Positions 1 through 64,000 of a stretch of 64,000 nucleotides of DNA are shown here, in pieces (the first letter of the stretch is position 1; every line of letters begins with the position of its first letter). This stretch comes from an uncultured Wenzhouxiangella sp. (GTDB lineage Bacteria; Pseudomonadota; Gammaproteobacteria; Xanthomonadales; Wenzhouxiangellaceae). The notes under the pieces are model-generated. The model did not search any database. It saw only the letters and a list, made by a program, of their open reading frames with translations, and was not told the origin of the DNA. A program made the position numbers and the translations under genes. Location of the stretch: NCBI GenBank assembly GCA_913057195.1, contig CAJXNL010000002.1, forward strand, positions 108,307-172,306, written 5' to 3'.

Positions 1-588
1 GATTTCATTGGCCAAAGAATCGATCTGGCCGATGCGCGCATACTCGACATCGGCTGTGGGGGCGGTCTGTTGTCAGAAGGATTGGCGCGCGCTGGTGCGC
101 AGGTGACGGGAATTGATCTGGCCAAGCGGGCGCTGCAGGTGGCCTCCATGCATGCTGAGGCCAGCGGGCTGAACATTGATTATCGACTAACTTCAGCCGA
201 GACTTTGGCCGCGTCTGAACCGGCGCAGTATGACGCGGTGTGTTGTTTAGAGGCTTTAGAGCATGTGCCCGAGCCCAGGTCGTTGATTAAGGCGGCTTTC
301 AATCTCACGCGTCCGGGTGGTGCGGTTTTTTTGAGCACGATCAACCGCCACCCGCTCGCTTGGGCGGGCGCCATATTTGGCGCTGAGACGGTGCTGGGGC
401 TGCTGCCCAAAGGCACCCACCGCTACGAGCGCTTGATCCAGCCGGGCGAGTTGGCAGCGATGGCGCGTCAGGTCGGCTGGGCCGTTGAGGAAATCACCGG
501 TCTGGCGTACAACCCCTTTTCACGCGCGGTGACAGTGGGCACTCGACCGTGGATCAATTACTTTTTGTACGCCCGAAGGCCCCACTGA
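1..588 (+). CDS. ubiG: 3-demethylubiquinone 3-O-methyltransferase UbiG (5'-truncated by window)
   Basis: Open frame from base 1 reads DFIGQRIDLADARILDIGCGGGLLSEG (SAM motif I); NRHPLAWAGAIFGAETVLGLLPKGTHRYERLIQPGEL is typical of UbiG; followed by a gph-like gene. Confidence 0.93.
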   Translation, partial: DFIGQRIDLADARILDIGCGGGLLSEGLARAGAQVTGIDLAKRALQVASMHAEASGLNIDYRLTSAETLAASEPAQYDAVCCLEALEHVPEPRSLIKAAFNLTRPGGAVFLSTINRHPLAWAGAIFGAETVLGLLPKGTHRYERLIQPGELAAMARQVGWAVEEITGLAYNPFSRAVTVGTRPWINYFLYARRPH

Positions 589-603
589 CCGCGACGGGCC
601 CCG

Positions 604-1272
604 ATGAGCAACCGTGGATGCGTGGTTTTATTTGATTTAGACGGGACATTGGTCGATTCTGCGCCGGATCTGGTGGCGGCTTTGGAGGCGATGCGCGCTC
701 AGTTGGGCCTTTCGCCGTTGCCGACACGCGACTGGTCGCATCAGGTTGCACAAGGCGGTCAGGCGCTGGTGGCGAAGGCGCTCGAGGACACCGATGGCGT
801 CGATCAGCAGGCGGCTTTGGCGCTTTTTTTAGCGCACTATCAATCGCATCCGTTTGAGCACTCAAAGGTCTATGTTGGCATGGTTGATCTATTGGATCGA
901 TTGCACCAAGCCCAACGCCCACTTGGGGTGGTCACCAACAAACGTCAGGCCTTGGCCGATCTCGTTTTGGCGCAAGCGCATCTGGCGCGGTACTTTGATG
1001 TGGTGATCGGCGGTGATGCCACCGCGCACCCCAAGCCGAATCCCGAGCCGGTGATCGCCGCCTGTCAGCGGTTGCAGGCCTCCCCCAGTCAAGCGGTCTT
1101 GATTGGCGATGACCGGCGCGATATCGAAGCGGCGAATCGGGCGGGTGCTGGGGGCATCATTGCCGGTTGGGGGTATGGGTCCTCACTTATCCCCTCGCCG
1201 ATGCGGGAATCCACCCCTTGGTGCGAGAATCCCGGCGAGCTTTGGGGTTGGCTTTGCGAGGGGCCAGGCTAG
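604..1272 (+). CDS. gph: HAD-family phosphoglycolate phosphatase-like hydrolase (Gph/MupP type)
   Basis: FDLDGTLVDSAPDL HAD motif I, GVVTNK motif II, IGDDRRDIEAANRAG motif IV; adjacent to ubiG. Confidence 0.85.
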   Translation: MSNRGCVVLFDLDGTLVDSAPDLVAALEAMRAQLGLSPLPTRDWSHQVAQGGQALVAKALEDTDGVDQQAALALFLAHYQSHPFEHSKVYVGMVDLLDRLHQAQRPLGVVTNKRQALADLVLAQAHLARYFDVVIGGDATAHPKPNPEPVIAACQRLQASPSQAVLIGDDRRDIEAANRAGAGGIIAGWGYGSSLIPSPMRESTPWCENPGELWGWLCEGPG

Positions 1273-1276
1273 AGTG

Positions 1277-2119
1277 ATGGATGCCATTGCGTGGTGTGAA
1301 GAAAGGCTGTGGGTGCCGCACAATCCGCTCAGCGCCAGTCTTTTGTTTGTAGCGACCGAACATCAAAAGCCCATTCTCGCGCTGCGCGCCGTGCACAGTG
1401 AGCTGGCCCAGATGACCGCGCTGTCACATGAACCCGGGCTGGCCCAGGCCAAGCTCAATTGGTGGCGTGAGGCTTTTTTGCGCCAGCACACTCATCCAGC
1501 GCTTGAAGCGCTCGATCAATTGGGGCTTCGTGAGCGGATCGATGTCACCCGATTGCTGGCGCTGTGTGATGCCGTTGAGGCCAGTCTCGATGTCTCACGC
1601 TCGGCAACCATCGAACAAGCTTGGGCCCATTGTCAAAGCCTCGGCGGCGAGGCCCTTGAGCTGGAGGTGGCCATGCTGAGTCAACACACCCCAACACAAG
1701 GCGTGGCGGCGGCCGTGCGCGATCTGGGTGCGGCCGGCTATTGGCTTCGCCAAGTCCGCGATCTCAGCGCCGACGCGCGTCAAGGCCGGTGGTTTGTCCC
1801 CCTCGAGCTGCAAGCCGAGCACCAAATCAGTCGCCAAGAGGTGATTGAAGGGCCGGCTGAAGCCAAGTGGGCTCGACTGATTGAGGCGTTGGTGGCGGTG
1901 GCCTCACAGCGCCTGATGGCGGCTCAAAAGGCACTTTCTGGCCAAATCGCACCCGCGCTGGTGCATGGCTTGATCATGTCCGCGTTGGATCAGAGACTGG
2001 CCAAGCACCTGACCCAGGCCCCCGCACGGGTGTTGACCGAGCGCGTCCTGCCAGGCCATTTGGGGAACGTGTGGACCGCTTGGCGACAGGCGCGCCAATG
2101 TCGCGCTAAGGCCGGCTGA
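1277..2119 (+). CDS. Squalene/phytoene synthase-like family protein
   Basis: LRAVHSELAQM..EPGLAQAKLNWWREAF and YWLRQVRDLSADARQGRWFVPLE resemble the squalene/phytoene synthase fold; start set at MDAIAWCEERLW. Confidence 0.7.
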   Translation: MDAIAWCEERLWVPHNPLSASLLFVATEHQKPILALRAVHSELAQMTALSHEPGLAQAKLNWWREAFLRQHTHPALEALDQLGLRERIDVTRLLALCDAVEASLDVSRSATIEQAWAHCQSLGGEALELEVAMLSQHTPTQGVAAAVRDLGAAGYWLRQVRDLSADARQGRWFVPLELQAEHQISRQEVIEGPAEAKWARLIEALVAVASQRLMAAQKALSGQIAPALVHGLIMSALDQRLAKHLTQAPARVLTERVLPGHLGNVWTAWRQARQCRAKAG

Positions 2120-2151
2120 GGCCCGCGGGGCGATGGCCCGACTTGGGTGAG

Positions 2152-2439
2152 TCAGTCCTCTTGTCCGATCACATTGGGCCCCCGACCGGCCGTCTTTTCA
2201 TAGACCCCTTGACCGATTTTTTTGTATTGCGTGAACCCGGCTTTTTCGATGTTGGAGGCCGACAGCGTGGCCTGGCCTTTGGTGGGCACATTCGGCGCGG
2301 AGATGATCTTGATCAGCGCCACACCGCAGTCAGGGCAGTGAGACAACGCCGGCGCGTTCAGTTTTTGCAAAATCACAAGCCCGCCGTGGCAACGCTGACA
2401 CCCGGGTGTGTGGGCAGGACGGTACTCATAAAAAGGCAT
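2152..2439 (-). CDS. FmdB-like zinc ribbon protein
   Basis: MPFYEYRPAHTPGCQRC...SHCPDCG zinc-ribbon motif; ATG complement at 2437-2439. Confidence 0.8.
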   Translation of the reverse strand: MPFYEYRPAHTPGCQRCHGGLVILQKLNAPALSHCPDCGVALIKIISAPNVPTKGQATLSASNIEKAGFTQYKKIGQGVYEKTAGRGPNVIGQED

Positions 2440-2527
2440 GACCGCATGATAGCCCAAGCTTGGTCGGCAATCACAGTACAATGGCGGTCAGCCCTTGCCC
2501 GAGTTTCAAGCCACGCCCGTTTAGCCA

Positions 2528-3295
2528 ATGACACAGCATTCCAGTCAGCACACACCATCAGTTGAAAAAGCCCAGCCGGTTTGGGTGGTGACGGGTGCGG
2601 CCGGCACACTGGGGCAGGCACTGGTTCAGCGCGTGCTGGCTGACGGCGGCGAGTGTGTGGCCATCGATAAGAACCCATCTGGGTTGGAGGCGCTATCAGA
2701 CCAAGCGCAGCGCGCTGGCCGGGCACGCCCCTTGATCCATCCACTCGACTTGGCGGGGGCGACCCTACAAGATCTTTATGACACCGCAGATGCCATCGGT
2801 GATGCGGTTGGATCAATCAACCATTTGGTGCATGCGGCCGGGGCATTTAAGGCGATGCGTCCGCTGTTGCATCAACCGCCCCAAGAGTGGCTGGAGCTCA
2901 CTCAAGTTGGCATCCACGCCCCCTTGTTTTTGACTCAGCGCTTGACTCAATATTTTTCAGGTCAGCCCCGTGATTCGATTGTGTGGGTGGTGGATCCTGC
3001 GCCGACGTCGCAACCGGCCCATTGGGGCGCCTATGGGTTGGTTCAGCAGGCGCAACGTTGGATGGCCGCGACCCTTGATCAAGAGATTGGACCCAAAGGC
3101 CCGCGCGTTGTGACCTGGCAGCCGCCAACGTTTTACAGTCCGATCAGTGCTCAAGCGTGGCCGGCGCGCTCACAATCTGAGTATGCTGAACTGGCCCCAC
3201 TGATCGAGCAGTTGATGGGTCAAATTCAAGCGAGTGACGATACCCCACCCATCGACTCACAAAACAGCAATACACAAAAGGCACGCCATGAGTGA
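2528..3295 (+). CDS. SDR-family (YciK-like) protein with degenerate active site
   Basis: VWVVTGAAGTLGQAL Rossmann start, YciK-like layout; catalytic YxxxK region reads YGLVQ. Confidence 0.75.
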   Translation: MTQHSSQHTPSVEKAQPVWVVTGAAGTLGQALVQRVLADGGECVAIDKNPSGLEALSDQAQRAGRARPLIHPLDLAGATLQDLYDTADAIGDAVGSINHLVHAAGAFKAMRPLLHQPPQEWLELTQVGIHAPLFLTQRLTQYFSGQPRDSIVWVVDPAPTSQPAHWGAYGLVQQAQRWMAATLDQEIGPKGPRVVTWQPPTFYSPISAQAWPARSQSEYAELAPLIEQLMGQIQASDDTPPIDSQNSNTQKARHE

Positions 3296-3632
3296 TGATT
3301 TATTTTTAAAGATCATTGACCGGGAGATCCCGGCCGAGATTGTTTATGAAGATGACGAGATCTTGGCTTTTCGAGACATTCAGCCGCAAGCTCCGACGCA
3401 TGTTTTGATTGTTCCCAAACAGCGCATTGCCACATTAAATCACTTAACCCCTGATCAGGCGGCGTTGATGGGGCGGCTGGTTTTGGTGGCCAAAGACATC
3501 GCCCAATCGGAGGGGTTAGCCGAGGCTGGGTATCGGTTGGTCTTCAATTGCAATGAGGCCGGCGGGCAGTCGGTTTATCACATCCACCTGCATTTGCTCG
3601 GTGGCCGGCAGATGACTTGGCCACCAGGCTAA
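3288..3632 (+). CDS. hinT: HIT-family (HinT-like) nucleotide-binding protein
   Basis: LFLKIIDREIPAEIVYEDDEILAFRDIQPQAPTHVLIVPK and GGQSVYHIHLHLLGGR (HxHxH). Confidence 0.93.
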   Translation: MSDDLFLKIIDREIPAEIVYEDDEILAFRDIQPQAPTHVLIVPKQRIATLNHLTPDQAALMGRLVLVAKDIAQSEGLAEAGYRLVFNCNEAGGQSVYHIHLHLLGGRQMTWPPG

Positions 3633-4459
3633 CCGTCGCTCTCTAAAGGGGTGATCTGAACGAGCGCACCCAAGCTGGGGTGGTCAAAATACACCCATTG
3701 TTCGGTCGGTATCACCCGATCGGCGTCAAGCGTTTCAGTGAGGGCGCCAAACGGCGACAGCCAGCGCAGCGACAGGGGCCCTCGATTGTGACGGTGTGGG
3801 GTCGTTTTTTTCAGCTCCAGTTTGGCGCGCAAGAAGCGGTCTCGGGTCAGGGTCAGTTGGCCATCGATGCGCGGACGTGGGCCGCGAGCCAGGGGCGTGG
3901 GCCACGGCGGCAGGCTCAAGGAGGCGTCAGGAACCAAACGGACCGCGACGCCCGAGGCATTTTGGCGTAAGGGCTGATGCCAGCTCAAGGTCGACACCAC
4001 CTCGTAGCCTCTGGCTTGTTGAAGGCGCGCTGCGGCGCGCAGCAAATCTGTCGGCGGATTGACGGGCTGCTGCCAAAGGACAGGGTGATTGAGCAAAGGC
4101 GCTTCGGGCACGTCGATCCGAGGGGGTGGCCCGACCAAAGGCTGAGCAGCACGGATGAGCGCCTGGGTCACCAGCCAGTCCAGCCATTCACCAAGCGGTC
4201 GGATGCTTGGCGCTGGCCTCGGTTGGGCTTGAATCGTCAGAGCGTGAGCCGTAGCAGGAGACGACAGCTGACGGGCATTTTCAAACACGCTGACCACCCG
4301 TTCGGCGCGGACAGGCGGCGATGAATGCGCCTGTTCAAAGACGATGACATCGACTCGGTAGAGGCTATCGGCCGCGGGCCAATTGGATTGGGCGTGGGCC
4401 ATGCTCAGGCCGGTCAACACAAGCCAGCCCATCATGGCTTGCCAGCAGCGCCGGCTCAT
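3629..4459 (-). CDS. csiV: CsiV-family exported protein
   Basis: Signal peptide, YRVDVIVFEQ start, position directly downstream of mfd; residues consistent with CsiV/DUF family. Confidence 0.65.
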   Translation of the reverse strand: MSRRCWQAMMGWLVLTGLSMAHAQSNWPAADSLYRVDVIVFEQAHSSPPVRAERVVSVFENARQLSSPATAHALTIQAQPRPAPSIRPLGEWLDWLVTQALIRAAQPLVGPPPRIDVPEAPLLNHPVLWQQPVNPPTDLLRAAARLQQARGYEVVSTLSWHQPLRQNASGVAVRLVPDASLSLPPWPTPLARGPRPRIDGQLTLTRDRFLRAKLELKKTTPHRHNRGPLSLRWLSPFGALTETLDADRVIPTEQWVYFDHPSLGALVQITPLESDG

Positions 4460-7400
4460 GCGGCGGCCTCTTGTGTGAGGCCCAAGCGACCGAGAATGTC
4501 CTCGGCCAGAGCAACCCGGTCTTGGTAGGCATCATAATGGCCCTTGATGCGAAGGCGATTGGGTGCGGGCAGTTCGTAGGTGTGCGCCTCGTGCTGGATC
4601 ATTCGCAAAAACTCATCCACCTTAATGTCGGGCTTGTCGATAAACTCCACGCGCCCCCCATGTGGACCGATCTCTAAACGTTCAATGCCCATGGGTCGGG
4701 CCGCCAACCGAAGCCGGGCGGCGGTGAACAGCGCTTTCGTGGGCTCAGGCAACAACCCAAATCGGTCGATCATCTCCACCTCAAGATCATACAACGCCGT
4801 TTCATTTTGGGCCTGTGTGATTCTCTTGTATAGGACCAGGCGCTGATGGATGTCGGGAAGGTAGTGCTCTGGAATTCTGGCCTCAGTGTGCAGGTCAATA
4901 TCAGAGCTGGTGGCCAAAGGCTGCTCGAGATCAGGCTCATGGCCTGATTTAAGGGCATTCACCGCTCGGTTGAGCAAATCAGAATACAGCGAAAAACCAA
5001 TTGCCTCGATTTGGCCGGATTGATCCTCGCCCAACAGCTGACCGGCGCCGCGAATCTCTAAATCATGACTGGCAAGGCTAAAGCCTGCACCCAAATCTTC
5101 CATTGAGGCAATCGCCTCGAGGCGTTTGCGCGCATCTTTGGTCAAGGTTTTCCAAGGCGGGGTGATCAGGTAGGCAAACGCCAAGTGGTGTGAGCGACCG
5201 ACGCGACCCCTCAGCTGGTGGAGCTGGGCCAGACCAAACTTATCGGCGCGGTTGATGATGATGGTGTTGGCCGTCGGAACGTCAATTCCATTTTCGATGA
5301 TCGTACTGCACACCAAAAGATTAATTTTGCGCGCGTAGAAATCGCGCATGGTGCGCTCCATCACCGCCGCGGGCATTTGGCCATGCGCCATGCCGATTTG
5401 GGCATCGGGGAACAGTGCTTCAAGCTCGCGCACCGCCTTGTCCATGGTCCTGACCTCGTTGTGCAGATAATAAACCTGCCCGCCGCGTTGGAACTCTCGG
5501 CTCACGGCGTCTTTAATTGTGTCGGTATCCCACTGGTTGACGAAGGTTTTCACGGCCAGTCGTGACTGCGGCGGCGTGGCAATGATGGACAACTCTCGCA
5601 GGCCTGCCATGGTCATGTTGAGCGTGCGAGGGATCGGCGTGGCGGTGAGTGTAAGAAGGTTCACCTCGGCTCTGAGGGACTTCAACTTTTCTTTTTGTTT
5701 AACCCCAAAACGCTGCTCCTCATCAACCACCACCAAATGGAGATTTTTAAATTCAAGATCCGACTGCAGCAAGCGATGCGTCCCGATCACAATATCCACT
5801 GTGCCGTCTTTAAGCCCCTGAAGGGTTTTGGACGTTTCACCGCCGGTTCTAGAGAGCAGCGCGACGTTGACCGGCCAATCAGCGAACCGATCTAAAAATT
5901 GGCGATGATGTTGTTCAGCCAGCAGCGTGGTCGGCGCCAAAATCGCCACTTGAGCACCACTTTGGGCGACAACAAATGCAGCGCGAAGCGCGACTTCGGT
6001 TTTTCCGAACCCCACATCGCCACACACGACCCGATCCATGGGTTGTTCCGAGGCCAGATCAGCCAGCGTGGCCTCGATGGCCTGGAGTTGATCGTCGGTC
6101 TCGTCATACTCAAAGCCGGCTGAAAATCGGGCGTACAGCCCTTCATCCACGGCCACCGGCAGATTGGTCCGCGCGGCACGCCGTGCCTGAAGGTTCAATA
6201 GCTCAGCAGCCACATCGCGCGCCTGTTTGGCGGCTCTTTGCTTGGCTTTTTTCCACTGCTCAGAACCCAATCGATGAAGGCTGACGGTCTCGGGGTCTTG
6301 TCCCGTGTAGCGGCTGATGAGATCCAGATCGGTCACCGGGACATACAACAAATCCCCATCGGCGTACTCCAGGGTCAGGAACTCGCCGACATGATCGCTC
6401 GTTTGCAACACCTCAAGCCCGCGATACCGCCCAATCCCGTGATCCAGATGGACAATGAGGGCGCCGGGTTGAAGGTCCATGAGGCTTTTGATCAGCGCTT
6501 CGGGATCTTGTCCGCTGCGCCGTTGAGTGCGGCGTGTTCGCGTGTGGTCCGGGAAGCATTCGCTTTCAGAGATGACGGTGATTTCTGCCTCGGGCAGGGC
6601 CACGCCCGTGGTCAAAGGCAAGGTTGCAATGTTGAGCCGGTGGTCGGTGCTGCGAAAAGCCGCCCAATGATCCACAAGCTGAAAGCTTGCTCGGGCCGTG
6701 CGGAGTGCGCGCGTGATCAGCTCTCGTCGCGACGGTGTGTCGGCCGCAATCAGAATGCGGCCGGGCAACTGCTCCAGCGTCTCGACGGCTTGCTCAGGCT
6801 TCGATAAATCCACCACCGGTGGCCGCTTCACCGCCGGTGGGTCCGCCTGGGGCGATGCCACCCGCACGCGTGCCATCTGATGCAGCCGTGTCATGAGGGC
6901 ATCGGCCGGCCAAAATAACTCACCAGGTGGCAAAACAGGCCGCTCAATGTCATGCGCACGTTGGTCAAAACGCTGATGGATATGTTGGCTGTACTCGTGG
7001 GCGGCTTTGTCCAAACCGTTGAGCACGATCACTCGGCTGGGTTCGGGCAAATAGTCAAGTAGGTTATCGGTGGTGTCAAAAAACAGGGGCAAGTATTGCT
7101 CAAGCCCAGCGGTTTGAGTGCCCTCACTGACCTCTTGGTACGGCACTGCACGGCGAAGGTCGACATCAAACCGGAGCCTAAAGTTCTGTTTAAATCGATT
7201 TCGACCCGCGTCGTCGAAAGGGTACTCGCGCGCGGGCATGAGCGAAAAGTGCTTGATTTTTTCAACGGAGCGCTGTGAGTCTGGGTCAAAGGTCCGAATG
7301 GAGTCTATTTCGTCATCAAACAACTCTATCCGATAGGGCCGATGAGCCGCGCCCATTGGCCACAGATCAAGCACTGATCCGCGTTGGGCAAATTGCCCTG

Positions 7401-7896
7401 GCTGCCACACCTGATCGGTGGCCAGGTAGCCGGCTTGAAGCAGGCGCTCGCGAAAATCATCCAGGGGCAATGTCTCACCGATGGCCAGGCGCACACCTGT
7501 GGCATTCAGCCAGGCGCGTGGCGGCAAACGATGCATCAAGCTGGTCAAAGGGGCCAATATGACGCCTGCGTCCCACTCAGGCAGGGTCCGAAGCACCTCC
7601 AAACGCCGTGAAATCAGATCAGGGTGCGGGGAATAGAGGTCGTAGGGCAGTATTTCTAAATCGGGAAAAAGCTCAACGGGCACCTCGCCAAGCGCTGAGA
7701 GATCATCACGCAAATATCGCGCGGTATAGCCATCGGGGACCGCCACCAACACCGGCCCGCCTGCGCGCTTGGCGTAAGTTTGGATCGCCAAGGCCAGCCC
7801 CAGGCCCTCAAGGTGAGGCCATGTGCTCACTTCACCGGTGTGATCTTGAGGCGGATTTAGGACGCTGAAAGCACTCACCGGGCAAAGTTTACCCAA
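4456..7896 (-). CDS. mfd: Transcription-repair coupling factor Mfd
   Basis: 1146 aa; GDVGFGKTEVALRAAF, DEEQRFGVKQKEKLK, LTLTATPIPRTL, helicase C motifs, RLVLYKRI C-terminal region. Confidence 0.98.
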   Translation of the reverse strand: MGKLCPVSAFSVLNPPQDHTGEVSTWPHLEGLGLALAIQTYAKRAGGPVLVAVPDGYTARYLRDDLSALGEVPVELFPDLEILPYDLYSPHPDLISRRLEVLRTLPEWDAGVILAPLTSLMHRLPPRAWLNATGVRLAIGETLPLDDFRERLLQAGYLATDQVWQPGQFAQRGSVLDLWPMGAAHRPYRIELFDDEIDSIRTFDPDSQRSVEKIKHFSLMPAREYPFDDAGRNRFKQNFRLRFDVDLRRAVPYQEVSEGTQTAGLEQYLPLFFDTTDNLLDYLPEPSRVIVLNGLDKAAHEYSQHIHQRFDQRAHDIERPVLPPGELFWPADALMTRLHQMARVRVASPQADPPAVKRPPVVDLSKPEQAVETLEQLPGRILIAADTPSRRELITRALRTARASFQLVDHWAAFRSTDHRLNIATLPLTTGVALPEAEITVISESECFPDHTRTRRTQRRSGQDPEALIKSLMDLQPGALIVHLDHGIGRYRGLEVLQTSDHVGEFLTLEYADGDLLYVPVTDLDLISRYTGQDPETVSLHRLGSEQWKKAKQRAAKQARDVAAELLNLQARRAARTNLPVAVDEGLYARFSAGFEYDETDDQLQAIEATLADLASEQPMDRVVCGDVGFGKTEVALRAAFVVAQSGAQVAILAPTTLLAEQHHRQFLDRFADWPVNVALLSRTGGETSKTLQGLKDGTVDIVIGTHRLLQSDLEFKNLHLVVVDEEQRFGVKQKEKLKSLRAEVNLLTLTATPIPRTLNMTMAGLRELSIIATPPQSRLAVKTFVNQWDTDTIKDAVSREFQRGGQVYYLHNEVRTMDKAVRELEALFPDAQIGMAHGQMPAAVMERTMRDFYARKINLLVCSTIIENGIDVPTANTIIINRADKFGLAQLHQLRGRVGRSHHLAFAYLITPPWKTLTKDARKRLEAIASMEDLGAGFSLASHDLEIRGAGQLLGEDQSGQIEAIGFSLYSDLLNRAVNALKSGHEPDLEQPLATSSDIDLHTEARIPEHYLPDIHQRLVLYKRITQAQNETALYDLEVEMIDRFGLLPEPTKALFTAARLRLAARPMGIERLEIGPHGGRVEFIDKPDIKVDEFLRMIQHEAHTYELPAPNRLRIKGHYDAYQDRVALAEDILGRLGLTQEAAA

Positions 7897-7900
7897 TTGC

Positions 7901-7930
7901 TTGTCAAAACGGACGCGAAACTGGGATAAT
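7901..7930 (+). promoter_or_regulatory. Putative sigma70 promoter for tRNA-Val(-thrS)
   Basis: TTGTCA (7901-7906), 18-nt spacer, GATAAT (7925-7930), about 30 nt before the tRNA 5' end. Confidence 0.65.
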
Positions 7931-7959
7931 ATGTCACTTGGTTTAAAACATTGCTTTTT

Positions 7960-8036
7960 GGGCGATTAGCTCAGTTGGTTAGAGCGCTGTCTTGACATGG
8001 CAGAGGTCACTGGTTCAAATCCAGTATCGCCCACCA
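7960..8036 (+). tRNA. tRNA-Val (GAC)
   Basis: Cloverleaf: GGGCGAT acceptor pairs with ATCGCCC, CTGTC-TTGACAT-GGCAG anticodon arm, TTCAAAT T-loop, encoded CCA. Confidence 0.96.
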
Positions 8037-8063
8037 GTCGTTGCCAATAAAAACGCGGATCCC

Positions 8064-10016
8064 ATGCCACAAATCACCCTGCCTGATGGCAGTCAAAAGC
8101 AGTTTGACGAAGCGCCCACTTTGGCTCAGGTGGCCGAATCCATTGGGCCTGGGTTGGCCAAGTCTGCACTGGCTGGCGACATCGATGGTCAGCTCTATGA
8201 CTTGAGTCATCGGGTGTCGGGCGATGCGAATGTGCGCATCATCACCGCCAAAGATGAACAGGGGCTGTACCTCATCCGTCATTCCACCGCGCACTTGATG
8301 GCTCAAGCGGTGCAGCGCTTGTTTCCTGGAACGCAGGTCACCATCGGGCCGGTGATTGATCATGGGTTTTACTACGACTTTGCGCGTGAGGAGTCGTTCA
8401 AGCCTGAGGATTTGGAGGCGATTGAAGCCCAAATGCACGCGATTGTCTCTGAGGATCTGCCCATTGAGCGAGATGTCATGGGGCGGGATGAGGCGGTGTC
8501 GTTTTTTAAATCGCTGGGCGAGGACTACAAGGCTGAGATCATCGCCTCGATTCCCGCCGACGAGACCCTGTCGGTGTATCGTCAGGGAGAATTCATTGAC
8601 CTTTGCCGTGGCCCCCATGTTCCGTCCACCGGTCGGTTGGGGGCGTTCAAATTGACCAAGCTGGCAGGCGCGTATTGGCGGGGCGATTCGGACAATGCCA
8701 TGCTCCAGCGGATTTATGGCACGGCGTGGCCGGACCAAAAGTCGTTGAAAGCCCACCTTGAGCGATTGGCGGAAGCTGAAAAGCGTGACCACCGCAAGCT
8801 GGGCAAACAGCTTGACTTATTTCAATTCCAAGAAGAGGCCCCGGGTGCAGTGTTCTGGCACCCAAAAGGCTGGCGGCTGTTTCGGAATTTGGTTGAGTAT
8901 GTGCGTGAACGCCAAGACCAGGCCGGCTACATCGAGGTCAACACCCCCGATGTGATGGATCGAGCACTGTGGGAGACCTCCGGGCACTGGCAGAACTATC
9001 GTGAGCACATGTTCACCACGCAAACTGAAGATGGTCGGGTGTTTGCGCTGAAGCCCATGAACTGCCCAGGCTCGCTGGCGTTATACAAGCAGGGCCTGAA
9101 AAGCTACCGTGATTTGCCCATTCGGATGTCCGAGTTTGGCAAAGTCCACCGGTACGAGCCCTCGGGCGCACTGCACGGGCTGATGCGGGTGCGCCACTTC
9201 ACTCAAGACGATGCGCACATTTATTGCACCGAAGAGCAGATGGAAGACGAGTGTCGTGCCGTCATCGAGCTCAACTTGTCGGTGTATCGGCAGTTTGGGT
9301 TTGACGATGTGCGTTTGAAATTTGCGGATCGACCGGCCGATCGGATTGGAGACGATGCCACTTGGGACAAGCTCGAAGGGGCTCTATTGGGGGCACTCGA
9401 GTCCATGGGACTGGCTTACACCCACAACCCGGGTGAGGGCGCATTTTATGGCCCCAAAATTGAGTTTGTCCTGCGCGATGCCATCGGGCGGGACTGGCAA
9501 TGCGGCACGCTGCAAGTGGATCTGAATTTGCCAGAGCGGTTTGATGCAAGCTATCGGACAGCCGATGGTGGAGAGAAACGTCCGGTGTTGCTTCATCGGG
9601 CCCTGTTGGGGTCTTTGGAGCGGTTCACCGGGATTTTGCTGGAGCACTTTGCTGGCCGACTGCCCCTGTGGCTGGCGCCGGTGCATGCGGCAGTGATGAC
9701 GATCACAGACGGCCAGGGCGCATACGTCGACTCGGTGGCTCAGCGGTTGAGGGAGGCGGGGTTGGCGGTCGAAGTCGATCGTCGAAACGAGAAGATCGGA
9801 TATAAAATCCGCGAGCACACGCTGGCAAAAATTCCGTATTTGCTGGTGGCGGGCGCAAGAGAGCAGGCCAACGATCAGATTGCGGTGCGGTTGGTTGACG
9901 GCACGGACTTGGGCGTGATGTCCGTGGAGGCGCTCTGTGACAGAATGCGACAAGAGCTCGCATCTCGCGGCGCAATGCCTGATAATGCCCTCGATACCAA
10001 AGTCGCTCGCGCATGA
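8064..10016 (+). CDS. thrS: Threonine--tRNA ligase
   Basis: TGS domain start MPQITLPDGSQKQF, class II motifs (MNCPGSLALYK, RYEPSGALHGLMRVRHFTQDDAHIYC). Confidence 0.98.
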   Translation: MPQITLPDGSQKQFDEAPTLAQVAESIGPGLAKSALAGDIDGQLYDLSHRVSGDANVRIITAKDEQGLYLIRHSTAHLMAQAVQRLFPGTQVTIGPVIDHGFYYDFAREESFKPEDLEAIEAQMHAIVSEDLPIERDVMGRDEAVSFFKSLGEDYKAEIIASIPADETLSVYRQGEFIDLCRGPHVPSTGRLGAFKLTKLAGAYWRGDSDNAMLQRIYGTAWPDQKSLKAHLERLAEAEKRDHRKLGKQLDLFQFQEEAPGAVFWHPKGWRLFRNLVEYVRERQDQAGYIEVNTPDVMDRALWETSGHWQNYREHMFTTQTEDGRVFALKPMNCPGSLALYKQGLKSYRDLPIRMSEFGKVHRYEPSGALHGLMRVRHFTQDDAHIYCTEEQMEDECRAVIELNLSVYRQFGFDDVRLKFADRPADRIGDDATWDKLEGALLGALESMGLAYTHNPGEGAFYGPKIEFVLRDAIGRDWQCGTLQVDLNLPERFDASYRTADGGEKRPVLLHRALLGSLERFTGILLEHFAGRLPLWLAPVHAAVMTITDGQGAYVDSVAQRLREAGLAVEVDRRNEKIGYKIREHTLAKIPYLLVAGAREQANDQIAVRLVDGTDLGVMSVEALCDRMRQELASRGAMPDNALDTKVARA

Positions 10017-10041
10017 TCGATCAGCGTCAGTGGCCTCTTCA

Positions 10042-10059
10042 GTGGTGATCGATCACCAC
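10042..10059. promoter_or_regulatory. Perfect 18-bp palindrome GTGGTGATC/GATCACCAC in the thrS-infC gap
   Basis: Read directly from sequence; could form a 7-bp stem with TCGA loop about 29 nt before the infC start. Confidence 0.6.
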
Positions 10060-10088
10060 CAAACCATGAACAGTTAGGAGCAGCACCC

Positions 10089-10607
10089 ATCGCAAGTGAA
10101 AAACATACCCGGCGCAATGAAGACATTATTGCGCGTGAGATTCGAGTTGTCGGCCCCGATGGTGAACAAATTGGGGTGATGCGCGTGCCAGACGCACTGG
10201 AAAAGGCGCAAGGGCTGGGCCTTGATTTGGTCGAGATCGCCCCGCAGGCAGAGCCACCGGTCTGTCGCATCATGGATTGGGGCAAGTATCGCTTTGAGCA
10301 GGCAAAGAAAGGCCAGGCAGCGCGCAAAAAACAAAAGCAAATTCAGATCAAAGAAATCAAATTTCGGCCCGGCACCGATGAGCATGATTATCAGGTGAAG
10401 ATGCGCAACCTCCACCGGTTTATCGAAGAGGGCAACAAGGTCAAAGTCACTCTGCGCTTTCGGGGCCGAGAAATGGCCCACCAAGAGCTTGGCCGAGAGT
10501 TGCTGCAGCGGATTGAAACCGAGATGGCTGATGCCACCACCGTTGAGCAATTTCCCCGCGTGGAGGGTCGGCAGATGGTAATGATGCTTGCCCCTAAAAA
10601 ACTCTAG
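10089..10607 (+). CDS. infC: Translation initiation factor IF-3, non-canonical ATC start
   Basis: In-frame extension (M)[29 protein letters not shown]... matches IF-3 N-terminus; AGGAG at 10076-10080 upstream of ATC; no in-frame ATG/GTG/TTG upstream of residue 30. Confidence 0.93.
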
Positions 10608-10627
10608 CTTCTCACCTCACTCAAGGC

Positions 10628-10633
10628 TATAAT
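10628..10633 (+). promoter_or_regulatory. Possible internal promoter (-10 TATAAT) before rpmI-rplT
   Basis: Exact TATAAT in the 130-bp infC-rpmI gap; the -35 region (TAGCTT at 17 nt) is poor. Confidence 0.35.
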
Positions 10634-10737
10634 AGGGGGCTTAAGTCCTGGTCACAGCCGTAATAAAGCGCGGATTCATTGGCAGTGGATCAGCCGCTGT
10701 GGCGAGGTTATTTTCAACTTCGATCTGGAGTTACGTC

Positions 10738-10935
10738 ATGCCAAAAATGAAGTCAAACCGAGGCGCCGCCAAGCGTTTCCGCGCCACAGGCAGTGGCCGA
10801 ATCAAACGCAAGCGCGCTTTCCACAGCCACATCCTCACCAAAAAAGACACCAAGCGCAAACGTCGCCTGCGCTCAACCGTCATGGTGTCAAAAGCGGATG
10901 AGAAATCGATCCGACAAATGCTGCCGCATCTTTAA
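10738..10935 (+). CDS. rpmI: 50S ribosomal protein L35
   Basis: [36 protein letters not shown]. Confidence 0.98.
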
Positions 10936-10980
10936 TGCGCGCCCGATTCAATTGCGATTGAAGATTGAAGGAGAGGAACA

Positions 10981-11337
10981 ATGGCAAGAATTAAACGAGG
11001 AGTGGTGGCGCGTCGCCGCCATCGCAAAGTCCTAAACCAAGCCAAAGGCTACTACGGCGCGCGGCGTAAGATCTATCGCGTGGCCAAGCAGGCCGTGATT
11101 AAAGCCGGTCAATACGCCTACCGCGACCGGCGCCAGCGCAAGCGGGACTTCCGTCGGCTGTGGATTGCCCGGATCAACGCCGGTGCGAGGACGCATGGGC
11201 TGTCCTACAGCCGCTTTATGAATGGCCTAAAACGCGCTGATATCGCCGTTGATCGGAAAATGCTGGCCGATCTGGCGGTCAACGATAAGGCCGCGTTCAA
11301 AGCACTGGCAGAGAAAGCACAGGCCCACTTGTCCTAA
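10981..11337 (+). CDS. rplT: 50S ribosomal protein L20
   Basis: [51 protein letters not shown]. Confidence 0.98.
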
Positions 11338-12366
<1,029 letters not shown>

Positions 12367-12378
12367 TCGGCGAGTCGC

Positions 12379-14754
12379 ATGAAACTGTCATATCAATGGT
12401 TACAAGACTGGGTGGAGTTCGATGCCACGCCGCAAGATCTCGCCGAGCAGCTGACACGTGGGGGCTTGGAGGTGGATGGCCTCGAACCCCTTGGGGCGGG
12501 ACTCGAGGGCGTGGTGGTTGCACAAATCGAAAGCGCTGAGCCCCACCCAGACGCCGATCGCTTGAGGGTGTGCCAGGTCAAAGGAGACAGCGACGTTCGC
12601 ACGATTGTCTGTGGCGCTCCCAATGCGCAGGCCGGCTTGAAGGCACCCCTGGCAACGCTGGGGGCAACCATTCCCAACGGTTTGACCATCAAGCGAGCAA
12701 AACTCCGTGGGGTTGAATCCGAGGGGATGCTGTGTGCCGCGGCCGAATTGGGTTTGGATGGCGACGGCGCGGCGAGCAGCGGCTTGATGGCGTTGCCGGC
12801 TGACGCCCCCGTGGGCACAGACCTCAAAACCTATCTCGATCTTGACGATGTGGTGTTGGATGTTGACCTCACCCCAAACCGTGCCGACTGCTTGTCCGTC
12901 TTGGGCATGGCGCGCGAAGTGGCCGCCCTGACGCGCGGGCGTTGGCATCCGCCTGCCATCGAGCCCATTGAGCCTGTCGCCACCACGAGTGTGTCTGTCT
13001 CGGTGAGCGCCCCAAACGATTGTCCCGTGTACATGGCTCGGGTCATCAGCGGCGTTGATGCCAGCCGTCCCAGCCCGGTCTGGTTAAAAGAGCGACTTCG
13101 TCGGTCAGGTGTCCGGCCCATATCAGTGGTCGTGGATATCACCAATTACGTCATGCTTGAGCTCGGTCAGCCCATGCATGCCTTCGATGCCCAGGCGCTC
13201 GATGGCGGCATTCAAGTGCGCCGCGCGCATTCGGGCGAGCCGCTTCAACTGCTGGATGGTCAAAGCGTCGAACTCGATGATGACTGTTTGGTGATTGCCG
13301 ATCAGTCGCAAGCCGTGGCTTTGGCTGGGGTGATGGGGGGCGCTGACTCAGCCGTGGGCGAGCACAGCGACACCATCGTGCTGGAGTCGGCCTGGTTCGA
13401 CCCGGCAATCGTCGCCGGACGCGCGCGCCGGTTTGGCCTCCACACCGAGTCCTCGCATCGGTTTGAGCGCGGCGTGGATCCCACCTTGCAGCGCCAAGCC
13501 CTGGAGCGCGCCACAGGTTTGATTCTTGAAATGGCCGGCGGCCAACCGGGTCCGGTCGCAGAGGCAGTGGCCTCTGAGCATGTGCCGCTGAACCAGCCGA
13601 TCACGTTGAGCATTGGGCACGTCAACCGCGTGTTGGGCACGGCGTTCAGCGCAGAGACCGTCACTGATGCATTGAGCGCTCTGGGCATGGCATGTGAGCC
13701 CATAGACCATGACACCCTGCAGGTGACCGCCCCAAATGCCAGGCGTGACATTGCGGTGGCAGTGGACTTGATTGAAGAGGTGGCGCGCCTGGTCGGCTAT
13801 GATGCGCTGCCCTCGAAGCCACCTGGGGGTGGGTTGACGCTGAAGGGCCATCCTGAGGACCAGATTCCAGTTCATGCGCTTCGGCATACCTTGATGGGGC
13901 GCGGGTTTCAGGAGGTGATGGGATGGAGCTTTGTGGGCGCAGGACGAGGCGGGTTCAATGGCCTGCCGGCGCATCCGCTGGAATTGGCCAATCCCTTAAG
14001 CCAGGAGCAATCAGGGCTGCGGTCAACGCTGTTGACAAGCCTGTTGGAGATCGCTCAAAGAAATCGTGCCCGTGGCTGGCAGGACATGCGCTTATTTGAG
14101 GTGGGGCATGTCTATGCCCCAGACAGTGAGCACAATCGGCTCGGCCTTTTAGCGATGGGCCGCGCGTTCCCAGAGCACTTTGATCAGCCCGACAGGGCCT
14201 TCGATTTTTATGATCTCAAAGGCGAGCTTGAGCACATGGCACAACGCCATGGGCTGGGTGAGGTGTCATTCGTCCCCACCCGCGAGCATGCATGGCTTCA
14301 TCCGGGTCAAAGCGCGGAGGTTGTCCGAGGCGAGGCGTCGGTGGGCTGGCTCGGGCGGCTTCACCCACAACTGGCTGAGGCGATGGATCTGAAATCCAAC
14401 ACCTTCGTCGCTGAGCTTGAGTTGGCGCAGTGGTGTCAGGGCGCCAAACCTTGCCATCGGCCTGTTTCACGTTTTCCCGCCGCCAGGCGCGATTTGGCGG
14501 TGCTGGTGCCCGATTCCGCGCCGGGGGGCGCGGTGCTCGATGTGGTCACTCAAGCCGGTGGTGAGCGCCTAGAACAGGTGATCTTGTTTGATCTATATCA
14601 AGGTGAGGGCGTTGAAAAAGGCTTTAAAAGTTTGGGTATAGGCTTGATTATTCGCGACAATTCGCGCACTCTAACAGATGACGACGTGGATGCCGTCACC
14701 GAACGTGTCGTCGCGCGTTTGGGTGAGGCATTTCAAGCGAGACTCAGAGGGTAG
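12379..14754 (+). CDS. pheT: Phenylalanine--tRNA ligase beta subunit
   Basis: [14 protein letters not shown]; tRNA-binding, B5 and anticodon-binding domains; follows pheS. Confidence 0.98.
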
Positions 14755-14759
14755 GCACG

Positions 14760-15059
14760 ATGACGTTAACCAAGGCAGAGTTGGCCAGCATGCTTTTCGA
14801 TGAAGTGGGGCTGAACAAGCGCGAGGCCAAAGATTTTGTGGATGCTTGGTTCGAGACCATCAGTCAGGCACTCGAGTCTGGAGAAGATGTGAAATTGTCT
14901 GGGTTTGGTAATTTTCATCTGAGAGACAAAAGCGAGCGCCCTGGACGTAATCCCAAAACCGGTGAAGAAATCCCCATCTCAGCGCGACGTGTGGTGACGT
15001 TCAAGCCCGGGCAAAAATTAAGATCAAGAGTTGAGGCTTATGCTGGACCGAAGGAGTAA
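14760..15059 (+). CDS. ihfA: Integration host factor subunit alpha
   Basis: [34 protein letters not shown]...[31 protein letters not shown]. Confidence 0.97.
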
Positions 15060-15396
15060 TCAAGAGCTGCCGGTGATTCCGGCCAAACGATATTTCACCA
15101 TTGGTGAAGTCAGTGAGCTGTGCGCCGTCAAGCCTCACGTTTTGCGGTATTGGGAACAAGAGTTTCCGCAGCTCAAGCCAGTCAAGCGTCGGGGCAATCG
15201 TCGCTACTATCAGCGCCATGATGTGCTGATGATTCGCCAAATTCGCTCGCTGCTGCACGAGCAAGGGTTCACCATTGTTGGGGCCCGGCAGCAGTTGGAA
15301 AGCGAGCACTCACAGTCAGATGCGACGCGCAGCCAGCAATTGGCCAAACAAATACGCGTTGAATTGGAAGACGTTCTTCAGCTGTTGCGCCGCTGA
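15040..15396 (+). CDS. MerR-family transcriptional regulator
   Basis: [36 protein letters not shown]; usual position after ihfA. Confidence 0.92.
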
Positions 15397-15449
15397 GGCA
15401 TTTGACAGTTAGATGACACTTCTGCCGTAAAATATCCACCTGTAAACGT

Positions 15450-15526
15450 CGGAGCGTAGCGCAGCCTGGTAGCGCACCACAATGGGGTTGTGGGGGTCGG
15501 GAGTTCGAATCTCCCCGCTCCGACCA
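15450..15526 (+). tRNA. tRNA-Pro (GGG)
   Basis: CGGAGCG/CGCTCCG acceptor, CCACA-ATGGGGT-TGTGG anticodon arm, TTCGAAT, encoded CCA. Confidence 0.96.
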
Positions 15527-15551
15527 TTTTTAACGGATAGGATAAAAACGT

Positions 15552-16523
15552 ATGCCTTCTTCTCAGAACGTGATTTCAATGCCCGATGTGGCAAGCCACG
15601 CTGAGGCGGCCGTTCGTGGCCGTCTTGACTGGGTGGGGATGAACGACATCGAATTGCCCATCCAACTGGCCTCTGGGGTCGATGGCTCAATCTCAGCACA
15701 GGCCAAAGTCAACGCATTCGTTGATTTGGCCGATCCGGATAAGCGTGGCATTCATATGTCACGGCTCTACCTTCATCTTGATCAGCGGCTGTCACAGCAA
15801 ACCATAACGCCGGCGCAGCTGCAGGCCACGTTGGATGACTTTTTGTCATCGCACCGCGATCTGAGTACTCGAGCGATGGTTCGGCTGAACTTTGACTATC
15901 TGGTTCGTCGCCCCTCATTGGTCAGCAACAACACGGGCTGGAAGAAGTATCCATTCAGTTTGATTGCGAGCCTAGATGAGAACGGGTATGCCTTTGAAAT
16001 GTCCTTCCAGATCGTCTATTCGTCCACCTGTCCATGCTCTGCAGCGTTATCGCGCCAGCTGATCCAACAGCAGTTTGAAAAAGACTTTGACCGACAGGCC
16101 GCGCTTGATTTTGAGCAAGTGTTGGCATGGCTTGGGAGTGAACAGGGGATCGTGGCGACCCCGCACAGCCAGCGCTCGTCGGCCGATGTCCGCTTGAAAC
16201 TGAGCCAAGGCAGTGAGTCGTGTGCTTTTGATGCGGTCATCGATGTGGTCGAGGGCGCGCTCAAAACCCCGGTTCAGGCGGCCGTCAAACGAGAAGATGA
16301 GCAGGCCTTTGCGCTTTTGAATGGGCAAAATCTCATGTTTGTCGAAGACTCCGCGCGTCGGCTGCAAGACGCCTTGAGTGAGGTGGACAACGTGGATGAT
16401 TTTTGGGCGCGATGCCGGCACTTCGAGAGCTTGCATCCGCACGATGCGGTGGCGATCATTACCAAAGGGATCGACAATGGTTACAAACCCATCGATGGCC
16501 ACCCCTCGGGTTGGAAACTATAA
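15552..16523 (+). CDS. folE2: GTP cyclohydrolase FolE2 (type IB)
   Basis: LDWVGMNDIELPI, ARVRLNFDYLVRRPSLVS-like core, FQIVYSSTCPCSAALSRQ and ESLHPHDAVAII motifs. Confidence 0.93.
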   Translation: MPSSQNVISMPDVASHAEAAVRGRLDWVGMNDIELPIQLASGVDGSISAQAKVNAFVDLADPDKRGIHMSRLYLHLDQRLSQQTITPAQLQATLDDFLSSHRDLSTRAMVRLNFDYLVRRPSLVSNNTGWKKYPFSLIASLDENGYAFEMSFQIVYSSTCPCSAALSRQLIQQQFEKDFDRQAALDFEQVLAWLGSEQGIVATPHSQRSSADVRLKLSQGSESCAFDAVIDVVEGALKTPVQAAVKREDEQAFALLNGQNLMFVEDSARRLQDALSEVDNVDDFWARCRHFESLHPHDAVAIITKGIDNGYKPIDGHPSGWKL

Positions 16524-16614
16524 CGATCACCGCACGGTGTTGAGACAAGTCAGCGCTGAAACTTCTTTTAACCAGGGGCACTCATTGCTCTGATGGAATT
16601 GTTCTGACAGAAGC

Positions 16615-17550
16615 TCAGTCCGAACGGATGCGACGAAAAACCGCCTGCACCGTTTGATTGGCCCACCCCAAGGTGTCGCTGTTGGGGTCAGACAAGGCCT
16701 GTCCGAGCACGCGATTGCTTCCGGCCTCAGAGACCATCAAGCGAAGCTTGACCGTCTGGCCGATGTACACCCGATCGATGGCCACCACCACACCCAGCGG
16801 CATGCCCGCCGCATCCGCGGCCGAGTGGGGTTGACCGTCGGTGGCCAACTCAACCGGAGGCGAGGCGCGCGTCAGCTCGCCTTCTTCGATGCCGATGGTG
16901 CCGCGGAAGCGTGCCCGTGTAAAAAACTCAGTCACTTGCGGGGCAGGGGCGTCTTGCGAGGGGTTGGGCCCCATCACTCGGTCTGCAACGCGAAGGCGCT
17001 CGCCGTCAAAGGCAATTTCTTTCAGCAGCGCCATCGGGGCTTCGGCTGATCCAAACTGGCAGGTGGTGACATCGGTCCGGCCGAGCAATACCGGTTGACG
17101 GCCCGTCCCTCGGTCAGATCGGGCCAGCTGCCAGCGCAGCGGGCAACTTGGGCTGGCTGAGGCGGGGCGACCCATCGGCGAAAAACTGCTCACCAGCTGG
17201 CCATTTTGCTCGCTTACGCGAATCAGAAAGCGGCGTTTAGAGCGGTCGTCGCCGGGGTGGGTTTGTGTCCAAACATACCTTCGTTCATTGGCGTTTGGGG
17301 CAGGCTCTCGGCTGATGGTCAACGTCAGTGGGTCTTGCTCGCCGGGCCGAGTGGGGCTTGCATACGCGCCCAACCAAAGATCCATGAGCGTGAGTGACAG
17401 TGATGTTTGATCGTTGGTTGATGTCTCCGAAATCGGCCGATTGGATGGGGCCAGGGTCACACAGGCGCTTGTCACCAGGGCCAAGACCACAACGCTGAGT
17501 GCGCGCCAGAGGTGGTGAGGGCATCCCCGATGAACGGCCCGTCCAGTCAC
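16615..17550 (-). CDS. Uncharacterised lipoprotein, possibly CpcT/CpeT-like
   Basis: Lipobox-like VTSAC; paired Cys (CPLRW...TTCQF) with layout resembling CpeT proteins; overlaps M23 peptidase gene by 4 bp. Confidence 0.5.
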   Translation of the reverse strand: MTGRAVHRGCPHHLWRALSVVVLALVTSACVTLAPSNRPISETSTNDQTSLSLTLMDLWLGAYASPTRPGEQDPLTLTISREPAPNANERRYVWTQTHPGDDRSKRRFLIRVSEQNGQLVSSFSPMGRPASASPSCPLRWQLARSDRGTGRQPVLLGRTDVTTCQFGSAEAPMALLKEIAFDGERLRVADRVMGPNPSQDAPAPQVTEFFTRARFRGTIGIEEGELTRASPPVELATDGQPHSAADAAGMPLGVVVAIDRVYIGQTVKLRLMVSEAGSNRVLGQALSDPNSDTLGWANQTVQAVFRRIRSD

Positions 17551-18431
17551 TGTTTAGGCACCAACAAGCCGGCATCCACGCGCACGTTGCGCCAACTCAC
17601 CCGCCAATCCAAGTGGGGGCCCGTGGCACGGCCCGTGGCGCCTACGGTGCCCAGGGAGGCCCCTTGGGGGACCTGTTGGCCCTCGGTGACATCGATCCTG
17701 TCCATGTGCAAAAACGCGGACATGACCCCATGGCCGTGATCAACAAACAGCGTGCCCCCGCTAAAATACATGTCCTCGTGGACCAAAACCACCCGCCCGC
17801 TCGCCGGTGATACCACCGGTGTGCCGGTGGGCGCGGCGATATCAATGCCCCAATGGGGGGCTCGAGGCTCACCATTGAGGATGCGCTGCGACCCATACAC
17901 ACCCGTGATGGGCCCCTTCACTGGCCAAATGAAAGCCTCGCGAAAGCCATCAAGATCGCTGACGATCTGTCGAGCCTGACGCGCCTGCCTGGCATCGTCT
18001 TTGATCCGCGCCAGGGTGTCTTTTGGCGGCGTGACCATGGCCTGATCCAGACCGTCAATGCTTTGCACCTCAAATTCTCGTTGGATGGGGAGCAGGGTTG
18101 TTTTTGCTGTGTGCCCATCGAGCCATTGCGCTTCGATCACCACCGGTTCGGTGTCGTCTTTGCCAATGCCAAAAACAAACTGGCCCTCAGAAGTGAGCGG
18201 AACTTGCAGCCCATTGATCTGGACCTTCGCCAGATTCTTCGCCTCACCCATCACTAAAGCGCCCTGAAGGGGCTCGCTGTGCCACTGGATGGGGCGCGAT
18301 GACGCTGTCTGGGCGCACACCTGCGCCATCACTGACATGGACATCACCGCCAGCGCCAGCCAAAACCCCGTCATGGGGCGCCGCCGAGCTTGATGATTGC
18401 CACGTGGTCGACTGTGGACGTTGCGCATCAT
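17547..18431 (-). CDS. M23-family metallopeptidase (exported)
   Basis: GVYGSQRILNGEPRAPHWGIDIAAPTGTPV...FVDHGHGVMSAFLHMD; HWGID and HGHG motifs. Confidence 0.93.
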   Translation of the reverse strand: MMRNVHSRPRGNHQARRRPMTGFWLALAVMSMSVMAQVCAQTASSRPIQWHSEPLQGALVMGEAKNLAKVQINGLQVPLTSEGQFVFGIGKDDTEPVVIEAQWLDGHTAKTTLLPIQREFEVQSIDGLDQAMVTPPKDTLARIKDDARQARQARQIVSDLDGFREAFIWPVKGPITGVYGSQRILNGEPRAPHWGIDIAAPTGTPVVSPASGRVVLVHEDMYFSGGTLFVDHGHGVMSAFLHMDRIDVTEGQQVPQGASLGTVGATGRATGPHLDWRVSWRNVRVDAGLLVPKQ

Positions 18432-20098
18432 TCCGCACTCGAGGTTGAGCTGCCAAGGCGCAGGGTCTGCCCAGGCTGGAGGACGGTCTCAGGGGTGAGG
18501 TTATTGTGTTCAAGAAGCTCAGCGAGCGGAATCCGATGGCGTCGAGCAATCGCCCAAAGTGAATCGCCCGTTTGCACCACATAGCGGGTGGCGCCGGCCG
18601 TGACAGAAGCCGGGCCCGCCTCGGGCTCTAAAACCACGCTCAAGCGCTGGCCTGGTCGGATCAAGTGGGTCTGGCCGAGGTTGTTCCACCGCTTCAAATC
18701 GTCAATGCTGACCCGATAGCGGCGCGCGATCACCCACAGACTCTCTCCTGGACGCACCCGATGGTCAATGCGCTTGGCCGGGATCAAACGTGCTTGAAGG
18801 CCCGCCAGTTCCTCATAGCGATCGGTGTAGTCGGACGCTTTGGTCGCGGCAACCGCGGTTGGGATTTCGAGGGTCTGACCGACCCGAATCAAGTCACCCT
18901 TAAGACCGTTGTGCGCCTTTAATGCCTCGGTGGTGGTGTCGTGGCGCTGGGCCAAGGTGGACAGGGTATCGCCAGAGGCCACGCGCACGCGCGAGTAGCG
19001 GACAAACCCCGCCTCAGGCCATGTCTCAACCAAGCGCTCGGCTTTCGCGCTCAGTTCGACGGGCACAATTAAATGGTGGGGACCCGTGGGCGAGGTGAGG
19101 TGACGATTCAACCCAGGGTTCAACGCCAAAAGCTCATCCATGGTCAAGCCCAACTGACTGGCAAACATCACCACATCGGTTGGACCGGGCAGCGCCACTC
19201 GAGCAACCAAGGGCTCATAGGGCCACCGGGGGACGTTCAGCCCATAGGTCTCCGCCTGTTGGAACAAGCACGCCAGGCCGTGAAGCTTGGGGATATAGGC
19301 CTTCGTCTCTCGGGGCAGGGCCAGGGATTGCCAGTCAGTGGGTCGCTTGGCGCGCTGGTTTCGGGCGATGGCACGCCCCACGCGTCCCTGACCGCCATTG
19401 TAGGCGGCCAACGCCAGGTTCCAGTCACCATCGAAGCGCTGATTCAGTTGTTTGAGGTAGCCCAAAGCGGCTCGGGTGGCCACGTAGACATCTCGACGAC
19501 CGTCGTAGTGGTCATTGATTTCGATGCCGTGGCTCCTGGCGGTGGCGGCCACAAACTGCCACGTGCCCGCTGCCCGGCCGTGAGAGTAGGCAAACGGGTC
19601 ATAAGCGCTCTCCACCACGGGCAATAAGGCCAGTTCGCCAGGGAGATCACGCCGCTCAATTTCGGTGACAATGTCATACAGCCACGGCCGAGCGCGGGTC
19701 ATGACACGCTCCATGTATTCAGGGCGTTCAGCGAACCACTTCGCCCAGGCCTCCGCCTTCGGGAAATCATTGCACTGAGCGAACTCAAAACGCTCAATCG
19801 TCCGTCCCCACAGATCACTCGCACCAACGCTGGACGGCGCTTGACGGGTGGCGCCCAACCGCCGGGTCGCCTGCTCAATGGCGGCAAACGGGTCATCCAG
19901 TTTGGCGCGCAAGTAGTATGGCGCCGGTGGCGGCGGTGGCGCCTCGTGCTGATTCAGCGCAAGACCGCCCGATAGGGTGGCACAGCCCGACAGCAGGGCT
20001 GCCGCGCTGATCACGCTCAGCCACGTGCGATGGCGCTTTGCGCTCAGGGGGCGCTCAGCGGGCCGGTGAGCCTGATGGGATGGATGGTGATCAAACAA
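18428..20098 (-). CDS. mltD: MltD-like lytic transglycosylase with LysM repeats
   Basis: SLT domain LLPVVESAYDPFAYSHGRAAGTWQFVAATAR, ALAAYNGGQGRV; LysM repeats VRPGESLWVIARR, VQTGDSLWAIARR. Confidence 0.93.
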   Translation of the reverse strand: MFDHHPSHQAHRPAERPLSAKRHRTWLSVISAAALLSGCATLSGGLALNQHEAPPPPPAPYYLRAKLDDPFAAIEQATRRLGATRQAPSSVGASDLWGRTIERFEFAQCNDFPKAEAWAKWFAERPEYMERVMTRARPWLYDIVTEIERRDLPGELALLPVVESAYDPFAYSHGRAAGTWQFVAATARSHGIEINDHYDGRRDVYVATRAALGYLKQLNQRFDGDWNLALAAYNGGQGRVGRAIARNQRAKRPTDWQSLALPRETKAYIPKLHGLACLFQQAETYGLNVPRWPYEPLVARVALPGPTDVVMFASQLGLTMDELLALNPGLNRHLTSPTGPHHLIVPVELSAKAERLVETWPEAGFVRYSRVRVASGDTLSTLAQRHDTTTEALKAHNGLKGDLIRVGQTLEIPTAVAATKASDYTDRYEELAGLQARLIPAKRIDHRVRPGESLWVIARRYRVSIDDLKRWNNLGQTHLIRPGQRLSVVLEPEAGPASVTAGATRYVVQTGDSLWAIARRHRIPLAELLEHNNLTPETVLQPGQTLRLGSSTSSAE

Positions 20099-20127
20099 CG
20101 GCGAAGAACCCTCGAATCGGCGCTACA

Positions 20128-22320
20128 ATGCGTGCTCAAACTTCCAATCTTCATTGTACTTCAGGATACCCAAAACCGTTGACAAAACCCGCTCCCGACT
20201 CAATTGCCCCTGAATCCGTTCGCAAAGCCCTAGCTCAAGCCAATCGCCCCCTGACACGGCGTGCCCTGTCAGCGCATTTTGGGCTGACCAAAGCGCAATC
20301 TGATGACATCCTCAAGCCGATCTTGGATGCGCTGACTCAAACCGGTGAGGTGATCCGCAACCGCCGGGCCGCCTATGGCCTCGCCCAGGAGATGAACCTC
20401 ATTCGGGGCCAGGTGTCTGCCCACCCGGATGGGTTTGGGTTTGTGGTGCCCGAGCAAGGGGAGGCGGGCGATCTCTATCTGTCGCCTAAGCAGATGCGAC
20501 AGGTCATGCACGGCGATCAAGTGATGGCGTCTGTGATCGGCGTGGACCGCCGTGGTCGTCGCGAGGGGGCGGTGGTGGAGGTCGTCGAGCGTGCGCACGA
20601 GCAGATTGTGGGGCGTTTGGTCGTCGATGCGGGCCTGGCCCACGTCGTGCCGGATGATCCAAGGCTCACGCAGGATGTCTTGGTGCCGCTGGATCGTTTG
20701 CATGAGGCCAAGCCTGGGCAAATTGTGGTGGTGCGAATCACCCAAGCCCCCAGCCTTCGACGCTCCGCGTTGGGTGAAGTTGTGCAGGTGCTGGGTCAGG
20801 CCGACGAGCCGGGCATCGCCACCGACATTGCCATCGCCTCACACCAGCTCCCGGCCATTTTTCCCGATGCTGCGTTGGCGCAAGCCGAAGCCTTGGGCGA
20901 CGCCGTTGACCCCGAGCGCATTGAGCGACGCCGCGACCTTCGAGCGCTGCCTTTGGTGACCATTGATGGGGCCGATGCGCGCGACTTTGACGATGCCGTC
21001 TTCGCTGAGCCGTTGGACAATGGCGGGCATCGGGTGATGGTGTGTATCGCCGACGTGGCTGAGTACGTGGCGATTCACTCCGCGCTTGATCAGGAGGCAA
21101 AAAAGCGGGGGACCTCGGTGTATTTCCCTGACCGGGTCGTGCCCATGCTGCCCGAGGCGCTGTCCAATGGGTTGTGCTCTTTGGTGCCGCAACAAGATCG
21201 CCTGTGCGTGTGTTGCGAAATGCGTTTGGATGCCAAAGGGAAAGTGACGGCCACCCGGTTTAGCGAGGCGGTGATGCGCTCGCACGCGCGACTGACCTAT
21301 CGGCAAGTCAAACAGATGCTCATCGATGGTGATGCGGCATTGAATGAGCGATTCAGCCACGTGCGTCCCCAGCTTGATGCGCTTTTCACCGTCTATCGGC
21401 AATTGGCCAAGAAGCGGGGCCAGAGAGGCGCACTGGATTTCGATTCTGATCAGGTCTATTTTGAATTTGGTGAGGATGGCCAGGTCAGCGATATCCGTCC
21501 GCAATCGAGAAACGATGCCCATCGATTGATTGAGGAGTTGATGATTTTGGCCAATGTGGAAGCCGCCAAGTTTGTGCGGCGGGCCGAATTGCCCATGCTT
21601 TACCGGGTCCATGAGCCTCCACAAGAGCGCAAACTCGAAGCCCTTGAAGGGTTCTTAAAAGCCGAAGGGATAAGAAAAAATTGGAAAGAAACGCCCGAGC
21701 CGAGTCAGTTTGCGGCGCTGCAGCAGCGTGTGAAAGGCACGGCCAATGACCATCTTTTGAATGCGGTGCTGCTGCGCTCATTGAGTCTGGCGGTGTATTC
21801 GCCAGACAACAAAGGCCACTTCGGTCTGGCCCTGGCTGAGTATGCCCACTTCACATCTCCCATCCGTCGTTATCCTGATTTGCTGCTGCACCGCGCGATC
21901 AAACACGCCGTGTCTCAGCAAAAGCCTGAACAGTTCCCGATCACATCATCAGACATCGAGCAGCTGGGCCGACGCTGCTCGATGACGGAGCGGCGTGCCG
22001 AAGAGGCGTCTCGCGATGTCGATGAGCGCCTCAAGTGTCAGTTCATGATGAGGCATTTGGGGGAGGTCTTTGAGGGTGTGATCACCGGCGTGGTGGGTTT
22101 CGGTCTGTTTGTTGAGTTGCTGGACAAGGGCGTCAGCGGTTTGGTTCATATCACTGCTTTGCCGGACGACTACTATGACTTTGATGCAACATCACACCGA
22201 TTGATTGGTAAAAAAAGCCGGCGCGAGTTTCGATTGGCAGAACGAATCACCATCCGGGTGCTGGCGGTGAACTTGGATGAGCGAAAGATCGACTTTGAGT
22301 GGGTCGGCGATGAGGCGTGA
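20128..22320 (+). CDS. rnr: Ribonuclease R (true start may be TTG at 20179)
   Basis: RNB domain DGADARDFDDAVFAE; C-terminal S1 domain EGVITGVVGFGLFVELLDKGVSGLVHI. Confidence 0.95.
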   Translation: MRAQTSNLHCTSGYPKPLTKPAPDSIAPESVRKALAQANRPLTRRALSAHFGLTKAQSDDILKPILDALTQTGEVIRNRRAAYGLAQEMNLIRGQVSAHPDGFGFVVPEQGEAGDLYLSPKQMRQVMHGDQVMASVIGVDRRGRREGAVVEVVERAHEQIVGRLVVDAGLAHVVPDDPRLTQDVLVPLDRLHEAKPGQIVVVRITQAPSLRRSALGEVVQVLGQADEPGIATDIAIASHQLPAIFPDAALAQAEALGDAVDPERIERRRDLRALPLVTIDGADARDFDDAVFAEPLDNGGHRVMVCIADVAEYVAIHSALDQEAKKRGTSVYFPDRVVPMLPEALSNGLCSLVPQQDRLCVCCEMRLDAKGKVTATRFSEAVMRSHARLTYRQVKQMLIDGDAALNERFSHVRPQLDALFTVYRQLAKKRGQRGALDFDSDQVYFEFGEDGQVSDIRPQSRNDAHRLIEELMILANVEAAKFVRRAELPMLYRVHEPPQERKLEALEGFLKAEGIRKNWKETPEPSQFAALQQRVKGTANDHLLNAVLLRSLSLAVYSPDNKGHFGLALAEYAHFTSPIRRYPDLLLHRAIKHAVSQQKPEQFPITSSDIEQLGRRCSMTERRAEEASRDVDERLKCQFMMRHLGEVFEGVITGVVGFGLFVELLDKGVSGLVHITALPDDYYDFDATSHRLIGKKSRREFRLAERITIRVLAVNLDERKIDFEWVGDEA

Positions 22321-23062
22321 GTTGATCGGCGGCGTCCACGCGGTGGAGGCCTTACTCGAGCATGCCCCTGAGCGGGTGATTCGGCTGTGGGTCAAAGCAG
22401 GCGCCACGCGCCTGGATACGCTGGTGACCCAAGCGCAGTCGGCCGGCATCCCGATTGAAGCATGCGCCGATGGCGCTTTGGATCGGCGCTTGCCCAACAC
22501 CGCCCACCAAGGGGTGGTGGCGGAGTTCACCCCGCAAGCGCCTTTGGATGAGGGCCGTTTGCTCGAGCGCATTGAGCAGACGGCCGTGCCTTTAGTGATC
22601 GCACTCGATGGGGTGCAAGACCCGAATAACTTGGGGGCCATATTGCGCTCCGCCGCAGCCAGTGGCGCCAGCGCCGTGGTGACGGCCAAAGACCGAGCCT
22701 GTGGGTTAACGCCCGCTGCGCGCAAAGCCTCCGCTGGAGCGTCTGAGTGGCTGCCACTGGCGGTGGTGACCAATCTCGCCAGAACGCTGGAGCGGCTCAA
22801 AACTGCGGGTCTTTGGTCCATTGGGTTGGAGATGGGTGCCGATGAGTCAATCTTTGATGATGCGGTCGATGAGTGGCTGGTGGGGCCCGTGGTTTGGGTG
22901 GTGGGCAGCGAGAGCGACGGTCTGAGGACACTCACCGCGCAACGCTGTGATCGGCGGGTGCACATCCCCATGCCTGGCCCAATGGAGAGCCTGAACGTCT
23001 CAGTGGCGGCGGCGGTGGCGCTTTTTTCGACGGTGCGCGCCCGAGCGGGGCGAGGAAGCTGA
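22310..23062 (+). CDS. rlmB: 23S rRNA (guanosine-2'-O-)-methyltransferase RlmB
   Basis: SpoU motifs ALDGVQDPNNLGAILRSAAASGA, VVGSESDGLR, IPMPGPMESLNVSVAAAV; ATG overlaps rnr stop. Confidence 0.96.
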   Translation: MRRELIGGVHAVEALLEHAPERVIRLWVKAGATRLDTLVTQAQSAGIPIEACADGALDRRLPNTAHQGVVAEFTPQAPLDEGRLLERIEQTAVPLVIALDGVQDPNNLGAILRSAAASGASAVVTAKDRACGLTPAARKASAGASEWLPLAVVTNLARTLERLKTAGLWSIGLEMGADESIFDDAVDEWLVGPVVWVVGSESDGLRTLTAQRCDRRVHIPMPGPMESLNVSVAAAVALFSTVRARAGRGS

Positions 23063-23860
23063 GCCAGAGCGGCCTTTCTCAGGGACGAGGATCAGTTCTG
23101 AGACCGTTGGTGCAAGCCCGACATCCTCTCGCAATATCTCATGATCGCGCGGCGTTAAGTGTTGATAGCGGCCGCTGCGAACATGGGCAGGCAAGAACAC
23201 AGGGCCAAACCGGACTCGTTTTAAGCGCGCGACCTGGGCATCGACCGCCGCCCATAAGCGACGAACTTCTCGGTTTCGGCCCTCAAGCAGGGTCACCGTC
23301 ACCCAGGTGTGCGAGCCGGTGTACTCGCCAAGCACCACATCGCTGAACTTGGCGATGCCATCGTCTAACTGGACCCCCTCGACAAGCGCCTGAATCTGAG
23401 CCTCGCTGACTTCACCCCGAATGCGGCACAGGTACTCACGGTCAACCGCTCGAGAGGGGTGCATCATCTGATGGGCAAGCTCGCCGTCGGTGGTGAGCAA
23501 CAGCAACCCGGCGGTGTTGATGTCAAGACGACCGATGGCAATCCAGCGCCCGTTTTGAATCGAGGGCAGGCGGTCAAAAACCGTTTTTCGACCCTCAGGG
23601 TCATCGCGCGTGGTGATCTCACCTTCGGGTTTGTGATAAATCAACGTCTGATGAGGCCCCTCGGCCGACGTGACGGTATAACGTTTGCCCTGATAGTCGA
23701 TCTGGTCGCCAGGGCCCACCTGCGCGCCGAGGGTGGCACAACCGCCGTTGATCTCCACACGGCTCAGCTCGATGTCTTGCTCCAACCCACGTCGAGACCC
23801 CAACCCGGCGCGTGCCATGACCTTTTGGACGCGTTCACTGGCCACGCCCATGCTCATCAT
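23000..23860 (-). CDS. rluB: 23S rRNA pseudouridine synthase RluB
   Basis: S4 domain SERVQKVMARAGLGSRRGLEQDI; GRLDINTAGLLLLTTDGELAH; basic C-terminal tail. Confidence 0.94.
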   Translation of the reverse strand: MMSMGVASERVQKVMARAGLGSRRGLEQDIELSRVEINGGCATLGAQVGPGDQIDYQGKRYTVTSAEGPHQTLIYHKPEGEITTRDDPEGRKTVFDRLPSIQNGRWIAIGRLDINTAGLLLLTTDGELAHQMMHPSRAVDREYLCRIRGEVSEAQIQALVEGVQLDDGIAKFSDVVLGEYTGSHTWVTVTLLEGRNREVRRLWAAVDAQVARLKRVRFGPVFLPAHVRSGRYQHLTPRDHEILREDVGLAPTVSELILVPEKGRSGSASSPRSGAHRRKKRHRRRH

Positions 23861-24554
23861 CTGGTGCGCTGTGGTCCATGGCCTCAGCGCTCGGCGCAGG
23901 GCGCGAAGGGTCGCTTTCATGCGCGTCACTGGGCGGTGCCTCAACCGGGTGGGCGTCGGCAGCTGCTGCGGCCTCGGATTGAGTCTCGTGCTCGGGGTCA
24001 TTGAGGTTGAGTTCGGGCTCGAAATCATCGAGGTCTTTGATCTCGGCAAGCGTGGGCAATTCGTTGAGCGATTTGAGGTTGAAGTAATCCAAAAACTCAC
24101 GGGTCGTGCCGAGCAATTCTGGCCGACCGGGCACATCGCGATGCCCAATCGTTTTGATCCATTCGCGCTCTTGCAGGGTGCGCAAGATGGTTGAACTGAG
24201 CGACACGCCTCGGATCTGCTCAATCTCACCCCGCGTAATGGGCTGTCGATAGGCAATGATCGCCAGCGTCTCCAAAAGCGCGCGCGAGTATTTTGGGGGC
24301 TTATCGGACCACAGCTTGGCCAGTCGCGGCATCAGCTGTGGGCGCACTTGAATTCTGTAGCCCGATGCCACCTCGACCAGCTCGATCGAGCGGTCCACAA
24401 GATCACCATCCAAAGCCGCCAGTGCCTCTTTAATGGCGCTGGTGCCCGGCTTTTCATCCTCATCGAACAGGGCATCCAGCCTGGCCACGCTCAGCGGCTC
24501 GTTGGTCGCAAGCAATGCGGCCTCAAGGATTCTTTTCAATTCGTCTATTTCCAT
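23835..24554 (-). CDS. scpB: Segregation and condensation protein ScpB
   Basis: MEIDELKRILEAALLATNEPLSV...ALLETLAIIAYRQPITRGEIEQIRGV. Confidence 0.96.
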   Translation of the reverse strand: MEIDELKRILEAALLATNEPLSVARLDALFDEDEKPGTSAIKEALAALDGDLVDRSIELVEVASGYRIQVRPQLMPRLAKLWSDKPPKYSRALLETLAIIAYRQPITRGEIEQIRGVSLSSTILRTLQEREWIKTIGHRDVPGRPELLGTTREFLDYFNLKSLNELPTLAEIKDLDDFEPELNLNDPEHETQSEAAAAADAHPVEAPPSDAHESDPSRPAPSAEAMDHSAPDDEHGRGQ

Positions 24555-24573
24555 GGGATCGCTCAAAAACGCC

Positions 24574-25452
24574 TTAGGTGTTCGTCTCACTGGGGCGACA
24601 CACGTAAATGGCCCCAAACTGTTCTTGCTGAATCAAATCGATCAAATGCTCGCGCAATAGCTCCAGCAGGGCCAAAAAGGTGACCACTGCGCCGACCCGA
24701 CCCTCGGCCAAATCAAAGCACTGATCAAACGCAACAAATTGATCGGCCTGGCCCACCAGCTCGGTGATCGCGCTCATTCGTTCCCTGACGGACAAAGGCT
24801 CACGCTCAATTTGGTGGTGCGCGACCAAATCGGCGCGCGCCATGACATCGCCCAGGGCAAGCAGCAGCGCCTTCAGTTCAACATCCGGCGGCGCGTGCAC
24901 CACTTGCGGCTGCTCGGCCGCGGCCTGAGCCATGACAATGTCACGCTCCAATCGGGGCATGAGGTCAATGTCATCGGCGGCTTGTTTAAATCGCTCATAT
25001 TCTTGCAGCCGCCGGATCAACTCAGCGCGCGGGTCATCCTCATCCGTCTCGTCGAGTTCGACGCGCGGCAGCAGCATTCTCGATTTGATTTCAGCCAAGA
25101 TGGCGGCCATGACCAAATACTCAGCCGCCAGCTCCATCCTGAGCGTGTTCATCATTTCAATGTAGCCGGTGTACTGTCGAGTCACCTCAGCGATGGGGAT
25201 ATCAACAATATCGAGGTTCTGGCGGCGTGTGAGATACAACAGCAAATCCAGCGGGCCCTCGAAAGCATCAAGGAACACCTCCAGCGCATCGGGTGGAATA
25301 TAAAGATCATCCGGCAGCTGCAGCATCGGCTGGCCTTGCACCACAGCAAAAGGCAGCTCGGCTTGCGATTGTCCCTGGGCGGCAACCGGCGCTTGAGCTG
25401 ACGTGTGTGAAGGCCCCGAGGGGTGGGGCGTATCGGTGGTGGTGTTGGTCAT
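24574..25452 (-). CDS. scpA: Segregation and condensation protein ScpA
   Basis: LDAFEGPLDLLLYLTRRQNLDIVDIPIAEVTRQYTGYI; VTFLALLELLREHLIDL. Confidence 0.96.
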   Translation of the reverse strand: MTNTTTDTPHPSGPSHTSAQAPVAAQGQSQAELPFAVVQGQPMLQLPDDLYIPPDALEVFLDAFEGPLDLLLYLTRRQNLDIVDIPIAEVTRQYTGYIEMMNTLRMELAAEYLVMAAILAEIKSRMLLPRVELDETDEDDPRAELIRRLQEYERFKQAADDIDLMPRLERDIVMAQAAAEQPQVVHAPPDVELKALLLALGDVMARADLVAHHQIEREPLSVRERMSAITELVGQADQFVAFDQCFDLAEGRVGAVVTFLALLELLREHLIDLIQQEQFGAIYVCRPSETNT

Positions 25453-25549
25453 TGCGCTCAGTTTAGCGCCTCACAACGCGGATGGGTACAATGGGCGGCA
25501 TATTCCAGTTGCGCATCACACGGTCGTGGCCGGCCGAGGCGCTTTGCCC

Positions 25550-25816
25550 ATGATCGATAACACCGAACGCATTCACCAAATCAAAGACAGGCTCGATGCC
25601 GCGTTGTCCCCCGGCCTGCTGGAAGTCATTGACGAGTCTCACCTGCACGTCGGTCATGTCGGGGCTCAGGACGGTCGGGGGCACTTCCGGGTGCGCATTC
25701 AGGCGGATGTGTTCACCGGACTGCCCAGAATGGCCGTTCATCGCCAAGTGTATCGGGCGTTGGGGGAGATGATGCGCACCGACATCCACGCATTAACCAT
25801 TGAAGTGATTTCATGA
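25550..25816 (+). CDS. bolA: BolA-family protein
   Basis: RIHQIKDRLDAALSPGLLEVIDESHLHVGHVGA...HFRVRI...HRQVYRALGEMM...IHALTIE. Confidence 0.9.
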   Translation: MIDNTERIHQIKDRLDAALSPGLLEVIDESHLHVGHVGAQDGRGHFRVRIQADVFTGLPRMAVHRQVYRALGEMMRTDIHALTIEVIS

Positions 25817-25817
25817 A

Positions 25818-26687
25818 ATGAACTACAAAATATTGATAATATTAGTATTTATGTTTCCCTTGCTTGTGGCTTGTGGCGATCAAGGCTCCAGTGGCCGCAC
25901 GCTCATCCACCCTGACGATACGGTTTTGCTTGAAGTGGATGGCGCCCCTGTGACCGTGGCCATGTTGGAATTTATGATGGACAACCGTGGCATCGGCGAA
26001 GATGACCGTGCGGCGATGCAAGCGCTGCTGGATGAACTGGTGCGTCTACAAGTCGTTGCCAACGCCGCCAAGGCCAGCGGCCTTGCCGATCAGCCCAGGC
26101 TTCGCGCCTCACGTGCGATTCGTGACTTAGAAGCCTTACAAATGGCGTATTTTGATGCGCTCTACCGGCGCGACCCCATCACCGATGAGGCGATTGAGCA
26201 GGCGTATCAATCTCAAATCAAACGCTCCGGCGATTACCAGTACCGTCTTGAGACCGTGGCCTTCGCCTCCCAGCAGGCGGCCATGGCAACCATTGTTGAA
26301 TTGTCCAGCGGCGATGGGGCACCAATCAATGATGAGGTCTGGGCACAGGCGGTCGAGTCCGGACAGTCCAGCCCGGACACCGATTGGGTGGATCGCTCGC
26401 AGCTTCCTGACCGCGTGCGTCCAGAGCTTGCCCAAGCGCCCGTCAACCACGTGCTGAGCTTGCCGTTGCCTGCCCCCGACGGGGAGCGCTGGCTGGTGGC
26501 TCGGATCAGCGATCGTCGAGCATTTGAAGCACCGCCGCTGGATCAGCTCCGGGAGGGCATCGCTCGAAGTCTGGTGCGGCAACGAATCAACGCCGAAGTG
26601 GATGCGCTTTACGACGAGGCCGACATTGTCCCCATGCGTCCAGCCTCAGCGCCGGCAGGAGCGACGGCCGCCGAGCCGTCGCCTTGA
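25818..26687 (+). CDS. Exported SurA-N/parvulin-like peptidyl-prolyl isomerase lipoprotein
   Basis: Lipobox LLVACGD; VLLEVDGAPVTVAMLEFMM...LLDELVRLQVVANAAKASGL. Confidence 0.7.
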   Translation: MNYKILIILVFMFPLLVACGDQGSSGRTLIHPDDTVLLEVDGAPVTVAMLEFMMDNRGIGEDDRAAMQALLDELVRLQVVANAAKASGLADQPRLRASRAIRDLEALQMAYFDALYRRDPITDEAIEQAYQSQIKRSGDYQYRLETVAFASQQAAMATIVELSSGDGAPINDEVWAQAVESGQSSPDTDWVDRSQLPDRVRPELAQAPVNHVLSLPLPAPDGERWLVARISDRRAFEAPPLDQLREGIARSLVRQRINAEVDALYDEADIVPMRPASAPAGATAAEPSP

Positions 26688-26728
26688 AGTCTTAGGTCGC
26701 CTTTTGTGTGTGCCCAGCCGTCAACCGG

Positions 26729-27145
26729 TCAAGACGATCCGGGGGTGGGTGGCAACGCCACCGGCGGCTGCGGCTCCCAGTGGGGGGCGCGGTGCTCGAC
26801 CACCACGCAGGTATAAATGCCCCCGCGGACATTGAAGTCTGCGCTCAAACGCATGAAGCGAGGTTGCGCGGCAGCGACAAAGTCTTCAAGCATTCGGTTG
26901 GTGACCGCTTCATGGAATGCGCCCTCATTTCGGTAGCTCCAGATGTAGTTTTTTAAGCCTTTAAGCTCAATGCAAAACCCATCTGGGATGTACTCCAGCG
27001 TCAATTCGGCAAAGTCGGGCTGACCGGTCTTGGGACACAGGCAGGTGAACTCTGGGATATCGATGCGAATGGTATAATCGCGCTCGGGCTGGGGGTTTGG
27101 GAAGACTTCTAAATCTTTACTGGGTTCACTCGGCATGATGGCCAC
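26729..27145 (-). CDS. queF: NADPH-dependent 7-cyano-7-deazaguanine reductase QueF
   Basis: [55 protein letters not shown]. Confidence 0.96.
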
Positions 27146-27217
27146 CTGTCGGGTCTGATAGCGAATACAATGTTGTCGACGATATTAGTATAAATAACGA
27201 ACGGGCTGGCGCTTTCA

Positions 27218-30200
27218 ATGCAATTGACTGAGATCAAACTCTCCGGGTTCAAGTCGTTTGTGGACCCCACCCACATCAAATTTCCGTCCCATATTATGGG
27301 GGTGGTCGGCCCCAACGGCTGCGGGAAATCCAACGTGATTGATGCCGTGCGCTGGGTGATGGGCGAGTCGTCCGCACGCCAGCTCAGGGGCGAGTCGATG
27401 ACCGATGTCATTTTCTCTGGCTCTTCGGCACGCAAGCCTGTGACCACCGCCACGGTTGAGCTGATCTTTGACAACAGCGACGGGCGAGCCGGCGGTGAAT
27501 ACGCCAACTTTGGAGAGATCTCTGTCAAGCGGCAGGTCAGCCGCGATGGGCAATCGAACTATTACCTCAATGGCCAACGTTGCCGTCGAAAAGACATCAC
27601 AGACTTATTTTTAGGCACGGGACTGGGCCCGAGAAGCTATGCCATCATCGAACAAGGGATGATCTCCCAAATCGTTGAGGCGCGCCCGGAAGAGCTGCGC
27701 GGGTTTTTAGAAGAGGCCGCTGGCATCTCGCGCTATAAAGAGCGCCGCCGCGAGACGGAAAACCGGATTCGCCACACCCGCGAAAACTTGGAGCGCTTAA
27801 CCGATCTTCGAGAAGAGGTCACCAAGCAACTTGAAAAGCTCCAGCGCCAGGCCAAAGCAGCGAAGAAATACCGCGAACTCAAAGAGCGCTACCGAGTTGA
27901 TGAAGCCAAACTGCTGGCGCTTCGGTGGCGCGAGACCCAGCGCCAGCTCGATGAGCACAACAAGCGCATCAACGCCCTGAAAACCGAGCTTGAGTCACGG
28001 ATCGCTGAGCAGCGGGCGGCGGAAAAAGAGCTCGAGCGCCTAAGGCAGGCCCAGCAAGCGGCCAGCGAGGACACCCAAAAAATTCAGGCCAAGCTCTACG
28101 AGGTCGGCGCCGAGATTGCTCGTTTGGAACAGGCCATCGAGCACCAAAAAGAAATCAAAACGCGGCAAACGAAAGAGCACGCCCAGATTGAGCAACAAAT
28201 GGGCGAGCTTGAGCAGCACCTGGTCTTGGATAAGGCACAAGTCTCAGAGACCTCCACGGCCATCGCCGCGCTCGAGCCCGAGCTGGCTCAGGCGCAGACG
28301 CTGGAAAGTCATCAACAAGCGGCGCTTGATGATGCCGATGCGGCCTTAAAAGACTGGCAAGACGGCTGGGAGACATTGCAAAGCCAAAAAGGCGCGCTTG
28401 AGGGTGAGATCAAACTCACCCAACAGCAGATTGCCCACCTTGATGAGGGCATGCACCAGGCCAGCGAGCGCATCGAGGCCTTAAAGGCGAGCGAAATTGA
28501 CACCCAGCTGGCGGCGCTGTCTTCCGAGCAGCGCGAGCTGAGCGACCAAATCAAAGCACTGGAGGCCACCGCTCAGGCCCTCAAAGACGACGATGCCGAC
28601 CACCACCAGCAGGAAACGGCTTTGGTGGCGGCCATCGAGGAGGACCGCAACGCCTTAGAATCGGCCCGAACGGAAGCCGGGCGCCTCCAGTCGAGAATGG
28701 AGAGCCTGACAGTGCTCAACGACAGTGAGGCACCGTCTGAGGAAGCCAACGCATGGTTGAAGACGCTGTTAAAAGGCGCCGAAGCGCCGGTGGTTGTCGA
28801 CCAACTTAAAGTGACCGACACCGCTTGGACAGCGGCCGTTGAGCAGGTGCTGGGCGACTGGTTAAACGCCCGCGCTGTTGATGAGAGCGCCTTGGATCAT
28901 GGCGCGCCCGAGACGCCTTGGGGGCTGGGCTTTGTTTTTGATCAGGACATGGCCGCAAAGCCGGGGACGTTGGCTGAGAAAGTGTCGCACTCAGGTGGCT
29001 TGGTCGGCTTGCTTAACCAGGTTCATGTGGCCGATGACTTGACCGAAGCCAAACGCATGCTCCACCAGTTGCCTGCCGAGGCCTCGGTGATCTTGCCCGA
29101 TGGCACCTGGCTGGGCGTGGGCTGGCTCAAACAGCCCGTCAACCCTGATGACGCCTCGCTGGGTGCGCTGGCGCGGCAACAGGAGATCGAGGCGTTGACG
29201 CCCAAGTTAACCGAGCTTGATCACCAAATTCAGATGCTCACCGACCGATTGGCCAAGGCCCGTGAGCGTCTTGATGCGTTGAAAGACAAACGCCAAGCGC
29301 ATGCCGAAACAATGAAAGCCAACGAGCGCGATCGCTCGCAAGCGGTGGCCAAACTGACGGGTTTGGATACGCGCATTGAGAATCTTCAGGCCAATCAAAG
29401 CAAACAGCGCGAGGAGTTGGCCGCGCTGGAGGCGCGTCAAGACGACCATGCGCAGGCCGTAAAACGCGCGCGTCAAACCTTAGAAGAGCACTTGACGGCC
29501 ATGGAAGCGCTCCAAGACCAAGACAAAGCGCTGACCGAAGAACGCGAGCGTTTGAGAGAAACGCGGGCTGGACATCTCGAGCAGTTGAATGAGGCACGCC
29601 GTCAAAGAGAGGCTCATGCGCTGAAGCTTCAGTCGCTCCGCGCTGGTTTGGAGTCGTTGAGTCAGTCGATTGATCGCATGGACCAGCAGGTGGGTGAATT
29701 GCAAACGCGCTACGTTGAGCTCAGCGAAGTGCTTGCCCGAGGCGATGCCCCCATTGAAGCCTTGGAAAAAGATCGCGATGAGTTGCTCACTCGCCGCTTA
29801 AGCGTCGAAGAGGAGATGCGCCAAGCCCGCGTCAAACTCGACGAGATCGAAGCCAATCGCGCCAGTCACGACCAAAAACGCCAGGCCGCGGTCGCGGCCG
29901 TTGAACAGCTGCGGGAGCAAAGCACGCAAGCCACCGTCGAGCAGCGCGAGCTCGAGCTCCACGCTCAGGGGCTGATGGAGCGGATAGACGGATTGGAGGC
30001 CGACTTGGATGGCCTGTTGGCTGAGCTGACTGACGATGCCCAGACGCAGGCGTTTCAAGAGACCTTGGAGTCACTGGAGGCCCAAATCAAGCGCCTTGAA
30101 CCAGTGAATCTGGCCGCCATTGATGAGCTGGAGGCCGAGTCCGAGCGAAAGACCTACTTGGATCAGCAAAATGCCGACCTTGAAGAGGCGCTTGGCACGC

Positions 30201-30712
30201 TGGAAAAAGCCATCGAAAAAATTGATCGAGAGTCTCGCACGCGCTTTAAAGAGACCTTTGATCAAATCAACACCAACCTCGAGCGACTGTTTCCGCGGCT
30301 GTTCGGCGGGGGACACGCGCACTTGGAAATGGTCGGTGAGGACTGGCTGTCGGCCGGCATTGCCATCATGGCCCGCCCCCCAGGAAAACGGGTGGCTCGG
30401 ATTCATTTGATGTCGGGCGGCGAGAAAGCGTTGACAGCGGTGGCGTTCGTGTTTTCAATTTTCAACCTCAACCCGGCGCCATTTTGTTTGCTCGATGAGG
30501 TGGACGCACCGCTCGATGACGCCAACGTCGGTCGATTCACAGAAATGGTCAAGGAAATGGCGCAAACGGTGCAGTTTATTGTGGTCACACACAACAAAGT
30601 GACCATGGAGGCGGCCCATCAGATGCTGGGTGTCACCATGCGCGAGCCTGGGGTCTCACGCTTGGTGAGCGTAGATTTGGACAAGGCGGTCGAGATGGCT
30701 CAGGCCAGCTGA
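27218..30712 (+). CDS. smc: Chromosome segregation protein SMC
   Basis: Walker A [20 protein letters not shown], long coiled coils, hinge, signature [16 protein letters not shown], Walker B [16 protein letters not shown]. Confidence 0.98.
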   Translation: [1164 protein letters not shown]

Positions 30713-30737
30713 TGAACGCTCGGGTTACAATCAAACC

Positions 30738-33504
<2,767 letters not shown>

Positions 33505-33549
33505 ATGGCATCGACGCGAAATCGCCCGACAGTGGGCAAGGAGCAGAGG

Positions 33550-33990
33550 ATGACAGAGCAAGTAAAAGAAATTGTGGTGCCCGTCGACGGGTCAGACAAC
33601 TCAACGCGTGCTGCGTTGTTTGCGGTCGATTTGGCCCAGTCTTTCGGCGTCGGTATCCGACTGTTTTACGTGTTTCCAGCCGCCAGTGTCGAGATCATTG
33701 GCATGGCAGGGATGTCACGCGCCGACATTGACCAAGCGGCTCAGGCGGCGGCACAAAAAGCGTTTGATCAAACACGCCAAGCCTTGGGGGAGGCCGGCGG
33801 TGTCACCATCGAGCAAGAGACCTCCATGGGTGACCCAGCCGAAGAGGTGATTCGGTATACCGAAGACACCCCGGGTGTGATGGTGGTGATCGGGCGTCGT
33901 GGCCTGTCTCGCATGAAAAGCTTAATGATGGGCAGCGTCAGTGACAAAGTGATCCGCCATGCACAAACCCCCGTGCTGGTGATCACATGA
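33550..33990 (+). CDS. Universal stress protein (UspA family)
   Basis: IVVPVDGSDNSTRAALFAVDLA...VVIGRRGLSRMKSLMMGSVSDKVIRHAQTPVLVI. Confidence 0.93.
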   Translation: MTEQVKEIVVPVDGSDNSTRAALFAVDLAQSFGVGIRLFYVFPAASVEIIGMAGMSRADIDQAAQAAAQKAFDQTRQALGEAGGVTIEQETSMGDPAEEVIRYTEDTPGVMVVIGRRGLSRMKSLMMGSVSDKVIRHAQTPVLVIT

Positions 33991-34562
33991 CCCGGATCGC
34001 AATCGTTTGGAGGGCGGCCGTCGTGGCTTGCCTGTTGGCCGTCAATGGGGCAGGGGCGCTGGCTACCGAGGCCGGCGAGGCGCCTTGCTCGGGCGTGTTG
34101 GTTGGGGAGTATCGCCAGCTGGCCTCACAGACAAAAACGGATTTGTGTGAGGCCTTTCATGATCGCCTGGTGCTGATCGTCAACACCGCCAGCCAGTGTG
34201 GATTTGTGGGCCAGTTCGAAGGCCTGGAAACGCTGTATCAACGCTATCAAGACCGGGGCCTCGTGGTCATTGGATTTCCCTCTGATGACTTCAATCAAGA
34301 GCATGCCGACGAGGCTCAGACCTCTGAGGTGTGTCGGTTGAATTATGGAGTCAGCTTTCCAATGATGGCGACCACCACTGTGACCGGCGACGATGCCAAC
34401 CCGCTGTTTCAAAAACTCAACGCAGCCAGTGAAGCGCCCAGCTGGAACTTCAACAAATATCTTGTCGATCCAAAAACGGGCACGGTGGCGCACTTCGGTG
34501 CGCGAAGCGAACCATTGGGCGGCGAGCTCGAAGCGCTGATTCAATCCCGACTGTCTGAGTGA
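33987..34562 (+). CDS. Glutathione peroxidase family protein, exported
   Basis: VLIVNTASQCGFVGQFEGLETLYQRYQDRGLVVIGFPSDDFNQEHA; N-terminal signal sequence; Cys at the peroxidatic position. Confidence 0.92.
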   Translation: MTRIAIVWRAAVVACLLAVNGAGALATEAGEAPCSGVLVGEYRQLASQTKTDLCEAFHDRLVLIVNTASQCGFVGQFEGLETLYQRYQDRGLVVIGFPSDDFNQEHADEAQTSEVCRLNYGVSFPMMATTTVTGDDANPLFQKLNAASEAPSWNFNKYLVDPKTGTVAHFGARSEPLGGELEALIQSRLSE

Positions 34563-34648
34563 CGCCCTTTCACAATCTCAAGGCCTGCACACGGGTGTGA
34601 CCACGCTCACACAGGCGCGCTGAGCCATCGACGACTGAGCGCCCTAGA

Positions 34649-36241
34649 CTACTGATCTTCTGAACTGGAAGATGCGGGCACCAGGCGGAGCCACTGTGGG
34701 AGCCCATCGTCGCCCATCAGGCGACGTTGTGCGCTCAGCAACAACGGATGCGCGGTCACCATTGCGTGATACAGGGCGTTTTGTTCTAACACACCTTGGA
34801 GGGGAGCGGCGCCTGGGCCTTGGCTGTAAACCGGCACGTCTTCACCAGCGTGGGTGGCCGAGTACTGCCACACGCCCGCATTTTGTTTATAGTCCGGCTC
34901 AAGCGGGTCCATCTTCCGAAAGTCAATCTCGGCATCAGCGCGACGATAGCCCGGCCCGTTGGCGTAATTGAGCACGGTCATCGGCCGATCTTTATGATCG
35001 CGCATGGGGCGCTGGGGTCGATCGCCTTCGGCCGGCCGGACCGCATAGCCCATGATGGGATTGCCGCGCCGACCATAGCCATCAAAGGTCAGCGCATGGG
35101 CATGATCGGCGGTGACAATCATCAGCGTTTGTTGAGGATCGATCTGGGATGCGGCGTGCTCGATCGCTTTGGCAAATTCAATCGTGTCTGTGAGTGCTCG
35201 CCAGGCGTTGTTGGCATGGTGGGCATGGTCAATTCTCGCGCTTTCCACCACCAGCAAAAAGCCGTTGTCACTGCGATTGGACAACACTTCGATGGCCCGG
35301 CCCACCATCTCCGACAGCGCGGGCTCACCAGCGGGGTCGTTGGGCCGATCAAACTCATATTGCATGTGGCCAGGTTCAAACAAACCCAAAATTGGACCGT
35401 CCGCATCGCGGTCTAGCGCATCAAAGCCGGCTTGGTCCCAGATAAATTGACCGCTGGGATGCCGAGTTTGCCATTCTTCAATCAAATCTCGCCCATCGCT
35501 TCGGTGCCCTGTGATCTCAGGATGCTCTGGGTCGGCTTGGTCAGCGGGATAAAATGCCCGACGGCCCCCGCCCAGGACAATGTCGAGACCGCGGCCGACG
35601 TCATAGTGAACGAGCTGATCGGCGATGTCGCGACACCCTTTTTCTTTTGCCGAGGGCGGCAAACCTCGATCGCTCTCCCACCGGCGATCGGGCGACTTGG
35701 CATACAGGGCTGCGGGCGTGGCATGGGTGATTCGGGCTGTGGAGACGATCCCAGTGGCCATGCCGCTCACCGCAGCCAAATCCAAAAGGCTGACCAGCTC
35801 GTGGCCCTGGCTGGCCGCGCAGTCACCTCGATCCACTGTGGGCGCAATTGCGATCGCACCGGCAAAACTCTTCACCCCAGTCACCATGGCCGTCATGGTG
35901 CCCGCTGAGTCCGGCGTTTGTTGATTGGTGTTGTACGTTTTTGCCAGGGCCAAATGATCGAATTGCTCAAAGAAGAGCAAATTTTCCTCACCACTTTGGC
36001 CGCGCTGTTGCCCCTCCAAAATACGGGCCGCCGCCACGGTGGTGAGGCTCATGCCATCCCCCACAAATAAGACAATGTTCTTGGCCGGGCCAGAATCGCC
36101 CACTGATCGCTCCGCGATCGCGCGCTCACCGGCCTGAAACCACTCAGCGGCGGGCACTTGCGCCACAGCGCTCGCACCGATCCACGCCACCGCCGGGAGG
36201 ATGATTAAACTTCGCATCACATGACCAGGCGACATCAACAC
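34649..36241 (-). CDS. Alkaline phosphatase (PhoA type), exported
   Basis: IVLFVGDGMSLTTV, TPDSAGTMTAMVTG nucleophile region, IVTADHAHA. Confidence 0.93.
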   Translation of the reverse strand: MLMSPGHVMRSLIILPAVAWIGASAVAQVPAAEWFQAGERAIAERSVGDSGPAKNIVLFVGDGMSLTTVAAARILEGQQRGQSGEENLLFFEQFDHLALAKTYNTNQQTPDSAGTMTAMVTGVKSFAGAIAIAPTVDRGDCAASQGHELVSLLDLAAVSGMATGIVSTARITHATPAALYAKSPDRRWESDRGLPPSAKEKGCRDIADQLVHYDVGRGLDIVLGGGRRAFYPADQADPEHPEITGHRSDGRDLIEEWQTRHPSGQFIWDQAGFDALDRDADGPILGLFEPGHMQYEFDRPNDPAGEPALSEMVGRAIEVLSNRSDNGFLLVVESARIDHAHHANNAWRALTDTIEFAKAIEHAASQIDPQQTLMIVTADHAHALTFDGYGRRGNPIMGYAVRPAEGDRPQRPMRDHKDRPMTVLNYANGPGYRRADAEIDFRKMDPLEPDYKQNAGVWQYSATHAGEDVPVYSQGPGAAPLQGVLEQNALYHAMVTAHPLLLSAQRRLMGDDGLPQWLRLVPASSSSEDQ

Positions 36242-36296
36242 TTCTCACTCCATTTCGGTCTGAATCTTACCGTAGGGCCAAAACATGTCAGTTCAA

Positions 36297-38372
36297 TTAC
36301 CAAATGCTGACCCGCTCATCGGGTGGCAAATATAAGTCATCGCCAGGCTGGACATCGAAGGCGTCGTACCAGGCGTCAATATTGCGAACCACGCCGTTGA
36401 CGCGATACCGGGCCGGGCTGTGTGGCCCTCGAATCAATCGAGCACGCAACGACTCCTCACTCTCAATGGTCCGCCAGACCTGCGCCCATGCCATAAAAAA
36501 GCGCTGATCGCCCGTGAAACCATCCAGAATCGGTGATTGACCATTGTGGTGGTCATCCAGATACATTTGGTAGGCCTGATGGGCAATCGATAGCCCACCG
36601 AGGTCACCGATGTTCTCTCCCAGTGACAAGGCACCGTTGACTTGCATGTTGGGCAGCGGGCTAAAGCCATCGTATTGGGCCACCAAGGCTTTTGTGCGTG
36701 CCTCGAACTGCTCACGCGAGCGGTCTGACCACCAGTTTCTTAAAACCCCCTGGCTGTCTGATCTAGAGCCTTGATCGTCAAACCCATGACCCATCTCGTG
36801 ACCAATCACGCCCCCAATGGCCCCGAAGTTGACCGCTGGATCGGCAAACGGATCAAAAAATGGCGGCTGCAGGATCGCCGCAGGAAACACGATTTCGTTT
36901 CGCGTGGGTGAGTAGTAGGCATTGACGGTTTGCGGGCTCATAAACCACTCCCAATCTCGCACAGGCTCACCCAGCTTCGACAACGAATCTTCCCAGGCCC
37001 AGTCTCGAAGCCGGGCCACGTTGCCAATCAAGTCATCCGCGCGAATGGCCACTGTCGAGTAGTCACGCCAGCGGTCAGGGTAGCCAATCTTGGGCGTGAA
37101 GGCCTCGAGCTTTGCCAGCGCCTCCGCTCGGGTGGATTGATCCATCCACTCTAAGGTCTCAAGTCTCGCCCGGAACGCCTGGCGAAGATAGTCCACCAGC
37201 GTTTGCATCTGTGCACGATACTCAGGGGGAAAGTGCTTTTCGACATACACCTGACCGATCAGCGCCCCGAGGCGACGCGAGACGAAACTCACCGCCCGAT
37301 CTTCGCGCGGACGTTGGGTCTCAACGCCGCCCAGACGCTGCCGAAAAAACGCAAAATGCGCGTTGGCATAGGGATCAGACAGCAACGGCGCATGGTTGTT
37401 GATCCAGTGGAACGCGTGATAGCTTTGCCAGGTGGTCACCGGGGTTTGGGCGAAAATCTCAGCGCTGGCCTGCAGCGCCTGATCGGTGGTCACCACAACC
37501 TCGCTGATCGCAGCCAGCTCGCGCTCAGCCATGAAAGTCTGCCACTCAAACTCCGGCGCAAAATCAATAAGTTCTGAGAATGTCTTCAAGTTATAGTTGG
37601 CTTGCCGATCGCGCTGCTGGACCCGCGACCAATGAACCTCCGCCAACTGGGTTTCCAGGGCCATAATCGCCTCGGCCCGCTGTCTGGCCTGATCAATGCC
37701 CGCTCGGGCAAGGGTGGCTTCAATGTAGTCAACATAAGCCTCGCGGTGCTCTGGAAAGGGCGCGTCGTCTCGGAAGTAGTAGTCGCGATTGGGAAGGCCC
37801 AGACCGCTTTGAGTGACATGGGTGATGTAGCGCTCTGGGTTGCCGGCGTCTTGGCTGATGTAGACCCCCACGAGGCTGTTGGTGCCGTCTTTGGCCATCC
37901 AACGCGCGATTTCTTCGTGGCTTTGAAGTGACAATAACGCCTCAAGCTCACTTTTAATCGGGGCCAAGTCTCTGGCGTTCAGGGCCTCGGTGTCCATGTA
38001 GGCCCGATACAGATCGCCAATCTGCTGCTCAGGGCCGGCATCTGGATCGTTTGCTGCCGCTTGCTGCGCGGAATCGATGATGGCGCTGACGTTGTCTTCG
38101 GCTTCCAAGGCCAATTCGGTGAATGCACCAAACCGAGAAAAGCCCGGGGGCATTTCAGCGGCCTTGATCCAGCCGCCATTGACAAAGGTATTGAAGTCCA
38201 CGCCGGGTCGGGTGTCTTGGGCAATGTGTTCAATTTCAACGCCCCAGTCGCCAAGCTGTGTAATGGTCTCATCGAGGGCCTGAGAGCCCTGTGGCGGCTG
38301 GCAGGCGGCAAGTGCTAACAAAATAAAGCCCAGAAGAGTTGGCGGCGCGAGGAAGAGACGAATCCGTTTCAT
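36297..38372 (-). CDS. M13-family (neprilysin-like) metallopeptidase lipoprotein
   Basis: Lipobox LALAACQ; VIGHEMGHGFDDQGS (HExxH), ENIGDLGGL. Confidence 0.95.
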   Translation of the reverse strand: MKRIRLFLAPPTLLGFILLALAACQPPQGSQALDETITQLGDWGVEIEHIAQDTRPGVDFNTFVNGGWIKAAEMPPGFSRFGAFTELALEAEDNVSAIIDSAQQAAANDPDAGPEQQIGDLYRAYMDTEALNARDLAPIKSELEALLSLQSHEEIARWMAKDGTNSLVGVYISQDAGNPERYITHVTQSGLGLPNRDYYFRDDAPFPEHREAYVDYIEATLARAGIDQARQRAEAIMALETQLAEVHWSRVQQRDRQANYNLKTFSELIDFAPEFEWQTFMAERELAAISEVVVTTDQALQASAEIFAQTPVTTWQSYHAFHWINNHAPLLSDPYANAHFAFFRQRLGGVETQRPREDRAVSFVSRRLGALIGQVYVEKHFPPEYRAQMQTLVDYLRQAFRARLETLEWMDQSTRAEALAKLEAFTPKIGYPDRWRDYSTVAIRADDLIGNVARLRDWAWEDSLSKLGEPVRDWEWFMSPQTVNAYYSPTRNEIVFPAAILQPPFFDPFADPAVNFGAIGGVIGHEMGHGFDDQGSRSDSQGVLRNWWSDRSREQFEARTKALVAQYDGFSPLPNMQVNGALSLGENIGDLGGLSIAHQAYQMYLDDHHNGQSPILDGFTGDQRFFMAWAQVWRTIESEESLRARLIRGPHSPARYRVNGVVRNIDAWYDAFDVQPGDDLYLPPDERVSIW

Positions 38373-38615
38373 AATTACTAGGCCTTTATCGGTTTAAGTC
38401 ATTGCATCAACCGAACCTAGTTTAGCGTATTTTGAGGTGAAGACGTTGAACTGTGTTAACAGCGTTTCTTGCTCAAAGGCTTGTTTTTAGTCAAATTTCC
38501 AGATGTCTGAGGTAACGCTCTCACTTGAAATCGATAAAACACTGACTCACCGTGGATTGACACGCAATCCTAGCTTTGGAAAACTATAAAACTAGATGAG
38601 CAAACAACCCACATA

Positions 38616-41039
38616 ATGAAAGGGAGCCAACCTTTGCGAATCATTCTATTCACAATAGGACTAATCTTAAGTGTGTCAGCACACGCGGACTCCCCATGGA
38701 CTTTCACCGATGAATATAGCATCCCATTAGCTGAGGGTGCACGTGAACGCCTGCAAACAGACTACTACGAGCTTGGCCAATGGAACGTGCTCACTGGCAT
38801 GACAAAAGAGAAACATGGCGAATGGATTTATGGTGGCAAAGTCAATGGCCCCGGGACCTACAATATAGACGCCCACAAAGCGGGTGTGGGAGACTTTAAC
38901 GGTGATTCCGCGCAGGACATGTTGATCAATTGGACTATTTTTCCCAACCTGAGTAGCCGCGCACCTGTAGCGCCCTCGGTACTGATCAATCGAGATGGGG
39001 AGCTAGAACTTTCATCAGAAATCTGGGCCACCGAACCACCATCCAGAATGGTCTCATACAAAGTTGGCGTCGCAGACTTCAATCTTGATGGTAGCGATGA
39101 TGTAGTGCTCGGTTCTTTTGGTATCGGTGAGGAGCTCCCAGACGGAACAGAGAATTGGGTCCCCGAGCGTATTTCTCTGTTAATCAGTGAGAATGGCCAG
39201 CTTGCTGATTATTCAGATCAGATTGAAGGACAGGAAAACTCTCCACTGGCGAGTTTTGGCTTCGCCCATGATCTGGCCGTTGGAGATGTAAATGGGGACG
39301 GGAATCAAGATTTTTACCAAGGTAGGCATCTATTCATTGGTGACGGAACCGGTCGATTTACATTCAGGGATGATCTTGCTCCCGTGGAGGCCGGTATAGG
39401 CGTGCATAGCTCTTGGGCAATGTCCAGCGCTATTGGTGACTTGGACAACGACGGAGTTGATGATCTGGTGATTGGTCTTGCTGACGGTCAGCCACCTGAA
39501 GTGGCGCTCAGCGGGTGGATTTTCTTAAGTGATGGCGCGAATGATCTCTCCAACGCGAGAAAAATTCCTTTGCCTGACGGCCGTTATGGACTTCTGAATA
39601 CCAAGCACAATAGCATGGAAATTGCGGATGTGACTGGTAACGGATGGAACGACATTTTAATCGGCCAGACCAAAGCGGACCCTTATTATGAGGGTCGCCA
39701 ACTCCAACTACTGGCAAACAAAGGCGGTGGTGTCTTCGTCGATGAAACAGATCTTCGCTTATCCGAAGGAATTAGACTGAATGCCCACGGAGAGGGAATC
39801 ACATTCATCATGGACATCAATGGAGATGGCTATGTGGACATTGTTGATTCCGCAGGGGCGGGGCCAAAAGATGTTGGGCTTCTTGTAAACAATGGGCTGG
39901 GTTTTTTCGAACGAATACCGATGACGGAGCTGCCGATCGTACAGAATTACCATTTCGAGGGGCTAGAGGACTGGGAGGGTTTTGATTATGGAACTTCTCA
40001 AACTCTACAGATCTATCCCATCGATCTAGATGGAGATGGCATTGCTTCATTCGTAGTTCAAGTCAATGTACCCGCTGAATTTGCGCCAAATGATGGAGAC
40101 TACGACTTAACCCGACTGTACACTATCAGGCCGACTATGCCATTTAAGCCGGTTGCCAATCAGGAGCCCCAAGTCCCAGAAATACTCGGCGCTCTGTCAG
40201 GAAGTTGGTTTGACCCAACACGAAATGGTGAGGGCTTTGTACTTGACTTTAGCAAAAATCTCAGCGGCCCAGTGGCGACGGTTTATTGGTTTACTCACCG
40301 CAATGGGAAACCCTATTGGCTGATCGGCACCACTGAATACGACTCCGATGAGTTCTACGCCAGCGGACTTCTGAAATTCGATCTCTTCGAGGTCTCTGGG
40401 ACAGGCTTTGGAGATGAGTTTGATGCCAATGAGCTACGGCAAACCCTGCGCGGATCAATCAGTTTTCTCTTTAATGGATGTGACCACGCAGTCGCTTCAT
40501 GGGAAGCAGAAAACAGCTCTGATTTTTTTGAGTCTCCGACGCTGGCATATGACCTTGAGAGGATCACGCTTGGTCTGGACGGCGTACCATGCAGATCTGA
40601 TTCTGTTAGCCAACAAAGCAAGAAAGATAGGCGGCAGAGCATGGCTGGTGTATTGTCGGGTAGTTGGTACGACCCGGCCCGTGACGGAGAAGGTCTTGTC
40701 TTTGAATTCGCACAGAACAATAGCGGCCCTATTGCAACTGGATACTGGTTTACACATCGCGATGGTCAGCCGTATTGGATGATCGGAACGTCCGAATATG
40801 AAAGGGAAGAAAATGCCCTAGATCTGGAGTTTTTAGAGGTATCCGGAACAGGCTTTGGTGATAACTTTGACCCTAGCGCGGTTCGAACAAAGCCTTGGGG
40901 TCACGGCTCGTTTAGTTTCATTAACTGTTCTAATGCATTGGCAGGATGGAAGGCACTAAATGGCGAGGAGGGGGAACTCTCACTGAAGCGAATCACTCTT
41001 AGTCTGGATGGGGTTGAGTGTGAATCAGAATCAGAGTAG
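38616..41039 (+). CDS. Exported FG-GAP/VCBS-type beta-propeller protein with duplicated C-terminal domain (alternative start TTG 38634)
   Basis: About seven DxDxDG-like repeats (VGDFNGDSAQDM, VADFNLDGSDDV, VGDVNGDGNQDF, IGDLDNDGVDDL, IADVTGNGWNDI, IMDINGDGYVDI, PIDLDGDGIASF); two LSGSW(F/Y)DP.R.GEG..(F).GP.AT.YWFTHR domains. Confidence 0.8.
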   Translation: MKGSQPLRIILFTIGLILSVSAHADSPWTFTDEYSIPLAEGARERLQTDYYELGQWNVLTGMTKEKHGEWIYGGKVNGPGTYNIDAHKAGVGDFNGDSAQDMLINWTIFPNLSSRAPVAPSVLINRDGELELSSEIWATEPPSRMVSYKVGVADFNLDGSDDVVLGSFGIGEELPDGTENWVPERISLLISENGQLADYSDQIEGQENSPLASFGFAHDLAVGDVNGDGNQDFYQGRHLFIGDGTGRFTFRDDLAPVEAGIGVHSSWAMSSAIGDLDNDGVDDLVIGLADGQPPEVALSGWIFLSDGANDLSNARKIPLPDGRYGLLNTKHNSMEIADVTGNGWNDILIGQTKADPYYEGRQLQLLANKGGGVFVDETDLRLSEGIRLNAHGEGITFIMDINGDGYVDIVDSAGAGPKDVGLLVNNGLGFFERIPMTELPIVQNYHFEGLEDWEGFDYGTSQTLQIYPIDLDGDGIASFVVQVNVPAEFAPNDGDYDLTRLYTIRPTMPFKPVANQEPQVPEILGALSGSWFDPTRNGEGFVLDFSKNLSGPVATVYWFTHRNGKPYWLIGTTEYDSDEFYASGLLKFDLFEVSGTGFGDEFDANELRQTLRGSISFLFNGCDHAVASWEAENSSDFFESPTLAYDLERITLGLDGVPCRSDSVSQQSKKDRRQSMAGVLSGSWYDPARDGEGLVFEFAQNNSGPIATGYWFTHRDGQPYWMIGTSEYEREENALDLEFLEVSGTGFGDNFDPSAVRTKPWGHGSFSFINCSNALAGWKALNGEEGELSLKRITLSLDGVECESESE
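40189..41036 (+). repeat. Tandem duplication of a roughly 120-aa domain in the upstream CDS
   Basis: LSGSWFDPTRNGEGFVLDFSKNLSGPVATVYWFTHRNGKPYWLIGTTEY versus LSGSWYDPARDGEGLVFEFAQNNSGPIATGYWFTHRDGQPYWMIGTSEY; both followed by EVSGTGFGD and LDGV.C. Confidence 0.85.
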
Positions 41040-41330
41040 TGGACAACATCAATATGGTCCAGAACGAGTGAAACCCTGATGATTTGCCAACCTCTTCAGT
41101 CAAAGTCCAACTCACCATGGATTACCTCAAAAAAGAGGCCTGTGGGCCCATCATCAGCATAGACGCCGTCGAGAGCGTCGTAACACTGACCGAGGTCTCC
41201 CATTATTACCCGGTGAGCATCCGGTCATGCGTTGAGTTGATAAGTCGCGGTGCCACAAGCGAACCCTAATCCTCTGTGGGCACCCGCTGCAGAGCGCAGC
41301 GCACCATCGTGCAACATTTAAACCTCTGGT

Positions 41331-41879
41331 TTACCAATGCTCAGTGCCGGGTTCACCTTTCCATGGCCCCACCAATTCCGAAGTCACCCAACCCCCGTAA
41401 TACCGACCCGCTTGAGCCGCCACAATCTCGTTGCCCACTTCACACTGCAACTTTTCGGGATAGCACGAGCACCAACCGGCAATAACTTCGGCCCCTGAGG
41501 CCGGTGTTGGATATGTCCAAACGGCGGCCTCGATGACCCCATTTGGCCCAATCACATCAAAATAATGCGCCACACCTTTCCACTCACAAAAAGTCTCGCG
41601 CGAGTTGGGTTTGAGGGCAGACCAATCAAAAGCTTGGGCGGGCAAATAGATTGCCGGTGGGCTGCCCGTTTCCAAAGCGCGTATGCATTGGTCACTTTGA
41701 GCCAAGATCTGCCCATCCACCCGCACCACCACCCAACGATCATCAGACACATAAGCCGGTGGCCTCGGGTAGTCCCAGACAGACTCCTGATTGGGGCCTG
41801 GCTCCACCGCAAAATCAGGCCGCGTTTGGCCTCGGTGTTGCCAGGAAGTGCCAAGCTTGTCTAGCTTTTTATTGTCCAT
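41331..41879 (-). CDS. DUF427-domain protein
   Basis: VRVDGQILAQSDQCIRALETGSPPAIYLPAQAFDWSALKP...CEWKGVAHYFDV...AVWTYP. Confidence 0.85.
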   Translation of the reverse strand: MDNKKLDKLGTSWQHRGQTRPDFAVEPGPNQESVWDYPRPPAYVSDDRWVVVRVDGQILAQSDQCIRALETGSPPAIYLPAQAFDWSALKPNSRETFCEWKGVAHYFDVIGPNGVIEAAVWTYPTPASGAEVIAGWCSCYPEKLQCEVGNEIVAAQAGRYYGGWVTSELVGPWKGEPGTEHW

Positions 41880-42777
41880 TGATTCGACTCCTGAAGCATT
41901 GACTCAGCTCCTTGATGTGCTCGGGTCCAATTTCACAGCATCCACCGACAATGCTTGCCCCAGCATCCACCCAATCGGCTGCATACCGCGCGTACGCCTG
42001 AGGAGATAAGTCTTCCCGCTGGGTCAGACAATCCACCGTGCCCCCCGGCACCAGTGCCTCAATCGACTGGAACCCATTCCCATAGCCACCAAACGGCACG
42101 CCGAGCTTTGCCAGCTCATGCATAGAGGCACTGATCGCTTCAGGGGCAGAGCAGTTGACGAGCACCGCATCGGCACCGGCATCGACCGCTTTGGCGGCTG
42201 CTTCGATTAAAGGCTCTCCTGAACGCAACTGCGCGCCATCACCATCGGAGACGGTCAACGCCACCCAAACAGGCAGCCCGGTCAATTGAGCGGCCTCAGC
42301 CGCGGCGACAGCTTCACGTGTCAAAGACAACGTCTCGGCCAAAAATAGATCCACTCGTCTTGCCTGCGCCTCAACGATTCGCCGGTAGCTGTCCAAACAC
42401 GCTGAATGTCCAGGCGCGACGTCACTGTGATAGCTGGCGACAAGCGGCGGAAGACACCCCGCGATTTTGACATCGGGACAGCCACTGTGATTTCGCGCTT
42501 GGTGCGCCGCATCCAACGCGGTGGTGTGCAGAGTGTCAAACCACTCAGTGGCGCCGTCTCGTGCAAGCCGTTCTGGGGTGGCGGCATAGGTGTTGACGGT
42601 GAGGACCTGAGCGCCCGCCTCAATAAAATCTCGGTGAACGGCAACAACCAGTTCGGGCTCATCAAGCATGACCTGCGATGACCACAGAGGGGAGGCGGGC
42701 TTCGAGCTTCGACGACGAAGTTCCTGGCCCATGCCACCATCCAAAACAATGGGCTTGCCGTTGCTTAATGCGTCCAT
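41869..42777 (-). CDS. Homocysteine S-methyltransferase family protein
   Basis: VLDGGMGQELRRR; zinc Cys motifs VLVNCSAPE and IVGGCCEIGPEHI. Confidence 0.92.
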   Translation of the reverse strand: MDALSNGKPIVLDGGMGQELRRRSSKPASPLWSSQVMLDEPELVVAVHRDFIEAGAQVLTVNTYAATPERLARDGATEWFDTLHTTALDAAHQARNHSGCPDVKIAGCLPPLVASYHSDVAPGHSACLDSYRRIVEAQARRVDLFLAETLSLTREAVAAAEAAQLTGLPVWVALTVSDGDGAQLRSGEPLIEAAAKAVDAGADAVLVNCSAPEAISASMHELAKLGVPFGGYGNGFQSIEALVPGGTVDCLTQREDLSPQAYARYAADWVDAGASIVGGCCEIGPEHIKELSQCFRSRINGQ

Positions 42778-42861
42778 CGCTGCTGCCCTCAAAGGTGGCC
42801 CTATTGCTTCGAGCATCCTACAGCGGACTGCCTCATCGTCCCGTCAACACCGACCGATTAG

Positions 42862-42900
42862 AAAAACAAAAACGACAAAAGCACCCGCCATGGGGCGGGT
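42862..42900 (-). terminator. Rho-independent terminator downstream of tRNA-Asn
   Basis: On minus strand: ACCCGCC-CCAT-GGCGGGT then GCTTTTGTCGTTTTTGTTTTTC. Confidence 0.85.
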
Positions 42901-42930
42901 TGCACTTCGAGTGGAGCATTGGGATGGAGT

Positions 42931-43007
42931 TGGCTCCCCGGGTCGGACTCGAACCAACGACCTAGTGATTAACAGTCACCCGCTCTAACCAGCTGAGCTA
43001 CCGGGGA
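42931..43007 (-). tRNA. tRNA-Asn (GTT)
   Basis: Reverse complement TCCCCGGTAGCTCAGCTGGTTAGAGCGGGTGACTGTTAATCACTAGGTCGTTGGTTCGAGTCCGACCCGGGGAGCCA. Confidence 0.96.
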
Positions 43008-43061
43008 ATCAAAACGCCTATTATCTAACAGCTTGTCCGATGCGTCAAGAAAGGGCCTGGG

Positions 43062-43256
43062 TCAATCCTCATCCGGCACCGTGCCAGCAGCGACGATCGC
43101 TGCCTCAATCACGCCTTCTTCTAAATAAAGCCCCTCGGACTCAGCGATTTCCATAAAGATGCTGACCAGCTCGGTGTGGCTCTCTGCTTGGCGCAGATTT
43201 TCTCGGTGTGTCGCATTATCTCGGATGACTTGGACCAATTCGTCGAGCTGACTCAT
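43062..43256 (-). CDS. Small acidic hypothetical protein, Nif11-leader-like
   Basis: 64 aa MSQLDELVQVIRDNATHRENLRQAESHTELVSIFMEIAESEGLYLEEGVIEAAIVAAGTVPDED; weak by-eye similarity to the Nif11 domain. Confidence 0.55.
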   Translation of the reverse strand: MSQLDELVQVIRDNATHRENLRQAESHTELVSIFMEIAESEGLYLEEGVIEAAIVAAGTVPDED

Positions 43257-43338
43257 CGCGTTGCCCAGAGCGCGGAAACTTTTGTAGTGTAACAAACTCA
43301 AAATCAATCTCAATGGTTCAATCAGGTATGCTGATCAT

Positions 43339-44190
43339 ATGAATCGTCTCTGTGCACACTCAAGCCTAAAACACCGACCTCCAAGGTCCACTCAGTTACG
43401 ACGGTGGCCCATTGCCAGCGTGATGCTGGGTTTGATTCTGACCGCACCGCTGTCGGCTGAGAAAAGCCAATTCACAACGCTGGAGGGCCAGGCGAGGGAC
43501 CCACAGACAGGAGAGGTCATCTATCAAGAGCGCCACTCTATGGCTCAAAATGCCAGCGGTCAGTGGGTCATGGAATCTGACTATTTAGCGCCCGACGGCT
43601 CACTGTTTGCAGAACGAACCGTCTCTTTCGATCCGAAGTATCCGCAGCGCCCAAATTATCGCTTAACCGATTACCGCGACGATTTTGAAGAGGGCGCAAC
43701 GACACTGGATGATGGGCGCGTAGAGCTGTTTCGAGTCGTTGATGGTGAACGCAAAAGCGAGATCATTCGCCCCTCTGAAGATATTCCGCTGGTCATCGAT
43801 GCCGGGTTCAGTGCCTTTATCGCCAGCCATTGGAGTGAACTGTTGGCCGGCCAAAGGCTGACGTTTGATTTCGCAAGTGCGGCGCGGTTGACCACCATTC
43901 CGTTTCGGCTCACACACGTCGAAACCATCAGTGATTCTGGCGGCAGTGATTCAGGTTCGTCTCGACAGCAAAAATTTAAGCTGGAGCCCAGCAACTGGTT
44001 TGTTCGCATGCTGGTCAGCCCCATTGTGCTCACCTACGCCAATGACACCCGTGCGTTGATTGGCTACAGTGGACTATCCAACATTCGAAAAGAGGGCGGG
44101 GGGAATCACAACGTCGACATTCGATTCCCCCCAGACCATCAATTTTCGATGCGCCAACTCCCATCCGGTTCGCGGCAAGCCGTGCCGTAG
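43339..44190 (+). CDS. Uncharacterised exported protein
   Basis: Signal peptide (VMLGLILTAPLSAEK); no motif recognised. Confidence 0.7.
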   Translation: MNRLCAHSSLKHRPPRSTQLRRWPIASVMLGLILTAPLSAEKSQFTTLEGQARDPQTGEVIYQERHSMAQNASGQWVMESDYLAPDGSLFAERTVSFDPKYPQRPNYRLTDYRDDFEEGATTLDDGRVELFRVVDGERKSEIIRPSEDIPLVIDAGFSAFIASHWSELLAGQRLTFDFASAARLTTIPFRLTHVETISDSGGSDSGSSRQQKFKLEPSNWFVRMLVSPIVLTYANDTRALIGYSGLSNIRKEGGGNHNVDIRFPPDHQFSMRQLPSGSRQAVP

Positions 44191-44609
44191 ACTTGCTCAG
44201 TTCGCCCCCCGATTTGGGCGTCCATGGTGAATTCACGGCACGGCCCTTCGGCCGTTTCGGTGGTTTCGGTGGGGGTCACGGCGTATGTGTAGCCGGTGTC
44301 CGGGTTTTGCCACTGAGTGGCCACGCCGGTGCGCGTGGTCTCCATCGCAGTCGCCAATTTCATTCGGTCCAGCTCGTCCATTGAACGGCCCACCGAACCG
44401 CCGATGGCCATCCCAGCCATGGCCCCTGCAATCGTTGCCGCCGTTTGACCCCGACCATCGCCGACCTGGCTGCCGAGGATTCCGCCAAGGACGCCGCCGA
44501 TGATCATGCCCGCATCCTCGTTGGGCCCGGTGGTGGTGGCACACGCGGCCAGCACCAAGCTGGTCGCACCAATCGCAGTGGCTCTCCAACGTTTGATTCC
44601 TTGCCTCAT
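44139..44609 (-). CDS. Glycine-zipper 2TM lipoprotein (17-kDa surface antigen-like)
   Basis: Lipobox VLAACATT; GMIIGGVLGGILGSQVGDGRGQTAATIAGAMAGMAIGGSVG glycine zipper; CREFTMDAQIGGRTEQVYGTACREPDGSWRI. Confidence 0.88.
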   Translation of the reverse strand: MRQGIKRWRATAIGATSLVLAACATTTGPNEDAGMIIGGVLGGILGSQVGDGRGQTAATIAGAMAGMAIGGSVGRSMDELDRMKLATAMETTRTGVATQWQNPDTGYTYAVTPTETTETAEGPCREFTMDAQIGGRTEQVYGTACREPDGSWRIEN

Positions 44610-44679
44610 TGCCTGTCTCCTTTTGCTTACATTCAGTGGCCAGGCGGCAACTTCCCGCGCCGCTTTTTAGTTTGGACAA

Positions 44680-45291
44680 CTATTCTCCAAATTCGTCCTG
44701 ATAATCCAACATCGAAGCTTCAACAACCTTGGCCGCGTGCTCATGGCCATAAATCGTGTCCAAGGTCACGTTAGACGGCTCACCCGGCAACTGCTTGTAA
44801 GTCAAAAAATAGTGCCTCAACCGCTCAGCCAAGGAGTGGGGGAGTTCACTGATGTCTTGGGCATCACCCCACAAGCTGTCGTTTTCCAACACAGCGACAA
44901 TTTTGTCATCGGCCTCGCCATCATCAATCATTTGGAGGCCCCCAATCACTCGGACACTCAGCAGCACCTCAGAGCGGCTGATGGGTCGCTCGCTGAACAC
45001 GCAGATGTCCAAGGGATCGTGATCGCCCCCGCTGGCGTCCTCACAGAGTTTGCCGACGCGCTCACCACAGTAGGTCCGTGGGATAAACCCATACAATGTC
45101 GGGGGCTGGGACGAGGTCCTTTGAGGTCGATCGACACGCAAATAGCCGGTTTTTTTGTCAATTTCATATTTGACCGTGTCAAAGGGTGTGATCTCGATAT
45201 AGGCATGCACTCGATGCGGCGGTGCCTTGCCAAGATCCAAGCCATGCCAGGGGTGTGGACGCCAGCGGTAAAACGGTTGCGGAAATGCCAT
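44680..45291 (-). CDS. ppa: Inorganic pyrophosphatase (family I)
   Basis: [15 protein letters not shown]...[11 protein letters not shown]...[13 protein letters not shown]. Confidence 0.93.
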
Positions 45292-45363
45292 TCAAAAGCC
45301 CTTAAGTGATTGATATTCGGTTGAACTGACCATTATAGCGGCCCACAGCAGAGGTCCGGTCGT

Positions 45364-46023
45364 TTAAAGCCGCACAAACCGATAGACGCACTCGGTTAAA
45401 TGGGTGAGCCCTTTGGCTTGCATCCCAGGGTGGTGAGCCAACACGTCACGACGCGTCAAGACCTCACTTGCCCAGCCTGCGCTTTGAGAAATCTCTTGAC
45501 TTGTGACTGAGAAAGGCGGCCCATCCATCTGATTTTGTTCATATTCAAAGGTCACCACCAGCCCCGAGCCGCCGGGCGCGACCAACCCGTGAAGGTGGGT
45601 CAGATAAGCCGGGCGCATCGATGGAGGTAGGGCGATCAAAGCCGCGCGATCATAAAAAACATCAAAAGGCTGTTCGGAGGCGTAGCTGAAAAAATCGCCC
45701 GCCACCAGTGTGAGGCCATTGATTCGTGTCCAGCGGTGGCCTCGGCTCAGGGTGTCCCAGCGCGCAGCAGGCGTTTCACCGCCAGGCCACTCCGCCAAGA
45801 AAGCCGCCAAAGCTGAGGCATCCAACTCCACGCCGGTCACATGTCGATGGCGAGCGGCCAACCAATGTAGATCAACCGATTTGCCACACAAGGGGACAAG
45901 GACACGCGCCTCAGGGTCATGACTGACCGCTGACCAGTGCGCATCCAACGCCCAGTGGGGCTCAGGGCGGTGAAAGCCGATTTCCCCCAAGGCCCAGCGC
46001 TCATGCCAAAAAGCGGGATCCAT
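45364..46023 (-). CDS. tpm: Thiopurine S-methyltransferase
   Basis: MDPAFWHERWALGEIGFHRPEPHWAL...VLVPLCGKSVDLHWLAARHRHVTGVE. Confidence 0.94.
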   Translation of the reverse strand: MDPAFWHERWALGEIGFHRPEPHWALDAHWSAVSHDPEARVLVPLCGKSVDLHWLAARHRHVTGVELDASALAAFLAEWPGGETPAARWDTLSRGHRWTRINGLTLVAGDFFSYASEQPFDVFYDRAALIALPPSMRPAYLTHLHGLVAPGGSGLVVTFEYEQNQMDGPPFSVTSQEISQSAGWASEVLTRRDVLAHHPGMQAKGLTHLTECVYRFVRL

Positions 46024-46042
46024 GCCTTGCCTACCCAATAGA

Positions 46043-46064
46043 ATTATACATAATATACATTATG
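46043..46064 (-). promoter_or_regulatory. Putative tpm promoter -10 (TATAAT) abutting inverted repeat CATAAT-N4-ATTATG
   Basis: Minus-strand TATAAT at 46048..46043; 6-4-6 inverted repeat at 46049-46064. Confidence 0.45.
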
Positions 46065-46111
46065 CGAACTCATGCCTGATTCTGAATCCATCCATCAGAC
46101 TGCGCCCGCCC

Positions 46112-48202
46112 TCAATCCAAGAGGTATCGCTCGAACCAAGCATTGAGCTCACCATAGAAATGTCGGCTGTTGGGCCCACTCATGATCCAATGGTCTTCAT
46201 CAGGATAGACCAGCAGCCGGCTTTCCACCTGTTGCCGCTGCAGTGCGGTCCAGTACTCCAAGGTGTTGGCCAATGGCACGCGCTGATCTTTCATTCCAAT
46301 CGTGACCAGGACGGGCGTGGACCAGTTTTCGGCGTAGTTGATTGGGTTCTGATCGGCCCAGACCTCGGGAATGGCCCAGTGCGGCCCACCCATCGTGGCC
46401 TCACGGTGATACACCGCATCGCTGGTTCCCCACTGCGTGATCAGATTCACCAAACCGGCATGAGAGACCAAACAGCGGTAGCGGTCGGTTGACGATTGCA
46501 TCCAGTTGGCCAAATGCCCGCCATAACTGGCCCCCGTCGCGCACTGACGGTCACCATCAATGAAGTCAAACCGTGCGATGGCTTCATCCATGGCCTCATT
46601 TATGTCATTGCCGGGGCCACGCAGAGGATCACCTTGAATAGACTGAGCAAAGGATTCTCCAAAGCCGGTGGACCCTCGATAATTGGTCAACACCAGCACA
46701 AAGTCTTCCCGCGCCAACAAGTGATAATTCCAACGGATAAAGAAGTAATCCCGCCACATTGAGTGCGGGCCCCCATGCATCAGCGCGATCACGGGGTACT
46801 GCCGGTCGGGATCAAAATTGGCCGGTTTCACCACCATGCTGTGAATGGGCATGCCTTCGCTGTTATCAAACCAAAAATGTTCGACCGGGGGCATATCCAG
46901 ATCGCTCATCGCTTCAGCAGTGAAGGCCGTCAAGGCCGTGTGCGCGCCGCTTTTATGGTCGATCGAGACCACCTCACCGGGCTGATGCGCAGCCTGCCAG
47001 TTGGCGATCAAACGAACCTCACCATCCGCCATGGCGCCTTGGAGTCCCGCATACATCCCACTGGTCATATCGAAACTTAACCGCGCCTGGCGCTCGGCAC
47101 GCAAATCCGCTTCAAAAAGCTTGAGATGACCCGCGTCTTGCCCCAAGGCATACACCTGCCCATTGCCGGGAAGCACAAACGCGCCGACCCGTCGGTTCTC
47201 AGGCATGCCAATGACATTCACGCGCTGGCGATCTGGCCAAGACCACACCACCAACCGAGACCCGTTGAAGACTTGCTCAGTTCTGGGGTGCTCTCTGGCC
47301 ACCAGATACTGACCGTCGGGCGTGAAAGCCTGCCCCGAGTAGCTGTCATCGCCTGCCAGATCGTCATCCCCAGTCAAACGCATGGGTTCACCCCCACTGG
47401 CGCTGACTTGCCACAAATCTTGATTGGTGAAATCAAAAGCGTAGCGGTGACGATTGTCTGAGGCTGAAAAAATCAAAGACTGGCCGTCAGGCGTCCAGAT
47501 GGGGTTTAACCGAGCGCCTGAGCTGGCCCGCGATCCCGCAAATCCGGGCTGATCAACCAACGAGGTGCCTGCCAACACATCCACGGCCTCACCACCCTGT
47601 ACTGGCAGCACGTAAAGTCTTGGCTTTTTGCTGTCAAGCCATCGGTTCCAATTGCGAATGGGAAATCCAGTGTACGTGCGGACATTCACGCCCTCCCCTT
47701 GCTCATTCTCATCGTTCGTATCGCTCACCTCTGGCTCAACGTAGGACACAAACGCCAGCCGTTCCCCGTCGGGCGAAAAAACAGGTTCAGATGCGCCATG
47801 AGGCCGGTCGGTCACTCGGCGCGCCTCGCCTCCGCGAGACAAAGACAACAGGTAGATCTGAGGCGCCTCGTCATCCCCCCGACGCGCCCTGAAAGCCAGC
47901 GTGGTGGAATCGGGCGACCAGGCAACCTGGGACTCCGAGCCAGCAGAGAATGTCAACTGTCGTGGCGGCGTATTCGATTGGAGATCCAGCAGGTAAAGAT
48001 CTGCGCTTTGCTCATCGCTCTCATAGGCCGGACGGCTGACACGAACCACCGCATGCTGCCCGTTTGGACTGATCACCGGCGCCCCAACCCGGGGCATCAA
48101 CCACACGTCGGCATGCGTGATCGGCCGCGCTTGTGCGGTCGATGCAACCAATACTGTCATTAAAAATAAAACATTTGCCCATAAACTCACTGCGCGTTTC
48201 AT
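46112..48202 (-). CDS. S9-family prolyl oligopeptidase, exported
   Basis: WD40-like/TolB N-terminal repeats; catalytic GASYGGHLANWM; DEDHWI. Confidence 0.94.
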   Translation of the reverse strand: MKRAVSLWANVLFLMTVLVASTAQARPITHADVWLMPRVGAPVISPNGQHAVVRVSRPAYESDEQSADLYLLDLQSNTPPRQLTFSAGSESQVAWSPDSTTLAFRARRGDDEAPQIYLLSLSRGGEARRVTDRPHGASEPVFSPDGERLAFVSYVEPEVSDTNDENEQGEGVNVRTYTGFPIRNWNRWLDSKKPRLYVLPVQGGEAVDVLAGTSLVDQPGFAGSRASSGARLNPIWTPDGQSLIFSASDNRHRYAFDFTNQDLWQVSASGGEPMRLTGDDDLAGDDSYSGQAFTPDGQYLVAREHPRTEQVFNGSRLVVWSWPDRQRVNVIGMPENRRVGAFVLPGNGQVYALGQDAGHLKLFEADLRAERQARLSFDMTSGMYAGLQGAMADGEVRLIANWQAAHQPGEVVSIDHKSGAHTALTAFTAEAMSDLDMPPVEHFWFDNSEGMPIHSMVVKPANFDPDRQYPVIALMHGGPHSMWRDYFFIRWNYHLLAREDFVLVLTNYRGSTGFGESFAQSIQGDPLRGPGNDINEAMDEAIARFDFIDGDRQCATGASYGGHLANWMQSSTDRYRCLVSHAGLVNLITQWGTSDAVYHREATMGGPHWAIPEVWADQNPINYAENWSTPVLVTIGMKDQRVPLANTLEYWTALQRQQVESRLLVYPDEDHWIMSGPNSRHFYGELNAWFERYLLD

Positions 48203-48316
48203 GTGTCTTGTCTCCGTCGCCCGTTGTCAATTCGTGTCAATCGATGTAGACATCATGTCACATCTTGCATACCCTAGACCAGAGGTTGATTTCTCAACTA
48301 AGGGGGTAATACGGCC

Positions 48317-48799
48317 ATGGCCAGCTTCGATATATTCTGTGAGCCGCACATGGGCTGCGTGAAAGCCGCAGTCGATCATGTCATCGGCATCATTCCCAAC
48401 CGGTACGATTGGCAAGGCACTTCAGCGGCCTATTCGCTGAAGGCCAACTCCATCGAAATGACCGCAAGCTCCTACCTTCAACTCGACCAAATGCTCCAAG
48501 AGTTGTGCTGGGCATTGCGTCGTGAGTTGGTCAGCTTGGCATTTATTTCGGTGGGGAAACCAAAAAAAGTCAACGGAGACTACACCGTTCGCCTGGGGAT
48601 AGAGCGCGGGCTGACCAAGGCGTGGGGTCGATATTTAATCGACCTGATTGACAGCATGCCAATTGAGGCCAAATGCACCTATCAAAATGAGGAGGTGCGG
48701 GTTCAAACGGACAATTTAGAGGACGCCCAGCGTCTCATCGGACAGCTCAGGATGCAGCCTTTTGATATTCCGATTCACTACCGAAACCTTCAAGAGTGA
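48317..48799 (+). CDS. YajQ-like protein (divergent)
   Basis: MASFDIFCEPHMGCVKAAVDHVIGIIPNRYDWQGTSAAYSLKANSIEMTASS...LIDSMPIEAKCTYQNEEVRVQTDNLEDAQRLIGQLR follows YajQ layout. Confidence 0.7.
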   Translation: MASFDIFCEPHMGCVKAAVDHVIGIIPNRYDWQGTSAAYSLKANSIEMTASSYLQLDQMLQELCWALRRELVSLAFISVGKPKKVNGDYTVRLGIERGLTKAWGRYLIDLIDSMPIEAKCTYQNEEVRVQTDNLEDAQRLIGQLRMQPFDIPIHYRNLQE

Positions 48800-48833
48800 G
48801 CGGCTGCAGGCCGACGGCCACCCGATCACGCCA

Positions 48834-49610
48834 CTAGCCGCATTTTGAATAGCCGCAGGCCAGGCATGTTTGGCAACCGTCCAACAGCACCATCGCTTTG
48901 GTGTTGCACTTATGACACAAGGTGGCGCTTGCGGGGAAAGCATCGGCTGATGAACCAGTGGATGGGCCTACACCCGCGGCTGGATCATGGGCTGTTTTTT
49001 TTTCAGCCGCCTCGCTCTCAGCCACCGCGCGTTCTCTGGCCTCCACCTCGGCGCGTTTTTGCTCCAACATCAGAAGCTGCTGCTCACTGAGTTCATCGGG
49101 CTCGAGTAATCCAATGCGCCGCAGGTGATGTTCAACCACGGCCCCGATGTCCGCCACAATGGAGGGAACGAACCGGCCGCCGGGCTTAAAATAGCCGCCC
49201 TTGGGATCGAACACGGCCTGGAGCTCCTCAGACAAGAAGGTCACATCGCCGCCTTTTCGAAACACCGCCGACATCACACGCGTCAGCGCCACGATCCACT
49301 GAAAGTGGTCCATGTTTTTTGAATTGATGAAAATCTCGAAAGGCCGACGCTGTTCGTGTTCCGTGCCCGCGTTCAGCACAATGTCGTTGATCGTCACGTA
49401 AAGCGCATGGTCATCTAAGGGCGTTCTGATTTTATAGGTGGCCCCTTCCAGGCACTCCATCCCCTCGGGACGCTCCAGCTTCTCATGCATCCGAATGATT
49501 TCGGCTTTTTGCGGCGATGCCTCGGTCGAAGCCGGTACCGCCGCCGCATCGGCGCTTTTTTCTTCACCCACCTGGTAATTGATGATTTTTTTATCGATTT
49601 TAATGGCCAT
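48834..49610 (-). CDS. nrdJb: NrdJb: C-terminal (TSCPD/Cys-rich) part of a split class II ribonucleotide reductase
   Basis: TSCPD-like domain and Cys-rich terminus CHKCNTKAMVLLDGCQTCLACGYSKCG; adjacent to NrdJa. Confidence 0.9.
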   Translation of the reverse strand: MAIKIDKKIINYQVGEEKSADAAAVPASTEASPQKAEIIRMHEKLERPEGMECLEGATYKIRTPLDDHALYVTINDIVLNAGTEHEQRRPFEIFINSKNMDHFQWIVALTRVMSAVFRKGGDVTFLSEELQAVFDPKGGYFKPGGRFVPSIVADIGAVVEHHLRRIGLLEPDELSEQQLLMLEQKRAEVEARERAVAESEAAEKKTAHDPAAGVGPSTGSSADAFPASATLCHKCNTKAMVLLDGCQTCLACGYSKCG

Positions 49611-49630
49611 GCCGCGTTCTCCAGAATCTC

Positions 49631-51775
49631 TTAAAACTTACCGTAGTACCCTTCTTTCAAGGCATCAAACAGGTTGGCTGCGGTGTGCACCTCGCCGTCA
49701 TACTCGACCTCCTCATGCCCTTTCAGCTCGACCGTTGACCCATCCTCAAGCTCAAATCGGTAAGTCGTCGACTCCAGGTCTTTATCGGTGACCAGCACCC
49801 CTTGAAAAGCCTCTGGATTGAATCTAAACGTTGTGCAGCCTTTTAAGCCCTGTTCCCAGGCAAACATGTAAATGTCTTTGAAATCTTCATATGGATAGTC
49901 TGTGGGAACGTTGGCCGTTTTCGAGATGGATGAGTCAATCCACTTTTGAGCCGCCGCCTGCACAGACACGTGCTCTTTTGGGGTGATGCTCTCTGCGGTC
50001 ATGAAGTAGTCAGGCAGCTGCTCGTCTTCCTCATCCGAATACGGCATGGCCTTGGGATTGACAAGGGTGCGATACGCCAGCAGCTCGTAAGAAAACACGC
50101 TGACTTTTTCTTTGGATTTACGGCCCTCACGAATCACATTGCGGTTGTAGTGATGCGCAAAACTTGGCTCAATGCCGTTTGAGGCATTGTTGGCCAGTGA
50201 CAGGGAAATGGTCCCAGTCGGCGCAATGGAGGTGTGGTGTGAAAAGCGTGCGCCAACCTCTGCCAAACGACTCACCAACTCAGGCGCCACCTCGGCCACT
50301 TTTTGCATATACCGACTGTAGCGCGCATGCAACACCTTCCCGCTGACCTGATCGCCGACCTTGTACCCATCGGCTTTCATCTCAGGGCGCTGACGGAGCA
50401 TCACCGCCGTCACCTCAAACTCGTCATTCATAATGGGGGCTGGTCCCTTCTCTTCAGCCAGCTCCAACGCCGCCTCCCAGCCCGTGACCGCCATTTCTTT
50501 TGCCACACGCTCGGTGAACGCTAAAGAATCTGGCTGCCCGTAGCGCATACCCATCATGGTCATGGCAGACCCCAATCCCAAAAAGCCCATGCCGTGGCGG
50601 CGTTTATATTCAATTTCATCGCGCTGGCGCCCAAGAGGCAAACCATTAACTTCCACCACGTTATCCAGCATTCGGGTAAAAATCTTGACCGTTTTTTGGT
50701 ACTCAGGCCAATTGAACGTCGCATTTTCGGTGAACGGATTGTCCACAAACCGTGTCAGGTTCACCGACCCCAACAGGCACGCGCCATACGGCGGCAGTGG
50801 CTGCTCGCCACACGGATTTGTCGCGCGGATGTTTTCACACCACCAGTTGTTGTTTTGCTCATTAATGCGGTCAACGAGCACAAAGCCTGGCTCAGCAAAG
50901 TCATACGTCGAGGTCATGATCATGTTCCACAGCCGTTTGGCCGGGACTTTAGAATAAATTTTGCACGCGACCAAACCCTCATCATTGCTGACATAGCCCT
51001 GTGATGTGGGCCACTCCCGCCAAATCACCTGCTCGGGATCGTTGATGTCAACGTCTTTGGCCTCTTTTTCCAAAACAGGAAAAACCAAAGGCCAGTCGGC
51101 GTCGTCTTGAACCGCCTGGACAAAGTCGTCGGTGATCAACAACGAGCAGTTGAATTGGCGAAGCACGCCATCTTCGCGCTTGGCACGAATGAACTCCATG
51201 ACATCGGGGTGCGACACATCAAAAGTCGCCATCTGTGCGCCCCGGCGACCTCCCGCTGAAGACACTGTGAAACACATCCGGTCATAGATGTCCATAAAAG
51301 ACAGCGGGCCTGAAGTGTACGCGCCCGCGCCGGAGACATACGCGCCTTTCGGCCTCAGCGTCGAGAACTCATACCCAATGCCACATCCCGCTTTGAGGGT
51401 TAAGCCCGCTTCGTGAACCTTGTCCAAAATGTCATTCATGGAATCTTCGATGGTGCCCGAGACGGTGCAGTTGATCGTTGAGGTGGCTGGCTTGTGCGCC
51501 TGAGCGCCCGCATTTGAGGTGATCCGCCCAGCGGGTATCGCGCCGCGTCTCAGCGCCCACAAAAATTCGTTATACCAGCGCTCTTTGAGCGCTTCAGTGG
51601 CCTCAACATCGGCCAAAGCCCGAGCCACGCGTTGATAAGTCGCATCGATGTCCTCATCAATGACTTCGGCGGTCTTGGACTTCAGACGGTACTTTTTGTC
51701 CCAAATGTCCAATGACGCTTCTTGGAAGTCGATCTCTGGGAGCGCTGCTGACAAGGCCTCTGCTGAAACACTCAT
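49631..51775 (-). CDS. nrdJa: NrdJa: adenosylcobalamin-dependent ribonucleoside-diphosphate reductase catalytic part
   Basis: 714 aa; NPCGEQPLPPYGACLLGSVNLTRFV active-site region, APTGTISLSLANNASNGIEPSFAHHYNR. Confidence 0.95.
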   Translation of the reverse strand: MSVSAEALSAALPEIDFQEASLDIWDKKYRLKSKTAEVIDEDIDATYQRVARALADVEATEALKERWYNEFLWALRRGAIPAGRITSNAGAQAHKPATSTINCTVSGTIEDSMNDILDKVHEAGLTLKAGCGIGYEFSTLRPKGAYVSGAGAYTSGPLSFMDIYDRMCFTVSSAGGRRGAQMATFDVSHPDVMEFIRAKREDGVLRQFNCSLLITDDFVQAVQDDADWPLVFPVLEKEAKDVDINDPEQVIWREWPTSQGYVSNDEGLVACKIYSKVPAKRLWNMIMTSTYDFAEPGFVLVDRINEQNNNWWCENIRATNPCGEQPLPPYGACLLGSVNLTRFVDNPFTENATFNWPEYQKTVKIFTRMLDNVVEVNGLPLGRQRDEIEYKRRHGMGFLGLGSAMTMMGMRYGQPDSLAFTERVAKEMAVTGWEAALELAEEKGPAPIMNDEFEVTAVMLRQRPEMKADGYKVGDQVSGKVLHARYSRYMQKVAEVAPELVSRLAEVGARFSHHTSIAPTGTISLSLANNASNGIEPSFAHHYNRNVIREGRKSKEKVSVFSYELLAYRTLVNPKAMPYSDEEDEQLPDYFMTAESITPKEHVSVQAAAQKWIDSSISKTANVPTDYPYEDFKDIYMFAWEQGLKGCTTFRFNPEAFQGVLVTDKDLESTTYRFELEDGSTVELKGHEEVEYDGEVHTAANLFDALKEGYYGKF

Positions 51776-51810
51776 GCCCTAACCTCTTGATTATGCTGTT
51801 GCGACAATGG

Positions 51811-51819
51811 TTATCCACA
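51811..51819 (+). promoter_or_regulatory. DnaA box TTATCCACA (exact consensus) upstream of nrdJa
   Basis: TTATCCACA read directly. Confidence 0.75.
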
Positions 51820-51833
51820 GGTTATGCATGCGC

Positions 51834-51842
51834 TCATCCACA
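51834..51842 (+). promoter_or_regulatory. Second DnaA-box-like site TCATCCACA (1 mismatch)
   Basis: Same orientation, 23 bp from the first; overlaps the proximal NrdR box. Confidence 0.5.
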
Positions 51843-51853
51843 ACCTGTTGTGT
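51838..51853 (-). promoter_or_regulatory. NrdR box (proximal) CCACAACCTGTTGTGT
   Basis: Imperfect 16-bp palindrome fitting acaCwAtATaTwGtgt. Confidence 0.7.
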
Positions 51854-51869
51854 ATATCTTCCTGGGGCA

Positions 51870-51885
51870 ACACAATATCTTGTGC
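51870..51885 (-). promoter_or_regulatory. NrdR box (distal) ACACAATATCTTGTGC
   Basis: Close match to NrdR consensus; starts 32 bp (about 3 helical turns) from the proximal box. Confidence 0.8.
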
Positions 51886-51954
51886 TACGCACCTACTCTA
51901 CTGACAACGATGTGAAGAATCAAGTCGGGCGACTCAATTAGGAATGAAATAGTG

Positions 51955-52962
51955 TTATTCGGGTTTTTGAGCGCGATCAAGCAGGACCTCAACGCCTTTG
52001 GCTGGGCGCCAGCCTCGGTGCACAATCCCGTGGACTTGTTCGGTGATCGGCATGTCGACTCCGCAGCGATCGGCCAGGCGCATGGCCTCTTGGGCGGTGT
52101 TCACGCCTTCAACCACCTGCCCGATCTCGGCAAGCGCTTCGTCCACGCCCTGCCCGCCACCCACCATCAGCCCAAAGCGCCGATTCCTGGACAGATCGCC
52201 GGTGCAGGTGAGCACCAAATCCCCCACCCCTGCCAGCCCAATTAGGGTCTTGGTCTGCGCGCCCAGCGCTTCACCCAAGCGGATCATTTCAGCCAAACCG
52301 CGGGTGATCAATGCCGCTCGGGTGTTCAAACCCAACCCCAACCCATCCGCCAGCCCGCACGCCACGGCGATGACATTTTTGAGCGCGCCACCCAATTCCG
52401 CACCAATTAAATCGTCGGTGTAGTACGCCCTGAAAGCCTCGCCATGCAGCCGGCTGGCCCACAGCGCACCAAACGTGGCATCGCTGGCGGCCACCGTCAC
52501 CGCAGTGGGCAAACCGCGCGCCACTTCATGGGCAAATGACGGCCCACTGATCAACGCCATGGGCCGCTGATCGCCCCCCATGGACTGAGCCACCTCGTGC
52601 AAAAACCGCCCCGTTTCAGGTTCAAAGCCTTTACACGCCCACGCCAGGCCCGCCTCGGGCCGAAGCAGGGGCAACAGCTGGGTCAGGGTCGGGCCAAAGG
52701 CATGGCTGGGCGTGGCCAGCAGCACATCCGCCGCCGAGTCCACCGCGATGGCCATATCCGCGGTGACCATGATCTGATCAGGCAGCTTGACATCGGGCAA
52801 ATAGCGGGCGTTGACGCGATCACGCTGAATCGTCTCGGCATGCTCAACAGAGCGCACCCACAGGTGCACCGAGTGACCCAGCCGGGCCAGCTGCAAGGCC
52901 AGCGCTGTCCCCCACGCACCGCCCCCAAGCACCGCCAGCGGCGAATCACTCATCTGCGGCAT
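51955..52962 (-). CDS. gpsA: NAD(P)-dependent glycerol-3-phosphate dehydrogenase
   Basis: LAVLGGGAWGTALALQLA; GPSFAHEVARGLPTAV; GAELGGALKNVIAVACGLADGLGLG. Confidence 0.97.
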   Translation of the reverse strand: MPQMSDSPLAVLGGGAWGTALALQLARLGHSVHLWVRSVEHAETIQRDRVNARYLPDVKLPDQIMVTADMAIAVDSAADVLLATPSHAFGPTLTQLLPLLRPEAGLAWACKGFEPETGRFLHEVAQSMGGDQRPMALISGPSFAHEVARGLPTAVTVAASDATFGALWASRLHGEAFRAYYTDDLIGAELGGALKNVIAVACGLADGLGLGLNTRAALITRGLAEMIRLGEALGAQTKTLIGLAGVGDLVLTCTGDLSRNRRFGLMVGGGQGVDEALAEIGQVVEGVNTAQEAMRLADRCGVDMPITEQVHGIVHRGWRPAKGVEVLLDRAQKPE

Positions 52963-53465
52963 TACTGGGTGGGGGCGTCGCTTTGTTCTGCCTTCGCTTG
53001 CGATTCAGCCAACCGCTGGCGAAAGACCGTCTCAAAATTGATCGGCTGCATGGGCGGCATCATGAACCCGCCGGCATTGACCAAATCGGCGATTTTGGCG
53101 CGGTTGTACGGGTAGAGAACGTTCGGACAAAGCACATTGATGGCATAGGGCATCTGCTCATCGGTGAAGCCCTGGAACTGGAATAATCCGCCGTACTGTA
53201 CTTCAGACACGAAGACCGTTTTTTCGCCATCTTTCGCCGTGACGGTCACGGTCAAGATGACCTCCCAGCGGCCATCGCCCATGTCAGTGGTGCGCTGAGC
53301 CAAGTTCAAATTGACATCAGGCTGCCCCGTGGCTTGGTCAAGTTCATGCGGCGATTTGGCTTCAAACGAGGCGTCTTTTAGATAAATGTGCTGCAGCGCC
53401 ATGTGAGGCGCGGCTTCGGCGCCGTTGGCCGCACCTTGTGCGGCGTTGTCTTTTTCTTCAGTCAT
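52962..53465 (-). CDS. secB: Protein-export chaperone SecB
   Basis: HIYLKDASFEAK; VQYGGLFQFQGF; LCPNVLYPYNRAKIADLVNAGGFMMPPMQPINFE. Confidence 0.97.
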   Translation of the reverse strand: MTEEKDNAAQGAANGAEAAPHMALQHIYLKDASFEAKSPHELDQATGQPDVNLNLAQRTTDMGDGRWEVILTVTVTAKDGEKTVFVSEVQYGGLFQFQGFTDEQMPYAINVLCPNVLYPYNRAKIADLVNAGGFMMPPMQPINFETVFRQRLAESQAKAEQSDAPTQ

Positions 53466-53498
53466 TTCTAAGAACTTCCGTCTAGGTGATTGATTTAA

Positions 53499-53978
53499 TT
53501 AATTATCGTCTTTCTTTTTGCCGCCCTTTTTATCGGCTTTTTTGGGTTTTGACTTGCCTTGCGACACCGGCTGCTTGTCGCTCTCCCACTGCGCCAGCCC
53601 ACCGCTGAGCATCTTGACGTCCTCAAAGCCCAGCTTAACGAGCTTGTTGGCCATTTGGGCGGAGACCTGCCCGCTTCGACAATAGACCAGCACCGGGCGA
53701 TTCAACTCCTTGGTTAACGCTTGGCTGCCGCTGGTCAATTTCGATGGCGGCAGATGAACAGCACCGGCAATGTGACTTTTCTGGAAATCGGTGCTGTTTG
53801 AGACATCCACAATCAGTGGATCTTGTTGATTAATAAAACGCACTGCACCCAAGGTATCGACCTCTTGCCACTTCCGCGTCAACCGCGAAACCTCCCAAGC
53901 GATCCAGGCCACGAGCACGACCACAAATAAACCGCTCAACAGCAGATTGTCGGCCAGAAATTCAAACCACTGATTCAT
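53499..53978 (-). CDS. Membrane-anchored rhodanese-like protein
   Basis: N-terminal TM helix; VLVYCRSGQVSAQMANKLVKLGF active-site loop; Lys-rich C-terminus. Confidence 0.9.
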   Translation of the reverse strand: MNQWFEFLADNLLLSGLFVVVLVAWIAWEVSRLTRKWQEVDTLGAVRFINQQDPLIVDVSNSTDFQKSHIAGAVHLPPSKLTSGSQALTKELNRPVLVYCRSGQVSAQMANKLVKLGFEDVKMLSGGLAQWESDKQPVSQGKSKPKKADKKGGKKKDDN

Positions 53979-54106
53979 TGCTTCGGCCTCGATGCCTCCA
54001 AGTCAATCCGGCCATTATCGTTCATCTCAAACCCTGATGCCAGCACATCGAACACCTGAGAGTGTCTGTGGGATAATGAGGCGCATGTCGATCAAGGACT
54101 GAGTGT

Positions 54107-55645
54107 ATGCCCACCCCGAAACCTGTTGTCCTATTGATTCTCGACGGTTGGGGACAGCGCCAAGCCGCACCCGACAACGCCATCACCTGTGCGCACACGC
54201 CCCGCTGGGATGCCCTTGTTGACGACCGGCCGGTTTGTCAGTTGACCACGCATGGATTGGCCGTCGGATTGCCAGAGCATCAGATGGGCAATTCTGAAGT
54301 GGGGCATATGAACATTGGCGCGGGTCGGGTGGTCTACCAAGACTTCACGCGCATCAGCCAGGCCATCACCGACGGCACTTTTCAAACCAACGCTGCCCTG
54401 CTGTCGGCCATTGAGCATGCCCGATCCACTCACACCACGCTGCACCTGTTTGCTTTGATGTCGCCCGGGGGCGTACACAGCCACGAGGACCATTTGTTTG
54501 CGGCCATTGAGCTGGCGTTGAGTCACGATGCCCCACAGATTGCCCTGCACTTATTTACCGACGGGCGCGATGTGGCGCCTCAATCTGCGCTGGCGTCCTT
54601 GGAGCGATTGGCGCCGATGTTGACCCCAAATCGAGTCTCAGTGGCCAGCCTGTCGGGGCGTTACTTTGCCATGGACCGCGATCGCCGTTTCGAGCGAACA
54701 GAACAAGCATGGCGCGCGATGGCGCTGGCCGACGCCCCCCATCAAGCAAACTCCGCGATTGAGGCCGTTGAGGCCGCTTACGCGCGGGGCGAGACCGATG
54801 AGTTCATCACGCCCACCACCATCGGCACAGGCGCCCCATTTGGCGCTCATGACGCGGGCATCTTCATCAACTTTCGCTCCGACCGCGCCCGTCAGCTTGC
54901 GCATGCTTTAATTGAGCAACGCTTCACCGAGTTCAGTCGGGACAACGACACCCGTTTAGAGACGCTGGTCACCATGACCGAGTATGCCCCCACGCTCCAC
55001 TGCCCAGTGGCGTTTCCACCGCAAACGCTCAAGCATGGGCTGGGCGAGACGGTCTCCCGCGCGGGTCTGACTCAACTTCGGATCGCCGAGACAGAAAAGT
55101 ATGCTCACGTGACCTACTTTTTCAACGGCGGGGACGAGACCGTATTCGACGGTGAGACGCGCGTTTTGATCCCCTCACCCAAAGTCGCAACGTACGATCT
55201 GAAACCAGAAATGAGCGCCCCCGCGCTGGCCAGCGCTTTGGCAGAAGCCATCGCCGGGCAGCAATACGATTTGATTGTGGCAAACGTCGCCAATCCGGAC
55301 ATGGTGGGTCACACGGGTGATCTCAGCGCCGCCATCCAGGCGGTTGAGGCGGTCGATCAGGTCATCGGGCAAGTGGTCGATGCGCTCGCTGAGGTCGGCG
55401 GTGAAGTCATCATCACCGCCGATCACGGCAATGCAGAACAAATGCTCGATCCCAGCACACAAGGCGCCCACACCGCGCATACGGTGAACACGGTGCCTTT
55501 GATCTATGTGGGGCCGAGAGCCTGGTCGCTGCAAGCCACCGGCACGCTTCGAGACATCGCACCCACCCTGCTGACGCTTCTGAATTTACGGGTGCCTGAT
55601 GAAATGACCGGCCAGCCACTGCTGGAATCGGTGCACACAGCATAG
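54107..55645 (+). CDS. gpmI: 2,3-bisphosphoglycerate-independent phosphoglycerate mutase
   Basis: VLLILDGWG; MGNSEVGHMNIGAGRVVYQDFTRI; ITADHGNAEQM. Confidence 0.98.
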   Translation: MPTPKPVVLLILDGWGQRQAAPDNAITCAHTPRWDALVDDRPVCQLTTHGLAVGLPEHQMGNSEVGHMNIGAGRVVYQDFTRISQAITDGTFQTNAALLSAIEHARSTHTTLHLFALMSPGGVHSHEDHLFAAIELALSHDAPQIALHLFTDGRDVAPQSALASLERLAPMLTPNRVSVASLSGRYFAMDRDRRFERTEQAWRAMALADAPHQANSAIEAVEAAYARGETDEFITPTTIGTGAPFGAHDAGIFINFRSDRARQLAHALIEQRFTEFSRDNDTRLETLVTMTEYAPTLHCPVAFPPQTLKHGLGETVSRAGLTQLRIAETEKYAHVTYFFNGGDETVFDGETRVLIPSPKVATYDLKPEMSAPALASALAEAIAGQQYDLIVANVANPDMVGHTGDLSAAIQAVEAVDQVIGQVVDALAEVGGEVIITADHGNAEQMLDPSTQGAHTAHTVNTVPLIYVGPRAWSLQATGTLRDIAPTLLTLLNLRVPDEMTGQPLLESVHTA

Positions 55646-55651
55646 GCGCGC

Positions 55652-56821
55652 ATGCGAAAGACGCTGGGTGCATGGCTGGTGGTGGGCGCACTCCTCGCGC
55701 CGCTGCCATGGCAGGTCGCAACGGCCGATCCCACCGAACAACAGTTGGCGCAACTGCGATCGGAGATGGCGAAGCTGCAGGCTCAGCTGGATCAAGAGCT
55801 CGCCGCGCGCGATGAGCTGCTCGCGCAACTGGCGCAAACCCAAAAGGCCCTGGGCCGCACCCAGAATGCCATCGATGCAGCAGCCAATGAACAAACGCAG
55901 CTGCAACAGCAGCTGGAGACTTTGCGCAAACGCCAAAGTGAGCTGGATGCACAAGCCCGCCAAGGCCTCGTGACCTTGACTGACCTGCTCATTCGAGGCT
56001 ACCCATTGGCAAACAACAGTGGCCTAAAAGCGTTATTCAATCAAACCGACCCCGCGCGTGCGGCGCGTTTATTGGCGTATCACCGCCTTTTAAGCCAACA
56101 CACCGCCAAGCAACTCACCCAAATTGAAAACAACATTGCCGCGGCTCAGGCGGCGCAAGCCAACATCAACGCCAGCCTTGATCGGCTGGATGAACTCAAA
56201 GCAGAACAAAGTCAGCGATTGGCAAGACTTGAAACCCTTGACCAACAGCGGCAGGCGGATTTAGAAGCGTTAAGCACGCGGATTCAATCCGATGCCGACC
56301 AGCTTGATTCACTGAGAGAGGACGAGCAGCGCCTGGCGGAGGTGCTCAGAACGGCCGAGGCCGCGGCGCCTGACCCTCAGTTGGACGAAGACCGCCCACC
56401 TGTGACGGCATTAAAAGGCGCCCTGCCGATGCCGGTGGTGGGCGAAATTATCAAACGCTTTGGCCAGCGCCGCCAAAATGATGCGCGCTGGCGTGGGTGG
56501 CTGATTGCAACCGACGAGCCCGCCCCCGTTCACGCGGTGGCACCCGGGCGGGTCGTCTATGCCGATTGGCTCAGGGGCTATGGGCTATTGCTGATTGTGG
56601 ATCATCAAGACGAACTGTTGAGTTTATATGCGCACAACGAGCGCCTATTCTATGAAGTGGGCGATTGGGTTCGGATGGGAGCGCGCATCGGCATGGCCAG
56701 CCGTCCCGGTCGAGACCCACTGCCCAATGGTGCAGGCATGTACTTTGAGCTTCGCCACCGAGGCCAGCCCACCGACCCCGGTGAGTGGCTAGACATCCAG
56801 CGATCGCCTGCCGAACCTTAG
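55652..56821 (+). CDS. envC: Murein hydrolase activator EnvC-like (M23)
   Basis: Signal peptide, N-terminal coiled coil, C-terminal degenerate LytM domain (VHAVAPGRVVYADWLRGYGLLLIVDHQDELLSLYAHNE). Confidence 0.93.
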   Translation: MRKTLGAWLVVGALLAPLPWQVATADPTEQQLAQLRSEMAKLQAQLDQELAARDELLAQLAQTQKALGRTQNAIDAAANEQTQLQQQLETLRKRQSELDAQARQGLVTLTDLLIRGYPLANNSGLKALFNQTDPARAARLLAYHRLLSQHTAKQLTQIENNIAAAQAAQANINASLDRLDELKAEQSQRLARLETLDQQRQADLEALSTRIQSDADQLDSLREDEQRLAEVLRTAEAAAPDPQLDEDRPPVTALKGALPMPVVGEIIKRFGQRRQNDARWRGWLIATDEPAPVHAVAPGRVVYADWLRGYGLLLIVDHQDELLSLYAHNERLFYEVGDWVRMGARIGMASRPGRDPLPNGAGMYFELRHRGQPTDPGEWLDIQRSPAEP

Positions 56822-58386
56822 GTGGCAGGATAAGCGTAGCCCGCCTGGAGCCCCAAAGGCACCCCCAGCAACCAAAACACCATCAATGTGACAGTCCACA
56901 CGGCAAACAACACCACCGAGTACGGCAACATCAAGGAGATGAGGGTCCCAATGCCTGCGCCCGTGAAGTAACGCTTACAAAACACCACCACCAAAGGAAA
57001 GTACGGCAGCAGCGGCGTGATAATGTTCGAAGACGAGTCACCAATGCGATAGGCGGCCTGCGTCAACTCAGGTGAAATGCCCAACTGCATCAGCATCGGC
57101 ACAAAAATCGGGGCAATGATCAACCACTTCGCTGAAGCAGAGCCGACAAATATGTTCACAAAAACAGTCAAAAATAAAATCCCAATGATGGTCAACTGGG
57201 CCGGCAGGGCCATCGCCTCCAAGACACTGGCGCCATTCATTGCCAACAACAGCCCGATGTTGGATTGACCAAATGCGGCAATAAACTGTGCGGCGAAAAA
57301 TGCCATCACGATGTAATAGCCCATCGATGACATGGACTTGGACATGCCTTCAATCACATCGCGGTGCGACTCGATTGTTTTGGCCACATAACCATAAACA
57401 ATGCCTGGCACCATAAAAAAGATCAAAATAAACGGCACGATCGACAGCATCATCGGAGAACTGAAAGACCCCAGCTGCCCCTGCTCATCTCGAAGCGGTG
57501 ATGATTCGGGGTACGCGACGGCCACCAGCAGGCTCGCCAGAATCACAATGGTGATTCCAGCCCACCGCAGGGCGCGCAGCTCGGTCGCCTGAAGCGGTTC
57601 CATCGTGGGCAAATCCGAGGTGTCTGCGTCAATGGGCGTCTCTTTTTGTAGACGCGGCTCGATGACCCGATCGGTCAACCACCACGAGGCGGCAACAACC
57701 ACCAGGCAGGACGCGGACATGAAAAACCAATTCGAGAGTGGATTCACCATCAGCCCCGGCTCGATGACCTGAGCGGCTTCTTGCGTGATGGCGGCGAGCA
57801 TGGGATCCAACGCCGATGGAATAAAGTTGGCTGAGAAGCCACCCGAGACCCCCGCAAATGCCGCCGCCACCCCGGCCAACGGATGCCGACCCGCGGCGTA
57901 AAACATCACGGCCCCCAGTGGGATCACCACCACATAACCGGCATCCACCGCTGTCGAGCTCATTACACCAACAAACGTCACCAGCGGGGCCAATACCGCC
58001 GTTGAGCTCATGCCCAGGATGTTCACAGAGAGGGTCTTTCTTAAAGCCGCGTTGATAAAGCCTGTGTGCTCAGCGACGCCAACACCCAGCATGGCCACCA
58101 ACACCACGCCCAACGGCGCAAACAAAACAAAGGTGCGAACCATGTTGGAGAGAAACTCGGCCATTTGAGCCCCTGCCAACTGGTTGATGATTTGGATGGG
58201 CTCTCCGGTTTGTGGGTGAATCGCCCCAAACTCGATGCCTGACAACAACCACGACAGCCCCCAGGTCACAATCAGCAAGATAAAAAACAGCACCGCCGGG
58301 TCCGGCAATTTGTTTCCAACGCGTTCAATGCCGTTGAGGGCTCGCTCAAGTGGGGTGGTCTTTGTCGATTGTGCTGCAGTGTTCAT
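56818..58386 (-). CDS. abgT: AbgT-family transporter
   Basis: LERALNGIERVGNKLPDPAVLFFILL; multiple TM segments; GSASAKWLIIAPIFVPMLMQLGISPELTQAAYRIGDSSSNIITPL. Confidence 0.94.
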   Translation of the reverse strand: MNTAAQSTKTTPLERALNGIERVGNKLPDPAVLFFILLIVTWGLSWLLSGIEFGAIHPQTGEPIQIINQLAGAQMAEFLSNMVRTFVLFAPLGVVLVAMLGVGVAEHTGFINAALRKTLSVNILGMSSTAVLAPLVTFVGVMSSTAVDAGYVVVIPLGAVMFYAAGRHPLAGVAAAFAGVSGGFSANFIPSALDPMLAAITQEAAQVIEPGLMVNPLSNWFFMSASCLVVVAASWWLTDRVIEPRLQKETPIDADTSDLPTMEPLQATELRALRWAGITIVILASLLVAVAYPESSPLRDEQGQLGSFSSPMMLSIVPFILIFFMVPGIVYGYVAKTIESHRDVIEGMSKSMSSMGYYIVMAFFAAQFIAAFGQSNIGLLLAMNGASVLEAMALPAQLTIIGILFLTVFVNIFVGSASAKWLIIAPIFVPMLMQLGISPELTQAAYRIGDSSSNIITPLLPYFPLVVVFCKRYFTGAGIGTLISLMLPYSVVLFAVWTVTLMVFWLLGVPLGLQAGYAYPAT

Positions 58387-59066
58387 GGTGTGTGTCCCCA
58401 AGCCATGGGTGGTGTGTCCACCGACTCAGTCAAATCAAACTTGACGCTGAAGTGGCGGTCGGGCCGTGTCAGCCCATAGGTCAGTGATTGGCCGTCATCG
58501 ATGGCCAGATACCAAATGTTGTCGACGGACACATCGAGTCCTTGAGCATAAAAAAGCGATTTTGAATAGCCATCGGCGACAAAAGCCTGCCTTTGATGGG
58601 TACCGCCATCGTGGGTTTGTCCCCCATACCAACTCACCGCGTCCTCTTCGCCATTGGCATGTCGATGAATGTGCTTGAGCTCCAAGCCATTGGCTCGCCG
58701 AGTCAGCACCCATGTCCTGGAACGATCATCGCCCACCATCAGTGGGATCTTCAGCTGCTGCGAACTGCAGTCTCGCACGTGGATTGTCATGGGCTGCCCA
58801 ACCCAGCGGGCATCTTCAACCGGCTCATACGTCACCAGCTCACCCGCAAACGCATTGCCGCACAGTGCGCTGAGTTGATTCCAAAACGCGGTCTGCGCAT
58901 CAAAATCATGCCGATCATGCTGGGCAGTGGCCACCGACGAGGCGATCATAATCAATGCGGTAGCAAGACCACGTCCTAGCCATTGGCTGCAAATACAGTA
59001 TCGGCGAGATTGAACCACGGGGTTGATCCTGTCACGTCGGGCCGAAGTGAAGATAGCACAGGCCAT
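58383..59066 (-). CDS. Uncharacterised exported protein (start uncertain)
   Basis: Signal-like ALIMIASSVATAQ; FWNQLSALCGNAFAGE...DRSRTWVLTRRANGLELKHIHRHANGEEDAVSWYGG; stop overlaps abgT start as ATGA. Confidence 0.7.
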   Translation of the reverse strand: MACAIFTSARRDRINPVVQSRRYCICSQWLGRGLATALIMIASSVATAQHDRHDFDAQTAFWNQLSALCGNAFAGELVTYEPVEDARWVGQPMTIHVRDCSSQQLKIPLMVGDDRSRTWVLTRRANGLELKHIHRHANGEEDAVSWYGGQTHDGGTHQRQAFVADGYSKSLFYAQGLDVSVDNIWYLAIDDGQSLTYGLTRPDRHFSVKFDLTESVDTPPMAWGHTP

Positions 59067-59141
59067 CCCTCGCCGTCACCCACCATCGTTGCGGCCATCG
59101 CTGTAGCGAGTGACCAAGCGGCGGTGTTCAACCAGGACTGA

Positions 59142-59456
59142 TCAGCGCTTGGAGCGCGGTTTATCAATCGGCAACGCGGTGACTTTTTCGCCGGCGCGGC
59201 CATCACGGATCACACTCTGGCCTCGTTTTTTGACCTTTTCGACGCGAATAATGGCATGCATCGGCACGCTCATTGATTCAACATCAGCGAACTCCTCTTT
59301 GAGCCGCTCCTCGGTGGGATCGACCACCAATTCATGCGACGATTCAAAGACGAAATCCGACAGTTCAACAAACCCATATGAGAATTCAGCCCCGCTGACG
59401 CGCTGGCAAAAGACCTCATAAACTTGCTCGTTGTTGTGAAAAATCACTTTGTACAT
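59142..59456 (-). CDS. DUF1820-family protein
   Basis: MYKVIFHNNEQVYEVFCQRVSGAEFSYGFVELSDFVFE...LVVDPTEERLKEEFADVE. Confidence 0.85.
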   Translation of the reverse strand: MYKVIFHNNEQVYEVFCQRVSGAEFSYGFVELSDFVFESSHELVVDPTEERLKEEFADVESMSVPMHAIIRVEKVKKRGQSVIRDGRAGEKVTALPIDKPRSKR

Positions 59457-59459
59457 TCA

Positions 59460-60131
59460 TCACGCCTTTTGACTTCGTCTGCGTTTGCCACTGCCCATCA
59501 TCCATCGACCGACCGACCCCAGCGCCACCCCGGTCATAAAGCCAACCAAATGAACCATCGCCGTTGTGGTTGCAACAGTGGGGGCGTGGCCCACAAAAAT
59601 CAACTGGACCATTAACCACGAGGCAATGATCACCCCGGTGGGGACCACCACGAATTGAGGCACCAGACCCAACGGCAGCCAAAACCCCATTTTATCGGCC
59701 GGTTTCAGCACCAGCAAAAGCCCGAGCACACCAGACACCGCCCCGCTGGCACCGATCAACACAGCGTCTGAGTGAGCCCAATTCAGCGTTGTCACCGCCA
59801 TCGCCACAGTGCCCATCAATAGTGTGCTCAACACCAACGTCGTGCCACCGACAATGCGCTCAAGTTGTGTCCCAAACACCAAAAAATAGGCCGCGTTGCC
59901 CAGTAAGTGAACGCCGTCAACATGAAAAAACTGTGCGCTGAAAGCATGGAGCAGCCCACTCAAGGACCCAAGTGAGGACCCATGACCGGACAGGGTCTCG
60001 GGCGATGTCAGCGCCCACCCACTGAGCCAACGATACCAAGCACCGTTATGGCCAACATGATCGCTCAACCCCACCGCGCACCACGCCGCCAAAATCATGC
60101 CCACCCCCCATGGAACCGTCGCCCGCTTCAT
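59460..60131 (-). CDS. Rhomboid-family intramembrane serine protease
   Basis: VHLLGNAAYFLVFG; IGASGAVSGVLG (GxSG); MVHLVGFMTG. Confidence 0.92.
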   Translation of the reverse strand: MKRATVPWGVGMILAAWCAVGLSDHVGHNGAWYRWLSGWALTSPETLSGHGSSLGSLSGLLHAFSAQFFHVDGVHLLGNAAYFLVFGTQLERIVGGTTLVLSTLLMGTVAMAVTTLNWAHSDAVLIGASGAVSGVLGLLLVLKPADKMGFWLPLGLVPQFVVVPTGVIIASWLMVQLIFVGHAPTVATTTAMVHLVGFMTGVALGSVGRWMMGSGKRRRSQKA

Positions 60132-61000
60132 TGGCTGAGCAAAAACCGATAATCGTTGAAATCAATCAGCGCGCCTTCGGGGCGAATTTCTGCCAATCGC
60201 AAACCGCTGGTGTGAAAGACATCACCCTGTTGCAAACGTCGTCCGTTGATCAACACAAACCGATTCTCAGGCAAATCGGCATAGACATGAACATTTAATC
60301 TCAAAGAAGGCAGCGACTGACGCACCGACACCGGCAGCTCCCAATACTGCAGATAATCCGGCTCCTCAGGCGCCCACGCGCCGGATGATTCCTCGACGCT
60401 GGCGCCCTCGGCTGCAGGCGCCCCATTTGTGCGAGGCTCCTCAGGAGCCGCGGACTCGCCCCCGTCTTCAAACGCCTCGGGAAGCGGAATCTCAGCCAAC
60501 GCTTCGGCCACCCGCGCATTGTCGACCTCCTGAGACGCTGTGTCGGTCGGTGGCCTCACCGTCTGATCAGACGACGCCGATGGATCTTCTGTCTGAGGCG
60601 GGTTCGTTGAGCGATCAGGCGCTGGGTCTTGCGCGGCACTCGCCAACGTTGTGGCCGCTGCAGGCGGCGGGCTGACTGGGGCTGTTGGCTTGGGGGATGA
60701 GGATGCCATCATCGCTTCCGATGTGAGCTCCGTTGGCTCGGCAGGTGCGACATCGTCGCTGCGCTCAGCCACCGGTGGGCGGGCATCCTCAGCCGCGTCG
60801 GGCCGAAGGCCCCACCAAACGACCGCGGCGGCCGCCACAGACAGCACGATGAGGCTTGTGACGCCCACTGCCCTGGACAAGGTCAGGGTGCGCGATGGCC
60901 GCGCGTATGGGGTGGGTGGCGGTGGCGCGGCCAGCGTGGGTCGGTCACCCGCCCGCCGCTTGGCGTCCGATTTTTTTAAAGCATCAAGGATAAAAGACAT
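60128..61000 (-). CDS. gspB: GspB-like general secretion pathway protein
   Basis: MSFILDALKKSDAKRRAGDRPTL; TM; Pro-rich linker; C-terminal PDZ-like domain ending ALIDFNDYRFLLSQ. Confidence 0.85.
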   Translation of the reverse strand: MSFILDALKKSDAKRRAGDRPTLAAPPPPTPYARPSRTLTLSRAVGVTSLIVLSVAAAAVVWWGLRPDAAEDARPPVAERSDDVAPAEPTELTSEAMMASSSPKPTAPVSPPPAAATTLASAAQDPAPDRSTNPPQTEDPSASSDQTVRPPTDTASQEVDNARVAEALAEIPLPEAFEDGGESAAPEEPRTNGAPAAEGASVEESSGAWAPEEPDYLQYWELPVSVRQSLPSLRLNVHVYADLPENRFVLINGRRLQQGDVFHTSGLRLAEIRPEGALIDFNDYRFLLSQ

Positions 61001-61005
61001 GGCCG

Positions 61006-62571
61006 TTACCGCTCCATCGTGCCCTGCGTAATGGAATCCGGAGCGCCCCTTTGCGCCTGCGGGTAACCCAAATGCAGTCGCGTCACCGGACCAATGATGC
61101 CATCGCTGGCAATGCCTTGACGACGCTGAAAAGCCATGAGCCATTGGGCAAAGGACGCATCGAATGTGTCATTCAAATCCCCCTGCCAAGGCTGGCTGGA
61201 TTGCGCTGCAGCCAAGCCTTTCACCGCGCTGATGATCGGATCTGACTCTCCCGGCGACAGTCGAGACCCATCGTCGGGCCAAACAACAAAAAACCGTCCC
61301 GCCCACAAACGATCCAGCCGGGTCAAAGCCACCGAGTGGCGCTGCCCTCGGTGTTGGACAATGGCTTCAACATCACTCAAGCCCACCAACAACACGTGCG
61401 ACATCGGTGGCCCGGTGAGCTGAATCACCACCGGCAGGTTCAACGCACTCACCGCCGACCAATCGCCCTCAACCAACAAACATGCCGTGCGGTTTTGGAC
61501 TTCGGCGCGTGGGGTGTCACAAGCGGTGTCGATACTGGCCGCATCCAGCTCTGCCCACAGCGTCGCCAGTTCTTGCCAGGCTTGCTCAGCCGGGGCGGCT
61601 TCAATCGCTTGTTGCCACATGGGCTGGGCGCTGGAGGCATCGAATGGATCGATTCGTGCCATCAGCCCTGCCAAGCCCAAGCCAAGGGCCATCAACAGCA
61701 CCACCGAGCCAACAGCCAATGCCCCTCGCAACGGAGATGCCTTTTGCTCGATATGCTCACCGGCCACCTCCTCGGCGGCTTGCAAAACCAAAGGCGCATC
61801 AATGCTTGTCTGGTCCATCGAATACCCCGCCAAAAGCGCCCGGTCGGCGATGATGTTGATCAACCTGGGCACGCCGCCCGATTGGGCATGGATGGCATCG
61901 ATGGCCGCATCTGAGAATGGACAATGCTCGGCCCCCGCCACGCGAAGCCGGTGATGAATGTAGTGATGTGTCTCATCCTGAGTCAGTGCATCCAAGTGAT
62001 AACGCGCGGTGATCCGCTGGGCCAACTGTCTGAGGTGGCGTCTTTTGAGCACATCACGAAGCTCAGGCTGACCAATCAAGATAATCTGCAAAAGCTTATC
62101 GGTCGAGGTCTCTAAGTTGGTCAGTAACCGCACTTGCTCCAGCGCATCGCGACTTAAGTTTTGGGCCTCATCGATGATCAGGACCACGCGCTCACCCCGC
62201 GCGTGGGCCTCCAGCAAGTACCGATTCAAAGCGCCATGGATTTTGAGAATTCCTTGTCCAGACTGCGCCTGATGGTCGATCTGCAGCTCATCGCAGATCG
62301 CCTCCAATAGCTCGCGCGGGCCCAACATGGGATTGAGGATCAAGGCAACGCGCGTTTTGTCGGGTGCTTGCTCCAGCGCGAGCCGACACAGGGTTGTTTT
62401 GCCGGTCCCCACCTCACCTGTCAGCTGGACAAACCCCCCTTGGCCACCGCTGCCAAAGCCGTACAGCAAATGTGCCAAAGCCTCTTGGTGCCGCGCGGTC
62501 AAATAAACAAACCGCGGGTCTGGGGTAATGGAAAATGGTCGCTGTGTCAGCTGATAAAACGCTTCGTACAT
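61006..62571 (-). CDS. gspA: GspA/ExeA-like AAA ATPase with peptidoglycan-binding domain
   Basis: MYEAFYQLTQRPFSITPDPRFVYLTARHQEALAHLLYG; GEVGTGKTTLC; VVLIIDEAQNL; C-terminal FQRRQGIASDGIIGPVTRLHL. Confidence 0.93.
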   Translation of the reverse strand: MYEAFYQLTQRPFSITPDPRFVYLTARHQEALAHLLYGFGSGGQGGFVQLTGEVGTGKTTLCRLALEQAPDKTRVALILNPMLGPRELLEAICDELQIDHQAQSGQGILKIHGALNRYLLEAHARGERVVLIIDEAQNLSRDALEQVRLLTNLETSTDKLLQIILIGQPELRDVLKRRHLRQLAQRITARYHLDALTQDETHHYIHHRLRVAGAEHCPFSDAAIDAIHAQSGGVPRLINIIADRALLAGYSMDQTSIDAPLVLQAAEEVAGEHIEQKASPLRGALAVGSVVLLMALGLGLAGLMARIDPFDASSAQPMWQQAIEAAPAEQAWQELATLWAELDAASIDTACDTPRAEVQNRTACLLVEGDWSAVSALNLPVVIQLTGPPMSHVLLVGLSDVEAIVQHRGQRHSVALTRLDRLWAGRFFVVWPDDGSRLSPGESDPIISAVKGLAAAQSSQPWQGDLNDTFDASFAQWLMAFQRRQGIASDGIIGPVTRLHLGYPQAQRGAPDSITQGTMER

Positions 62572-64000
62572 CTAATCATCCGACAACGCAAGCAGTGAGG
62601 CATTGCCGCCGACAGCCGCTGTGTTGGTGGTCCGCACGCGCTCGACCACAAAGCGATTCAGGTAGTTCGGCCCACCCGCCTTGGGCCCGGTCCCTGACAA
62701 CCCCTCACCACCAAAGGGTTGCACCCCGACCACCGCGCCGGTCATGTTGCGATTGACATAGCAGTTGCCGACGCGCGCGCGACGGGCAATGTGGTCTTGG
62801 GTCTTTTCAATGCGGCTGTGAATGCCTAAAGTCAGTCCATAACCGGTGGCATTAATTTGATCAATCAGTGCATCCAAATCCTTGGCGCGGTAGGTCACAA
62901 TGTGCAGCACCGGCCCAAAGATTTCCTCACCCAAGTCGTTGATCGAGTCAATCACAAACGCTTTGGGAACACACCAATGCCCAGGAGGCAAGTCATCGGG
63001 CTGGGGCGCTTGTGCGACACAGCGCGCATTGGACGCTAAGCGCGCGGCGTGCGCGTCAAGCATTTTCTTTTGATCGAGATCGATGATCGGACCAATGTCT
63101 GTGGTCAGCTGATCGGGCAGGCCGACGTTGAGCTCAGCCATGGCCCCTTTGAGCATGTCGATCATCCCTTCAGCAATGTCCTCTTGCAGGCACAACACCC
63201 GAAGTGCGGAACAACGTTGCCCTGCGCTTAAAAAAGCCGAGCTGATGACATCGGCCACCACCTGCTCCGGCAACGCTGACGAATCCACCACCATCGCATT
63301 TTGACCACCCGTCTCGGCGATTAAGGTGGGCAACGAGGCATTGGGCCGATCCAACAACGTCTGTGCGATCGACCGCGCCGTGGCCGTTGAACCGGTAAAA
63401 GCCACACCAGAGACCGCAGGATGCTCGGTCAGCGTCCGGCCCATCACACCATCGCCCGGCACAGCATGCAAAACGTCTTTTGGCACGCCGCTGGCGTGAA
63501 ACAACTCAACGGCCCGAGTGGCGATCAAAGTGGTTTGCTCGGCGGGTTTAGCAAGCACCGCATTGCCAGTCACCAACGCCGCTGCGACCTGACCCACAAA
63601 AATGGCCAGCGGAAAATTCCATGGGCTGATACAGACAAAAAGCCCGCGCCCACGGTACGCCAACACATTGTGCTCGCCGGTGGGCCCAGGCAACTCGACC
63701 GGCTCAGCCATGCCCGCCCGCGCCTGGGCCGCGTAATAGCGACAAAAGTCAGCCGCCTCTCGAACTTCTGCAACCCCATCGCGCAAAGTCTTACCGGCCT
63801 CTTGGGCACACAGCGCGATCAACTCCATACGATGCGCCTCCAAAGCATCGGCCATGCGCTCCAAAACGTCCGCTCGATCATGTACGTCTGCCGCGTCCCA
63901 GCTGACCTGGCCGGCCAAGGCCGCTTCGATCACGCCATCAACATCGGTCGCTTCCATCGGGCTGATGTGGCCAACCACGCATTGCGTATCGGCAGGCGAT
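62572..64000 (-). CDS. putA: PutA aldehyde dehydrogenase domain (P5C dehydrogenase), 5' part outside window
   Basis: FVCISPWNFPLAIFVGQVAAALVTGNAVLAKPAEQT; ETGGQNAMVVDSSA; SAGQRCSALRVL; frame open to window edge (SPADTQCVVGHISP). Confidence 0.92.
   Translation of the reverse strand, partial: SPADTQCVVGHISPMEATDVDGVIEAALAGQVSWDAADVHDRADVLERMADALEAHRMELIALCAQEAGKTLRDGVAEVREAADFCRYYAAQARAGMAEPVELPGPTGEHNVLAYRGRGLFVCISPWNFPLAIFVGQVAAALVTGNAVLAKPAEQTTLIATRAVELFHASGVPKDVLHAVPGDGVMGRTLTEHPAVSGVAFTGSTATARSIAQTLLDRPNASLPTLIAETGGQNAMVVDSSALPEQVVADVISSAFLSAGQRCSALRVLCLQEDIAEGMIDMLKGAMAELNVGLPDQLTTDIGPIIDLDQKKMLDAHAARLASNARCVAQAPQPDDLPPGHWCVPKAFVIDSINDLGEEIFGPVLHIVTYRAKDLDALIDQINATGYGLTLGIHSRIEKTQDHIARRARVGNCYVNRNMTGAVVGVQPFGGEGLSGTGPKAGGPNYLNRFVVERVRTTNTAAVGGNASLLALSDD

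Follow-up and report, generated by a model that had tools for sequence, protein, structure and literature searches.

Gene content and layout of the nrdJab locus

The window, a stretch of 64,000 nucleotides from an uncultured Wenzhouxiangella sp., carries on its minus strand the two genes of a split ribonucleotide reductase (RNR) downstream of gpsA. The gap between gpsA and the first RNR gene contains a putative promoter, two NrdR boxes and a row of DnaA boxes, as listed below.

48834..49610, minus strand: nrdJb, 258 aa, the C-terminal part as a separate protein with TSCPD domain and CxxC tail; PF12637
49631..51775, minus strand: nrdJa, class II (B12-dependent) RNR catalytic subunit, 714 aa; TIGR02504 580 bits, PF02867 423 bits
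51783..51788, minus strand: Shine-Dalgarno AAGAGG, 7 nt before the ATG; TCAAGAGGTT conserved in relatives
51811..51819, plus strand: DnaA box 1 TTATCCACA (anchor, consensus); TTATNCACA in 32/33 relatives
51822..51830, plus strand: DnaA box 2 TTATGCATG, the weak central box, spaced 2 bp from box 1 and 3 bp from box 3; TT conserved
51834..51842, plus strand: DnaA box 3 TCATCCACA; mean 6.3/8 matches at +23 in 21 relatives
51838..51853, minus strand: proximal NrdR box ACACAACAGGTTGTGG with a non-canonical AG at its centre; about +36 to +51
51870..51885, minus strand: distal NrdR box GCACAAGATATTGTGT; about +4 to +19, core invariant among relatives
51895..51900, minus strand: predicted -10 TAGAGT (family form TANNGT); conserved columns
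51918..51923, minus strand: predicted -35 TTGATT, 17-bp spacer to the -10; CTTGA columns conserved in relatives
51955-52962, minus strand: gpsA, the gene upstream of nrdJa

The gene had been described preliminarily as a split class II RNR, and its domain matches bear this out: an NrdJ_Z catalytic subunit is accompanied by a separate TSCPD/CxxC subunit, and nrdJb aligns with positions 582-759 of the undivided enzyme model NF006417. In the assembly containing the window (1.78 Mb, 29 contigs), PF02867 was matched by nrdJa alone, giving one RNR catalytic gene. Searches of the same 1.78-Mb assembly for a class I small subunit and for NrdD found neither, and nrdJab is the sole RNR found in it. Both candidate regulators are encoded in the genome. 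The existence of an NrdR, without which the preliminary description would have failed, was established by a 179-aa ORF adjoining a glyA-like gene (PF22811, E 2.4e-21). DnaA, with a standard DNA-binding domain (PF08299 4.0e-33), is encoded by a 452-aa ORF beside dnaN and contains the motif GRDHTTVLHA. Perfect DnaA boxes flank dnaA in the dnaA-dnaN and rnpA-dnaA gaps (G000:C10:19930 and 21460; L136), where the region of origin and autoregulation is expected.

In G009, G019, G022, G023, G027, G028 and many class members, an in-frame insertion of ~350-400 aa splits NrdJa after about residue 323 (ORFs of 1090-1140 aa, some of ~1530 aa or more). These insertions are probably inteins at one site; the nrdJa of the window has none.

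Promoter geometry and NrdR boxes

The conserved sigma-70-like promoter places the predicted transcription start site near 51888. Relative to this position, the NrdR boxes would lie at ~+4 to +51, the DnaA boxes at ~+47 to +78 (box 3 at ~+47 to +55 and the anchor at ~+70 to +78) and the ATG at +114. The DnaA element, earlier described as part of the promoter, sits downstream of the likely promoter and not upstream, in the leader. A promoter scan picked 51790-51817, over the anchor DnaA box; this candidate was judged unlikely, and TTGATT-17-TAGAGT was preferred on conservation.

The two NrdR boxes, claimed previously at 51838-51853 and 51870-51885 and 32 bp apart from start to start, were located at exactly these positions. 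They are palindromic 16-bp boxes separated by a 16-bp linker that is kept in relatives, within the 15-16 bp that define an NrdR promoter; written out with its AG centre, the proximal box reads CACAACAGGTTGTG. The strict motif CACWANNNNTWGTG had exactly two genome-wide matches, both in the nrdJab promoter (20 for the reversed pattern), so that by this motif nrdJab is the sole NrdR target. The distal box was retained in all Wenzhouxiangellaceae-type upstream regions, with a proximal box 32 bp away in nearly all and always at that distance where both boxes were strict. The GGTTG beside the anchor was considered as a third NrdR half-site and discarded, as its outer TG is unconserved and the middle DnaA box fits the flank better.

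The arrangement resembles that of the class Ia nrdAB operon of E. coli, in which the true NrdR pair lies in the downstream promoter region and likewise includes an AG-centred downstream box; a pair without this non-canonical box binds NrdR ~50 times more weakly (PMC12176259). The nrdJab genes of Pseudomonas aeruginosa also encode a split class II RNR that is repressed aerobically by NrdR through NrdR boxes (PMC4409342), but DnaA is unmentioned in PMC4409342 and PMC5738425, and AlgR control is described instead (PMC5738425). At many other gammaproteobacterial nrdJ genes (L141-L220, L025-L089), two strict NrdR boxes stand 155-190 bp apart, and a strong partner at 31/32 bp, as seen in the family to which the window belongs, is missing; such wide spacing may reflect looping or two promoters.

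An array of DnaA boxes overlapping the proximal NrdR box

Two DnaA boxes had been noted before, at 51811-51819 and 51834-51842, the latter overlapping the proximal NrdR box. Both lie where claimed, and box 3 shares 5 bp (51838-51842) with the NrdR box. Their description as two separate boxes did not hold, since the weaker TTATGCATG at 51822-51830 fills the gap and completes a head-to-tail array of three on the plus strand (51811-51842), TTATCCACA-gg-TTATGCATG-cgc-TCATCCACA (9-2-9-3-9). The array contains at least two boxes of the same orientation 2-3 bp apart, one of them near consensus, in a conserved register. ChIP-seq in E. coli showed that DnaA binding in vivo requires box pairs 2-3 bp apart, nrdA and nrdD included (PMC11317965). 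The match to this spacing rule is the strongest reason for reading a putative DnaA element here in place of a lone 9-mer.

When offsets from the anchor were scanned in 21 relatives, +23 (6.3/8) and +11 (4.5/8) scored best of the 119 tested, against a background of 2.06 matches of 8 (SD 0.87). The third box lies at +22 in six relatives, giving a spacer of 2 or 3 bp. In one relative (L022), an 11-bp insertion results in a four-box array that keeps the register, TTATCCACA-ac-TTATCGACC-gcg-TTACTCACA-ag-TTTTTCACA, the last of which again falls on the NrdR box. Several relatives have a degenerate box 3 (up to three mismatches, in L017), and conservation of the NrdR/DnaA overlap therefore falls short of that of the anchor. 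The pattern of two boxes, TTATNCACA-N13/14-TNNTNCACA, had a single match in the window genome, at nrdJ; over 61 genomes it had 25 matches, 19 of them directly upstream of nrdJ, and the reversed control had one.

Comparable arrangements are known. The DnaA boxes of E. coli nrdAB are likewise 2-3 bp apart, one consensus and one weak (PMC11317965, PMC8203912). The E. coli class III operon nrdDG, which is NrdR-controlled, has upstream of it a DnaA double box with a 2-bp spacer, tTTAAGAACAggTTATCCACAg (PMC11317965); it differs in RNR class, and no overlap of NrdR and DnaA boxes was found reported for it. Low-affinity DnaA arrays of the oriC type share the head-to-tail order, the 2-3-bp spacing and an adjoining strong anchor, whereas the nrdJab array is located in a gene leader.

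Elsewhere in the genome, an inverted perfect DnaA box pair with a TTGCCCACA partner was observed at G000:C1:14734-14756 (L001, L139 about 4735), in an intergenic region beside an exonuclease-I-like gene. It is possibly a second DnaA regulatory or titration site.

Conservation among relatives and recurrence across the class

Conservation was assessed in 22 distinct Wenzhouxiangellaceae-type nrdJ upstream sequences (33 after 11 were added), the named close ones being Wenzhouxiangella. TTATNCACA was present in 21 of the 22, against a shuffle mean of 0.13, and in the set of 33 all four bases occurred at the N of the gene-side DnaA box. The anchor motif served to align the sequences, a selection of little effect because only one relative (L109) is without the anchor. 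On a tree of nrdJ coding DNA from 16 taxa of the same layout, the anchor showed no changes at its eight informative positions and four at the degenerate N, compared with 5.1 changes per site in the gene-side flank, 8.0 in the 3-bp spacer and 3.65 at third codon positions. The proximal NrdR box had 0.79 changes per site, compared with 6.3 in the linker between the NrdR boxes. The relative without the anchor (L109/G035), a family member of another genus, has the NrdR boxes and lacks the DnaA array, indicating that over that time scale a lineage can do without the DnaA part.

Beyond the family, the exact TTATCCACA was found in 12 of 78 other gammaproteobacterial nrdJ upstream regions (0.23 expected), and nine of those 78 had the box together with a tandem partner of at least six matches in eight (0.035 expected). 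Among the tandem cases were Alkalilimnicola ehrlichii and Ectothiorhodospiraceae, whose DnaA boxes follow the NrdR boxes and precede the start codon, as well as L025, which has three good DnaA boxes. An even class-level draw of 80 more gave nine exact boxes (0.33 expected) and nine tandem forms (0.11 expected). Putative tandem DnaA sites at nrdJ, as judged by motif, thus recur across the class in a minority of cases. A lack of conservation in close relatives would have counted against the earlier proposal; the boxes are conserved there and recur in others. The idea that the array appears where a class I RNR is missing found no support: seven NrdB-positive congeners (G006, G008, G012, G013, G016, G020, G026) keep the anchor, and order members without NrdB (G050, G053, G058) lack the array.

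A probable compound operator and its alternatives

These features probably represent a compound NrdR/DnaA operator in the nrdJab leader that links the sole RNR to replication initiation, most likely through competition with NrdR at the overlap. The preliminary description had already read the region as an NrdR/DnaA switch on a class II RNR, and the encoded NrdR and DnaA and the conservation of the boxes lend support to this putative role. Gene identities, site positions, spacing and the single RNR are the observations it builds on; from them we infer binding by NrdR and DnaA, the start site, mutual exclusion and the sign of the DnaA effect. Points against this reading are the weaker conservation of the overlap, the absence of the array in L109/G035 and the position of the DnaA boxes beyond the predicted start, which differs from that in E. 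coli nrdAB.

Transcription would start near 51888 from the sigma-70-type promoter. When dNTPs are plentiful, an NrdR tetramer carrying dATP plus ATP/ADP would occupy both boxes and block transcription; dATP-dependent repression by NrdR is established in other species (PMC12176259, PMC4409342). DnaA would nucleate at the consensus anchor and, by way of the weak middle box, reach the third. At box 3 it would share five bp with the proximal NrdR box, and the two proteins could therefore probably not occupy the overlap together. The output of the cell's only RNR would in this way be coupled by DnaA to initiation, most likely in competition with NrdR. In E. coli, DnaA activates nrdAB at low and represses it at high DnaA-ATP (PMC8203912). 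A bolder version, in which NrdR and a DnaA-ATP filament compete for one half-site, so that the sole RNR would read the ratio of dNTP sufficiency to initiation potential, is put forward tentatively; such a replication-licensed derepression switch would have arisen repeatedly on class II RNR genes.

A serious rival, to which we nevertheless give a distinctly smaller chance than to the compound operator, is repression by DnaA in its own right, alongside that by NrdR. RNA polymerase would then meet a DnaA-ATP oligomer as a roadblock in the leader, or its clearance would be blocked, and the NrdR overlap would be incidental. Every DnaA box lies downstream of the predicted start, DnaA roadblocks within transcribed regions are described in work cited in PMC11317965, and repression of E. 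coli nrdAB at high DnaA-ATP is known (PMC8203912). An independent roadblock, however, would not need the array to end on the NrdR box, as it does in nearly all relatives, even where spacers have changed or a box has been added. Since the bases are shared, direct competition between NrdR and DnaA is the most economical reading.

It is very unlikely that the locus serves to titrate or reactivate DnaA, in the manner of datA or DARS, and is found at nrdJ by coincidence. About four places in the genome, this one among them, combine a consensus box with a good tandem partner, but the recurrence of tandem boxes at nrdJ in other lineages, in different geometry, points to gene regulation.

More improbable still is that the conserved leader reflects an RNA hairpin (ACAGGTTG..CAACCTGT) or another RNA element in place of DnaA sites. 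The inverted repeat ACAGGTTG..CAACCTGT lies within 51786-51848 on the minus strand, between the proximal NrdR box and the anchor, and the leader of the window folds stably (z = -3.25; ~10 pairs). The hairpin or attenuator was rejected, as the pairing is not maintained: arm changes are mostly unmatched (A-C, C-A, G-A, C-C), clean compensatory changes are absent in relatives, and hairpins arise from the NrdR palindromes alone. A riboswitch was rejected too: in a comparison of the leader with Rfam no family, the cobalamin riboswitch included, reached its gathering score. That NrdR alone matters and the DnaA boxes are chance or drift is the least credible explanation, since the eight informative bases and the 11-12-bp register are selectively conserved, even though other lineages retain NrdR boxes without DnaA boxes.

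Relation to known control of ribonucleotide reductases

The putative nrdJab operator is a new version of the known NrdR/DnaA control of E. coli nrdAB. Unlike nrdAB, it serves a class II enzyme that is the cell's sole RNR, and its DnaA array, of three (or four) boxes, follows the predicted promoter and start and overlaps the proximal NrdR box. A title-level screen of the open literature turned up no paper in which DnaA controls a class II RNR; the links described concern class Ia, class III and proposals for Caulobacter and Bacillus RNR genes. Such control has been demonstrated mainly for the E. coli class Ia enzyme, and binding of nrdD by DnaA was shown recently. The strongly conserved array on a sole, B12-dependent RNR suggests selection for a link between dNTP supply and initiation at whichever RNR serves replication, and dNTP supply and replication start probably meet here at one switch. 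With one RNR and one operator whose two regulators share bases, nrdJab offers a simple system for the interplay of NrdR and DnaA, which the three RNRs of E. coli make difficult to disentangle there. The spacing data also lend the 2-3-bp double-box rule derived from E. coli ChIP-seq an independent line of support from evolution.
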